Origin: Buchnera aphidicola (Brevicoryne brassicae) | GTDB taxonomy: Bacteria > Pseudomonadota > Gammaproteobacteria > Enterobacterales > Enterobacteriaceae | Reading direction: 5' to 3' | Assembly: GCF_005082825.1 (NCBI RefSeq) | Contig: NZ_CP034882.1 | Location: 1-64,000 of the forward strand | Length of the DNA: 64,000 nt | Part shown: positions 1-64,000 of the stretch, piece by piece | How positions within the stretch are numbered: the stretch's first letter is position 1 | Layout: every line of letters starts with the position of its first letter | Notes under the pieces: model-generated | Seen by the model: only the letters and a program-made list of their open reading frames with translations | What the model was told of the DNA's origin: nothing | Databases searched by the model: none | Program-made: the position numbers and the translations under genes

Positions 1-182
1 TTTTTTTTAAACTTTTTTTGATATTTTTCTCATGAATGCAATAAGAACTGTTGTAATTAAGAAAATTCTTTTAATTTAGCTTAAAATTATAACATATAAA
101 AAAAGTTATTCGTATGAAAATCACTAATTGTACACAGTTAATTAATTTAATAACTTCTTGTATTATCAATACTACAGACTAC

Positions 183-191
183 TTATCCACA
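183..191 (+). promoter_or_regulatory. DnaA box (perfect 9-mer)
   Basis: TTATCCACA matches the strong DnaA-binding consensus TTATNCACA exactly and is followed 14 bases later by an AT-only triplet repeat. It is the only perfect box I found in the mnmG leader. Confidence 0.65.
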
Positions 192-205
192 GATTTTCTC
201 TTTAC

Positions 206-223
206 TAATAATAATAATAATAA
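206..223 (+). repeat. (TAA)6 trinucleotide repeat in origin region
   Basis: Six tandem TAA triplets lie between the DnaA box and mnmG. The tract has no G or C and could act as part of a DNA-unwinding element. Its length is likely to vary by replication slippage. Confidence 0.6.
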
Positions 224-388
224 TTATCATTATTTCTTTATATTAAAATAAAATTCTAATTAAATTCTAAAAGAATATAAAAACATCTTTTATCTTTACT
301 GTCTTATGTTTAATATTAAAATGTGTTATCTTAAACAACATATTAATACTGTATGAAATAATTTAATTGTTTTAAAAGGTTTTTTTGC

Positions 389-2275
389 ATGTTGAATTTA
401 AAAAATTTTGATGTAATTGTTATTGGTGCAGGACATGCTGGTACTGAAGCGGCTATGGCATCCTCAAGAATGGGTTGTAAAACATTATTATTAACTCAAA
501 AAATTACAGATTTAGGTGTTTTATCATGTAATCCAGCAATAGGTGGAATAGGCAAAAGTCATTTAGTAAAAGAGATAGATGCATTAGGCGGTATAATGGC
601 TGAAGCTATTGATCACTCAGGTATTCAATTTAGAATTTTAAATTCTACAAAAGGTCCTGCTGTAAGATCTACTAGGGCTCAAGCCGATAGATTGCTTTAC
701 CATAAAACTATAAAACAGATGTTAAAAAAACAATCTAATTTATTGATTTTAGAAGAGGAAGTAAAAGATTTAATTTTTAAAAATTATACTGTAGTGGGTG
801 TGTTAACAAAAAATGAAAATAAATTTTTTTCACGATCGGTTGTATTAGCAACAGGAACTTTTTTAGGTGGTAGGATACATGTAGGTTTGACTAGTTATTC
901 TGCTGGTAGAATAGGAGACAAATCATCTATAGATTTATCTACTCGTTTAAGAGAATTATCTTTACGTGTTAATAGATTAAAAACTGGAACCCCACCTCGT
1001 ATTGATATTAAAACTGTTAATTTTAAAGATTTATTTGTGCAACACAGTGATGATCCTATTCCCGTTTTTTCATTTATAGGAGATGTTTCAAATCATCCTC
1101 GTCAAATACCTTGTTATCTTACACACACGAATGAAAAAACACATACAATTATACGTAATAACTTAGATAAGAGTCCGATATATAAGGGGATTATAAAAGG
1201 TTTAGGACCTCGATATTGTCCTTCTATTGAAGATAAAGTTGTTCGATTTCCTGATAAGAAATCGCATCAAATTTTTTTAGAACCAGAAGGATTATCTAGT
1301 CTTAAAATATATCCTAATGGACTTTCAATGAGTTTTCCATTAGACGTTCAAAAACAAATATTAACTTCTATAAAAGGTTTAGAAAAATCTAAAATTATTA
1401 CTCCGGGGTATGCAATTGAATATGATTTTTTTGATCCAAAAGATTTAAATCTTACTTTAGAAAGTAAGTTGATTAAAGGACTTTTTTTTGCTGGTCAAAT
1501 TAATGGGACGACAGGTTATGAAGAAGCTGCTTCACAAGGATTGTTAGCTGGTTTAAATGCTGGATTACATTCAATAGATGCTGAAAGTTGGTTTCCTAGA
1601 CGTGATCAAGCTTATTTAGGTGTGCTGATAGATGATCTTACTACAAAAGGTACAGAAGAACCATATCGAATGTTTACTTCGCGAGCTGAATATAGACTGA
1701 TTTTAAGAGAAGATAATGCTGATTTACGTTTGACTGAGATTGGTCGAAAATTTGGTTTAGTAAATGATTTAAGATGGAATCGTTATAATGAAAAATTATC
1801 GAATATAGAAATGGAAACTGATCGTTTGGAAAATATCAAAATAAATCTTAAATCATCTGATATTGATTTTTTAAAGAAATTTTACAATATTAATTTAAAC
1901 CAAAAGATTAGTATAATTGAACTATTAAAACGACCAGAAATTAGATATAAAGATTTATATTTTTTAGAGGAATTTAAAGAAGGAATTTCTGATTTACAAG
2001 CTATTGAGCAAATAGAAAATACAGTCAAATATGAAGGTTATATTAAACGACAACTCGAAGAAATTAATCGACATATAAAAAATGAAAAAACTTTTTTATC
2101 ACCTAATTGTGATTATAATAAAATCAAAGGATTATCTTCTGAAGTAGTAAAAAAATTGAATGATTATAAACCTGTTTCTATCGGTCAAGCTTCAAGAATT
2201 TCTGGTATTACACCAGCCGCTATATCAATATTATTAATTTATTTAAAAAAAGAATCCTATAAAAATTTTTTGTAG
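389..2275 (+). CDS. mnmG: tRNA uridine-5-carboxymethylaminomethyl modification enzyme MnmG (GidA)
   Basis: FAD-dependent partner of MnmE. The pair installs the carboxymethylaminomethyl group on wobble U34 of certain tRNAs. The protein has 628 residues against 629 in E. coli. The N-terminal dinucleotide-binding motif GAGHAG spans residues 13-18, a conserved Cys47 lies in [11 protein letters not shown], and [10 protein letters not shown] near residue 375 is the second FAD-contact signature. An AAAAGG ribosome-binding site at 374-379 supports the ATG. It is the first gene after the putative origin, as in E. coli, but rsmG (gidB) and atpI, which follow it in E. coli, are absent. Its partner mnmE is at 16989, so the pathway's first step is encoded within this window. 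Confidence 0.97.
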
Positions 2276-2333
2276 TATATGATTATTCACTTTATAATTT
2301 AATTAATTTTTTATAATTTATAAAAATTAAAGT

Positions 2334-2362
2334 TTGATTTTAGTCAATTTAAAATACATAAT
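2334..2362 (+). promoter_or_regulatory. Candidate sigma-70 promoter for the atp operon
   Basis: TTGATT at 2334-2339 and CATAAT at 2357-2362 are separated by 17 bases, in the 259-base gap between mnmG and atpB. The matches to TTGACA and TATAAT are 4/6 and 5/6. In a genome this A+T-rich such matches arise easily, so it is only a candidate. Confidence 0.35.
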
Positions 2363-2525
2363 ATTTTTTTATGAAGAGATTTTATTATTTTTTTGATTTT
2401 TAATTTAAATTAATTAAATTTTTATAAATTATATTTTAATTTTTTTATTACTAAACGATAATGTTTGATAAAAATTTTCTAAATGGTTTTTTTGTACAGT
2501 TTTTTTTAAAATTATAAAAAAATGA

Positions 2526-3359
<834 letters not shown>

Positions 3360-3389
3360 AATCTATATATTGTTTTGTTACTTTATTAA

Positions 3390-3644
<255 letters not shown>

Positions 3645-3703
3645 TTTTTTTTCATTATTTAAAGAATAAACGTATTTTTGAATTATAAAATAAAATTATA
3701 AAA

Positions 3704-3735
3704 AATCTTTACGTTTTTTTGTTAACGTAAAGATT
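3704..3735 (+). terminator. Stem-loop between atpE and atpF (attenuator or mRNA processing/stability element)
   Basis: AATCTTTACGT at 3704-3714 pairs perfectly with ACGTAAAGATT at 3725-3735, giving an 11-bp stem with a 10-base loop. It lies inside the operon in the 123-base spacer, the longest spacer within the atp genes. No clean U-tract follows, so it is unlikely to be a full terminator. A 3'-end stabiliser for atpBE mRNA or a partial attenuator is more likely. Confidence 0.55.
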
Positions 3736-3767
3736 AATTTTGATTTTAATATATAAGGTGTATTATT

Positions 3768-4253
3768 GTGAATCTTAATGCGACAATTTTAGGACAGGCA
3801 ATTTCATTTGTTTTTTTTGTTTGGTTTTGTATGAAATATATCTGGCCTCCTATTATTTTAGCTATTGAAACTAGACAAAAGCAAATAAAAGAATCATTAG
3901 CTCTTTCTAAAAAAGCTCAAGAAAAATTATTAATTATTGAAAATGAAATACAAAAAAAGATTGAAGATGCAAAAAATAAAGCATCGCTTATTGTAAATGA
4001 CGCTAATAAACAAAAATTATTGATTTTAGAACAGGCTAGAAATGAAGCTTTAGTAGAAAGTAAAAAAGTTCTTTTAAATACTGAATCAGAAATCGAAGTT
4101 AAGATTACAAATGCACGTAAAAATTTACATAAAGAAATTGTAAATTTATCTATTTCTATGGCGGAAAAAATTATCAAAAAGAACATTCGAAAAGACAATA
4201 AAAAAAATTTATTAGATGAATTAATTATATCTTTATCAAAGGTAAAAAATTAA
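3768..4253 (+). CDS. atpF: ATP synthase Fo subunit b
   Basis: Peripheral stalk subunit joining Fo to F1. It starts at GTG; the N-terminus MNLNATILGQAIS is nearly identical to E. coli, which fixes the start. One N-terminal membrane helix (about residues 5-27) is followed by a long Lys/Glu-rich helix expected to form the dimeric stalk. It has 161 residues, close to the E. coli length of 156. The stop codon overlaps the atpH start by one base (TAATG), which suggests coupled translation. Confidence 0.95.
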   Translation: MNLNATILGQAISFVFFVWFCMKYIWPPIILAIETRQKQIKESLALSKKAQEKLLIIENEIQKKIEDAKNKASLIVNDANKQKLLILEQARNEALVESKKVLLNTESEIEVKITNARKNLHKEIVNLSISMAEKIIKKNIRKDNKKNLLDELIISLSKVKN

Positions 4254-4786
4254 TGTCAGTAGTAGATACTATTTCTAGACCGTATGCTAAAGCGATTTTT
4301 GAAATTGCAGTTTCCAGTAATTCAATTCAAAAATGGAAAGAAATGTTAATTTTAATTGATGGAATTGCTTCTTATCCAAAAATTAAAAAATTATTGTCTG
4401 GATCACTTTCTCCTAAATATTTATCATTAGTATTTATTGAAATTAGTGGTAATTTAATTGATGATGAGGCAAAGAATTTAATAAGATTATTATCTGAAAA
4501 TCAACGCTTTAATATACTAAATAATATATTAGAACAATTTTTAGAATTAGAAGCTAATTACAAAAATATTTTAATTGTTGAATTAAAAAGTGCATATTCT
4601 TTAGAACAAAAACAAATTATTAAAATACAAAAAGCATTAGAAAATGTATGTTTGAAAAAAATTAAATTTATATATAAAGTCGATCATTTTCTATTAGATG
4701 GTATTGTTATTAAGATAAATGACACAATTTTTGATTTATCTGTTCAAAATCATCTTAAACAATTATTTAATGCTTTAAATTTTTAA
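4253..4786 (+). CDS. atpH: ATP synthase F1 subunit delta
   Basis: Stalk protein that joins subunit b to the top of the alpha3beta3 hexamer. It has 177 residues, as in E. coli. The N-terminal SVVDTISRPYAKAIFEIA is the family signature and the C-terminal DGIVIKINDTIFDLSVQNHLKQL is typical. Its ATG overlaps the atpF stop. The middle is more divergent than the catalytic subunits, as usual for this family. Confidence 0.95.
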   Translation: MSVVDTISRPYAKAIFEIAVSSNSIQKWKEMLILIDGIASYPKIKKLLSGSLSPKYLSLVFIEISGNLIDDEAKNLIRLLSENQRFNILNNILEQFLELEANYKNILIVELKSAYSLEQKQIIKIQKALENVCLKKIKFIYKVDHFLLDGIVIKINDTIFDLSVQNHLKQLFNALNF

Positions 4787-4800
4787 GAGAACAATAATAA

Positions 4801-6339
4801 ATGCAATTAAATTCTACAGAAATTAGTAAATTAATTAAAGAAAGAATAGCTCAATTTGAAATATTTAATCAATCATATAATGAAGGTACTATTATTTCTG
4901 TTAGTGATGGTATTATTAAGATTAATGGTCTTTCTAATATTATGTTAGGTGAAATGATTTTATTGCCGGATAATGAATATGCTATTGCATTAAATATAGA
5001 AAGAGATACGGTAGGTGCAGTAGTAATGGGACCCTATATTCATATTACTGAAGGTACTAAAGTTCGATGTACAGGAAAAATTCTAGAAGTACCAGTTGGT
5101 TTTAATTTATTAGGTCGAGTAGTTGATGCATTAGGATCTCCCATCGATGGTAAAAAATTTATAAAAAATGATGGTTTTTTACCAGTTGAAACAGATGCAC
5201 CTGGAGTAATTGAACGTCAATCAATTGATCAACCTATACAAACAGGTTATAAAGTTATTGATTCAATAGTTCCTATAGGAAAAGGACAGCGTGAGTTAAT
5301 TATTGGTGATAGACAAACAGGTAAAACTGCACTTGCAGTAGATACTATTATTAATCAAAAAAAATTAGGTGTAAAATGTATCTATGTTGCTATTGGTCAA
5401 AAACTTTCTACTATTATTAACGTAGTGAAAAAATTAGAAGAAAATAATGCCTTATTTAATACAATTATTGTAGTAGCATCAGCTTCAGAAGCACCTTCTT
5501 TACAATATTTAGCGCCTTATTCTGGTTGTGCAATGGCAGAATATTTTCGTAACAAAGGTAATGATGCACTAATTGTTTATGATGATCTTTCAAAACATGC
5601 AGTAGCTTATCGTCAAATCTCTCTATTATTACGTAGACCACCAGGTAGAGAAGCTTTTCCAGGAGATATATTTTATCTTCATTCTCGTCTCTTAGAAAGA
5701 GCGGCTCGTGTTTCTGTCGAATATATACAAAGAATCACGAATAATAAAATGATTGAAAAAACTGGTTCAATTACCGCTTTACCTATTATTGAAACACAAT
5801 CTGGAGATGTTTCTGCGTTTGTTCCTACTAATGTTATTTCTATAACAGATGGTCAAATATTTTTAGAATCAAATTTATTTAATTCAGGGATTCGTCCTGC
5901 TGTAAATCCTGGTATATCTGTTTCTCGTGTAGGTAGTGCAGCACAAAGTAAAATTATTAAAAAATTATCTGCTGGTATTCGTACGGCATTAGCTCAATAT
6001 CAAGAACTTGCAGCATTTGCACAATTCGCATCTGATTTAGACGATGTAACTCGAAAACAATTAAATTATGGTCAAAAAATTACAGAACTATTAAAACAAA
6101 AACAATATTCACCGATGTCTGTAGCTGAACAAAGTCTTATACTTTTTGTTGCAGAAAATAATTTTCTTGATGATGTTTCCGTAAATGACATTTCAAAGTT
6201 TGAAAAAGAAATATTACTTTATGCTAATAATTATTATTCTGATTTAATGGACATAATCAACAAAGAAAGTGATTTTAATTCTATTATTGAAAAAAAATTA
6301 ATAAAATTAATTAGTAATTTTAAAAAAACTCGGTTTTAA
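4801..6339 (+). CDS. atpA: ATP synthase F1 subunit alpha
   Basis: Non-catalytic nucleotide-binding subunit of the F1 hexamer. It has 512 residues against 513 in E. coli. The Walker A motif GDRQTGKTA is near residues 169-177, and [17 protein letters not shown] is the alpha/beta family signature that carries the arginine finger. The gene starts 14 bases after atpH, in the same operon. Confidence 0.97.
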
Positions 6340-6373
6340 ATTAAAATCTTTAATGAGTTAAAAAGAGAAAATA

Positions 6374-7246
6374 GTGACAAGTATAAAAGAAATAAAAAAT
6401 AAAATAATCAGTGTAGTTAATACAAAAAAAATAACCAAAGCTATGGAAATGGTAGCTGTATCAAAAATGAGAAAAACTGAAGAAAGAATGCATTTTGGTC
6501 GACCATATTCTGAGATTATCAGAAAAGTTATTGAACATGTAGTACAAGGAAATTTAGAGTATAAACATAGTTATTTAGAGAACAGAGAAACTAAACGTAT
6601 TGGAATAATTATAGTATCTACTGATAGAGGATTATGTGGAAGTTTGAATAGTAATTTATTTAAACAAGTATTATTTAAAATTCAAAAATTTACTGAAATG
6701 AATATTCCATGTGATTTGATTTTATTCGGTTTAAAAAGTTTTTCTGTTTTTAAATTATGTGGAAGTAACATTTTATCAAAAATAGCTAATTTAGGAGAAA
6801 AACCTAATTTACTAACGTTAATTAATTCTGTAAATATTATTGTAGAAGAATATCAATTTAGACGAATTGACAAAATTTTTATTGCTTATAATGAATTTCG
6901 TAATAAAATGTCGCAATGTCCTAAATTTAACCAATTACTTCCACTTCCTAAAAAAACAGTTCAAATTATTAACACTAAAAAATGGGATTATTTATATGAA
7001 CCAGAATCTAAGTTAATTTTAGACGTATTATTTAAAAGATATGTTGAATCTGAAGTGTATCAAAGTATATTAGAAAATATAGCAAGTGAACAAGCTGCTC
7101 GTATGATGGCCATGAAAACAGCAACTGATAATAGCAGTAATCGTATTAAAGAATTACAGTTATTGTATAATAAAGTCCGTCAAGCCAACATTACTCAAGA
7201 ATTAAATGAAATTGTTGCAGGTGCATCAGCAGTTTCAACTAATTAA
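6374..7246 (+). CDS. atpG: ATP synthase F1 subunit gamma
   Basis: Central rotor shaft of F1. It has 290 residues (E. coli 287). It begins with GTG behind AGAGAA; the N-terminus matches the E. coli SxKEIRSKIxSVxNTxKITKAMEMVA pattern. The conserved C-terminal helix ITQELNEIVAGASAV, which contacts the hexamer, is present. It lies between atpA and atpD, as in the canonical order. Confidence 0.96.
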   Translation: MTSIKEIKNKIISVVNTKKITKAMEMVAVSKMRKTEERMHFGRPYSEIIRKVIEHVVQGNLEYKHSYLENRETKRIGIIIVSTDRGLCGSLNSNLFKQVLFKIQKFTEMNIPCDLILFGLKSFSVFKLCGSNILSKIANLGEKPNLLTLINSVNIIVEEYQFRRIDKIFIAYNEFRNKMSQCPKFNQLLPLPKKTVQIINTKKWDYLYEPESKLILDVLFKRYVESEVYQSILENIASEQAARMMAMKTATDNSSNRIKELQLLYNKVRQANITQELNEIVAGASAVSTN

Positions 7247-7256
7247 AATTAGTTAG

Positions 7257-8669
<1,413 letters not shown>

Positions 8670-8685
8670 TATTTAGGATGTATTT

Positions 8686-9099
8686 ATGAGTTTTTATTTG
8701 GATGTAGTAAGTGTTAAAAAACGTATATTTTCTGGAGAAGTAAAAAAAATACGAGTATCCGGAAGTGAAGGAGAACTAGGTATTTATCCAGGACACGTTC
8801 AATTATTAAGTATTATTAAACCTGGTATGATATATATTTTTCATAAAGATAAACAAGAAGAATGTATTTATATATCTGGGGGCATATTAGAAGTTCAACC
8901 TCACACTGTATCTGTTTTAGCAGATATTGCAATTCGTGCTATTGATTTAAATCGAAAAAATATTTTAAAAGCAAAAAGAAAAGCTCAAGAAGATATTAAA
9001 AACGAAAATATAAAAACAAAAAAAAATGATATTTTATTAGAAATTTCTAAAGAAATTGCAAAATTACGTGTTCTTGAAATGATGGATAAATTTAAATGA
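8686..9099 (+). CDS. atpC: ATP synthase F1 subunit epsilon
   Basis: Small rotor subunit that couples and can inhibit F1. It has 137 residues (E. coli 139). The N-terminal beta-sandwich is recognisable ([21 protein letters not shown]) and a C-terminal helical region rich in Lys and Glu remains. It is the last gene of the operon. glmU-glmS, which follow atpC in E. coli, lie elsewhere here (26729-30004). Confidence 0.95.
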
Positions 9100-9111
9100 A
9101 AAATAATTTAA

Positions 9112-9134
9112 GCGGCTGGTTTTTCCCCTGCCGC
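9112..9134. terminator. Candidate shared terminator between convergent atpC and gyrB
   Basis: GCGGC at 9112-9116 pairs with GCCGC at 9130-9134, with further GG/CC pairing inside a T-rich loop. Such G+C-rich sequence is rare in this genome and sits in the 66-base gap between convergent genes. A clean U-tract is missing on both sides, so function is inferred. Confidence 0.45.
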
Positions 9135-9165
9135 AAATATTGTTAAAGGTTTTTATTTATTTTTT

Positions 9166-11625
<2,460 letters not shown>

Positions 11626-11663
11626 CTATTTTTTAGTTAAAAAGAGATAATATTTTTCAAATT

Positions 11664-12764
11664 TTAACGTCGTAAAAGCATGATTACATATAAAGATGTA
11701 TTTTCGTTTTCTGCTTCAATTTGTATGGCATTGTTAGATTCATTTAAAAACAAAAAAATATTTTCACTATTGATAGTATTTAGTACATCTAATATATAAT
11801 ATACATTAATTGAAATTTCTATTTCGTCACCACAATAATTAATTTTAAATGAATCTTCTGCTTTTTCTTCTTCTTGATTATCTGATAATACTTTAAATTC
11901 ATTTTTCTTGATATGCATTTCTATTCCACAAAAATTTTTATCTGCTAAAATAGAAACACGTAATAGTGACTGTTTTAATAATTTGTGATTTAAAATAATA
12001 GGATAATTTTTCTTTTTTAATAAAATACTTTTATAATCAGGATATTGACCTTCAATTAATTGAGCAGTAAAAATTAACTCTTCTATATGTATTCTAATAT
12101 TATTTTTTCCGATTAAAACATGTATTAATTGGGGTTTAATATTCAACAATTTGTATAATTCAATAATTCCCTTTCTTGGAATAATTACTGAAAATGGAAT
12201 AATATTTCCTCGTAGAAAATCTTTTGCAATTCCTAAACGATAGCCATCTGTTGCAACAGTATAAAGCGATGTACTATTTTTTTCTAATAACATTCCATTA
12301 AGATAATATCGTACGTCTTGTTTTCCCATAGCAAATTGAGTTTTTTCTATCATTTTTTTAAGAATATTTGAAGATATAAAAAATTCTGACACATGTTGAA
12401 AATTATTATGATTTGGAAAATCATCAGAAGGTAAAATAGTTAATACATAATTGCTATTATTAGAAATAATATGCATCTTATTTGCATCTATTTTTATTTT
12501 AATTTCTGATGATTCTGATGTATTACGGCAAATATCTAATAGCTTTCGACCTGAAACTGTAACAGAACCCGGTTTATGTTCTGTTAATATTTTTATATTA
12601 CAAATTAATTCTATTTCTATGTTAGTTGCTGTTAAAGATAATATTCCTTCTTTAATTACAATTAAAATATTTTCTAAGATAGGAAGAGAAGTATTTTTAA
12701 CAATTAAGCGATTTATTTTTTGTAAATGTTTAGTTAAAATGTTATTTTTAATATTAAATTTCAT
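11664..12764 (-). CDS. dnaN: DNA polymerase III beta sliding clamp
   Basis: Ring-shaped processivity clamp of the replicative polymerase. It has 366 residues, exactly the E. coli length. Conserved segments include [25 protein letters not shown] and the C-terminal YVIMLLRR, which resembles the E. coli ending. It follows dnaA with a gap of only 4 bases, so the two are surely co-transcribed and probably translationally coupled. Confidence 0.97.
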
Positions 12765-12768
12765 ATAG

Positions 12769-14133
12769 TCACACTGATAGAGTTCTGATTAAATTTAAAA
12801 AATCTTCTTTAATATCCCGACTTTCTTCTCGTAATTGTTTAATTTTACGACATGCATGTAATACTGTTGTATGATCTCTTCCACTAAAAGCATCTCCAAT
12901 TTCAGGAAGACTATGATTAGTAAGTTTTTTAGCCATCGCCATCGCCATTTGTCTTGGACGAGCTACTGATCGTGAACGTCTTTTAGATAATAAGTCAGAA
13001 ACTTTAATTTTATAATATTCTGCTACTGTTTTTTGAATATTATCAATCGTAATAATTTTTTCTTGTAAAGCAAGTACATCTCTAAGAGCCTCTCTAACAA
13101 AGTCTACTGTAATAGTACGATGAGTGAAATGAGCATTAACAATAACTCTATTAAGCGCACCTTCTAGTTCACGAACATTAGAACGTAAACGTTTAGCGAT
13201 AAAAAAAGCCACTTCATCAGATAATATAATATTACTTTCATCAGCTTTTTTTATAAGAATAGCAACTCTAGTTTCTAATTCTGGTGGATCTATCGCAACA
13301 GTAAGACCCCAACCAAATCTTGATTTAAGACGATCTTCTACTCCATTTATTTCTTTAGGATATCGATCAGAAGTCAAAATAATTTGTTGATTTCCTTCTA
13401 TTAAAGCATTAAATGTATGAAAAAATTCCTCTTGCGAACGTTCTTTATGTGCAAAAAATTGAATATCATCTATTAATAATGCATCGACGGAACGATAATA
13501 TAGTTTGAATTTTTCAATAGCATTATTTTGTAAAGCTTTAACCATATCTTGAACAAAACGTTCAGAGTGCATATAAATTATTTTAATATCATATTTATAT
13601 GCTAAAATTCCATTTCCTATAGCATGAAGTAAATGAGTTTTACCTAATCCTGTAGCTCCATATAAAAACAATGGATTATAAGAATTTCCAGGATTTTTTG
13701 CTGCCTGAGATGCTGCAGATCGAGCGAGTTGATTAGATTTTCCTTCTATAAAATTTTCAAAATTATATTTTTTGTTAATATTAGAACGATAAGATGTTTT
13801 TTTAAGTACCGGAATTTGATTCCAGATTTGTTTTTTATTTATATTATAATTATTATTTAAAATATTTTTTTTTGTATTTTTTTCTTTAGGTTTTTTATAT
13901 ATTTCAAATTTTATTAATGGAGAATCAGAACCGCAAAAATCTTGCAGTATTATTTTAAAATGAATTAAGTATTTATCTTTAACCCAATCCAAAACAAATT
14001 TATTTGGAGCATATATTTTTAAGATATTATTTTTTAGTTTCGCCTTCAGAGAGCGTATCCACATACTAAATTCTGTACTTGGTAGCTCATTCTGTAACCG
14101 GTCGAGGCACTGTTTCCAAAGACAAAGTGACAC
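12769..14133 (-). CDS. dnaA: Chromosomal replication initiator DnaA
   Basis: AAA+ initiator that binds DnaA boxes and opens oriC. I choose the GTG at 14133, because the following [17 protein letters not shown] matches the start of E. coli DnaA, which also begins with GTG, and because GGAG lies 6 bases upstream (14140-14143). This gives 454 residues. A TTG at 14145 would overlap that ribosome-binding site. Walker [17 protein letters not shown] and Walker [10 protein letters not shown] are intact. The DNA-binding signature [14 protein letters not shown] lies near the C-terminus. The linker domain II is short and Asn/Lys-rich. Confidence 0.96.
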
Positions 14134-14593
14134 GGTAGACTCCAATCGAACAAAATTAATAAAAAATAAAATTTGAAAATTGTTGTTTTTTTATTACATT
14201 TATTTTGATATATATAATTTTATGTGAAAAATTTATATAAAATTATATTTTTTTATATTAAAAGTTATACAATCTAAGATTGGTGAGTATAACGAAAAGG
14301 ATGTAATATATTGTTGAGATATTTTATTTATCTAAAGAAGTGATTTTTAGATGTACTATTATTTTCAACTTATAAATGAAAACATAGTTATCATACCAGA
14401 ATAAAACATTAAAAATATTTTTTTTAGATAAGTTAATTTAGAAAGTTTTTTCGTTTGTAATTTTTTACAAATCACTTCTATAATTAACAATGTAAATAAA
14501 GTTAATTGACTATATTATTTAGAATAATTATTTTTAATCAAAAATAAATTTTATAAATTATATTTAATAATAAATTCTCAGGTAAATATTAAA
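14134..14593. other. 460-base divergent intergenic region between dnaA and rpmH
   Basis: No gene or RNA is recognisable. The region must carry the promoters for dnaA (minus) and rpmH-rnpA (plus). I found no perfect DnaA box, so the autoregulatory box of the E. coli dnaA promoter does not appear to be kept. The sequence is almost entirely A+T, with scattered promoter-like hexamers. Confidence 0.5.
14506..14534 (+). promoter_or_regulatory. Candidate rpmH promoter
   Basis: TTGACT at 14506-14511 (5/6 to TTGACA) is followed after 17 bases by TATTTT (4/6 to TATAAT), about 60 bases upstream of rpmH. The -35 match is unusually good for this window, but the -10 is weak. Confidence 0.3.
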
Positions 14594-14737
14594 ATGAAAC
14601 GAACTTTCCAACCGTCAATATTAAAACGTAATCGTTCACATGGATTTAGAATTCGTATGTCAACAAAAAATGGTCGTTATATTTTATCACGCAGACGTGC
14701 TAAATTAAGAACACGTTTAACTGTTTCTAGCAAATAG
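14594..14737 (+). CDS. rpmH: 50S ribosomal protein L34
   Basis: Very basic 47-residue protein of the large ribosomal subunit, read directly from the sequence (ATG at 14594, TAG at 14735). It begins [19 protein letters not shown] and continues with the typical [15 protein letters not shown] ending. Length and pattern match the family (46 residues in E. coli). It starts the rpmH-rnpA pair, with rnpA 13 bases downstream, and lies divergent from dnaA as in most bacteria. Confidence 0.97.
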
Positions 14738-14750
14738 CAGGTTATATACT

Positions 14751-15095
14751 GTGCTTAATTATTTTTTTGAAAAACAATTACGATTGTCAAATTCTATAAG
14801 TTTTCAAAATGTTTTTAAAAAATCTTATAAAAAAACTACTGGAGAAATCATCATTTTAGGACGTTTTAATTTATTAGAATATCCTAGATTAGGTTTGAGT
14901 ATCTCCCGTAAAAACATTAAATATTCTCATGATAGAAATTTAATTAAGCGACTAATTAGAGAAACTTTTCGTTTATTACAACATCAGTTAGTTTTAATGG
15001 ATTACATAGTTATAACAAAAAAAAATGTTCTTTATTTAACTAACAAAAAAATAATAGATATGTTAAAGATTTTATGGTTGAGTTATCGTCGATAA
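14751..15095 (+). CDS. rnpA: Ribonuclease P protein component
   Basis: Protein cofactor of RNase P, which matures tRNA 5' ends with an RNA subunit encoded outside this window. It has 114 residues (E. coli 119) and starts at GTG. The conserved basic helix is seen as SHDRNLIKRLIRETFRL, matching the family RNxxKRxxRExFR motif. The gene lies 13 bases after rpmH. yidD, which overlaps this region in E. coli, is not present before yidC. Confidence 0.93.
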   Translation: MLNYFFEKQLRLSNSISFQNVFKKSYKKTTGEIIILGRFNLLEYPRLGLSISRKNIKYSHDRNLIKRLIRETFRLLQHQLVLMDYIVITKKNVLYLTNKKIIDMLKILWLSYRR

Positions 15096-15308
15096 TTTTT
15101 CAAAATTGATTAAACTTATTTTAAAATAAGTAAAGTTAAAGTGTTTTTAAATTAGTCTAATTTACATATATCATTTTAATATTGTGTTATTTTAGCGTAA
15201 TTAAAAATATTATTTTAACAACTGTATTTTAATTGCGGTAATATTCTTTAAAAAAATAGATATAATTATTTACCTTTAAATATTAAATATAAAAGTGAAT
15301 ACTATATT

Positions 15309-16907
15309 ATGGAAGTACAACGTAATTTTTTTATTTTTGCTTTTTTATTTGTTTCTTTTTTACTTTGGCAGGCGTGGCAAAATCAATCATTTTTAAGTAA
15401 TAAGACAAATGAAAAAACAGATTCACTATTGAATTTTATTAGACCACAGAAACATAAAAACCAAATTTTTATAAAAAATGACGTAATTAGTTTAGTGGTA
15501 AATATGTATGGAGGAGATATAGAAGAAGCTAATTTACTTGTATATAAAGATCGACTAAATTCATCTAAACCTTTAAAATTACTTGAAACTACATCTGATT
15601 TTATTTATCAAGCTCAAAGTGGATTAATCGGAAAAGATGGACCAGATAGTTCAAATAATATTAGGCCACTATATACTTCAAAAAAAAATTTTTTTGAATT
15701 AGAAGATAACAAAAAGGAATTACGTGTACCAATAAAATGGATTGATAAAAATGGCGTAATTTATACAAAAATTTTCATTCTTAAACCTAAAAGATATGAT
15801 ATTGAAATAGAATATGATATTTATAATACCACTAAAAACGCATTAGAAATGAATATGTTTGGACAGATAAAACAAACAATAAATTTACCTGAAAAACGTA
15901 ATCTTTATAGTAAAAATTTTGCTCTTCAAACTTTTCGTGGTGCTGCTTATTCAAGTGTTGATAATAAATATGAAAAATATGAATTTAATTCTATTTCTCA
16001 TAATAAAAATTTACATATTCTTACTAAGAATGGATGGATTGCAATGTTACAACAGTACTTTGCTGTTGCATGGATTCCTAGTGATACTACTATAGGCGAT
16101 AATACAATATATACATCTAATTTAGATAATAACATTGCTGCAATTGGTTATAAATCTCCTCCAATTAATGTTTTACCTCATTCAAGATATGTCTTGAAAT
16201 CAAAATTATGGATTGGTCCTGAAATACAAAAAGAAATGAAATTGGTAGCACCAAATTTAGATTTAACAGTAGATTACGGTTGGCTTTGGTTTTTATCACA
16301 ACCATTGTTTCAATTGTTAACTATCTTGCATAAAATTATAGGAAATTGGGGATTTTCTGTTGTTGTAATTACTTTCATCATGAAAGCGATAACTTATCCT
16401 TTAACAAAAGCACAATATGTATCTATGATAAAAATGCGTGCTTTACAACCTAGAATTAAAGAAATAAAAGAAAAATTTAAAAATGATAAAAAACGTATTA
16501 GTCAAGAAATAATATTTTTATATAAAAAAGAAAAAATAAATCCATTAAGTGGTTTTTTACCTATTTTTATTCAGATGCCAATTTTTTTATCTCTTTATTA
16601 TATGCTTATTAGTTCAGTAGAATTACGTCATGCTCCGTTTTTTTTATGGATTAATGATTTGTCTAGTCAAGATCCATATTATATATTGCCTATAATAATG
16701 GGTTTGACAATGTTTATTATGCAACAGATATCATCTAATAATAATATTACCGATCCTATTCAAAAGAAGATTATGAATTTTATGCCTGTTATTTTTACAG
16801 TCTTTTTTTTATGGTTTCCTGCAGGATTAGTTTTATATTACATTGTTAGTAATACAGTTACAATTATACAACAAAAATTTATTTTTTCTAAGTTAAATCA
16901 AATATGA
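15309..16907 (+). CDS. yidC: Membrane protein insertase YidC
   Basis: Inner-membrane insertase that helps fold membrane proteins, including ATP synthase subunit c. It has 532 residues (E. coli 548). An N-terminal anchor (MEVQRNFFIFAFLFVSFLLW) is followed by a large periplasmic domain to about residue 320, then the conserved membrane core with NWGFSVVVITFIMKAITYPL and a Lys-rich cytoplasmic loop. The gap from rnpA is 213 bases and contains no visible gene. Confidence 0.96.
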   Translation: MEVQRNFFIFAFLFVSFLLWQAWQNQSFLSNKTNEKTDSLLNFIRPQKHKNQIFIKNDVISLVVNMYGGDIEEANLLVYKDRLNSSKPLKLLETTSDFIYQAQSGLIGKDGPDSSNNIRPLYTSKKNFFELEDNKKELRVPIKWIDKNGVIYTKIFILKPKRYDIEIEYDIYNTTKNALEMNMFGQIKQTINLPEKRNLYSKNFALQTFRGAAYSSVDNKYEKYEFNSISHNKNLHILTKNGWIAMLQQYFAVAWIPSDTTIGDNTIYTSNLDNNIAAIGYKSPPINVLPHSRYVLKSKLWIGPEIQKEMKLVAPNLDLTVDYGWLWFLSQPLFQLLTILHKIIGNWGFSVVVITFIMKAITYPLTKAQYVSMIKMRALQPRIKEIKEKFKNDKKRISQEIIFLYKKEKINPLSGFLPIFIQMPIFLSLYYMLISSVELRHAPFFLWINDLSSQDPYYILPIIMGLTMFIMQQISSNNNITDPIQKKIMNFMPVIFTVFFLWFPAGLVLYYIVSNTVTIIQQKFIFSKLNQI

Positions 16908-16988
16908 AATGGTATGTGAAGACATTTTTAAACGTTATAAAAGATGTGAGTTTTTAGTTTTTTAATATTTACATTAAGAAAATACTGT

Positions 16989-18347
16989 ATGATTCATAAT
17001 GAAACTATTGTCGCACAAGTGACTTGTCCCGGAAAGAGTGCTGTTGGAATATTAAGAGTATCTGGTTTTCAAGCGAAAACAATTGCTATAGAAATTTTAG
17101 GTAAAATTCCTCGAGCAAGATTTGCTACTTATTCAAACTTTTTAGATGAAAATAATCAAATACTAGATAAAGGCATTTCTTTATGGTTTCCTGCTCCTTA
17201 TTCACTAACAGGTGAAGATGTATTAGAATTACAAGGACATGGTAGCCCATTAATCATGGATTTATTAATTAAGAGAATCATTTCTGTTAAATACACTAGA
17301 ATGGCTAAACCAGGAGAATTTTCTGAACGTGCGTTTCTAAATGGGAAAATAGATTTAATTCAAGCGGAGGCTATAGATGATTTAATTAATTCAGAAACGG
17401 AATTATCTGCTCGCGCATCATTAAATTCATTGGAAGGAGGTTTTTCTCTTTCTATTGAAAAATTAATAAAAGTACTTATTGAATTTCGTGTGAGTTTAGA
17501 ATCTAGTATAGATTTTTCAGAAGATGAAATTAATATTAATCTTGAAATATTAATTAATAAGAAATTTAGAGAATTAAATAATAAATTTAAAAAAATTAAA
17601 AAAACTATCTCAGAAGGAAATTTATTAAGAGAAGGAAAAAAAATAGCAATTGTTGGTTTACCAAATGCAGGAAAATCTAGTTTATTGAATATTTTATCAT
17701 GCCGTGATAGAGCTATAGTAACTAATATTCCTGGTACTACACGAGATCTTCTTTATGAATATGTAAATATTAATGGTGTTTCATGTAAATTAATTGATAC
17801 TGCTGGTTTACGCGAAACAAATAACAAAATAGAACGCATTGGAATTACACGGGCGTGGGATGTGATTAAAAAATCTGATCATATTCTTTTTGTTATTGAT
17901 AAAACCATGAGTAAATTAAAACAAAAAAAAATATGCAACGATTTTATTAAAAAAATTTCTGATAATATAATAGTGACTTTTGTTTTAAATAAAAACGATT
18001 TAGTGAAAGATAACTTTGGAATTGAAGAAATAGATGGTTTATCTTGTATTAGTGTTTCTGCATATACAGGTCAAGGTATCGATACATTACGTAATTATAT
18101 TGTAAAAGTTGAAAAAAATAGCAGTAAGGAAGGTGTTTTTATTGCTCGTAGACGTCATATTAATCAGATTGATTTGGCATATAATGAATTTTTAGTTGCT
18201 AAAAAAAATTGGTTATTATTCAATAATATTGAGTTTTTGGCTGAATCGCTTAGTTTAATAAATAGATTTTTAGGGGAGATTACAGGTAAGTTCAGTTCTG
18301 ATGATTTATTGAATCATATTTTTTCTAGTTTTTGTATCGGAAAATAA
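16989..18347 (+). CDS. mnmE: tRNA modification GTPase MnmE
   Basis: GTPase partner of MnmG in wobble-uridine modification. It has 452 residues (E. coli 454). It begins with the tetrahydrofolate-binding domain ([20 protein letters not shown]). The G domain has GLPNAGKSS (G1), the conserved TTRD, DTAGLRE (G3) and NKND (G4). The C-terminal FCIGK keeps the catalytic cysteine motif CIGK. It follows yidC as in E. coli and converges on the tRNA-Phe gene 14 bases later. Confidence 0.97.
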
Positions 18348-18361
18348 TTTTGGTTATAATA

Positions 18362-18434
18362 TGCCCGGAGGCGGAATTGAACCACCGACACGGGGATTTT
18401 CAGTCCCCTGCTCTACCGACTGAGCTATCCGGGC
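18362..18434 (-). tRNA. tRNA-Phe (anticodon GAA)
   Basis: The reverse complement folds as a standard 73-nt cloverleaf. The acceptor GCCCGGA pairs with TCCGGGC, the anticodon loop CTGAAAA carries GAA (18399-18401), and the T loop is GTTCAAT. It closely resembles E. coli tRNA-Phe. CCA is not encoded after the discriminator A, so a nucleotidyltransferase must add it. It lies downstream of, and convergent with, mnmE. Confidence 0.96.
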
Positions 18435-18565
18435 TTATCTGTAAAATTACATTAAATCATCAAATATGAAACATTGTCAATGTTTTTTTATTTGTCTAAT
18501 AATTATTTATTGTTTTTAAAAATTAAAAAAATTTTTAATAAAAATATAAAAAAATAATGTTGACC

Positions 18566-18593
18566 CTTGAAAGTTTTAATAAAGATCCATATA
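18566..18593 (+). promoter_or_regulatory. Sigma-32 (heat-shock) promoter of groESL
   Basis: CTTGAA at 18566-18571, preceded by CC, matches the sigma-32 -35 consensus (CCCTTGAA). TCCATATA starting at 18586 matches the -10 region (CCCATnT) after a 14-base spacer. It lies about 85 bases upstream of groES, and rpoH, which encodes sigma-32, is retained at 25719. Confidence 0.75.
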
Positions 18594-18678
18594 TTTAAAA
18601 TAAGAAAACATTTTTAATTATTTCAAGATAATAAATTATAAAATAATTAAGCAAGATTATTCACAGGAGTGTTCTTAT

Positions 18679-18969
18679 ATGAAAATTCGTCCGTTGCATG
18701 ATCGTGTGCTTGTTAAACGTAAAGAAGTTGAATCTAAATCTGCTGGTGGTATTGTTCTTACGGGTTCTGCTGCAGGAAAATCTACTAGAGGAACGGTGAC
18801 AGCTGTTGGTAAAGGTCGTGTTTTAGATAATGGAGAAATCAAGCCATTAGATGTAAAAGTAGGTGATGTTGTTATTTTTAATGAAGGCTATGGTGCAAAA
18901 ACAGAAAAAATTGATAACGAAGAATTATTAATTTTAACTGAAAGTGACATTTTAGCAATTGTTGAATAG
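18679..18969 (+). CDS. groES: Co-chaperonin GroES
   Basis: Lid of the GroEL folding chamber. It has 96 residues (E. coli 97). [27 protein letters not shown] includes the mobile loop that binds GroEL. An AGGAG ribosome-binding site precedes the ATG. A perfect tandem 14-bp repeat begins at the last base of its stop codon and fills part of the spacer to groEL. It is co-transcribed with groEL from a heat-shock promoter. Confidence 0.98.
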
Positions 18970-18996
18970 TAAACTAAGTAAAGTAAACTAAGTAAA
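18969..18996 (+). repeat. Perfect tandem 14-bp direct repeat in groES-groEL spacer
   Basis: GTAAACTAAGTAAA occurs at 18969-18982 and again at 18983-18996 with no mismatch. The first copy begins with the G of the groES TAG stop codon. It looks like a recent slippage duplication that lengthens the intercistronic spacer to 71 bases. Confidence 0.85.
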
Positions 18997-19028
18997 CTAT
19001 ACGCTATATCCATTAAAAAATTATTTAA

Positions 19029-20687
<1,659 letters not shown>

Positions 20688-20727
20688 GTTTATTCGTTTT
20701 ATCTTATTAAGATTATTTGAATTATTT

Positions 20728-20766
20728 CTTTCCTCAGATTTAATGATTCTGAGGAAAGTTTTTTTT
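20728..20766 (+). terminator. Intrinsic terminator of groESL
   Basis: CTTTCCTCAGA at 20728-20738 pairs perfectly with TCTGAGGAAAG at 20748-20758 (11 bp, 9-base loop). Eight T residues follow at 20759-20766. This is the clearest rho-independent terminator in the window. It also separates groEL from the convergent epmB. Confidence 0.92.
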
Positions 20767-20776
20767 ATCATCGTAT

Positions 20777-21784
20777 TTAAACAATAATTAATTTATTATG
20801 TTTTGAACCAGTATCACAAACTAATTTAGGTACTAGATAACCAGATATCATTTTCATTAGATTTTTCATAATAGATTTTGCTTGTCTAATTGAAACTGAA
20901 AAATGCATTGTACCATTAACTTTATCTAAAATATGTAAGTAATATGGAAGAATATTATTTTCAAATAAGAGAGCACTTAATTTTGCTAAAATAATAGGAT
21001 TATCATTAATATTTTTTAATAAAACACTTTGGTTTAGTAAAGTTACACCCGAGTTTTTTAATTTTAAAAATCTTTCACTTAATTCTTTATTTATTTCTTG
21101 TGGATGATTGATATGAGTTACTAAAACAATTTTTTTTAGTGATTTGCAAAATATTTGACAAAGATTAGAAGTAATGCGATTAGGTATAACAATAGGCAAT
21201 CTAGTATGTATTCTTAATCTTTTTATATGATTGATTTTAGATAATGATTTAATAAGCCATGATAATTCATGATCTTTAGCCATTAATGGATCTCCACCTG
21301 ATAAAATAACTTCATTTAGTTTTTTATTATTTTTTATATATTCAAGTGCTTGAATCCAATTGTCTTTTTTTCCTTGATTTTTTTCGTACGGAAAATATTT
21401 TCTAAAACAATATCTACAATTAATAGCACAGTTTGTTTTTACAATCAATAAAACTCGATCATTGTATTTATGTAGTAATCCAGGTAAAATGATGTGATTT
21501 ATTTCTTTTATAGGATCCTTGATATATCCTGAAAAATTTAAAAATTCTTGATTATTAGTCATTACTTGCAAAAAAAGTGGATCGTTTGGATCACCTTTTT
21601 TCATTCTTAAAACAAAAGAATATGGTACGCGAAATGGAAATATTTTATTTTTTTTTAATTCAGAATATTGAATATAACTTTCTAAATTAAGAATTTTTAA
21701 TAATTCTCTCGGTTGGGTAATAGAATTAAATAGTTCATGTAACCAGTTGTCTTTTTTTCTGATTACATTTTTTGTTGTTTTCAT
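20777..21784 (-). CDS. epmB: EF-P lysine 2,3-aminomutase-type enzyme EpmB (YjeK)
   Basis: Radical-SAM enzyme that isomerises lysine to beta-lysine for attachment to EF-P. It has 335 residues (E. coli 342). The [4Fe-4S] motif CxxxCxxC is seen as Cys119, Cys123 and Cys126 ([11 protein letters not shown]). SGGDPLM is another family signature. It is divergent from its substrate gene efp with only 31 bases between the two start codons, the same arrangement as in E. coli. The ligase EpmA must be encoded elsewhere. Confidence 0.93.
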
Positions 21785-21815
21785 TTTTATATATTTTACA
21801 ACAATAGAGGTTTAT

Positions 21816-22385
21816 ATGAGAGTATATCATAGCAATAATTTTCGTTCAGGTTGTAAAATTATATTTGAAAACGAACCTTATTTAATAGAATCTAGTGAGT
21901 TTGTTAAACCTGGAAAAGGACAGGCTTTTGTTCGTGTCAAATTAAGAAAATTTTCAACAAAGCAACTTATAGAAAAAACTTTTAAGTCCACAGACTCTTT
22001 AGCAATAGCTGATATTGTAGAATATAAAATTCATTATTTATATAATGATAGTCGTTTTTGGTATTTTATAAATAAAAATACCTTTGAAGAATTATCAGTT
22101 GAAAAAAAAATTGTTGGTTCTAATAAAAAATGGTTATTAGAACAAGATCCATGTATTGTTATTTTATGGAATAATCAGCCAATTTCAATTACACCTAAAA
22201 ATTTTGTAGAACTTAAAGTGACGAATACAGAATCCACTTTAAAAGGTGATACTATTAATACTAATGTTACTAAATTAGCTACTTTAAGTACAGGGGCTAT
22301 TGTAAAAGTACCATTATTTATTCAAATTGGTTCATTAGTAAAAGTAGATACTCGATCTGGTCAATATGTTTGTAGAGTTAAATAG
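21816..22385 (+). CDS. efp: Translation elongation factor P
   Basis: Factor that relieves ribosome stalling at polyproline. I use the ATG at 21816, preceded by AGAGG at 21806-21810, because [12 protein letters not shown] aligns with the start of E. coli EF-P and gives 189 residues (E. coli 188). A frame extension upstream to 21747 would run into epmB and is not supported. The modified lysine is Lys34 in VKPGKGQ. The C-terminal [14 protein letters not shown] matches the family. Confidence 0.96.
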
Positions 22386-22412
22386 AAATTTTTTAGAATT
22401 ATATTAAATTTA

Positions 22413-23153
22413 TTAATATTCATTTCCTTTGACATATTGTCTATAACTATCCCATTCAAAAGTTAACCATAAACTATTACCTAAGCGCATCCTATCAATT
22501 ACTCTTTCACCTAATAAATTTTTCATTCCATTATGATCTAAATTCGACAACATTCCAGTCGATCGTTTAGACGATGATCTTCTATCAACTATTTGATTAA
22601 TAATTACCTTTTCATAACGAGATTCAGTTTGCATACCAATTTCGTCAATCATTAGTAAATCAACGCTACTAAGATTATTTAATAAACTTTCTTCAGTAAC
22701 ATTACTAGCACCACTAAATGTACCTTTCATATTTGACATTAAATCAGCTACAGTAACGAGTAAAATACTTTTTCCATGTAAAATTAAATAATTTCCTATA
22801 GCTGATGCCAAATGATTTTTTCCCGTTCCTGGTTTTCCTGAAAAAATAAAACTAGCTATGTTTTGATTAAATTCTTCTGCATATCTTTTTGATGCTTTTA
22901 ATACCCTTTTTTGACCATCATGTTGAATTTTATAATTATCAAATGAACAATTCATATATAATTCTCGGATACCTGATCTTCCTAAGACACGTTGCATTCT
23001 CATGGCTTTATTTTCGCGTAATATAGATTCAGAAGATAATCTACCTTGTTCTTGATTCCAGGCTAATAAATCTTCATCATTATCAAATTTTGGTTTAATA
23101 TTATTTGGCATGAGACGTTTAAGACGTTTAAAGAATTCAGTATGAAATGTCAT
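22413..23153 (-). CDS. dnaC: DNA replication protein DnaC (helicase loader)
   Basis: AAA+ protein that loads DnaB helicase at the origin and with the primosome. It has 246 residues (E. coli 245). Walker A is in FSGKPGTGKNHLASAIGN, with Walker B in LLMIDEIGMQ. The arginine-finger region near EWDSYRQYVKGNEY is kept. Its ATG overlaps the dnaT stop by one base (TAATG). It converges with efp across only 27 bases. Confidence 0.95.
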   Translation of the reverse strand: MTFHTEFFKRLKRLMPNNIKPKFDNDEDLLAWNQEQGRLSSESILRENKAMRMQRVLGRSGIRELYMNCSFDNYKIQHDGQKRVLKASKRYAEEFNQNIASFIFSGKPGTGKNHLASAIGNYLILHGKSILLVTVADLMSNMKGTFSGASNVTEESLLNNLSSVDLLMIDEIGMQTESRYEKVIINQIVDRRSSSKRSTGMLSNLDHNGMKNLLGERVIDRMRLGNSLWLTFEWDSYRQYVKGNEY

Positions 23154-23647
23154 TATTTACCTCTAAATCCATTTGGTATAGTTTGATCTGGTGTTGGTAT
23201 ATAGGTAACATCTCTTTTTTTTTGTTGAAAATTATTAATTGATCTACTTTTTTGTAAGCTTCTAGCTAATTTTTGTTGCCATTGTATATGATGAAAAAAA
23301 CAACCTTCTACTTCCCAATATGAAATAAAAGCAGCCAGTTCAGATTTTGATACTTCTTTATTTAACATGATACCCCATAATGCAGCTTGATGAATAAAAT
23401 CTTTATCAGGTATCCATTGAGAATGCATAGAAAATTTTTTATTTATATTTTGTTTTTTCACATTTTTATATACAGAGTCATATTCGAGATCAAATATTTT
23501 TTTTAAAAAAAAAGGAGTTACTGCATAAAAAATAGGAGTATTGTTTTTTAAAATTGTTACAGCACCGTTATTAGATGTTTCTAAAATTTGAATAGGATTT
23601 TTACAAAATAAATCAAGTGTTGTATTTTGACAAATTAAAATTTTCAT
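23153..23647 (-). CDS. dnaT: Primosomal protein DnaT
   Basis: Primosome protein used in PriA-dependent replication restart. It has 164 residues, shorter than the 179 of E. coli. The C-terminal part WQQKLARSLQKSRSI and the ending PNGFRGK are family-like, and the link to dnaC (overlapping stop and start) is as in E. coli. The N-terminal half is divergent. Recognition rests on both sequence and neighbour. Confidence 0.88.
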   Translation of the reverse strand: MKILICQNTTLDLFCKNPIQILETSNNGAVTILKNNTPIFYAVTPFFLKKIFDLEYDSVYKNVKKQNINKKFSMHSQWIPDKDFIHQAALWGIMLNKEVSKSELAAFISYWEVEGCFFHHIQWQQKLARSLQKSRSINNFQQKKRDVTYIPTPDQTIPNGFRGK

Positions 23648-23709
23648 AAATATTTTACCTTTTTAAATTGATTTAAATTAATATGTATTATTAAATATTT
23701 TGATATATA

Positions 23710-24291
23710 TTATAAATTTGATATGTTAAAAAAATAAAGATAGCATTCAATATGGTTTGTAATTTTTTTTTTATGCAAAATCCAATTTTGGGGTATTATA
23801 AGAGGTTTTTGTTTTTCTTTTTCGATATAAATAAGAGAGTTGTTTTTAATCCATTTATTATTTTCTAATAAATTAAGAGTTGATTCAATCAATCCTTGAT
23901 AATAAGGTGGATCAATAAATATTATATCATATGGTTTACCGTTTTTTTTAAGCCAACTTAAAGTATTTGTATGTATAATTTCTACATTATGTATATTTAA
24001 TTTTTTAATATTTTTTTTAAGATCAATTATTGTTTTTTTTTTTATTTCTAGAAAAGTTGAAAATGCAGCATAACGAGATATAGCTTCAATTCCTAGCGCA
24101 CCACTACCTGCAAAACAATCAAGACATCGAGAATTTTTTATGTATTTAGATAACCATTCAAATAGCGTCTCTCTTATTTGATTAGTAGTAGGACGTAAAT
24201 TGACAGTACTATTAAAAGATATTTTTCTTCCTTTAAATTTTCCAGAAATAATGTAGATTTTTCCGTTTTTTTTTAAAAAATAATTATGCAT
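23710..24291 (-). CDS. rsmD: 16S rRNA (guanine(966)-N2)-methyltransferase RsmD
   Basis: SAM-dependent methyltransferase acting on G966 of 16S rRNA. It has 193 residues (E. coli 198). Motifs seen are LRPTTNQIRETLFEWL, LDCFAGSGALGIEA (SAM binding) and FIDPPYYQGL (catalytic DPPY). It is divergent from ftsY, as in E. coli. The frame contains an A11 tract (plus-strand T run at 24033-24043) encoding Lys codons, a slippage-prone site in an otherwise intact gene. Confidence 0.94.
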   Translation of the reverse strand: MHNYFLKKNGKIYIISGKFKGRKISFNSTVNLRPTTNQIRETLFEWLSKYIKNSRCLDCFAGSGALGIEAISRYAAFSTFLEIKKKTIIDLKKNIKKLNIHNVEIIHTNTLSWLKKNGKPYDIIFIDPPYYQGLIESTLNLLENNKWIKNNSLIYIEKEKQKPLIIPQNWILHKKKITNHIECYLYFFNISNL

Positions 24292-24421
24292 TTTATTATA
24301 TTATTTATCTTAGTGGTATAATTTATTTTAATATTAATAATAATGTAAATAAATATTTTTTTAAAAGATATTACATGTTTTATAAAAATAGTTTTTATTT
24401 GTAAAGTAAAAGAGGAACAAT

Positions 24422-25600
24422 ATGAAAGATGAAAAAAAAAATGGTTTTTTTTCTTGGTTTAGTTCCACAATAAGAAGAAAAAAAACCGTAGAAAATAAAG
24501 AAGAAACAGAAAACAAAAACAACGATTTATTAAATAAAACAATACTTGATAAAGAAAATAAAACACTAGAAATTAATCAAAGTTTATATAACTTAAAAAC
24601 TTCATTAATTCAAAAAAATGATATTAAAGGCGAAAAAATAGAAATATTAAATAATAACAATTCAAAAATTATTAAAAATACGAAAATAAATTTTTTTGCG
24701 CGTTTAAAGAAAAGTTTAAATAAAACAAAAAAAATTCTTGGTGATGGTATTAATCATATTTTTTTATCAACAACTGTTGATAAAATTCTTTTTGAAGAAT
24801 TAGAAGAAAAAATGTTACTTGCTGATATTGGAGTTAATACTACAGATCAAATTATTAATAATTTAATTAAGGAAATTAATTATAAAGATTCATGTATTCC
24901 TGAAAAAGTATATTTTTTATTAAAAAAAAATATGTACAATATTTTACAAAAAGTAGAAAAACCTTTAAAAATATCTAATCGTGTACCTTTTGTCATTTTA
25001 GTAGTAGGCGTTAACGGTACAGGAAAAACTACAACTGTCGTTAAATTAGCACAAAAATATAAATTAGAAGGTAAATCTGTAATTTTAGCAGCTGGAGACA
25101 CATTTAGAGCTGCAGGTATAGAACAATTACAAATATTAGGAAAATTAAATAAAATACCGGTAATTGCTCAAAGTTTTAATTCAGATCCAGCAGCAGTAGT
25201 ATTCGATGCAATAAAATCCGCAAAAGCAAAAAAAGTAGATGTTTTAATTATTGATACAGCAGGTAGATTACATAATAAATTACATTTAATAGAAGAGCTA
25301 AAAAAGATTGTTAGAGTAATAAAAAAAATAGATGCATCTGCACCACATGAAACAGTGCTAACTGTTGATGCTTGTAATGGACAAAATACAATATCACAAA
25401 CAGAAATATTTCATAAAGCCTTAAATTTAACTGGTATTATAATTACTAAATTAGATGGAACAGCTAAAGGAGGAGTTGTTTTTTCATTAGCAAATCAATT
25501 TAAAATCCCTATTCGTTACGTTGGAATTGGTGAAAAAACACAAGATTTAGGTGTGTTTAATGGTAAAGAATTTATTAATGCTATCTTTAGTAAAGAATAA
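24422..25600 (+). CDS. ftsY: Signal recognition particle receptor FtsY
   Basis: Membrane-associated SRP receptor GTPase that delivers nascent membrane proteins. It has 392 residues against about 497 in E. coli; the acidic N-terminal A domain is shortened to a Lys/Asn/Glu-rich stretch. The NG domain is intact: GVNGTGKTTT (G1), DTFRAAGIEQL, DTAGRLHNK (G3) and TKLDGTAKGG (G4). A run of ten A residues at 24432-24441 lies in codons 4-7. ftsE and ftsX, which separate it from rpoH in E. coli, are missing. Confidence 0.95.
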   Translation: MKDEKKNGFFSWFSSTIRRKKTVENKEETENKNNDLLNKTILDKENKTLEINQSLYNLKTSLIQKNDIKGEKIEILNNNNSKIIKNTKINFFARLKKSLNKTKKILGDGINHIFLSTTVDKILFEELEEKMLLADIGVNTTDQIINNLIKEINYKDSCIPEKVYFLLKKNMYNILQKVEKPLKISNRVPFVILVVGVNGTGKTTTVVKLAQKYKLEGKSVILAAGDTFRAAGIEQLQILGKLNKIPVIAQSFNSDPAAVVFDAIKSAKAKKVDVLIIDTAGRLHNKLHLIEELKKIVRVIKKIDASAPHETVLTVDACNGQNTISQTEIFHKALNLTGIIITKLDGTAKGGVVFSLANQFKIPIRYVGIGEKTQDLGVFNGKEFINAIFSKE

Positions 25601-25623
25601 AAATATTTTTTTGTATTATCAAG

Positions 25624-25646
25624 ATAAATCTTTGATTTATATTTTT
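25624..25646 (+). terminator. Candidate ftsY terminator
   Basis: ATAAATC at 25624-25630 pairs with GATTTAT at 25634-25640 around a TTT loop, and a short T run follows at 25642-25646. The stem is A+T-rich and weak, so it may be leaky into rpoH. Confidence 0.35.
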
Positions 25647-25718
25647 AATTAAAGTATCATACTAATGTCCCACATATTCATATTTTAGTTTGTATAATTC
25701 GTTGATGCGGGAATAAAA

Positions 25719-26576
25719 ATGATTAATAAATTACAGATTTTATCTGTGACACCACCAAGTAATTTAGATGCTTATATTAGAATCGCTAATTTATGGCCAA
25801 TGCTATCACTTAAAGAAGAAAAATTACTCACTAAACGTTTGCGTTATAATGGTGATTTAGAAGCAGCAAAAACTTTAATTTTATCTCATCTTCGTTTTGT
25901 AATTCATATTTCACGTACTTATTCAGGATATGGTTTGCTTCAAGCTGATCTTATACAAGAAGGAAATATTGGCTTAATGAAAGCAGTACGTAGATTTAAT
26001 CCTGAAATAGGAGTTCGTTTAGTTTCTTTTGCTGTTCACTGGATCAAATCAGAAATTCATGAGTATGTTTTACGAAATTGGCGTATCGTCAAAGTGGCTA
26101 CTACTAAATCTCAAAGAAAATTATTTTTCAATTTGAGAAAAACAAAAAAAAGATTAGGTTGGTTTAATGAAGAAGAAATAAAGATAGTCGCAAAAGAATT
26201 AGGAGTTAGTAGTAAAGACGTAAGAGAAATGGAATCACGAATGTCAGTTCAGGATGTTACTTTTAATCCTTTCCCAGAAGATGACTATATAGATGGAAAA
26301 AATAGTAATACTATACAATATTTACAAGACAAAACGTCTAATTTTGCTAATGGTGTAGAAGCAGATAACTGGGAAGAACATGCTGCAAATAAACTTAATA
26401 ATGCGTTATTAGGATTAGATGAACGTAGTCGTAATATTATTCAAGCACGTTGGTTAGATAAAGATAAAAAAAATACTTTACAAAAATTAGCAAGGAATTA
26501 TGGTATTTCTGCAGAACGCGTTCGACAATTAGAAAAAAATGCAATGAAAAAATTAAAAATAGCTATAGAATCCTAA
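25719..26576 (+). CDS. rpoH: RNA polymerase sigma-32 (heat-shock sigma factor)
   Basis: Alternative sigma factor for heat-shock promoters. It has 285 residues (E. coli 284). The RpoH box [10 protein letters not shown], which is specific for this family, is present. Region 2 is in [15 protein letters not shown]...[13 protein letters not shown], and region 4 ends the protein ([23 protein letters not shown]). Its likely target, a sigma-32 promoter, lies upstream of groES in this window. A strong terminator follows. Confidence 0.97.
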
Positions 26577-26634
26577 TTTAGGAAATAAATCTTATAGTAT
26601 AGATATGGACAATTTATAACAATTTTTTCATACA

Positions 26635-26682
26635 GAGTATGAGAACAACTTTATTTGAAATTAAAAACTCATACTCTTTTTT
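26635..26682 (+). terminator. Intrinsic terminator of rpoH
   Basis: GAGTATGAG at 26635-26643 pairs perfectly with CTCATACTC at 26668-26676, followed by six T residues at 26677-26682. The 24-base loop is long. It lies between convergent rpoH and glmS. Confidence 0.8.
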
Positions 26683-26728
26683 ATTTCAAAAAATATTCTT
26701 TTATTTACAATAAAACTATTTTATATTG

Positions 26729-28555
26729 TTATTCTACTGTAACTGATTTAGCAAGATGTCTTGGTTGATCAATATTTTTCTTTTTACTTAAGGCAATATA
26801 ATAAGCAAGTAACTGCAGAGGAATGGTATAAAAAATAGGTGCTATTAATTCTTCTATATATGGAAGCTTAATACAATTTACATTTTTTTCATAATCAAAT
26901 TCTTGATCTGAAAAAACGTAAATCAACCCGCCTCTTAAAGATATTTCTTTAATATTTTTTTTAATTTTTTCTAATAATGAATTTTTTGGAGCGATAATAA
27001 TTACTGGTATATTTTTATCAATTAGAGCAAGAGGTCCATGTTTTAGTTCTCCAGCAGGATAAGCTTCAGCATGAATATAAGAAATTTCTTTTAATTTTAA
27101 AGCTCCTTCCATTGCAATAGGATAGTACTCACCTCTTCCAATGAATAATATGTTTTTTTTGTTAGATAATTGATTTGCCATATTTTTAATTAATGGATTT
27201 TTTTTTAAAATTTCTTGAATTCTGGTAGGTAAAACATTTAAACTTTGTACGATTTTTTTTTCAATATTTCTTTTTTTTTGTAAATTTGCAAGTTTAGCAA
27301 CTAACATAAGTAAAACAGTCAATTGTGTTGTAAAAGATTTTGTGGAAGCAACACCTATTTCTATTCCAGCTTTAGTTGATAAGTAATAATCTGATTCTTT
27401 AACTAAAGATGATCCTTCCATATTACATATAGTTAAATTACCTAAATATTTAAGTTTTTTAGAATATCTTAATGCTGATAATGTATCGGCAGTTTCACCT
27501 GATTGTGATAAAGTAATTAAAAAACTATTTTTTCTTACTGCTAGTTTTCTTGAAAAAAATTCAGAAGCTATTTCAACATCACAAGGTATGTTAGTAAGAG
27601 ATTCAAACCAGTATCTAGAAACCATTGCTGCATTATATGAAGTTCCACATGCAACTATTTGAATGTGTTCAATTTTACAAAATAAAATATCTTCTTTTTT
27701 CCCTAATTCTAAAAAATTAATTGTATTGTTTTTTTTTAGACGATTTTGTAAAGTTTTTTCAATAGATCTAGGTTGTTCATATATTTCTTTTTCCATATAA
27801 TGACGATATTTCCCTTTATTTACTGTTTCATATTTTATATTAGATACTATTTCTTGTCTATTAATGATACAGTTGTATTTATTAAAAATATCAATTTCTT
27901 TTTTTTTAATAATAGCAATATCACCTTCTTCTAAATATATAAAACGTTTTGTAATATGTAATAATGCTATCTGATCAGAAGCTATGAAATTTTCTTCAGA
28001 ACCTAATCCTATAACTAACGGACTTCTAGATCGAACTGCTATCAATTCTAATGGATTATTTTTATCTATTATAACCATACTGTAATTACCATGTAATTTT
28101 TTCATGGTTTTTTGTATAACATTTTTAATAGAATTTTTTGTTTTATTTTGTTCCCAATGTAATAAATGTGCAATTACTTCTGTATCAGTATCAGAATAGA
28201 ATATATATCCCCGTGTTTTTAAAAAATTACGTAATATAGAATTGTTTTCAATAATTCCGTTATGCACAACAATAATATTTGAAGAAATATGTGGATGAGT
28301 GTTTTCTTTAGACACTCTTCCGTGTGTAGCCCAGCGTGTATGAGCAATTCCAATATTTCCAAATATTTTTTTTTTATTTACCTTTGTTATCAATTTATTG
28401 ACTTTTCCCACACAACGAATTCTAATAATATTATTCTCATGATTTACTATAGCTAATCCTGAAGAATCATATCCTCTGTATTCTAGTTTTTTAATACCTT
28501 TTATAAGGAAATTGATAATATTACGTTGTGTTACTGCACCAACAATACCACACAT
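26729..28555 (-). CDS. glmS: Glutamine-fructose-6-phosphate aminotransferase GlmS
   Basis: Makes glucosamine-6-phosphate, the first step towards UDP-GlcNAc and peptidoglycan. It has 608 residues (E. coli 609). The catalytic cysteine follows the start Met (MCGIVGA). TRWATHG and NGIIEN belong to the glutaminase domain, and two SIS domains hold [10 protein letters not shown] and the C-terminal AKSVTVE. It lies downstream of glmU, 72 bases apart, as a two-gene operon. A T10 run (A10 in the gene) is at 28366-28375. It is not adjacent to atpC as it is in E. coli. Confidence 0.97.
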
Positions 28556-28627
28556 ATTTATATCCTTTTTAGATTTAATTAAAATAATTTTTTTTACAAT
28601 AAATTTTTCAATTAAAAATGATAGTTT

Positions 28628-30004
28628 TTATTTTTGATGGAGTTTATTAGGACGTATCCAATTTTCTTTGTATTTTTGTTCTTTTTTGTTATAAACTAAA
28701 CAAGGTTTATTAACATCTTTTGTTAAAGTAGTACCTGCTGCAATAGTTGTATTTTTTATAATTTTAATAGGTGCAATTAATTCTGTATTAGAACCTACTA
28801 AAACATTATCACCAATAATAGTTTTTAATTTATTATTACCATCATAATTACATGTAATACTACCTGCTCCAATATTAACTTTGGTTCCAATTTCAGAATT
28901 TCCAATATAACTTAAGTGTTTAATCTTAGATTTTTGTTTTATAATACTATCTTTTATTTCAACAAAATTACCTATTTGAGTTTTTTTATCTAATATAGTA
29001 TTTGTTCGTAAGTGTGCAAAAGGACCTATAATACAATTTTTACCTATTTTAGCATTTTCTATAATTGTATATGCTTGAATATTAGTTTTGCTCTCAATAA
29101 TACTATTTTTAATAATACATCCAACTCCGATTTTTACATCATCGCCAAGAACAACATTATCTTCAAAAACAACACCTGTATCTATTTCAATATTTTTTCC
29201 ATGTTTTAATTTTCCTCTTAAAATAAAATGAGATGGATCTTTTAGTATCAGACCGTCAATTAGTAATTTATTAATTTGTTCTTTTTGAAGAATTTTCTCT
29301 AAAATAGATAATTCTAATTTGTTATTTATCCCTAATATTTCTTGATACTTTAAAGGTTGTGTTGTTTGAATAAATTTCCCTTCAAAACAAGCTAAAGCAA
29401 TAATATCAGTCGCATAAAATTCTTTTTTTTTATTTTTATTACTAATTTTTCCTAACCATCTTTTTAAATCTTGACTAGTAGCTATAAAAACACCAGAGTA
29501 TATTTCTTTGATATTTTTTTGTTTTTGAGTTGCATCTAGTTCTTCTATTATTCCTATAACTTTTCCTCTTTTTCGTAAAATACGTCCATATCCATCAGGA
29601 TTTTTTACTTTCATAGTTAAAAGATTGATTTTTGAGTTTTTTTTAGAGTTTTGTAATTTTTTTATTGATTCTGTAGAAATAAAAGGTACATCTCCATATA
29701 AGACCAATACATTCTCATCATCTGGTATATTTTTTACAGCTAATTTTATAGCGTGTCCTGTTCCTTTTGGTTTTTTTTGCATTACCCATTCGAGAGAATT
29801 ATTGTAGATTTTAGATGATATAAGTTTCTTTTCATGACTATGTACTAATATAATTTTTTTTGGTTTTATAGATTGTGCAGTTTGAATAACATGTTCTAAA
29901 ATTGTTTTTCCACCTAAAAAATGTAATACTTTAGGATAATTAGATTTCATCCTAGTTCCTTTTCCAGCTGCAAGTATTATTATGTTTGTTTTTTTTTGCA
30001 TCAT
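28628..30004 (-). CDS. glmU: Bifunctional UDP-GlcNAc pyrophosphorylase / glucosamine-1-phosphate acetyltransferase GlmU
   Basis: Catalyses the last two steps of UDP-GlcNAc synthesis. It has 458 residues (E. coli 456). The N-terminal uridyltransferase domain has LAAGKGTRMKSNYPKVLH, and the C-terminal left-handed beta-helix is built of hexapeptide repeats with ACETYL-CoA-site sequence GAGSITCNYDGNNK. Two adjacent ATG codons could start it; I give the first. It is divergent from yigL. Confidence 0.96.
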   Translation of the reverse strand: MMQKKTNIIILAAGKGTRMKSNYPKVLHFLGGKTILEHVIQTAQSIKPKKIILVHSHEKKLISSKIYNNSLEWVMQKKPKGTGHAIKLAVKNIPDDENVLVLYGDVPFISTESIKKLQNSKKNSKINLLTMKVKNPDGYGRILRKRGKVIGIIEELDATQKQKNIKEIYSGVFIATSQDLKRWLGKISNKNKKKEFYATDIIALACFEGKFIQTTQPLKYQEILGINNKLELSILEKILQKEQINKLLIDGLILKDPSHFILRGKLKHGKNIEIDTGVVFEDNVVLGDDVKIGVGCIIKNSIIESKTNIQAYTIIENAKIGKNCIIGPFAHLRTNTILDKKTQIGNFVEIKDSIIKQKSKIKHLSYIGNSEIGTKVNIGAGSITCNYDGNNKLKTIIGDNVLVGSNTELIAPIKIIKNTTIAAGTTLTKDVNKPCLVYNKKEQKYKENWIRPNKLHQK

Positions 30005-30212
30005 AAAAAACCTTTTTATAAATTTTATTAATGCATTTATATTAAATAAAAGATTTTTAATTGAATAGTTTTAATTAATTATATTTTTAATATATTAATT
30101 AAATAGTTTAATATTTTTTAATTAATTGATTTTTAACTACAAATTTACAATATAAAATATTTGTATAAAATATTATTTATTATAAAATATATTATATTTT
30201 TAAGGTTGTTTT

Positions 30213-31028
30213 ATGTGTCGAATTATTACAGTAGATTTAGATGGTACTTTACTTTCTTCAAAAAATAAAATTACAGAATATACTAAAAAAATTATAAATT
30301 TATTAACAAAAAAAAATTTTTTTATTATTGCTTCAGGTCGTCATTATTTAGATGTTATAAAAATTAGAGATATTTTAAATATTCAATCTTTTATGATTAC
30401 TTCCAATGGCGCTAGAATTTATGATTTAGATAATAAATTAATTTTTAGTGATGATTTAGATAAAGATATTGCTTTAAAACTTTGTAAAATAGTATATGAA
30501 GATAAAGATATTATTACGCAAATATATCGAAATAATAAATGGTATATAAATAATAATAAAATAGATAATAATTTTTGTCCTTCTCTTACATCATTAGAAT
30601 ATAAAAATTTTAATCTTGAAAATTTTCGATTTAATAAAATTAATAAAATTTTTTTCACTAGTAAAAATTTCCATAAATTATATAATCTTGAAAAAAAAAT
30701 TATTCAATCATGGAATAATAAAGTTAATATTAGTTTTTCTGTTCCTGGTTGTTTAGAAGTAGTTTCAGGAAAATCTTCAAAGGGTTATGGATTAAAATTA
30801 ATATCTCGTTTATTAAACATTCCTTTAAAAAATTGTTTTTCTTTTGGTGATGGAATGAATGATCATGATATGCTTGTTGTTTCTGGAAAATCTTATATTA
30901 TGAAAAACGCTGATTTACGTTTAAAAAATGCATTACCAAATGTAAAAATCATTGAAAGTAATGATAATGATGGTGTTGCAAAATGTTTATATGAAATTTT
31001 TATAAAAAATAAAAAAAATATATTATAA
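30213..31028 (+). CDS. yigL: HAD-superfamily phosphatase YigL (Cof type; pyridoxal phosphatase in E. coli)
   Basis: Haloacid-dehalogenase-type phosphatase with a Cof-type cap. It has 271 residues (E. coli YigL 266). Motif I is VDLDGTLLSS, with the two catalytic aspartates, and motif IV is FGDGMNDHDML. Segments such as SFMITSNGARIYDLD are close to YigL. It lies before metR-metE, as yigL does in E. coli with yigM between, which supports the specific assignment. Pyridoxal-phosphate activity is known for E. coli YigL and is only inferred here. Confidence 0.85.
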   Translation: MCRIITVDLDGTLLSSKNKITEYTKKIINLLTKKNFFIIASGRHYLDVIKIRDILNIQSFMITSNGARIYDLDNKLIFSDDLDKDIALKLCKIVYEDKDIITQIYRNNKWYINNNKIDNNFCPSLTSLEYKNFNLENFRFNKINKIFFTSKNFHKLYNLEKKIIQSWNNKVNISFSVPGCLEVVSGKSSKGYGLKLISRLLNIPLKNCFSFGDGMNDHDMLVVSGKSYIMKNADLRLKNALPNVKIIESNDNDGVAKCLYEIFIKNKKNIL

Positions 31029-31075
31029 AGTCAATATAAACTATTTTTAATATTAATTATTTTATTGATTTTAAA

Positions 31076-32005
31076 TTAAAATATTTTAAAAATTTGCGGT
31101 TGTAATACACCGCGAATAAATTTTAAATGAGTACAAGCATGTAAGTGTATAGAATGAACAAAGTTTTTTATAACTAACTCTTTTTGTTCGCCATTACGTA
31201 TAGCTACATATAATCGTCTCCATATGCCATTACCTATTTTTCTCGTTACAATTAAACCCTGACGTTCAAAGTTATCTACTACCCAATGTGGTAACGCTGT
31301 AATTCCCATTTGCGCAGATACCATTTGTATTAAAAGCAAGGTATTATTTACATTTTTTAAAATAGGTACAATACCTGCAGGTTTTAAAAAATTTTTCCAT
31401 ATATCTAGTTTATTTCTTTGAATAGGATAAGTCATTAATGTTTCAAATTGAAGGTCTTTTGCTGTAATTTTATTTTTTTTTAAAACAAGAGGATGATTAG
31501 GAGACAAAATTAAACGTACTTCAAAATCAAACATTGGTACATAAAACAAATTACTTCTTGGTAGTACTTCAGAAGTGAGTACAATATCTAATTTTCCTTT
31601 CTGTAGAAATGGTTGCGGGCCAAACGTCATATCAGAATAAAAATCTATTTTTACCTTTGGTAGTTTTTTTTGAAAGATTTTTAATGCTGGTGTTAACCAT
31701 TGAATACAACTATGACATTCTATAGCTAATCGAATAACTGTATGATAAGAATCTGTGCATTTTTGTATTGTTTTTTCTATTTTAGGTAGTATTTCTTCAG
31801 ATAATTGAAGTAAAATTTCACCTTGAATTGTAAATTTTATAGGATGACTTTTCCGAATAAACAATTTAAATCCTAATTTTTTTTCTAATTTTTTACATTG
31901 ATGAGATATTGCTGATTGTGTTTGATGAAGTTGAATTGCCGCTGCACTTAATGATCCACTATTTTTTAGTGCTTGTAGTGTTCGAAGGTGTTTTATTTCA
32001 ATCAT
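31076..32005 (-). CDS. metR: LysR-type transcriptional activator MetR
   Basis: Homocysteine-responsive activator of metE in E. coli. It has 309 residues (E. coli 317). The N-terminal winged helix-turn-helix ([20 protein letters not shown]) and the effector-domain stretch [14 protein letters not shown] match MetR closely, and no frame damage is visible. It is divergent from metE with a 138-base shared promoter region, as in E. coli. Retention of a dedicated amino-acid regulator is unusual in a genome this reduced. Confidence 0.94.
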
Positions 32006-32017
32006 GAGATTTCTTCA
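32005..32017. promoter_or_regulatory. Candidate MetR-binding site
   Basis: TGAGATTTCTTCA matches the E. coli MetR consensus TGAAnnnnnTTCA at 7 of 8 fixed positions. It touches the metR start codon. A weaker match, TGATAATTTTTCG (6 of 8), is at 32042-32054. Both lie in the metR-metE intergenic region. Confidence 0.35.
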
Positions 32018-32143
32018 TATTAAGAATTAACTATTTACGCTTGATAATTTTTCGTAATGCTAGAATTATAGATTATGTATTTTGAATAAAGCAATTATAA
32101 ATTGATGAAAATAATAATTTAAACAAATAATAGGATATATAAT

Positions 32144-34420
32144 ATGGTAATTTTAAATCATACTCTTGGATTTCCAAGAATAGGTTGGAATCGTGAATTA
32201 AAAAGAGCTCAAGAAAAATATTGGTCTGGTGATATTTCACTTGAAAATTTATTATCTATTGGATATGAAATAAGAAAAAAAAACTGGCAAAGACAAAAAG
32301 AATTTGGAATTGATTATATACCAGTTGGAGATTTTGCTTGGTATGATCATGTCTTAACTACTAGTATGATGCTTGGAAATATACCAGAAAGACATAATTC
32401 TTTTAATAGTTCTATTGATTTAAATTGTTTATTTCGAATTGCGCGAGGTTGTTCTCCAGATATTTCTGCTTCAGAAATGACTAAATGGTTTAATACTAAT
32501 TATCATTATATTGTACCTGAATTTTATAAAGACAAGATTTTAAAATTTTCTTGGAAACAAATTTTAGATGAAGTTGATGAAGCTTTATTATTAGGACATA
32601 AAGTTAAGCCTATACTTTTAGGTCCTATTACATATCTTTGGTTGGGAAAAGTAAAAGAAAAGCATTTTGATCGTTTAGATATGTTAGAAAATATAATTAT
32701 AATATACAAACAAGTTTTACAAGAATTATCTGATCGTAATATTGATTTTGTTCAAGTTGATGAACCAGCTTTAGTTTTAGAATTGCCAAAAAAATGGCAA
32801 GATGCTTATTCTTATGCTTATAAAAAACTTTATGGAATAAGAAAAATATTACTTACTACATATTTTGATGATATTAACCATAATATAGAATTTATTCGCA
32901 ATTTACCTATTCAAGGTATTCATATTGATTTAATTTCTGGAAAATATGATTTACTTGATTTTAATCTGAAAATACCGGCAGAATGGATTTTATCTTTAGG
33001 TGTAATTAATGGTCGAAATGTTTGGCGTTCTGATCTTGTAAAATGGTTTAAATTTATTTCTAAAATTTTAAATAATCGTAAAAAAATATTAATTGGTTCA
33101 TCATGTTCTTTATTACATACACCAATTGATTTAAAAGAGGAAAAAAATTTAGATAAAGAAGTAAAAGAATGGTTTTCTTTTGCTGTACAAAAATGTAATG
33201 AAATATCATTATTATCAGATGCATTGAATAAAAATGATGTTTCTTCAATTAAAAAATGGTGTTTACCTATCTATAAACGCATTACTTCAAAAAGAGTGCA
33301 TAAAATTGAAGTAGAAAAACGTTTGTCTAATATTACAATTAATCAATATCAACGTATTAGTTCTTATGAAATTCGTTCTAAAGAGCAAAATAAAAAATTT
33401 GATTTACCTATTTTACCTACAACTACTATCGGATCTTTTCCTCAAACTATTGATATTAGAAAATTACGTCGTGATTTTAAAAACGAATTAATTAATCAAA
33501 ATGAATATTCACAAGGTATTAAAAAACATATTAAAAAAGTAATAAAAACACAAGAAGAATTAGATATAGACGTTTTAGTACATGGTGAAGCTGAAAGAAA
33601 TGACATGGTGGAATATTTTGGTGAACATTTAGACGGATTTGTATTTACGGATAACGGATGGGTGCAGAGTTATGGATCTCGTTGTGTAAAACCTCCTATT
33701 ATTATTGGTGATATTAGTCGTCCAAAACCAATCACTATAGCATGGTCTAAATATGCTCAATCTTTAACGAAAAAACCAATTAAAGGAATGTTAACAGGAC
33801 CAGTTACTATTTTACTTTGGTCTTTTCCTAGAGAAGATGTTTCATTAAAAAAAATTGCTACACAAATTGCTTTGGCATTACGTGATGAAGTCTTGGATTT
33901 AGAACAAGAAAAAATAGAAATTATTCAAATTGATGAACCTGCTTTACGAGAAGGATTACCACTAAGAAAAAGTTCTTGGTCTAAATATTTATCTTGGTCT
34001 GTTGATGCATTTCTTTTAAGCTCTTCTGGTGTAAAAAATACTACACAAATTCATACACATATGTGCTATTGTGAATTTAATGACATAATGAATTCCATTG
34101 CTTTATTAGATGCTGATGTAATTACAATAGAAACAGCACGTTCAGATATGGAATTGTTAGAATCATTTAAAGAGTTTCAATATCCAAACGAAGTTGGTCC
34201 TGGAGTCTATGACATACATTCATCAAATATACCAAGTATAGACTCAATTATTATGTTATTACAAAAAGCTATGAAATACGTTTCCTTTAAACGTATTTGG
34301 GTGAATCCAGATTGTGGTTTAAAAACACGAAACTGGACTGAAACAGTATTAGCTTTAAAAAACATGGTTCAAGCAACAAAAATATTGAGAGAAAAAATTA
34401 AAAATAGTAAATTAGTTTAA
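32144..34420 (+). CDS. metE: Cobalamin-independent methionine synthase MetE
   Basis: Transfers the methyl group from 5-methyl-tetrahydropteroyl-triglutamate to homocysteine, the last step of methionine synthesis. It has 758 residues (E. coli 753). The N-terminal [19 protein letters not shown] and the C-terminal catalytic barrel are complete. Zinc ligands are visible in [10 protein letters not shown], in the Glu of TIETARS and in [11 protein letters not shown]. Its methyl donor comes from MetF at 50812. It is divergent from metR, its likely activator. Confidence 0.97.
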
Positions 34421-34456
34421 AATTAGTTTTTTTAAAATTCTTTATGTTGTTTTAAT

Positions 34457-34506
34457 GTTAAATCATCTTTTAGATTATTTTATAGACACCTAAATGATGA
34501 TTTAGC
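34457..34506. terminator. Long dyad between convergent metE and purH (probable bidirectional terminator)
   Basis: Arms at 34457-34473 and 34490-34506 pair at 16 of 17 positions (one G-T wobble included, one T-T mismatch) around a 16-base loop. The location, centred in the 154-base gap between two convergent genes, suggests termination or 3'-end protection for both messages. There is no clean U-tract. Confidence 0.6.
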
Positions 34507-34574
34507 ACATCATGAACTTTTTTAATGAAAAATGTATGTTATATACGAGATAAAAAAATATAATTTAAACTGTA

Positions 34575-36155
34575 TTAATGTTTAAAATGACGTTTATTTG
34601 TAAAAATCATTGTCATATTGTTTTCATTTGCCGCCTGTATAATTTCTTTATCACGTATAGACCCACCTGGTTGAATAATACAGTTAATACCAATTGAAGC
34701 TGCGCTATCAATTCCATCCCTGAAAGGGAAAAAAGCATCAGAAGCCATAGTTGCGCCAATAATTTTTTGTTTTTGATCTTTTACTTTAATATTAGCTAAT
34801 TTAGTAGAATAAATTCTACTCATTTGACCTGCACCTATACTGATAGTTGTTTGATTACGACCGTATACAATTGCGTTTGATTTAACAAATTTAGCTACTT
34901 TCCAACAAAATATAGAATCTTCTAATTCTTTTTTCGTTGGGATACGTTTCGTAACGAAATTCCATGTTTTTATATCTATATTTTGAGAGTCATATTCTTG
35001 TACAAGTAATCCATTAGTAATTCTTTTAAAATCTATTCTTATTTTATTTTTCTTGATTTTTCCAGTCACGAGTATTCTTATATTTAATTTTTGCTTGAGT
35101 ATTTTTAATGCTAAAATATCTATTTCCGGTGCAATAATAACTTCAATAAATTGTTTGGTATTAATAATGTTTTCAGCAGTTTTTTTGTCTAATTTAACAT
35201 TAAAAGCGACTATACCTCCAAAAGCTGAAACAGGATCAGCATAATATGCTGATAAATATGATTCTGAAAGAGTATTACTTACTGCAACACCACAAGGATT
35301 TTCATGTTTTACAATAACACAAGCTGGTTTATTAAATTCTTTTACGCATTCTAATGCTGTATTAGCATCAGATACATTATTGTATGATAAAGTTTTTCCT
35401 TGAATTTGCTGCGCAGAACTTATTGTACCTGATTCTATAATATTTTTGTCTATATAAAAAGATGCTTTTTGATGTTGATTTTCTCCATATCTCAAATCTT
35501 GTTTCTTGATAAAAGAAAAATTTATTTCTTGAGGAAATAAATTTTCGCAATAAATTTTGTTTAACATGTTTTTTTTTATAAAATATTGTGAAATAATTTT
35601 TTCATAATATGCTGTGTATTCAAATGCTTTAGTTGCTAAATAAAATCTTTTTTCTATATTCATAGTATTATTATTAATAGAATCTATAGTACTTTGAAAA
35701 TCGTAAAAATCCACTATAACTATAACGTTTTTATAGTTTTTTGCCGAAGCACGTACAAGAGTTGGTCCACCTATATCAATATTATTTATAATGTTATCAA
35801 TATTGTTGTTTTTGATGTTTTGTACTTTTTCAAAGGGATAGAAATTCACAATAACTATATCTATACAAGAGATTTGATATAGTTTCATAATTTCATTGTC
35901 TTCGTCTTCTCTTCTTAAAATACCAGCCATAATTTTTGGATGTAATGTTTTAACACGACCATCCATTATTTCTGGAAATTTTGTATATTCTGATATTTCC
36001 ATAACAGGTATATTGTTTTCTTTTAAAATTTTTGCTGTTCCTCCTGTTGAAAACAAATTAATTTTATTTTTTATTAATATTTTTGATATGTTTAAAACAT
36101 GTGTTTTATCTGAGACACTAATTAAAGCATTTTTTATAACATTAATTGATGGCAT
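34575..36155 (-). CDS. purH: Bifunctional AICAR transformylase / IMP cyclohydrolase PurH
   Basis: Converts AICAR to FAICAR and then IMP. It has 526 residues (E. coli 529). The N-terminal MGS-like domain shows ALISVSDKT and MDGRVKTLHPKIMAGIL; the transformylase part has KPACVIVKHENPCGVA and AFGGIVAFN. purD, its E. coli operon partner, is not next to it. In Buchnera PurH is thought to recycle the AICAR released by histidine synthesis; that role is from knowledge of the system, not seen here. Confidence 0.96.
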   Translation of the reverse strand: MPSINVIKNALISVSDKTHVLNISKILIKNKINLFSTGGTAKILKENNIPVMEISEYTKFPEIMDGRVKTLHPKIMAGILRREDEDNEIMKLYQISCIDIVIVNFYPFEKVQNIKNNNIDNIINNIDIGGPTLVRASAKNYKNVIVIVDFYDFQSTIDSINNNTMNIEKRFYLATKAFEYTAYYEKIISQYFIKKNMLNKIYCENLFPQEINFSFIKKQDLRYGENQHQKASFYIDKNIIESGTISSAQQIQGKTLSYNNVSDANTALECVKEFNKPACVIVKHENPCGVAVSNTLSESYLSAYYADPVSAFGGIVAFNVKLDKKTAENIINTKQFIEVIIAPEIDILALKILKQKLNIRILVTGKIKKNKIRIDFKRITNGLLVQEYDSQNIDIKTWNFVTKRIPTKKELEDSIFCWKVAKFVKSNAIVYGRNQTTISIGAGQMSRIYSTKLANIKVKDQKQKIIGATMASDAFFPFRDGIDSAASIGINCIIQPGGSIRDKEIIQAANENNMTMIFTNKRHFKH

Positions 36156-36270
36156 GATATATTTTCTTTTTTTAATAAAATTTTGAATATTTTTTCTACA
36201 TTAATGTTATCTTTTAATGTAAAATTAGTTTTAAAAAAGATAATTTTTTTTAATATAAAAAGTTTTTATT

Positions 36271-36289
36271 AGGGGCTTTATAAGCCCCT
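36271..36289 (-). terminator. Candidate hupA terminator
   Basis: AGGGGCTT at 36271-36278 pairs perfectly with AAGCCCCT at 36282-36289 (8 bp, 3-base loop). This G+C-rich hairpin lies 31 bases past the hupA stop, between hupA and purH. The run after it on the minus strand is A-rich first, then T-rich, so the tail is imperfect. Confidence 0.6.
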
Positions 36290-36320
36290 TTAAATATTTT
36301 TAAAATATAATATATTTGCA

Positions 36321-36593
36321 TTATTTGATTGCATTTTTCAATGTTTTTCCAGATATAAAGCTAGGAACTTTAGTCGCCGGAATTTGTATTTCTTTTCCTG
36401 TTTGAGGATTTCGTCCTGTACGAGAGGATCTTAAATTAACTTTAAAAGTACCAAATCCAACTATTTGTACCGACTCTCCTTTTTTTAAGGATTGAATGAT
36501 AGTTGATAAAGTGTTTTCTAAAATAGATTTTGCTTGTATTTTTGATAAATTAGACTTTTTAGAAACAATGTCGATTAGTTGAGTTTTATTCAT
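36321..36593 (-). CDS. hupA: DNA-binding protein HU (alpha type)
   Basis: Nucleoid-associated DNA-bending protein. It has 90 residues, as in E. coli. It begins [18 protein letters not shown] and has the HU signature [28 protein letters not shown], whose arm carries the proline that inserts into DNA. It is more like HU-alpha than HU-beta. An AAGGAA ribosome-binding site precedes the ATG. It is probably the sole HU of this organism, which the window cannot prove. Confidence 0.95.
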
Positions 36594-37124
36594 TACTTTT
36601 CCTTTGTATTTAAATTTAAAAATTAATAATTTATTTAGCTGTTATTTTTATAAAACTATATTTAATATATTATATTAAAAACATTTTTATTTATGACATC
36701 ATATAATTTTTTTATTAATTCAAATTAAATAACTTTATATTTATAAAAAATAAATATAAAAAAAGAAGAATCTATTTGAAAAATTTTTAATTTAAGACAA
36801 ATTATAATATATATAAAAATAATCAAAAAGATACTATATAAATTATATTTTTATTTTTAATAACAATTCTAAAATGTTTAATTTTATTGAAAATTATATT
36901 TGGGATATCTGTAAAAAATAGTAGTTGTAATTTTATTTTATAAAAATTATTTTTTTATTTTATAATAGTATGAGATGTATCATTAATTTATAATTTAATA
37001 TTTTTTATCATACTGATTCATATACTCTTTAATTAATATAAATTATTAACTTTTTAGTGTGGCTGCTTTTAAGAGCAGCCATAATTTAGATATATTTAAC
37101 AAATATTAAAGATAATCATTTTTA
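36594..37124. other. 531-base gene-free gap between rpoC and hupA
   Basis: This is the largest non-coding gap in the window. It is almost pure A+T, with no open frame, tRNA or repeat that I can recognise, except for the G+C-rich hairpin at 37060-37081 near the rpoC end. It should contain the hupA promoter. It may be the eroded remains of genes that lie here in E. coli relatives. Confidence 0.5.
37060..37081 (-). terminator. Hairpin downstream of rpoC (putative terminator of the rpoBC operon)
   Basis: TGGCTGCT at 37060-37067 pairs with AGCAGCCA at 37074-37081, an 8-bp perfect stem with a 6-base loop, 44 bases past the rpoC stop. G+C-rich stems are rare here. A U-tract is not evident, so it may act as an RNA 3'-end barrier. 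Confidence 0.55.
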
Positions 37125-40100
37125 TTATGTAAGAGTGGAATTTAATAATTCTGAAAGACTAGCAGAAGCTTCTTCAACACTAATTGAAGAGCTATTAACT
37201 GTTGTAGAATTATTATGTTTTTTTTGACGACGATTCAAACGTTCTTTATGATATGCATATCCTGTACCTGCAGGAATTAAACGTCCAACAATTACGTTTT
37301 CTTTTAATCCTCGTAATTCGTCTTTTTTTCCTGCAACTGCAGATTCAGTTAATACTCTTGTTGTCTCTTGAAAAGATGCTGCTGATATGAAAGATTCTGT
37401 TGCAAGTGATGCTTTAGTAATACCTAATAAATCTCTTGAAAAAGAAGCTAATTTTTTATTTTTTTGGTTTAAAATACGATTTGAAATCTTTATACGAGAA
37501 AATTCAACTTGTTCACCATCTAAAAAATTAGAATCTCCTGATTTAATTATAGTGGCTTTACGAAGCATTTGTCTTATAATTACTTCAATATGTTTATCAT
37601 TAATTTTTACACCTTGTAAACGATATACTTCTTGTACTTCATTTACAATATATCTAGTTACAGCTTGAACCCCTCTTAATCTAAGAATATCATGTGGAGA
37701 TTCTGGTCCGTCAGACACAACGTCACCTCTTTCTACTCTTTCTCCTTCAAATACATTTAATTGTCTCCATTTTGGAATCATTTCTTCATAAGTATCATTA
37801 CCGTCTACTGGTGTAATTACTAATCTTCTTTTCCCTTTTGTTTCTTTTCCAAAAGATATAATACCACTAATTTCAGCTAAAATTGCTAATTCTTTTGGAC
37901 GTCTAGCTTCAAATAAATCCGCCACTCTTGGAAGTCCACCAGTTATATCTTTAGTTCCACCTGATTCTTGGGGTACTCGTGCTAATGTATCGCCTGAACT
38001 AATTTCTACTCCATCATCAAGTTGAACAATAGCTTTTCCAGGTAAAAAGTATTGTGCAGGCATATCTGTACCTGAAATAAGAACATCTTTTCCATTACGA
38101 TCGATTATCTTTAATGCTGGTCTTAAATCTTTACCGATTGACATTCTTTCTGCAGTATCTAATACTACTATAGAAGATAATCCTGTTAATTCATCTGCTT
38201 GTCGTGTAATACTTTGACCATCAATCATATCTATAAATCGAACTAAACCATTAACTTCTGTAATAACTGGCATAGTATGTGGATCCCATTTTGCTACAGT
38301 CTCTCCAGATTTAACTTTTTCACCATCACCTTTAGCCATAATTGCACCATAAGGTACCTTATAGCTTTCTTTTGTTCTGCCAAAATTATCAATTATATTA
38401 AGTTCTACATTTCTTGAAGTAATAACTATTTTACCTGAAGAATTAGTAACAAATTTTGCATTATTAAGACTAATAATTCCTTTATTTTTGATTTGTATAC
38501 TGGATTCTGCTGCTGCTCTTGATGCTGCACCACCAATATGAAAGGTTCTCATAGTAAGTTGTGTACCAGGTTCTCCTATAGATTGAGCTGCAATAACACC
38601 GATGGCTTCACCTTTATTAACTAGATTACCCCTAGCTAAATCTCGACCATAACAATAAGCACAAACACCAAAATCAGTATCACAATTTACTACTGATCTT
38701 ACTTTTACGTTATCTATAGAACTATTTTCTAAAAGATCACACCATTGTTCATTAAGCAATGTATTTCTTTTAATTAATACTTTGTTAGTGTATGGAATAA
38801 TAATGTCTTCTGCAGTAACACGACCTAAAACACGTTCTCTTAACGGTTCTTTTACATCTCCACCTTCAATTAGAGGAGTCATTAAAATACCTTCATGTGT
38901 TTGACAATCATCTTGTGTTACAACTAAATCTTGAGCGACGTCTACTAAACGACGTGTTAAGTATCCAGAATTAGCAGTTTTTAATGCTGTATCAGCTAAT
39001 CCTTTACGTGCTCCATGAGTAGAAATGAAATATTGTAATACATTTAAACCTTCTCTAAAATTAGCTGTAATTGGAGTTTCAATGATAGAACCATCAGGTT
39101 TTGCCATTAAACCACGCATTCCTGCTAATTGACGAATTTGTGCTGCAGAGCCACGAGCTCCTGAATCAGCCATCATAAATATACTATTAAAAGAAATTTG
39201 TTTCTTTTTTTCACCTTTTTTATTTTTAACAGATTCTGTAGATAAATTTTCCATCATAGCTTTAGCTACTCTTTCATTAGCTGCAGCCCAAATATCAATA
39301 ACTTTATTATATCTTTCACCAGCTGTAACTAGTCCTGATTGAAATTGTTCTTGTATTTCAGCAACTTCGATTTCTGCTTCATTGATAATATTTGCTTTTT
39401 TTTCTGGTATAACCATATCATCAATACCAACTGAAGCTCCTGATCTTGCTGCATAAGCAAAACCAGTATACATAATTTGATCAGCAAAAAAAACAGTAGG
39501 TTTAAGTCCTAAAATACGGTAACAAGTATTAAGCATTTTAGAAATATCTTTTTTACCTAATGTTTGATTAACTATGCTAAAAGGAAGTCCTTTAGGTACG
39601 ATCATCCATAAAATCGCTCTTCCTATAGTAGTGTTGATAATTTTTTTGATTGGTGTAAAGCTTTTATCTTCATTTTTTTTATATTCTATTATACGAACTT
39701 TAACTAAAGAATGTAATTCGGCAATACCTAAGTGATATACTTTTTCTGCTTCGTTAGCGCCATTTAGCAACATTCCCTCGCCTTTTCCATTAATTTTTTC
39801 ACGAGTCATATAATACAATCCTAAAACAACATCTTGAGAAGGTACAATAATCGGCTCTCCGTTAGCTGGAGATAGAATGTTATTAGTTGACATCATTAAG
39901 GCTCTGGCTTCTAATTGAGATTCTAGAGTTAATGGAACATGTACAGCCATTTGATCTCCATCAAAATCAGCATTATAAGCTGCACATACTAATGGATGAA
40001 GTTGAATTGCCTTTCCTTCTATAAGAACTGGTTCAAATGCTTGTATGCCTAATCTATGTAAAGTAGGTGCTCGATTCAATAGAACTGGATGCTCACGAAT

Positions 40101-41345
40101 GACTTCATCTAAGATATCCCATACTACAGCTTCTTCTCTTTCCACCATTTTTTTTGCTGCTTTTATAGTAGTTGCTAAACCACGAACTTCTAATTTACCA
40201 TATATAAAAGGTTTAAAAAGTTCTAATGCCATTTTTTTAGGCAATCCACATTGATGTAAATGAAGATAAGGGCCTACAGTAATTACTGAACGACCAGAGT
40301 AATCAACGCGTTTTCCGAGAAGATTTTGTCGAAAGCGTCCTTGTTTTCCTTTAATCATATCAGCTAAGGATTTAAGAGGTCTTTTATTTGATCCTGTAAT
40401 AGCTCTTCCTCTTCGACCATTATCTAATAGAGCATCTACTGCTTCTTGTAACATCCTTTTTTCATTTCTTACAATAATATCTGGAGCTGCTAAATCTAAT
40501 AAACGTTTAAGACGATTATTTCTATTAATTACTCGACGATATAAATCATTTAAATCAGATGTGGCAAATCTTCCTCCATCTAATGGTACTAATGGTCTAA
40601 GATCAGGTGGTAATACTGGTAATACAGTTAAAATCATCCATTCGGGTTTATTATGAGATTGAATAAACGCTTCTAGTAGTTTAATTCTTTTTGTTAATTT
40701 TTTTCTTTTTGTTTCAGAATTAGTATCGTTTAACTCGATTCTTAATGTGTTACATTCTTGTGTTAAATTAATGTCTTTTAATAAAAATTGAATTGCTTCT
40801 GCTCCCATTGTTGCATTAAATTCATCACCAAATTCTTCTAATGCATCTAAGTATTGTTCTTCAGTTAAAATTTGACGTTTTTCAAGATTAGTCATTCCTG
40901 ATTCTATAACGACATAGGATTCAAAATATAATACTCTTTCAATATCTCTTAAAGGCATATCCAATAATAAACCTATTCGTGATGGTAGAGATTTTAAAAA
41001 CCAAATATGTGCTGTTGGTGAAGATAATTCTATATGACCCATTCTTTCTCTTCTAACTTTGCTTTGTGTAACTTCAACACCGCATTTTTCACAAATTACA
41101 CCTCGGTGTTTTAATCTTTTATATTTACCACATAAGCATTCATAATCTTTTACTGGACCAAAAATACGAGCACAAAATAATCCATCTCGTTCAGGTTTAA
41201 ATGTACGATAATTAATAGTTTCTGGTTTTTTAACTTCACCAAATGACCAAGATCTAATCATGTCTGGTGAAGCTAATGAAATTTTAATAGCATCAAAATC
41301 TTCATTTTTTGTTTGGGATTTTAAAAATTTTAGTAAATCTTTCAC
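37125..41345 (-). CDS. rpoC: RNA polymerase subunit beta'
   Basis: Largest catalytic subunit of RNA polymerase. It has 1406 residues (E. coli 1407). It starts at GTG as in E. coli, with GGAG upstream. The N-terminal zinc motif is [20 protein letters not shown], the Mg2+-binding active site is NADFDGDQM, and the second zinc site is in [15 protein letters not shown]. It follows rpoB with a 78-base gap in the secE-nusG-rpl-rpo cluster. Confidence 0.98.
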
Positions 41346-41423
41346 GCATCAGCTCCTGTCGGAGTAAATCTTTTTAAGTTGATAAATCTATGAATATTAT
41401 TTATTATTTTAAGAGTAGCTTAA

Positions 41424-44400
41424 TTACTCGCTTTCTAATTCAATATTAATACCTAATGATCGAATTTCTTTAAGAAGTACGTTAAAAGATTCTGGCATAC
41501 CAGGTTCCATTTGATGATTTCCATCTACAATATTTTTATACATTTTAGTTCTTCCATTAACGTCATCAGATTTTACAGTTAACATTTCTTGCAATGTATA
41601 AGATGCCCCATATGCTTCTAGTGCCCAAACTTCCATTTCACCGAAACGTTGTCCACCAAATTGAGCTTTTCCACCTAGTGGTTGTTGTGTGACTAAACTA
41701 TAAGAACCAGTAGAACGAGCATGCATTTTATCATCTACTAAATGATTTAATTTCAACATATACATATAACCAACTGTAACTGGTCTTTCAAATTTTTCTC
41801 CTGTTCTTCCATCAAAAAGTGTAATTTGTCCTGAAGTAGGTAAATCAGCAAATTCTAGAAGTTTTTTTATTTCGTTTTCTTGCGCTCCATCAAAAACAGG
41901 AGTAGCAATAGGGATTCCATTTTTTAAATTTTTTGCCAAACATAATATTTCTTCGTTTGAAAATGTATCTAAATTTATTTTTTGACGTAAATTATCTCCA
42001 AGATCAAATGCTTTTTGTATAAATTTTCTTAATTTAGAAATTTTTTCTTGATTTTTAAGCATATGATTAATTTTGTCACCAATGCCTTTAGCCGCCATGC
42101 CTAAATGTGTTTCTAATATTTGTCCTATATTCATTCGAGAAGGAACACCTAATGGATTTAAAACAATATCCACTGGTATACCATTTTCGTCATAAGGCAT
42201 ATCTTCAATAGGATTAATTTTTGAAATAACTCCTTTATTTCCATGTCTTCCTGCCATTTTATCACCAGGTTGGATTTGACGTTTTACTGCTAAATACACT
42301 TTTACAATTTTTAGAACACCTGGAGCAAGATCATCACCTTGTGTTATTTTACGTCTTTTCATTTCAATTTTTTTATTAAATTCCTCTTTTAACTCATTAT
42401 GTTGTTTTGCAAGTTTTTCTATTTCTTTTCTTTTATCTTTTTGTTTTATTTCGATTGAAAACCATTTTTCATAATTTAATTTATTAAGTTTTTCTACTTT
42501 AATATCAAAAGATATAAGAGTTTTTTTAATGTGAGTTAACAAACTTGATTCAAATATTTTAAATTCTTCAGTAAGGTCTTTTTTTGCTTTTTTTAATTGC
42601 ATTTCTTCAATTTCTATAGCTCTTTTATCTTTTTTTACACCATCTCTAGTAAATATTTGTACATCTATAACTGTTCCTGATACTCCATTAGGTACTCTTA
42701 ATGAAGAATCTTTTACATCTGATGCTTTTTCTCCAAAAATAGCACGTAATAATTTTTCTTCTGGTGTGAGTTGTGTTTCTCCCTTTGGTGTTACTTTACC
42801 TACTAATATATCGCCTCCAGTAACTTCGGCTCCAATATAAACAATTCCTGATTCATCTAATTTAGATAATGCAGCTTCTCCTACGTTAGGTATATCTGAG
42901 CTAATTTCTTCTGGTCCTAATTTTGTATCTCTTGATATACACGATAGTTCTTGTATATGAATGGTAGTAAAACGATCTTCTTGTACAACTCTTTCTGATA
43001 CTAAAATAGAATCTTCAAAATTATATCCATTCCAAGGCATAAAAGCCACTCGCATATTTTGTCCTAATGCCAGTTCTCCTAAATCGGTAGAAGGACCATC
43101 AGCTAATACATCTCCTTTTTTTATTATTTCACTTAAATTTACACAAGGTTGTTGGTTGATACATGTATTTTGATTTGATCGAGTATATTTTGTTAAATTA
43201 TAAATATCTATTCCTGCTTCTTCTGAATGTGTTTCTTTTTCGTTTACTTTAACTACAATGCGAGAAGCATCGACATATTGAATAAAACCACTCCTTTTGG
43301 CTACCACTGTAACGCCTGAATCTACTGCTACTGCTCGTTCCATTCCAGTTCCAATAAGAGGTTTATCTGCTTTTAAAGTAGGTACTGCTTGACGTTGCAT
43401 ATTTGCACCCATTAAAGCTCTATTTGCATCATCATGTTCAAGAAAAGGAATTAAAGATGCACCAACAGATACAATTTGTTGAGTTGAAACATCCATATAA
43501 TTAACTTGATTACGATTAAATAAACTAGATTCACCTTTGTGTCGACAAGTTACTAAGTCATCAGTAAAAAAATTATTTTTATCAATATTTGTATTTGCTT
43601 GTGCAATAATGTAATTACCTTCCTCTATGGCAGACAAATAATTAATTTCTTTAGTAACTAAACCATTTCGTACCTTTCGGTAAGGTGTTTCTAAAAAACC
43701 ATAGGTATTTGTTCGAGCATATACAGATAAAGAATTTATTAATCCAATATTTGGACCTTCTGGAGTTTCTATAGGACAAACACGTCCATAATGAGTAGGA
43801 TGTACATCTCGAACTTCAAATCCAGCTCTTTCTCTAGTTAAACCACCTAGTCCTAATGCTGAAATTCGTCTTTTATGTGTAATTTCTGATAGAGGATTGT
43901 TTTGATCCATAAATTGAGATAATTGACTGGAACCAAAAAATTCTTTGACAGCTGCAGATATTGGTTTAGCATTAATCATATCTTGTGGCATAATGGTATC
44001 TAAATCGCCAATAGATAATCTCTCTTTAACTGTTCTTTCTACTCTTACTAAACCAATTCTAAATTGATTTTCCGCCATTTCACCAACTGATCTAATACGT
44101 CTGTTGCCTAAGTGATCAATATCATCTACTTCTCCCTTTCCATTACGAATATCAATTATTTTTTTTATAACGTCAATTATATCTTTTTTATCTAAAGTAC
44201 CTGATCCTTCAATTTCCTGACGAAGAAGAGATCTATTAAATTTCATTCTACCAACTGAAGAAAGATCATATCTATCTTCAGAAAAAAATAAATTTTCAAA
44301 GAGATTTTCTGTTGCTTCTTTAGTAGGAGGTTCACCAGGTCTCATAACTCGATAAATTTCTATTAGTGCACTTGTACGATCATTAGTAGAGTCTATTCTG

Positions 44401-45452
44401 AGTGTTTCTGATATATATGGACCGTGGTCTAAATCATTGGTAAAAAGTGTTTCAATAATATCAAAACCAGATTTTTTTAATTTTTCTAATATTTCTAAGG
44501 ATAGTTCTGTATTAGCAAAAATAATAGTTTCACCGGTTTTTTTATCTAAATAGTTTTTAGATACAATTCTTCCTAAAATGTATTCAATAGGAACTTTAAT
44601 AGATTTTATTTGATCATTTTTTAATTCTTGAATATGTCGTGCAGTAATACGACGACCTTTTTCTACATATATTTTACCTCTTTTTTCAATATTAAATGAT
44701 GCAGTTTCACCTCTTAGTCTTTCTGGGACTAGTGTTAATTCAATATTGTTTTTGTCTATTTTAAAAATATTTTTTTCAAAAAATAGATTCAATATTTCTT
44801 CCGTATTATAATTTAGAGCTCGTAAAATGACTGTTACTGGAAGTTTGCGACGTCGATCAATTCTAACAAATAAATTATCTTTTGGATCAAATTCAAAATC
44901 TAACCAAGATCCTCGGTAGGGAATAATACGTGCATTATAAAGTACCTTTCCTGAAGAATGGGTTTTTCCTTTGTCACTGTCAAAAAAAACCCCAGGACTA
45001 CGATGTAATTGAGAAACAACAACTCTTTCTGTTCCATTAATTATAAATGTTCCATTATTAGTCATTAACGGAATTTCACCCATATAAACTTCTTGTTCTT
45101 TAATATCTTTTACAGTAGCTTCTAATATATCACGTTCATAAATAACAAGACGTAGTCTCACTCTTAGTGCTGCTGAATAAGTAGCACCTCTTATTTGACA
45201 TTCTTTTACATCAAAAATTGCTTCACCTAGACGATAACTGACGTATTGAAGTTCAGCATTTCCATTATAACTACGAATTGGAAATACAGAACGAAATGCT
45301 GCTTCTAAACCTTGTTGAGCTTCTATGTCTAGTTGAATAAATTTTTTAAAAGAATCTAGTTGAATAGAAAGAAGATATGGTATATCCAAAACTTGTGGAC
45401 GTTTGCCAAAATCTTTACGAATACGTTTTTTTTCGGTATAAGAGTAAACCAT
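41424..45452 (-). CDS. rpoB: RNA polymerase subunit beta
   Basis: Second catalytic subunit of RNA polymerase, with exactly 1342 residues as in E. coli. It starts [19 protein letters not shown]. The rifampicin region [26 protein letters not shown] is unchanged from the sensitive type, and [14 protein letters not shown] and the C-terminal [18 protein letters not shown] are present. An attenuator-like hairpin lies in its leader between rplL and this gene. Confidence 0.98.
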
Positions 45453-45561
45453 AGAGTTCCTAAATTTTCTGACAGATAAGTTAAAAATATAATTTAACTT
45501 TTGTCTTAAGGGAGAGACATTTTTAATTTTTTAGAAAAAATTTGAATGTTTTAATCAAAAA

Positions 45562-45586
45562 GGCTGGTGAGTTAAAATCACCAGCC
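45562..45586 (-). terminator. rplL-rpoB attenuator hairpin
   Basis: GGCTGGTGA at 45562-45570 and TCACCAGCC at 45578-45586 form a perfect 9-bp stem with a 7-base loop. On the minus strand it is followed directly by TTTTT. In E. coli a very similar GGCTGGTGA hairpin in the same gap partly terminates transcription and lowers rpoBC relative to ribosomal protein genes. Confidence 0.88.
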
Positions 45587-45623
45587 ATTCTTGAAAGTTA
45601 ATTAAATTATACAATTTAATTTT

Positions 45624-45992
45624 TTATTTAATTTCGATTTCGGCGCCAACATCTTCCAATGTTTTTTTAAGTGATTCTGCATCTTCTTTGCTAATGTTTT
45701 CTTTTAAAACAGTTGGTGCTGATTCTACTAAATCTTTTGCTTCTTTTAGTCCCAATCCTGTTGCACTACGTACAGTTTTAATAACTGATACTTTATTAGG
45801 TCCAATAACTTTTAAAAAAATATCAAATTCTGTTTTTTCTTCATGTATATCTTTTTCAAGATTATTGTTAGAACTTATAGACATATTAGCTGATACTCCA
45901 AATTTTTCTTCCATCGCAGCTATAAGTTCTACAACATTCATCACTGACATTTCTGATACAGCTTGTAAGATTTGTTCTTTAGTAATAGACAT
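45624..45992 (-). CDS. rplL: 50S ribosomal protein L7/L12
   Basis: Stalk protein that recruits translation factors. It has 122 residues (E. coli 121). It begins [24 protein letters not shown], followed by a hinge that here is polar ([15 protein letters not shown]) rather than the Ala-rich hinge of E. coli. The C-terminal domain [24 protein letters not shown] is well conserved. It follows rplJ. Confidence 0.96.
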
Positions 45993-46058
45993 AACAATAA
46001 TTCCTAATAAGAATTAGAATTATTTTAGATGTTATCAAAGCATCTAAAATAATAACCT

Positions 46059-46556
46059 TTAAGAGGTTTCTTTTTTCTTTTTTATGGCAGATAATGTATA
46101 AATAAGTTTTCCAGCAACTGATATTTTTAATACAAATAAAAGTTTTATGATTGCTTCTTTGTAAGTAGGCATATCTGCTAGTTGAGTGATTTCTGGAATA
46201 GACAGTAATTTTCCTTCAAATGCTGCTCCTGTAATTTTAAATTGTGCATTTTTTTTTGAAAATTCTTTAAATAGTCTAGCCCCACTACCTGGATGTTCCA
46301 TAGAATAGGCAATAAAAGTAGAACCTTTTATTTTTTTTTTTAAACATTCAAAAAGAGTATTTTTAATTCCTAAAGATAATAGAGTATTTTGAACAATACT
46401 CATTTTTACTCCTATATTACGTCCGGACTTTCTTAGTTCATTTATTTCGTTTACAGAAATACCTTGAGAATCTGCAATAACAGCCGATAGTGCTATATTA
46501 GATATTTTATTAATTTTAGAAACGATTATTTTCTTTTTATCAAGAGTTAAGGGCAT
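46059..46556 (-). CDS. rplJ: 50S ribosomal protein L10
   Basis: Anchors the L7/L12 stalk on the ribosome. It has 165 residues, as in E. coli. It begins MPLTLDKKKIIVSKINKISN. The 255-base leader between rplA and rplJ has an AAGGAG ribosome-binding site just before the ATG. In E. coli this leader binds L10-L12 for autogenous control; I could not confirm that structure here. Confidence 0.95.
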   Translation of the reverse strand: MPLTLDKKKIIVSKINKISNIALSAVIADSQGISVNEINELRKSGRNIGVKMSIVQNTLLSLGIKNTLFECLKKKIKGSTFIAYSMEHPGSGARLFKEFSKKNAQFKITGAAFEGKLLSIPEITQLADMPTYKEAIIKLLFVLKISVAGKLIYTLSAIKKKKETS

Positions 46557-46811
46557 TTTTATTCAATTCTCCTTATTTCAACAGAGAGAAATAATTTTTA
46601 ATTAATTTTATGATAAAAAAAATAAAAAGAGACAATCTTTTCTGAAAAAAATTTGCAATTGCATATTTATTGGTTTTTCATAATTATTTTTATCAGTATT
46701 AGAAATGGATTATTTTTAAGATGCATGTAATAAATAATAACTTTTAATTTGATTAAAAATGGGGTTATTATAGATAATTTTTTTTCTAGCGTAAAGATGA
46801 AAATTATTTTA

Positions 46812-47507
46812 CTAAATATATAAATTAGATGGATCTAGTGTTAATCCTACACCCATAGTTGTTGATAAAACTATCTTTTTGATATATGTACCCTTTGATT
46901 GTGGAGGTTTGGCTTTTTTTATAGATTCTAAAAATAGGTTAAAATTTTCTTTTATACAATGTTTTTCAAAATTAATTCGACCAATTGTAGCATGAATTAT
47001 ACCATTTTTGTCATTACGGTACCGCACTTGTCCTGTTTTAGCATTTTTAACTGCCTGAGAAATATTTGTTGTCACTGTTCCTAATTTTAGGTTAGGCATA
47101 AGACCACGTGGTCCTAATGTTTGTCCTAACTGTGTTACTATTTTCATTGCATCTGGTGAAGCAATAGCACAATCAAAATTGATACCTTCTTTTTTTATTT
47201 TTTCAACTAAATCTTCCATTCCTATTAGTTCTGCACCTGCTTTTTTAGCTATTTGAACATTTTCACCTTGAGTAAATACTGCTACTCTAATAAAACGTCC
47301 AATGCCATTTGGTAATATTACTGAACCACGAATATTCTGGTCAGATTTTTTTGAATTTATTCCTAAATTAATTGCAATATCAATACTTTCATTAAATTTT
47401 ACTTTCGATAATTTTTTTAATAAAGTTATTGATTCGTCAAAAGGATATAATTTTTCTAAATCAATGTTTTTTTTGATGTTTTTTATTCGTTTAGAAACTT
47501 TTTTCAT
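46812..47507 (-). CDS. rplA: 50S ribosomal protein L1
   Basis: Ribosomal stalk protein and, in E. coli, translational repressor of rplKA. It has 231 residues (E. coli 234). The signature [23 protein letters not shown] is intact. Its ATG overlaps the rplK stop by four bases (ATGA), tighter than in E. coli, so translation of the two is likely coupled. Confidence 0.97.
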
Positions 47508-47938
47508 TTTGATTCCTCGATAATTAAACCCATAGATTTAGCAGTTCCTTCAATTGAACGCATCATATTTTCAATGTTAGAACCTGTCATATCGTTGTTT
47601 TTAATTGTCGCTATTTCTTTTATTTGTGCATAACTAATTTTTCCAACATTTTCCAATTTTGGTTTACTTGATCCTGATTTAATTCCAGATAATTTTTTTA
47701 ATAAAACAGATGCTGGAGGTGTTTTTGTAATAAATGTAAATGAGCGATCAGAATAAACTGTAATAATTACTGGTATAGGCAGACCTTTTTCTATGTTTTC
47801 TGTTTGTTTATTAAATATTTTACAAAACTCCATAATATTAACACCTTTTTGACCTAAAGCAGGTCCTATTGGTGGACTGGGATTAGCCATTCCTGCTGAT
47901 ATTTGAAGTTTAATATAAGATTGTATTTTTTTAGCCAT
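47504..47938 (-). CDS. rplK: 50S ribosomal protein L11
   Basis: Part of the GTPase-associated centre. It has 144 residues (E. coli 142). Its start [23 protein letters not shown] and [19 protein letters not shown] are nearly the E. coli sequence. It precedes and overlaps rplA, and follows nusG by 42 bases. Confidence 0.97.
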
Positions 47939-47980
47939 TTTTTTATCTCTAAATATAAAAATATTTTTATTTAAATAAAT

Positions 47981-48529
47981 TTAGTTTTTTTCGACTTGTC
48001 TAAAATCTAATTCTACAGGAGTTGATCTTCCAAAAATTGATACAGAAACTTTAAGTCTGCTTTTTTCATAGTCAACTTCTTCTACAACACCATTAAAATC
48101 TGCAAAAGGACCATCGTTTACACGAATCATTTCACCTGGTTCAAATAAAGTTTTAGGTCTTGGTTTATTACCAATTTGTCGTAGTCTGTTAATAATTATT
48201 TCTACTTCTTTATCGCTGATTGGTGAAGGTTTATCTGATTTTCCTCCAATAAAACCTAAAACTCTAGGTATGTTTCTTATCAAATGCCATGTTGAATCAG
48301 TCATTATCATTTGAATTAAAACATATCCAGGAAAAAATTTATATTCACTTTTTCTACGTTGTCCAGATCGCATTTCAATAACTTCTTGAGCTGGAACCAT
48401 TACTTCTCCAAATAAATTCTCCATGGCATTTAATTTGACATGTTCTTTTATTGATTGTGCTACACGACTCTCGAATCCAGAAAACGCTTGTAATACATAC
48501 CATCTTTTTTTTCTTTGAATTTCATGCAT
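47981..48529 (-). CDS. nusG: Transcription termination/antitermination factor NusG
   Basis: Binds RNA polymerase and couples it to Rho or ribosomes. It has 182 residues (E. coli 181). The N-terminal NGN domain starts [18 protein letters not shown], and the KOW domain is [22 protein letters not shown]. It starts 2 bases after the secE stop. Confidence 0.97.
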
Positions 48530-48531
48530 CT

Positions 48532-48915
48532 TTAAAACCTTAAACTAATAATAAATGCTATTAAACGAAATATAATATTATCTAAAATCCATAAAATAAA
48601 AGATATAAAAATTGTTATAGTAATTACGATTAACGTAGTATATAAAGTCTCTTTGTATTCAGGCCATATTATTTTTTTTATTTCTTTTTTTAAAACTCTT
48701 ATATACGATATAATATGTTTTCCTTTTACTGTCCATAATAAAGTTCTAATTGCACATATAATCAGAAAAAACATGATAACTAGACGGATATATAATTCCA
48801 TTTTATAAAAATAGTAATAAGTCAAAAATGACAAAATAAATAATATAGATATAGATAACCATTTTATTTTCTCTAAAACTTGAGATTCTTTTTGGTTTTG
48901 ATTATTTTTATTCAT
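48532..48915 (-). CDS. secE: Preprotein translocase subunit SecE
   Basis: Small membrane subunit that clamps the SecY channel. It has 127 residues, the same as E. coli, with three hydrophobic segments (about residues 17-35, 41-62 and 95-120). The conserved amphipathic motif is seen as [21 protein letters not shown]. It is the first gene of the secE-nusG-rplKAJL-rpoBC series on the minus strand. Confidence 0.94.
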
Positions 48916-49154
48916 AGTTTCTCCTAAAATTATTGAATAATATAGAAAAAATATGTTATCAATACTAAATATTTATTTTTTTATTTTTTAAAACACTCTT
49001 GAGATGTCTTTAAAAAAATCAAAAATAAAATTTTTTGAATAGATTCAGTTTTTTTTGAAGAAATTTAGATAAATTAAAAATTTATAATAATTTAAGATAA
49101 AATATAAAAATATTAGGGTGAGAGTGATGATAGATTTTTTTGATAATTTTTTTA

Positions 49155-49172
49155 AAAAAACGGGCGTTTTTT
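49155..49172 (-). terminator. Terminator of the Thr-Tyr-Gly-Thr tRNA array
   Basis: On the minus strand AAAAAAC, a GCCC tetraloop and GTTTTTT form a 7-bp stem (49155-49172), whose 3' arm supplies the U-tract. It is 7 bases past the last tRNA and separates the array from secE. Confidence 0.55.
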
Positions 49173-49178
49173 AAAATA

Positions 49179-49251
49179 TGCTGATACCCAGAATTGAACT
49201 GGGGACCTCACCCTTACCAAGGGTGTGCTCTACCTACTGAGCCATATCAGC
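49179..49251 (-). tRNA. tRNA-Thr (anticodon GGT)
   Basis: A 73-nt cloverleaf on the minus strand. The acceptor GCTGATA pairs with TATCAGC, and the anticodon loop TTGGTAA carries GGT. It is almost identical to E. coli thrT. CCA is not encoded. In E. coli tufB follows this tRNA; here it does not. Confidence 0.96.
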
Positions 49252-49268
49252 AAATTTATTAAAATTTT

Positions 49269-49340
49269 AGCGGGCAGCGGGAATTGAACCCGCATCTTCA
49301 GCTTGGAAGGCTAAAGTAATAGCCATTATACGATGCCCGC
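49269..49340 (-). tRNA. tRNA-Gly (anticodon TCC)
   Basis: A 72-nt cloverleaf on the minus strand. The acceptor GCGGGCA pairs with TGCCCGC, and the anticodon loop CTTCCAA carries TCC. It matches E. coli glyT. CCA is not encoded. Confidence 0.96.
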
Positions 49341-49361
49341 ATTTCATAATTTTTATACGTT

Positions 49362-49443
<82 letters not shown>

Positions 49444-49465
49444 TAGAAATAGGCATTTTTATATT

Positions 49466-49538
<73 letters not shown>

Positions 49539-49566
49539 TTTTTTAAAAAAATTTTTAATAAGTAAT

Positions 49567-49594
49567 ATTATATAATTTTTCATCTTTATTGCAA
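49567..49594 (-). promoter_or_regulatory. Promoter of the tRNA array
   Basis: On the minus strand TTGCAA (49594-49589) is followed after 16 bases by a perfect TATAAT (49572-49567), about 30 bases upstream of the first tRNA. The position and the perfect -10 make this one of the better promoter candidates in the window. Confidence 0.55.
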
Positions 49595-49620
49595 GTATTT
49601 TATAAAAATAATTCATTATA

Positions 49621-50679
49621 TTATGTTTCTATTTTATTAAGAACATTTAATGGATTAATTTTTCCTATGGGTCCAATAAAGTCTATTTCTGGCTCTAAAA
49701 ATACATTGAATTTTTTTAAAATGCATGTTTGTATTATTTTTGCTAATTTTATAACTTCTTTAGAAGTTGCATTCTTTTTATTTATTAATATTAGTTTTTG
49801 TGTTTTATGAATAGCTGCATCTCCAATTTGTATGTTTTTAAATTTACAATTTTGAATTAACGCACCACCCGATATTTTTATTAAGCCATTTTTTTGAGGG
49901 TAGTAGGGAATATTATACAAAGATATAAGTTTATCTGCTTGTTTTTTTATTATGATAGGATTTTTAAAAAAACTACCTGCATTACCAATTTTTTTAGGGT
50001 TTGGTAATTTTTTAATTCGTATTTTACATATGATATTAAAAATTTTATGTGCTGTTGTGTCTTTTAGATTTATGTAATTTTTTAATACAGAGAATATAGT
50101 TGGATTCCATATTTTTGACAACTTTATACCAACTGCAATAATAGCATAATCATAATTGTATCGATTTTTAAAAATACTACTTCGATAAGAAAATTTGCAA
50201 GAATTTTTATTAATTCTTTGAATCTTATGATCTTTTAAAGATAATACATCAACATATGAACATACATCTTTAAATTCTAATCCATACGCCCCAATATTTT
50301 GAATTGCGGCCGATCCTATACGGCCAGGAATTAATGCTAGATTTTCTAATCCAAAAATATTTAGATTTAAAGTATATTTGACTAGATTATGCCATTTTTC
50401 TCCTGAAAAAACGTGTAAAATCCAAAATTTATTTTTTTCTGTTATTTTTATTCCTTTAATTCTATTAATAAGAACTACTCCCTTATAGTTTTCCAAAAAG
50501 AGTACATTACTTCCTTCTCCTAAAATTAAATAAGGAATTTGAAATAATTTACAATTTTTCACTGTTTTTATTAATGCGTGAATCGTTTTTATAAAAATAA
50601 TTTTTTTTGCTGTTACATCTATTGCAAATGTGTTTAAATCTTTTAAGGATGAATTGAATAAATATTTTTTGTTATACAT
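49621..50679 (-). CDS. murB: UDP-N-acetylenolpyruvoylglucosamine reductase MurB
   Basis: FAD enzyme that makes UDP-MurNAc for peptidoglycan. It has 352 residues (E. coli 342). Family motifs include LGEGSNVLFL, GRIGSAAIQNIGAYG (FAD binding), FSYRSSIFK, and GNAGSFFKNP with the catalytic serine region. In E. coli birA and coaA lie between murB and the tRNA array; both are missing, leaving 82 bases. Confidence 0.94.
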   Translation of the reverse strand: MYNKKYLFNSSLKDLNTFAIDVTAKKIIFIKTIHALIKTVKNCKLFQIPYLILGEGSNVLFLENYKGVVLINRIKGIKITEKNKFWILHVFSGEKWHNLVKYTLNLNIFGLENLALIPGRIGSAAIQNIGAYGLEFKDVCSYVDVLSLKDHKIQRINKNSCKFSYRSSIFKNRYNYDYAIIAVGIKLSKIWNPTIFSVLKNYINLKDTTAHKIFNIICKIRIKKLPNPKKIGNAGSFFKNPIIIKKQADKLISLYNIPYYPQKNGLIKISGGALIQNCKFKNIQIGDAAIHKTQKLILINKKNATSKEVIKLAKIIQTCILKKFNVFLEPEIDFIGPIGKINPLNVLNKIET

Positions 50680-50811
50680 AGAATTCTTGAATGATCTTAT
50701 TTAAGTTTTTTTATATTGATGATAATTATATTCTTTATAAGAATACTTATTATAGTAACCTTTATAAGTTTCAAAAATTTTATATTAAATTATTTTAATG
50801 GAGTTTTAAAT

Positions 50812-51690
50812 ATGCATATTTTTTCTGAATATTATCAAGATATAGTAAAACAAAAAAGAGAAAACATTCGTAATTTTGCAAAATGTTCTTTTGAATTTTT
50901 TCCTCCAAAAAACTCTATTTTAGAGAAAAATCTTTTTTCTTCAGTTGAAAAACTTAGTACATTAAAACCAAGATTTTTTTCTGTAACTTATGGAGCAAAT
51001 AGTGGTGAACGTGAAAAAACATATAAATATGTAAAAAAAATATACAGAAAAACAGGTATTACTACTGCTGCTCATCTAACTTGTGTCGATTCTACTCCTG
51101 ATGAATTAAAAAAGATAGCAGAAAACTATTGGGAAAATGGTATTAAAAGCATTGTTGCATTAAGAGGAGATACACTAACACAAAACTTGAAACATAAAAT
51201 GTACGCTTCTGACTTAGTCATTTTATTAAAAAAAATAGCAAATTTTGATATTTCTGTAGCAGCTTATCCTGAATTACATCCAGAATCAAAAAATTCTGAA
51301 TTTGATATTGTTAGTTTAAAGAGAAAAGTTGATGCGGGCGCAAGTAGAGCAATTACACAATTTTTTTTCAATGTTGAAAAATATTTATATTTTAGAGATA
51401 ATTGTTTAAAACATAATATTAATATTGAAATTATACCTGGTATATTACCTATTTATAATTTTAAGCAACTACAACGTTTTTCTAGTATGACTAATGTTAA
51501 AATTCCTAATTGGATGTTTGAAATATTTAATGGATTAGATGATGATTTGATTACACAAAAAAATATAGGTTCTAGTATCGCAATTGATATGGTAAAAACA
51601 TTATCTCGCGAAGGAGTGAAAAATTTCCATTTTTATACTTTAAATCAATCTGATACGGTTTATACCGTATGTCATGTGTTAGGTTTATAA
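50812..51690 (+). CDS. metF: 5,10-methylenetetrahydrofolate reductase MetF
   Basis: FAD enzyme that makes 5-methyl-THF, the methyl donor for MetE. I use the ATG at 50812 with GGAG 8 bases upstream (50800-50803). It gives 292 residues, close to the 296 of E. coli. The frame stays open back to 50716, but the extension is hydrophobic and has no counterpart. Motifs are FEFFPPKNS, SVTYGANSGERE, HLTCVD, ALRGD and the C-terminal HFYTLNQSDTVY. metJ, metB and metL, near metF in E. coli, are absent. Confidence 0.95.
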   Translation: MHIFSEYYQDIVKQKRENIRNFAKCSFEFFPPKNSILEKNLFSSVEKLSTLKPRFFSVTYGANSGEREKTYKYVKKIYRKTGITTAAHLTCVDSTPDELKKIAENYWENGIKSIVALRGDTLTQNLKHKMYASDLVILLKKIANFDISVAAYPELHPESKNSEFDIVSLKRKVDAGASRAITQFFFNVEKYLYFRDNCLKHNINIEIIPGILPIYNFKQLQRFSSMTNVKIPNWMFEIFNGLDDDLITQKNIGSSIAIDMVKTLSREGVKNFHFYTLNQSDTVYTVCHVLGL

Positions 51691-51703
51691 AAATTTATTA
51701 TAT

Positions 51704-52849
51704 CTAATAACAAAATTTATATATTAATTTATTAATAATTTTTTTAGTAGGTTTAATAAAAGATAAATCTAGATATTCATCTGGTTGATGTGCTTGTTTA
51801 ATAGATCCAGGGCCTAATATTAACGTTGGTGCTATCTTTTCTAAAAAAGGAGCTTCTGTACAGTAATTCACTGTTTTACTATTTAAATTGCATAGTTCTT
51901 CTATTATTTTTATATTATTTTTTTTATGTGAACATTGATAAGGGGGAACACTAGAAAAAAGTTTTTTGATAATGATACGATTAGACCATTTTTTTATGAT
52001 TGATTTTAACTTTTCTTGAATTAAAATTTCTATTTGTGTTAGAGTAAGTCCTGGTATTGGTCGTATTTCAAATTTTAATGTACATAAAGAACAAATACGG
52101 TTAATTGTATCACCTCCATGTATAGAAGATAAGTTCATAGTTGAATATGGAATAGAAAAATTTTTATGATTGTATTTTTTTAAGTCATTTTTCAAAAAAA
52201 TTAAGTGTTTAATAATATTATTCATAATTTCAATACTATTAATGCCGCTATCTGGATTGCTAGAGTGTCCGGTTTTACCAGTTACTTGAATTAAGTAAGA
52301 GATATGTCCTTTATGAGAGCTTATTAGTTGTAAAGAGGTGGGTTCTCCAACTATTATGCAATCTGGTTTAATAATTGCAGATTTTATAAAATATTTAGCT
52401 CCAGACATGTCCGTTTCTTCATTGGCAGTGGCAAGAACATAAATTGGTTTATTTATTTTTTTTATATTTATAGAAGATATTACCTCTAATACAAAAGCAA
52501 AAAAACCTTTCATATCTACTGTTCCTAATCCGTAAAATCTATTATCGACTTCAGTCAACATAAAAGGGTCTTTTGTCCATGTTTTTTCATCAAAATTAAC
52601 AGTGTCTGAATGTCCAGATAAAAGCAATCCTCCATGTCCTGAACCAATAGAAGCTAACATGTTAAATTTATTGTTAGTACATGGTACTTGATTAATTTGT
52701 ATTGAAAACTTCAAATCAGAAAAATAATTCGATAACAGATCAATAAAGCCTTTATTGCTTTGATCTATGTGTTTATTATCACTGCTAATTGTAGGAATTT
52801 GGATTAATGAGCGATATATTTCTGTAAAAGAAGGTATTTTTTTTATCAT
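51704..52849 (-). CDS. argE: Acetylornithine deacetylase ArgE
   Basis: Zinc hydrolase of the M20 family that releases ornithine from N-acetylornithine. It has 381 residues (E. coli 383). Metal and catalytic motifs are LSGHSDTVNF, GLGTVDMKGFFAF and ANEETDMSGA, and the C-terminal GPGSIKQAHQPDEYL is conserved. It is divergent from argC, as in E. coli. I saw no intact ArgR box in the 146-base gap. Confidence 0.96.
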   Translation of the reverse strand: MIKKIPSFTEIYRSLIQIPTISSDNKHIDQSNKGFIDLLSNYFSDLKFSIQINQVPCTNNKFNMLASIGSGHGGLLLSGHSDTVNFDEKTWTKDPFMLTEVDNRFYGLGTVDMKGFFAFVLEVISSINIKKINKPIYVLATANEETDMSGAKYFIKSAIIKPDCIIVGEPTSLQLISSHKGHISYLIQVTGKTGHSSNPDSGINSIEIMNNIIKHLIFLKNDLKKYNHKNFSIPYSTMNLSSIHGGDTINRICSLCTLKFEIRPIPGLTLTQIEILIQEKLKSIIKKWSNRIIIKKLFSSVPPYQCSHKKNNIKIIEELCNLNSKTVNYCTEAPFLEKIAPTLILGPGSIKQAHQPDEYLDLSFIKPTKKIINKLIYKFCY

Positions 52850-52995
52850 AGTGTAAACTTTTATAAATATTTATTTTTAATATGTAAAATATTTTATTCA
52901 TAACAAGATAATTTATCAATACATTAATAATTTCAAAATTTAATATATCATTTTATTTTCAAATAATAATTTTTTATTTAAGGTTTATTAATTTT

Positions 52996-54003
52996 ATGTT
53001 AAATGTGTTAATTGTTGGTGCTAGTGGATATGCTGGTGCAGAATTAGTTAATTATCTGAATTGTCATAGGTTTGTTAATATAAAAAAAATACTTGTTTCA
53101 GAAAATAGTTTAGATGTAGGTAAATTATTTTCTGATATACATAAACAATTTATAAATGTTGTAGATTTAAGATTTGAAGCTATAAGTAATTTAAAGTTGA
53201 TTAATAAAGATTTTGACGCAGTTTTTTTGGCAACAGATCATGAAATTAGTCACTCTCTTGTTCCTTTTTTTATATCTTGTAATTGTGTAGTGTTTGATCT
53301 TTCTGCTGCTTATAGATTAAAAAAAAGTAGTTTTTATTTAGAATATTATAATTTTTTTCATCAGTATCAACAATTATTAAAAAAATCTGTATATGGATTA
53401 GCAGAATGGAATGAACGTGATATTATCACATCACAATTAATTGCGGTACCAGGATGTTATGCAACTTGTGTTCAATTAGCATTAAAACCTCTTATAGAAG
53501 AAGATATTCTTTGTTAAACTTATACACCTGTTGTTAATGCTGTTAGTGGAGTTAGTGGTGCAGGTAGAAAAGCTAATTTTAATAATAGTTTTTGTGAGGT
53601 AAGTTTACAACCATATAATATTTTTACTCATCGCCACACTCCTGAAATTATAGAAAATTTAGGAATTCCAATAATTTTTATTCCAATTTTAGGTTCTTTT
53701 TCTCGGGGTATTATTGCTACTATTACATGTAAATTAAAGTCTAATATTAGATCAATTGATGTTCGTAGCATATTTTACAAGTTTTATAAAAATAAACCAT
53801 TAATTCGTTTATATGATACATCTTTACCTAGTATTAAAACAGTTGAAAAATTACCATTTTGTGATATTGGTTTTATGGTTAAAAATAATTTCATAGTTAT
53901 TGTAACCGCTGAAGATAATTTATTAAAAGGAGCAGCTTCTCAAGCAATACAATGTTTTAATATTCGTTTTGGTTTTTCTGAAATTGAATCAATAATCACT
54001 TAA
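52996..54003 (+). pseudogene. argC: N-acetyl-gamma-glutamyl-phosphate reductase ArgC, interrupted by one in-frame TAA
   Basis: NADPH-dependent reductase, third step of arginine synthesis. The frame runs from ATG at 52996 to TAA at 54001-54003, about the length of the 334-residue E. coli protein, but codon 174 (53515-53517) is TAA. The first part has [13 protein letters not shown] (NADP binding) and the catalytic Cys in VPGCYATC. After the stop the same frame continues without another stop for 161 codons: [21 protein letters not shown] (catalytic His) and the conserved ending [16 protein letters not shown]. No frameshift is needed. It may be a recent pseudogene, a sequencing error, or a read-through gene. 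Only the first 173 residues are translated conventionally, and they lack the catalytic His. Confidence 0.93.
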
Positions 54004-54024
54004 TTGATGATGAGGTATTTTATA

Positions 54025-54798
54025 ATGAATCCATTAGTTATTAAATTAGGGGGAGTTCTTTTAGAAAGTGATAATGCTATGACGCGTTTATTTGAAGCGT
54101 TAGTTGATTATCGAAAATCCTATAAACGTTATGTGTTGATAATTCATGGAGGAGGTCGTTTAATTGATGATCTAATGAAAAAACTTAATTTACCAGTTAA
54201 GAAGAAAAATGGTTTACGTGTTACTTTATCTGAACATATTAATGTTATTACAGGTGCATTATCTGGAACTGCTAATAAAACTCTTCTTGCACGAGCATTA
54301 AAACACAATATAAACGCTGTGGGATTATGTTTAGCTGATGGAAAAAGTGTTGATGTAGAAAAATTAGATAAAGATTTAGGACATGTAGGAAAAGCCATAC
54401 CAGGATCACCTTTATTTTTAAACAAACTGTGTAAAGAAGGTATTTTACCTATTATTAGTTCTATAGGAATTACTAATGATGGTTTGTTGATGAATGTTAA
54501 TGCCGATTTAGCAGCAGCTGCTTTAGCAACTACTTTACATGCTAATTTGATTTTATTATCTGATATTAGTTCAATTTTAGATGGAAAAGGTCAAAGAATA
54601 GAAGAAATTAATAGTATTCAAGCTAAAAAATTAATTACACAAGGAATTATTACTAATGGTATGATTGTTAAAGTAAATGCAGCATTAGAAGCTGCAAATA
54701 TTTTAAATCGTGCTGTAGATATAGCAAGTTGGCAAAACGCTGAAGAATTAGAATTGTTATTTAACGGTGTAAACATTGGTACTAGAGTCTCAGTTTAA
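54025..54798 (+). CDS. argB: N-acetylglutamate kinase ArgB
   Basis: Phosphorylates N-acetylglutamate, second step of arginine synthesis. I choose the ATG at 54025 with GAGG 9 bases upstream (54012-54015). This gives 257 residues starting [14 protein letters not shown], as in E. coli. Two upstream ATGs at 54007 and 54010 overlap the ribosome-binding site region and are less likely. Motifs are [22 protein letters not shown] and [10 protein letters not shown]. Confidence 0.96.
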
Positions 54799-54846
54799 TT
54801 TTGTTTATATGTTATAAAATTTTTAAAAATAGGTTGAAAAAGAATT

Positions 54847-56052
54847 ATGAAAAAAATGAATAAAGTTGTTTTAGCATATTCTGGTGGTTTAGATACTTCA
54901 GCAATTATTCCATGGCTTAAAGAAAATTATAATGTTGAAGTTATTGCGTTTGTAGCTGATATAGGACAATCTAAAAAAGATTTAAATGGAATTGAAAAAA
55001 AAGCATTAGAATCAGGAGCGTCTAGTTGTCACGTATTTGATTTGAAAGAAGAGTTTATAAAAAATTATGTTTATCCAGTTTTAAAAACTGGTGCTTTATA
55101 TGAAGGTAACTACTTATTAGGAACAGCGTTAGCTAGACCTCTCATAGCAAAAAAACAAGTAGAACTAGCATTAAATATTGGTGCAGATTCATTATGCCAT
55201 GGTGCCACTGGAAAAGGAAATGATCAAGTTCGCTTTGAAATGGCTTATGCATCATTAGCTCCAAATTTGCATGTAATAGCACCATGGCGTGAATGGAATC
55301 TTCATTCAAGAGAATCTTTATTGAGATATTTACATGAAAGAAATATTCCAATAACAGCAACATTAGAAAAAATCTATAGTAAGGATGAAAATTCTTGGCA
55401 TATTTCTACAGAAGGAGGATTACTTGAAGATCCTTGGAATGAATCTAATGAAGACTGTTGGAATTGGACAGTAAAACCTGAAGATGCTCTAGAAAAACCT
55501 GAATATATTTTATTAGAATTGACAGAAGGTTGTGTAGTATCTGTTAATAAACTGAAATTAAATCCATTAAAATGTGTAGAAACATTAAATAAAATTGGTT
55601 CTAAACATGCTATTGGTAGAATGGATATGATTGAAAATAGATTAATTGGAATTAAGTCTCGAGGTTGCTATGAAACACCTGGAGGTACTATTATTACAAC
55701 AGCTATAAAAGCTATTGAACAATTGGTTTTAGATCGAGAAAGTTTTCAATGGAGAGCAAAAATTGGTTTAGAAATGTCTTCAGTTGTTTATGATGGTCGT
55801 TGGTTTTCTCCAATACGAAAATCTTTGCAGGCTGCTGCTAATGAATTAGCATCTGAAATTAATGGAGAAGTAATATTAAAATTATATAAAGGTAGCGTTA
55901 TAGCCGTGCAAAAAAGATCTCCTAATTCATTATATTCTGTAGAATATGCCACTTTTGGTGAAGATGAAGTATATAATCAATGTGATGCAAATGGTTTTAT
56001 TCGTCTTTTTTCACTTTCTTCAAGAATACGTGCAAAAAATAAATGTAAATAG
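54847..56052 (+). CDS. argG: Argininosuccinate synthase ArgG
   Basis: Joins citrulline and aspartate with ATP. It has 401 residues, belonging to the shorter (about 400-residue) subfamily with [19 protein letters not shown] at the N-terminus, not the 447-residue E. coli type. Other motifs are [13 protein letters not shown] and [13 protein letters not shown]. It lies between argB and argH, whereas E. coli has argG elsewhere. An argCBGH order is known in other gammaproteobacteria. A second ATG at 54856 is also a possible start. Confidence 0.95.
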
Positions 56053-56117
56053 CTTTAAAAAACAAAAAACATAGTTATTAACTATAAATTATTCTTATTT
56101 TTTTATAGAGAAAATAT

Positions 56118-57497
56118 ATGACACTTTGGGGTGGAAGATTCGTTAATGAATCAGATGAATTGTTTAAAAAATTTAATAGATCTTTGTCTTTTGATTATAT
56201 TTTAGTAAAAGAAGACATAACTGCTTCAATTGCTTGGTCTAAAGCTCTTATGAAGAGCAATATTATTAGTGGAGAAGAACAAAAAAAAATAGAATTAGCA
56301 CTGCTTGTTTTATTAAAAGAAATAAAAAATAACACTCAAAATATTCTTAAAAGTGATTATGAAGATATTCATAGTTGGGTAGAAGCTAATCTTATTAAAA
56401 AAATAGGAAAATTAGGAAAAAAACTACATACAGGTCGTAGTAGAAATGATCAAATTACAACTGATTTAAAATTATGGTGTAGAAAAAAAATCTATGTTTT
56501 ATTAGATAATATTATTGAATTACAAAAAAATTTTATTTTAAATGCTGAATCTAATCATAATGTTATTATGCCAGGTTATACTCATTTACAACGTGCTCAA
56601 CCTATTACTTTTTCTTATTGGTGTTTAGCTTATGTTGAAATGTTGAAACGAGATTTTAGTCGTTTAAAAGATGTTTTAAAACGATTAAATCAAAGTCCTT
56701 TAGGTTCTGGCGCTTTATCTGGAACGGGATGGAAAATAAATCGTCAAGAACTTGCTTTATCTATGGGATTTGATTCAGCAACTAATAATGCGCTTGATAG
56801 TGTTTCTGATCGAGATTATGTTGTGGAGCTTTTGTCATCGGCTTCAATTAGTATGATGCATCTATCACGATTTTCTGAAGATCTAATATTTTTTAATTCG
56901 GGTGAAGCTGATTTTATTGAATTATCTGATTCGATTACATCAGGTTCATCTTTAATGCCTCAAAAGAAGAATCCAGATGCATTGGAATTGATTCGTTCTA
57001 AGTGTGGTCGTGTTTACGGTTCTTTAACTGCCATCTTAACAGTGTTAAAATCGCTTCCATTATCTTACAATAAAGATATGCAAGAAGATAAAGAATATTT
57101 ATTTGATTCTATAGAAACATGGAACGATTGCTTATGTATAGCAATTTTAATTTTAAAAAACGTAAAAATAAAATACAAGTCATGTCGTAAAGCGGCAGAA
57201 GAGGGATATTCTAATGCAACAGAAATTGCAGATTATTTAGTTAAAAAAGGTGTTACTTTTCGTGAAGCACATAATATATCTGGTCAATTAGTACTTCAAG
57301 CAATTAGAGAAAAAAAATCTTTAAATAACTTAAAATTATCTACATTTAAAATGTATAGTAGTCTTATTGAAGATGATATATATAAAAATATTACTTTAGA
57401 AGCGTGTCTTAAAAAAAGATTGTCTCAAGGTGGTGTATCACCATGTCAAGTTTATCGAGAAATTGAAAAAGCAAAAAAAAGATTACATATGTCTTAA
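56118..57497 (+). CDS. argH: Argininosuccinate lyase ArgH
   Basis: Last enzyme of arginine synthesis; splits argininosuccinate into arginine and fumarate. It has 459 residues (E. coli 457). It begins [19 protein letters not shown]. The superfamily signature [15 protein letters not shown], with the catalytic serine loop, and [13 protein letters not shown] are intact. A long hairpin follows and likely ends the argCBGH transcript. Confidence 0.97.
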
Positions 57498-57510
57498 AAA
57501 TTTTTTCAAC

Positions 57511-57551
57511 TATTAACTTGCATTTAAAACTATTTAAATGTCAAGTTAATA
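57511..57551 (+). terminator. Long hairpin downstream of argH
   Basis: TATTAACTTGCATTTAAA at 57511-57528 pairs with the segment 57533-57551 over 18 bp with a single bulged T (57541) and a 4-base loop. It lies 14 bases after the argH stop. It lacks a U-tract, so it may end transcription with Rho or protect the mRNA 3' end. Confidence 0.6.
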
Positions 57552-57602
57552 ATTGTATTTAAATGAAAGTTTTTAACTTAAAAAATATAGGATGTATAAT
57601 TC

Positions 57603-58037
57603 ATGCAAGATGTAGTATTTTTTTTTAGTGAACACCTTATACTGAGTGCTTTTTGGTTTTTTTTTCTTATTTCATCATTATTTTTAATAATTAAAAGTAT
57701 CTCTTTGAAAGATAAATTTATTGGTAATATTCAAGCAATAAAATTAATAAACCAGAAAAATGCAGTTGTAATTGACACTCGTTCCGAAGAAATATTTAAA
57801 AGAGGTTACATTGTTAATTCTATTCACTTTCCATTAAAAAATATTCTTTTAGGAAATTTAAAAGAGATAGAAGCTTATAAAGCTTTTCCTATTATTTTAA
57901 TATTGAGCGACATGAATGAATGCACAAATTGTATGAAAGAGTTTTTAAAATATGGTTTTAATAATGTTTATTTTTTAAATAATGGTATATATTATTGGAC
58001 TTTAGATAATTTACCTCTTATTACTAAAGATAAATAA
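57603..58037 (+). CDS. yibN: Membrane-anchored rhodanese-like protein YibN
   Basis: Single-domain rhodanese-like protein. It has 144 residues (E. coli YibN 143). An N-terminal membrane helix (about residues 10-30) precedes the domain, which holds AVVIDTRSEEIFKRGYIVNSIHFP. The expected loop is around NECTNCMKEF, with two cysteines near the active-site position. It lies upstream of secB, as in E. coli, with grxC lost between them. Function is not well defined. Confidence 0.85.
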   Translation: MQDVVFFFSEHLILSAFWFFFLISSLFLIIKSISLKDKFIGNIQAIKLINQKNAVVIDTRSEEIFKRGYIVNSIHFPLKNILLGNLKEIEAYKAFPIILILSDMNECTNCMKEFLKYGFNNVYFLNNGIYYWTLDNLPLITKDK

Positions 58038-58129
58038 TTAATAAATTAATAAATATTTAAATTCCTTATAAATAAAATTCAATTTTTTTAGCGCATACGT
58101 TATAATTAATAATTTTTTGGATATATGTT

Positions 58130-58576
58130 ATGTCAGAAGAAAAAATAAAAAAAAATATTTTTGAAATTCAACGTATTTATATAAAAGATGTTTCTTTTGA
58201 AGCTCCTAATACGCCAAGTATTTTTGATGCCAAATGGAAACCTACTGTTAAAATTGATTTAAACACCCTTTCTAAAAAAATAAAAAAAAATATTTTTGAA
58301 ATTATCTTACAGATAAAAGTTTTGGTAAAAATAAAAGAAGATATCGTATTTTTATGTGATGTAGATCAAGCTGGTATTTTTTCTATTCCAAATTTAAAAG
58401 AAAAAGATCTAAAACATTGTTTATGTTCTTATTGTCCAAACATTTTGTTTCCTTATGCTCGTCAATGTATATCCACTTTGGTTTCTTATGCGAGTTTTCC
58501 ACAGATGAATCTTGCTCCTATTAATTTTGATTCTATTTATTTTAATCATATAAATTTTGAAAAGCAGTGTAAGTGA
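58130..58576 (+). CDS. secB: Protein-export chaperone SecB
   Basis: Tetrameric chaperone that keeps preproteins unfolded and hands them to SecA. It has 148 residues (E. coli 155). Conserved segments are IQRIYIKDVSFEAPNTPSIF and YCPNILFPYARQCISTLV, followed by FPQMNLAPINFD. It contains a 29-nt exact in-frame repeat (58140-58168 and 58275-58303), encoding KIKKNIFEI twice. gpsA, between secB and cysE in E. coli, is missing. Confidence 0.94.
   Translation: MSEEKIKKNIFEIQRIYIKDVSFEAPNTPSIFDAKWKPTVKIDLNTLSKKIKKNIFEIILQIKVLVKIKEDIVFLCDVDQAGIFSIPNLKEKDLKHCLCSYCPNILFPYARQCISTLVSYASFPQMNLAPINFDSIYFNHINFEKQCK
58140..58303 (+). repeat. 29-nt exact direct repeat pair inside secB
   Basis: The 29-base segment at 58140-58168 recurs without mismatch at 58275-58303. 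The offset is 135 bases (45 codons), so both copies are read in the same frame and encode the peptide KIKKNIFEI. Each contains a run of nine A residues. Confidence 0.85.
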
Positions 58577-58653
58577 AATGAATTAATTTTTATATAAAAA
58601 ATAAAAAATTTTAAATTATCAAAATAATATGCTTTTTTTAGGAGAAAAAAATT

Positions 58654-59481
58654 ATGTGTGTTTTAGAAATATCAAAAGTGTGGAATCAAATAATATACGA
58701 AGTTTCTTTTTTATTAAAAAAAGAACCAATTTTATCTGAATTTTATCAAAATAGTGTTTTGAAACATCAAAGTTTAAGTGCTGCTTTAAGCCATATATTA
58801 TCAAATAAACTATCTACTTCTAGTGTTTCTGACAAAAAAATCCAGAGAATATTTAATGATATATATTTAAATGATATTTCTATTTTAAATGCTGTAGTAC
58901 AAGATTTAAAAGCTGTATTAATAAGAGATCCAGTCGTAAAAAATTATTTAACTCCGTTATTATACTTAAAAGGATTTCATGCATTACAGTCTTATAGACT
59001 CAGTCATTATCTTTGGAATCTTAAAAAAACTTCATTATCTACATACTTACAAAGCAGAATGTCTACTGTTTTTTCAGTTGATATTCATCCCGCAGCATCT
59101 ATTGGATCTGGTATAATGCTCGACCATGCAACTGGTATTGTTATTGGAGAAGGTGTGATTATAGAAGATGATGTCTCAATTTTTCATTCAGTCACTTTAG
59201 GTGGTACAGGTAAAAGTTATAGTAAAAATAGACATCCCACTATTCGAAAAGGAGTAATTATAGGTGCTGGAGCAAAAATTTTAGGAAACGTTGAAGTTGG
59301 TTTAGGTGCAAAAATAGGAGCTGGTTCTATAGTGTTAAAAAACATTCCTTCATATGTAACCGTTGTTGGTATACCGGCTAAAATTATTAGTCAATTAAAT
59401 AGTAAAAAGTGTTTTTCTGAACAAAATGAAGATAGTTTATCTTCTACAGAAAATAGTTTTCAGTATGGAGATGGTATTTAA
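58654..59481 (+). CDS. cysE: Serine O-acetyltransferase CysE
   Basis: Makes O-acetylserine, the committed step of cysteine synthesis. It has 275 residues (E. coli 273). The left-handed beta-helix repeats include DIHPAASIGSGIMLDHATG and IGAGAKILGNVEVGLGAKIGAGS. The C-terminus ends FQYGDGI, matching the peptide that docks with CysK. The preceding tail (SEQNEDSLSSTENS) lacks the methionine known as Met256 in E. coli, which takes part in cysteine feedback inhibition. An AGGAG site precedes the ATG. Confidence 0.96.
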   Translation: MCVLEISKVWNQIIYEVSFLLKKEPILSEFYQNSVLKHQSLSAALSHILSNKLSTSSVSDKKIQRIFNDIYLNDISILNAVVQDLKAVLIRDPVVKNYLTPLLYLKGFHALQSYRLSHYLWNLKKTSLSTYLQSRMSTVFSVDIHPAASIGSGIMLDHATGIVIGEGVIIEDDVSIFHSVTLGGTGKSYSKNRHPTIRKGVIIGAGAKILGNVEVGLGAKIGAGSIVLKNIPSYVTVVGIPAKIISQLNSKKCFSEQNEDSLSSTENSFQYGDGI

Positions 59482-59505
59482 TTTATTTTTTATGAAAAAA
59501 AAATA

Positions 59506-59555
59506 AAAACTTCTGTTTTTTAAAATAATAAAATAATTTATTATTCAGAAGTTTT
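59506..59555. terminator. Nested bidirectional terminator between convergent cysE and rpoD
   Basis: AAAACTTCTG at 59506-59515 pairs perfectly with CAGAAGTTTT at 59546-59555. Inside the loop AATAATAAA (59524-59532) pairs with TTTATTATT (59537-59545). T-rich arms serve as U-tracts in both directions. It lies in the 97-base gap between convergent genes. Confidence 0.75.
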
Positions 59556-59578
59556 ATTTTACAGTATATATTATCTTT

Positions 59579-61417
59579 TTAATCATCTAAAAAACTACGC
59601 AAAACCTCTGATCTACTTGGATGACGTAGTTTTCTGAGTGCTTTAGCTTCTATTTGACGTATTCTTTCTCGAGTTACATCAAATTGTTTTCCAACTTCTT
59701 CTAAAGTATGGTCAGTATTCATATCAATTCCAAATCGCATACGAAGTACCTTTGCTTCACGAGCTGTCAGACCTGATAAAACGTCATGTGTTGCAGATCT
59801 TAAGCTTTCAGATGTTGCAGAGTCTAATGGTAATTCTAGAGATGTATCTTCAATAAAATCACCTAAATGTGAGTCATCGTCATCTCCAATAGGAGTTTCC
59901 ATTGATATTGGTTCTTTTGCTATTTTTAATACTTTTCTAATTTTATCTTCAGGAATAAGCATTTTTTCAGATAGTTCTTCCGGCGTAGGCTCTCGACCTA
60001 TTTCTTGCAACATTTGTCTAGAAATACGATTGAGTTTATTAATAGTTTCTATCATATGGACTGGAATACGGATAGTACGAGCTTGATCAGCAATAGATCG
60101 AGTAATAGCTTGTCGAATCCACCAAGTTGCATAAGTGGAAAATTTGTAACCACGACGATATTCAAATTTATCTACAGCTTTCATTAAACCAATGTTTCCT
60201 TCTTGAATTAAATCTAAAAATTGCAATCCTCTATTTGTATATTTTTTTGCAATAGAAATAACTAATCTTAAATTAGCTTCCACCATTTCTTTTTTTGCTC
60301 GTCTAGCTTTTGCTTCGCCAATTGACATTCTTTTGTTAATATCTTTTACTTGTTTAATTGTTAAACCAGTTTCTTCTTCTATTTTCATTAATTTTTTTAT
60401 GCTTATAAAAACGTCTTCCTTGATTTTTTTTAAATTTTCAGACCATGGTTGGTTTGTATTTTGTTCTTTTACAAACCAATGGTGATTAATTTTCTTTTCT
60501 GGAAAAATATTAATAAAAATTTTTTTTGGCATTTTACATTTTTCAACACATAATTTCATAATAATTCTTTCTTGTGTTCTAACTCTTTCCATCATATAAC
60601 GCATATTATTAACTAAATGATCAAATTGCTTTGGAACTAAACGAAATTGTTTAAAAACTTCTGAAAGATTGTAAATTTCTAACAACGAGTCTTTATGTGT
60701 TCTGTTTTTCTTTTTAATTGTATTGTTTGTATTATTATATTGAGCTCGTAATTCAGAAAATTTTTCATTTGCTAATTCTGGATCGATAGTATGATCATCT
60801 TCATTTTCTGTTTGATTGTTTTCTTCATCTTCATCATTATTTGGTTCTTCATCTAAAAGTTCTGAACCTATATGAATAACTGTAGGAGAAAAAATTTCTT
60901 CTGCATTTGGATCTACAAAACCTGTTATTATATCTGATAATTTTATTTCACCAGTTTTAATTCGATCATATTGTTCAAGAAGATATGTAATTGCTTCTGG
61001 ATATTCTGATACTGAACATTGAACTTGATTTATACCTTCTTCAATACGTTTAGCTATGTCTATTTCGCCTTCTCGCGTTAATAGTTCTACGGTACCCATT
61101 TCTCGCATATACATTCGAACGGGATCAGTAGTTCGTCCTAATTCTGATTCTACGCTAGATAAAACTTGTGTTGCAGCTTCTACCGCATCTTCATCTGTAT
61201 CTGTGTGTATTTCATTCAAGATTAGATCATCAGCATCAGGTGCTTCTTCAACTACTGGAATACCCATATCATTAATCATCTGGATAATGTCATCAATTTG
61301 TTCAGAATCAATAATGTCTTCTGGTAGATGGTCATTAACTTCAGCATAGGTTAAATAACCTTGTTCCTTACCATGTGTGACAAGTAGCTTAAGTTGTGAT
61401 TGTGGATTTTGATCCAT
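59579..61417 (-). CDS. rpoD: RNA polymerase primary sigma factor (sigma-70)
   Basis: Housekeeping sigma factor. I place the start at the ATG ending at 61417, because [35 protein letters not shown] aligns from residue 1 with E. coli and gives 612 residues (E. coli 613). The 20-residue upstream extension is hydrophobic and unmatched. Regions 2 to 4 are nearly unchanged, including [18 protein letters not shown] and [20 protein letters not shown]. The acidic linker is Asn/Glu/Asp-rich. It is the third gene of the rpsU-dnaG-rpoD operon. Confidence 0.97.
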
Positions 61418-61519
61418 AAAATAATATCCAAATTCTGTTAGTTTTATAAAAATTAATAAATTTTTTATCAAAGACACAAATTTTTAATAGTAGAATCTAT
61501 TAATAGATGTAATAATTAT

Positions 61520-63265
61520 TTATATTTTTTTATTATTTTTTGATAGTTTTTTATTAATAGACCAAATTTCCTTTTTTTCATTTATTGTTAGTCCTTTTAT
61601 TCTTTCTTGTGCAATGAGATATTCTTGTCTTTCTTCAAGAATTTTATCATATATATTCATTAATAAATCTAAAAACATATTTTGAATTTCTTCTTGAACA
61701 ATCATGTGATCCCATCTAGATAAAATTTTTAAAATATTGCTTATTTTAGTATTTCTATAAAATTCTAATAATTGACCTGTATTAATATCAGGATTATCAA
61801 GACATATTTGTAATATTTCTAAAAAAATATTCAAACCCTTTATTTTTATTTGATTTAATTTTTTTACTGGAGGTGCTATTACGGCTAAATTAGGATTTTG
61901 CATAAGTAAAGCTATAAGAATTCTCATTGGAGTTCTTTTAATATGAAATTGTGGTTTTTGTTTTCTTTTGTTTTCTTGTTCGTATAAAAATTTTTCAAAT
62001 TGATTATCATCTAAAATTCCTATCATTCTAGCTAATACTTGACGTAAGTAGATTCGTATAGTATCGCTAGAAATAGTATTGATTAAAGGTAAAGCACGTA
62101 CACTTAAGTAGAATTTATCATCTATTGATGATAAATTAATATTTCTTAATATATATTTAAAAAAAAATTTTGACATAGCGATTGCATTATCGATACGTGT
62201 TTGAAATTTTTCTTTACCTTCTTTTCTAATAGTTATATCAGGATCTTCATTTTTAGGTAATAAAATGAATTTTAAAGTTTTTTCATCTGATATATATGGT
62301 AATGCTTTTTTTAAAGTTCTCCAAGCTGCATCTTTTCCTGCGTTATCACCATCATAGCAGTATATAACTGTATCTGTATTTTGAAAAAGAATTTGAATAT
62401 GTTCGACCGTTGTTGAAGTTCCTAAAGAAGAAACTACATAATTAATATTATATTGTGTTAATGTTATAACATCAATATAACCTTCTACAACTAATAAATA
62501 TTTAGGTTTAGAAAATTTTTTTTTAACTTGATATAATCCATATATTAGTTTTCTTTTACAAAAAATATCTGTTTCTTGAGAATTAAGATATTTTGGTAAA
62601 ATATGGTTTATTGAACGTCCTCCAAAAGCTATAATTCTACCATGTTGATCTTGTATTGGAAATATTATACGTCCTTGAAAAGGATCGTATTTACATCCCT
62701 TTTTACTAATTGAAATAATATTATAAATTAATAATTCTTTTTCTAATTCTTTACTCACATTCAGTTTTTTATAAAAATCATTCCAATTTAAACTGGAAAA
62801 ACCGATTAAAAAAACATCAACCATTTTTTTATTAATGCCTCTGTGAGATAGATATTTATTGGCTATATCAGTAAATTTTATATTTTCTTGATATAAATTA
62901 CATAATTGTTTCATTAATAAATATAATTTTTGTTTTTTAATATAAAGATAGTTGTATTTTGTATTTTCAAATGGTATTTTCATACCATGAATAATAGATA
63001 GTTCTTCAATGCTTTCTACAAAGCTTAAATTTTCATAATTTATTAAAAAATCAATAGCATTTCCATGTGCATTACATCCAAAACAATAAAAAAATTGTTT
63101 TTCATGACTTACAGTAAATGATGGAGTTTTTTCATGGTGAAAAGGACATTTAGTTTGATAATTTTTACCACATTTTTTTAGTATTAATCGTTTGTTAATA
63201 AGTTCTACGATATTAGTTCGAGATAATAGTTCATTAATGAAGTATTTCGGTATTTTCCCAGACAT
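61520..63265 (-). CDS. dnaG: DNA primase DnaG
   Basis: Makes RNA primers for replication. The start at 63265 ([20 protein letters not shown]) gives 581 residues, exactly the E. coli length. A 12-residue upstream extension to 63301 exists but is not supported. The CHC2 zinc site is Cys40, His43, Cys61 and Cys64. TOPRIM motifs are VVEGYIDV and [13 protein letters not shown]. The C-terminal helicase-binding domain is recognisable (NQLLxxYR-like GQLLEFYRN). No good Shine-Dalgarno precedes the chosen ATG. Confidence 0.95.
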
Positions 63266-63349
63266 ATGTTTTCGTATTTTAAAATTAATTTCCGTTCTCA
63301 TTAATAGAAGAACGGCTTTTAAATCATTGTTTATTTTAAATAAATATAT

Positions 63350-63565
63350 TTAATACATACGGATGTGTCTTGCATTTTCCCGTGTAAGTTTTTTTGAAAG
63401 ACGTTTAACAGCAGAAGCTTTTGCTCGTTTACGTTCAGTAGTTGGTTTTTCATAAAATTCTCTTCGACGAATTTCAGCTAAAATTCCGGCTTTTTCACAA
63501 GAGCGTTTAAATCGACGGAGTGCTACATCAAAGGGTTCATTTTCACGTACTTTTATTACTGGCAT
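63350..63565 (-). CDS. rpsU: 30S ribosomal protein S21
   Basis: Small, very basic ribosomal protein. It has 71 residues, as in E. coli. [55 protein letters not shown] is highly conserved. It is the first gene of rpsU-dnaG-rpoD and is divergent from tsaD across 225 gene-free bases that must hold both promoters. Confidence 0.97.
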
Positions 63566-63790
63566 TTAATATTAACCTCAGAAGTTTTTAAAAAAATACA
63601 AAAAATTTTTTATAATTATAAATCCTATATCAATCTATATTGTATTGTAAAGTATCATTTTTTTATTTATTATTATTTAGATTGATTTTACGTGAATTTT
63701 TTATAAATATTCGATGTCTTTATAACAATATAAATTTAAATATAATTAATATACATTCTTTATAAATATTTTTTTAAGGTGTAAAAAATC

Positions 63791-64000
63791 ATGAAAGTAC
63801 TGGGTATTGAAACTTCTTGTGATGATACAGGCATAGCTATTTATGATAGTAAAAAAGGATTGTTAATAAATGAAGTATATAATCAGAATATATTAAATAA
63901 TAAAAACGGTGGTGTAATTCCCGAATTAGCGTCTCGTCAACATATGGAATCAATAACTTTGTTGTTAAAAAAAATATTTATAACAGAAAAAGAAATGAAA
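63791..64000 (+). CDS. tsaD: tRNA N6-adenosine threonylcarbamoyltransferase TsaD (partial, cut by window end)
   Basis: Enzyme that attaches threonylcarbamoyl to A37 of ANN-decoding tRNAs. Only the first 70 codons are inside the window. They read [19 protein letters not shown] and then [16 protein letters not shown], the N-terminal signature of the Kae1/TsaD family. The ATG lies 12 bases after AAGGTG. It is divergent from rpsU, as in E. coli. Confidence 0.95.

Follow-up and report, generated by a model that had tools for sequence, protein, structure and literature searches.

Probable recent nonsense inactivation of argC within a continuing loss of the glutamate-to-ornithine branch in the Buchnera symbiont of Brevicoryne brassicae

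The argC gene of Buchnera aphidicola from Brevicoryne brassicae is interrupted by an in-frame TAA. This is very probably a genuine nonsense mutation, by which the gene was inactivated only recently, as the glutamate-to-ornithine branch of arginine synthesis (argA, argB, argC, argD and argE) is being lost. The gene lies in a window of 64,000 nucleotides (positions 1 to 64,000 of NZ_CP034882.1), the genome of which is referred to as G000 and its relatives by corresponding numbers. The initial annotation had described argC as a full-length frame with a single internal stop, and that description holds: the TAA is codon 174 of 336, and reading of the frame on both sides of it shows no further stop or frameshift. 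There is likewise no indel in argC in comparison with two relatives. The two sides of the stop match consecutive stretches of the ArgC family model TIGR01850 (model positions 2–167 and 172–338 of 345), and the search tool, which continues through the stop, gives the gene 377.2 bits (cut-off 233.6). The family score is reached by reading across the stop in this way, and no single open frame carries both ArgC domains.

The stop falls between the two domains of the protein (Table 1). The conserved Cys154 precedes it and the HRH motif follows it, so that the earlier placement of these residues to either side is borne out as far as their positions go; we take the cysteine and the histidine of the motif to be catalytic. 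The N-terminal part, with the NAD-binding domain, aligns to residues 4–174 of the solved ArgC structure 2g17, and the C-terminal part aligns to residues 179–337 of the same structure. The lesion removes an essential domain in the manner of a nonsense pseudogene, since the part beyond the stop holds the dimerisation domain as well as the HRH motif.

Table 1 Positions of the features discussed. Coordinates without a prefix are those of the window; the others are given with the genome and contig.
Feature	Position	Strand	Evidence or remark
ORF of 548 residues, presumably groEL	19041-20687		
argE, acetylornithine deacetylase, intact	51704..52849	-	NF003474 575.1 bits, cut-off 460
argC, whole frame	52996..54003	+	TAA at codon 174
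argC, N-terminal part	52996..53514	+	NAD-binding domain, conserved Cys154; PF01118 2.6e-26
argC, premature TAA	53515..53517	+	codon 174
argC, C-terminal part past the stop	53518..54000	+	dimerisation domain, HRH motif 212-214; PF22698 2.5e-36
argC, in-frame ATG past the stop	53875		residue 294
argC, natural stop	54001-54003		
argB, acetylglutamate kinase, intact	54025..54798	+	TIGR00761 220.3 bits, cut-off 151.3
argG, argininosuccinate synthase, intact	54847..56052	+	NF001770 588.6 bits, cut-off 334
argH, argininosuccinate lyase, intact	56118..57497	+	TIGR00838 625.6 bits, cut-off 279.5
priA frame break	G000:C1 about 127677-129790		L206
truA frame break	G000:C1 about 218866-219611		L210
mutT-like ORF, two stops	G000:C1 about 224912-225250		L211
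murF frame break	G000:C1 about 245927-247299		L212
argD, in-frame TGA	about G000:C1:572815-572813	-	
argD, one-base insertion	near G000:C1:573293-573311		two frames meet near C1:573300

The four other arginine genes of the window, argE, argB, argG and argH, have open frames and score above the cut-offs of their family models, in agreement with the initial reading of them as intact. The branch has a second broken gene outside the window, argD, with two lesions: an insertion of one base and a TGA in frame. The inserted base adjoins a run of seven T and is lacking in the six relatives aligned; slippage could in principle act on this insertion, but not on the TGA. Open frames are present in G000 for argA, argB, argE, argF, argG and argH. 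Across 36 Buchnera genomes, argA is above cut-off in 25 (G000, G002 and G016 included) and argD in 23, the latter being G046 and the 22 genomes other than G000 in which argC is above cut-off. G000 is the only one of the 36 with argC but not argD above cut-off. Conversely, G046 is the sole genome in which argD is above cut-off yet argA and argC are decayed. Ornithine carbamoyltransferase and argH were each above cut-off in all 16 Buchnera genomes searched for them, and argG and argH are both open in all 31 genomes compared. The pathway is failing in its first half, from glutamate to ornithine, whereas the second half, from ornithine to arginine, is retained. Of the earlier suggestion of a very recent loss of arginine synthesis, the recent loss therefore stands but its extent does not, since argF, argG and argH are open and only the glutamate-to-ornithine branch is affected.

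The argC gene was above the family cut-off in 23 of the 36 genomes, G000 among them; on checking, 21 of the other 22 proved to have unbroken frames, and that of G051 was reported stop-free. Four genomes contain fragments of argC only (G002, G016, G020 and G046), and nine contain none. The arg region was compared in 30 of the 35 relatives (all except G019, G041, G045, G046 and G051), 21 of which have an intact argC. Codon 174 is a sense codon in every one of these 21, specifying Lys, Asp, Ser, Asn, Arg or Gly, and the seven codon types found there confirm that the position is poorly conserved. The proposed origin of the TAA from CAA by a C-to-T change is unsupported, because CAA is present at this codon in none of the 21. 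Some relatives gave apparent internal stops in argC, which were discarded when the translations showed natural terminators or codons just past them. A stop shared by G000 and G016 was also considered and rejected, as the decayed argC of G016 has a sense codon at that position and carries other lesions.

Trees were built on argG and argH of 31 genomes, from both nucleotide and protein sequences. G000 groups with G012, G016 and G007, with support of 97 in the nucleotide tree and 92 in the protein tree, and support within this group is lower (88 and 57; 64 and 64). All three of these nearest relatives have lost argC, with G016 retaining a decayed copy. In total, argC is broken or missing in ten of the 31 genomes (G000, G002, G004, G007, G010, G011, G012, G015, G016 and G020), which occupy ten separate terminal branches on the trees found if no regain is allowed, a count of losses that could drop because of weak nodes in the tree. 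Within the four-genome group of G000 alone, argC would have been lost four times on the tree found, or fewer if the weak inner nodes are wrong.

Rates of change were compared among 22 of the 31 genomes, those in which none of the six genes has been lost; because only six-gene genomes were used, the G000 branch in this set reaches behind its three argC-less relatives. On that branch the dN/dS of argC is 0.41 (interval 0.24–0.69), compared with about 0.15–0.28 for argC in seven relatives and about 0.13–0.24 for the other arg genes of G000, although the faster change of argC is only suggestive because the intervals overlap. The G000 branch holds 7.6% of the protein change of the argC tree, the highest share among the 22 taxa for this gene; the corresponding shares are 6.8% for argA and 4.2–5.2% for argB, argE, argG and argH, and that of argH is also the highest in its column. 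Against the raised dN/dS, only one of the 136 argC columns that are invariant in the 21 other taxa is changed in G000 (those 21 taxa range from 0 to 4), so that the two measures of relaxed constraint pull apart. This single change bounds the neutral time of argC at about 0.015 substitutions per site, compared with a branch dS of about 0.21. For argD, dN/dS on the G000 branch is 0.23–0.24, versus 0.16–0.22 in controls, with overlapping intervals. Given the few changes in conserved columns and the near-control rate of argD, the lesions in both genes look young.

The genome of G000 comprises 656,629 bases in three contigs. Its pLeu plasmid of 7,866 bases is 99.9% identical over 99% to CP113407.1, from Brevicoryne brassicae Buchnera, and all 54 records that match this plasmid are from Buchnera; a 2,913-base contig had no match in the plasmid search. 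The remaining genes of the window were surveyed with the ORFs of G024, a relative in which argC is intact, and 50 of the 52 ORFs were matched. Among these 50, argC is the sole gene that is really broken, and in-frame TAA codons of the kind that would be expected inside several conserved genes under recoding interrupt no other real gene of the window. The other ORFs flagged in the window were dismissed as four double hits to paralogues, one ORF cut by the end of the window and one antisense ORF, the last bearing stops and lying opposite the 548-residue ORF that we presume to be groEL. In a further 160 kb of G000, eight of 127 ORFs were flagged, namely truA, murF, priA, YdiK, a mutT-like ORF, two double hits to paralogues and one short weak match. 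Of these, truA, murF and priA have genuine frame breaks, and the ORF that we take to be mutT-like has two genuine stops. Internal nonsense codons are otherwise confined to this mutT-like ORF in the 160-kb sample, except for a stop in the frameshifted piece of murF and another at the last-but-one codon of YdiK. The breaks of truA and murF coincide, in the protein alignment, with spots rich in Lys and hence probably rich in A, where slippage on A tracts might act.

An error of sequencing or assembly, the true codon 174 being a sense codon, is an unlikely source of the TAA. It would account for an argC that is perfect but for one substitution, and the frame breaks of truA, murF and priA in the further 160 kb could themselves be indel errors. 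A substitution differs, however, from the homopolymer type of error, and argD carries a nonsense codon and an insertion of its own; an error would hardly explain why both genes carry nonsense substitutions. Two further points favour a real mutation: no gene other than argC is really broken among the 50 window matches, and the clade is losing exactly the glutamate-to-ornithine branch. The broken argD speaks both against a lone assembly error and against the idea that the UAA is tolerated, through read-through or recoding that yields enough full-length ArgC, since ArgC by itself would not restore the branch. Such read-through, to which we assign a very low probability, would be consistent with the almost untouched conserved residues of argC, with a dN/dS well under 1 and with the intact state of argA, argB and argE. 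The frames of RF1 and RF2 are nevertheless both open, and the search for a suppressor tRNA or release-factor change that the initial annotation had proposed gave no candidate: no tRNA with a UUA anticodon, which would read UAA, is present among the 30 tRNAs listed, a list that may be incomplete because tRNA-Ile(GAU) and tRNA-Ala(UGC) are absent from it. TAA is moreover the usual terminator, ending 38 of the 49 matched window ORFs.

Slippage and assembly of the enzyme from two parts fare no better as routes to a working ArgC. Symbiont genes rescued by slippage resemble argC in being otherwise intact genes with one lesion, but slippage corrects homopolymer indels, whereas the argC lesion is an in-frame nonsense codon and thus different in kind. 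The comparison of argC with two relatives yielded no homopolymer indel, leaving slippage nothing to correct. Both ArgC domains are conserved, as would be expected if a separately started C-terminal part paired with the N-terminal part, yet the only ATG, GTG or TTG in frame past the stop lies at residue 294, deep inside the domain (rare starts such as ATT are outside this listing), and a two-piece enzyme is accordingly rated as exceedingly improbable. Recent nonsense loss of argC has evidence to contend with as well: the single change in 136 conserved columns would be equally expected of a gene that still works, argA, argB and argE are still intact, and the assembly carries other genes with single lesions.

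If argC has been inactivated by the nonsense mutation, the ribosome would stop at codon 174 and release a 173-residue fragment that has neither the dimerisation domain nor the HRH motif. Synthesis of ornithine from glutamate would then cease and leave only two sources of arginine: ornithine that the aphid provides and that the retained ArgF, ArgG and ArgH convert, or dietary arginine.

Two relatives offer a view of the branch at a more decayed stage. The terminal-branch dN/dS values of the decayed argC and argE are 0.77–0.86 and 1.38 in G016 and 0.66 and 0.96 in G002, with wide intervals (0.48–3.57 over the four genes) and with the argE figure of G016 weaker because some of the G016 sequence is unreadable; argD is in fragments in both genomes. 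In the same two genomes argA and argB are stop-free and as constrained as argG and argH, with dN/dS of 0.12 and 0.14 for argA and 0.14 in both for argB (G016: L132, L091; G002: L131, L090), although the terminal branches include time before the loss and the pattern is seen in only two lineages. For comparison, 0.1 neutral substitutions per site would yield about 7 stops in argA and 4–5 in argB. Conserved columns of argA are changed at 6 of 282 positions in G016 and likewise in G002, compared with 1–3 in three controls and 0–6 over the 22 taxa. The argB of G012 (L138), which is open in a genome without argA, argC and argE, is relaxed, with a dN/dS of 0.51 and 14 of 139 conserved columns changed. 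In G020 argA is decayed, yet argB has a dN/dS of 0.27, with a wide interval. Parallel replacements are also observed: the conservative replacement R298K is found in the argA of both G016 (L091) and G002 (L090), at a column that does not vary among 21 genomes with an intact pathway, while in argB A83V and I251V are shared by G002 and G012, and R45 is changed in G020 and G012.

Constraint on argA and argB where argC, argD and argE are gone suggests that this two-enzyme stump may do something else. We therefore raise, as a tentative and rather doubtful proposal, that loss of the branch can start with argC, argD and argE while purifying selection preserves ArgA and ArgB for some use other than the making of ornithine, and that G000 may be entering such a state. 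A retained ArgA-ArgB pair might supply N-acetylglutamate or its phosphate to another step in the symbiont or the host.

A mutation in Buchnera argC has been described previously as the cause of the dietary arginine need of a pea aphid line (Vogel and Moran, cited in PMC3890641). As far as that citing source conveys it, the case resembles that of G000 in the gene, the symbiont genus and the natural origin of the mutation, which is there tied to an arginine need; it differs in being variation among lines, whereas G000 is the symbiont of another species and has a broken argD too. The Buchnera of Uroleucon ambrosiae has lost argECB, argA and argD, which are listed among its major deletions in PMC3164680, and arginine-rich phloem or a host ornithine aminotransferase is proposed by the authors as the reason. 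The ornithine branch affected is the same as in G000, but there the genes are deleted, whereas in G000 the loss is only beginning, and argA, argB and argE are intact. G000 is an earlier-stage case of this already published loss of the ornithine branch in Buchnera. Within the titles, abstract openings and passages searched in the open-licence literature, no account was found of the argC and argD lesions of G000 or of the retained ArgA-ArgB pair.

The symbiont of Brevicoryne brassicae would thus provide an early snapshot of the loss of a nutritional pathway in an obligate symbiont, at a stage when two genes of the branch have only recently been broken and the other three remain intact. Cabbage aphids are predicted to need either arginine from the diet or ornithine of their own making, and a separate role of ArgA and ArgB in the related genomes, if true, would mean that the opening steps of arginine synthesis serve a new function.
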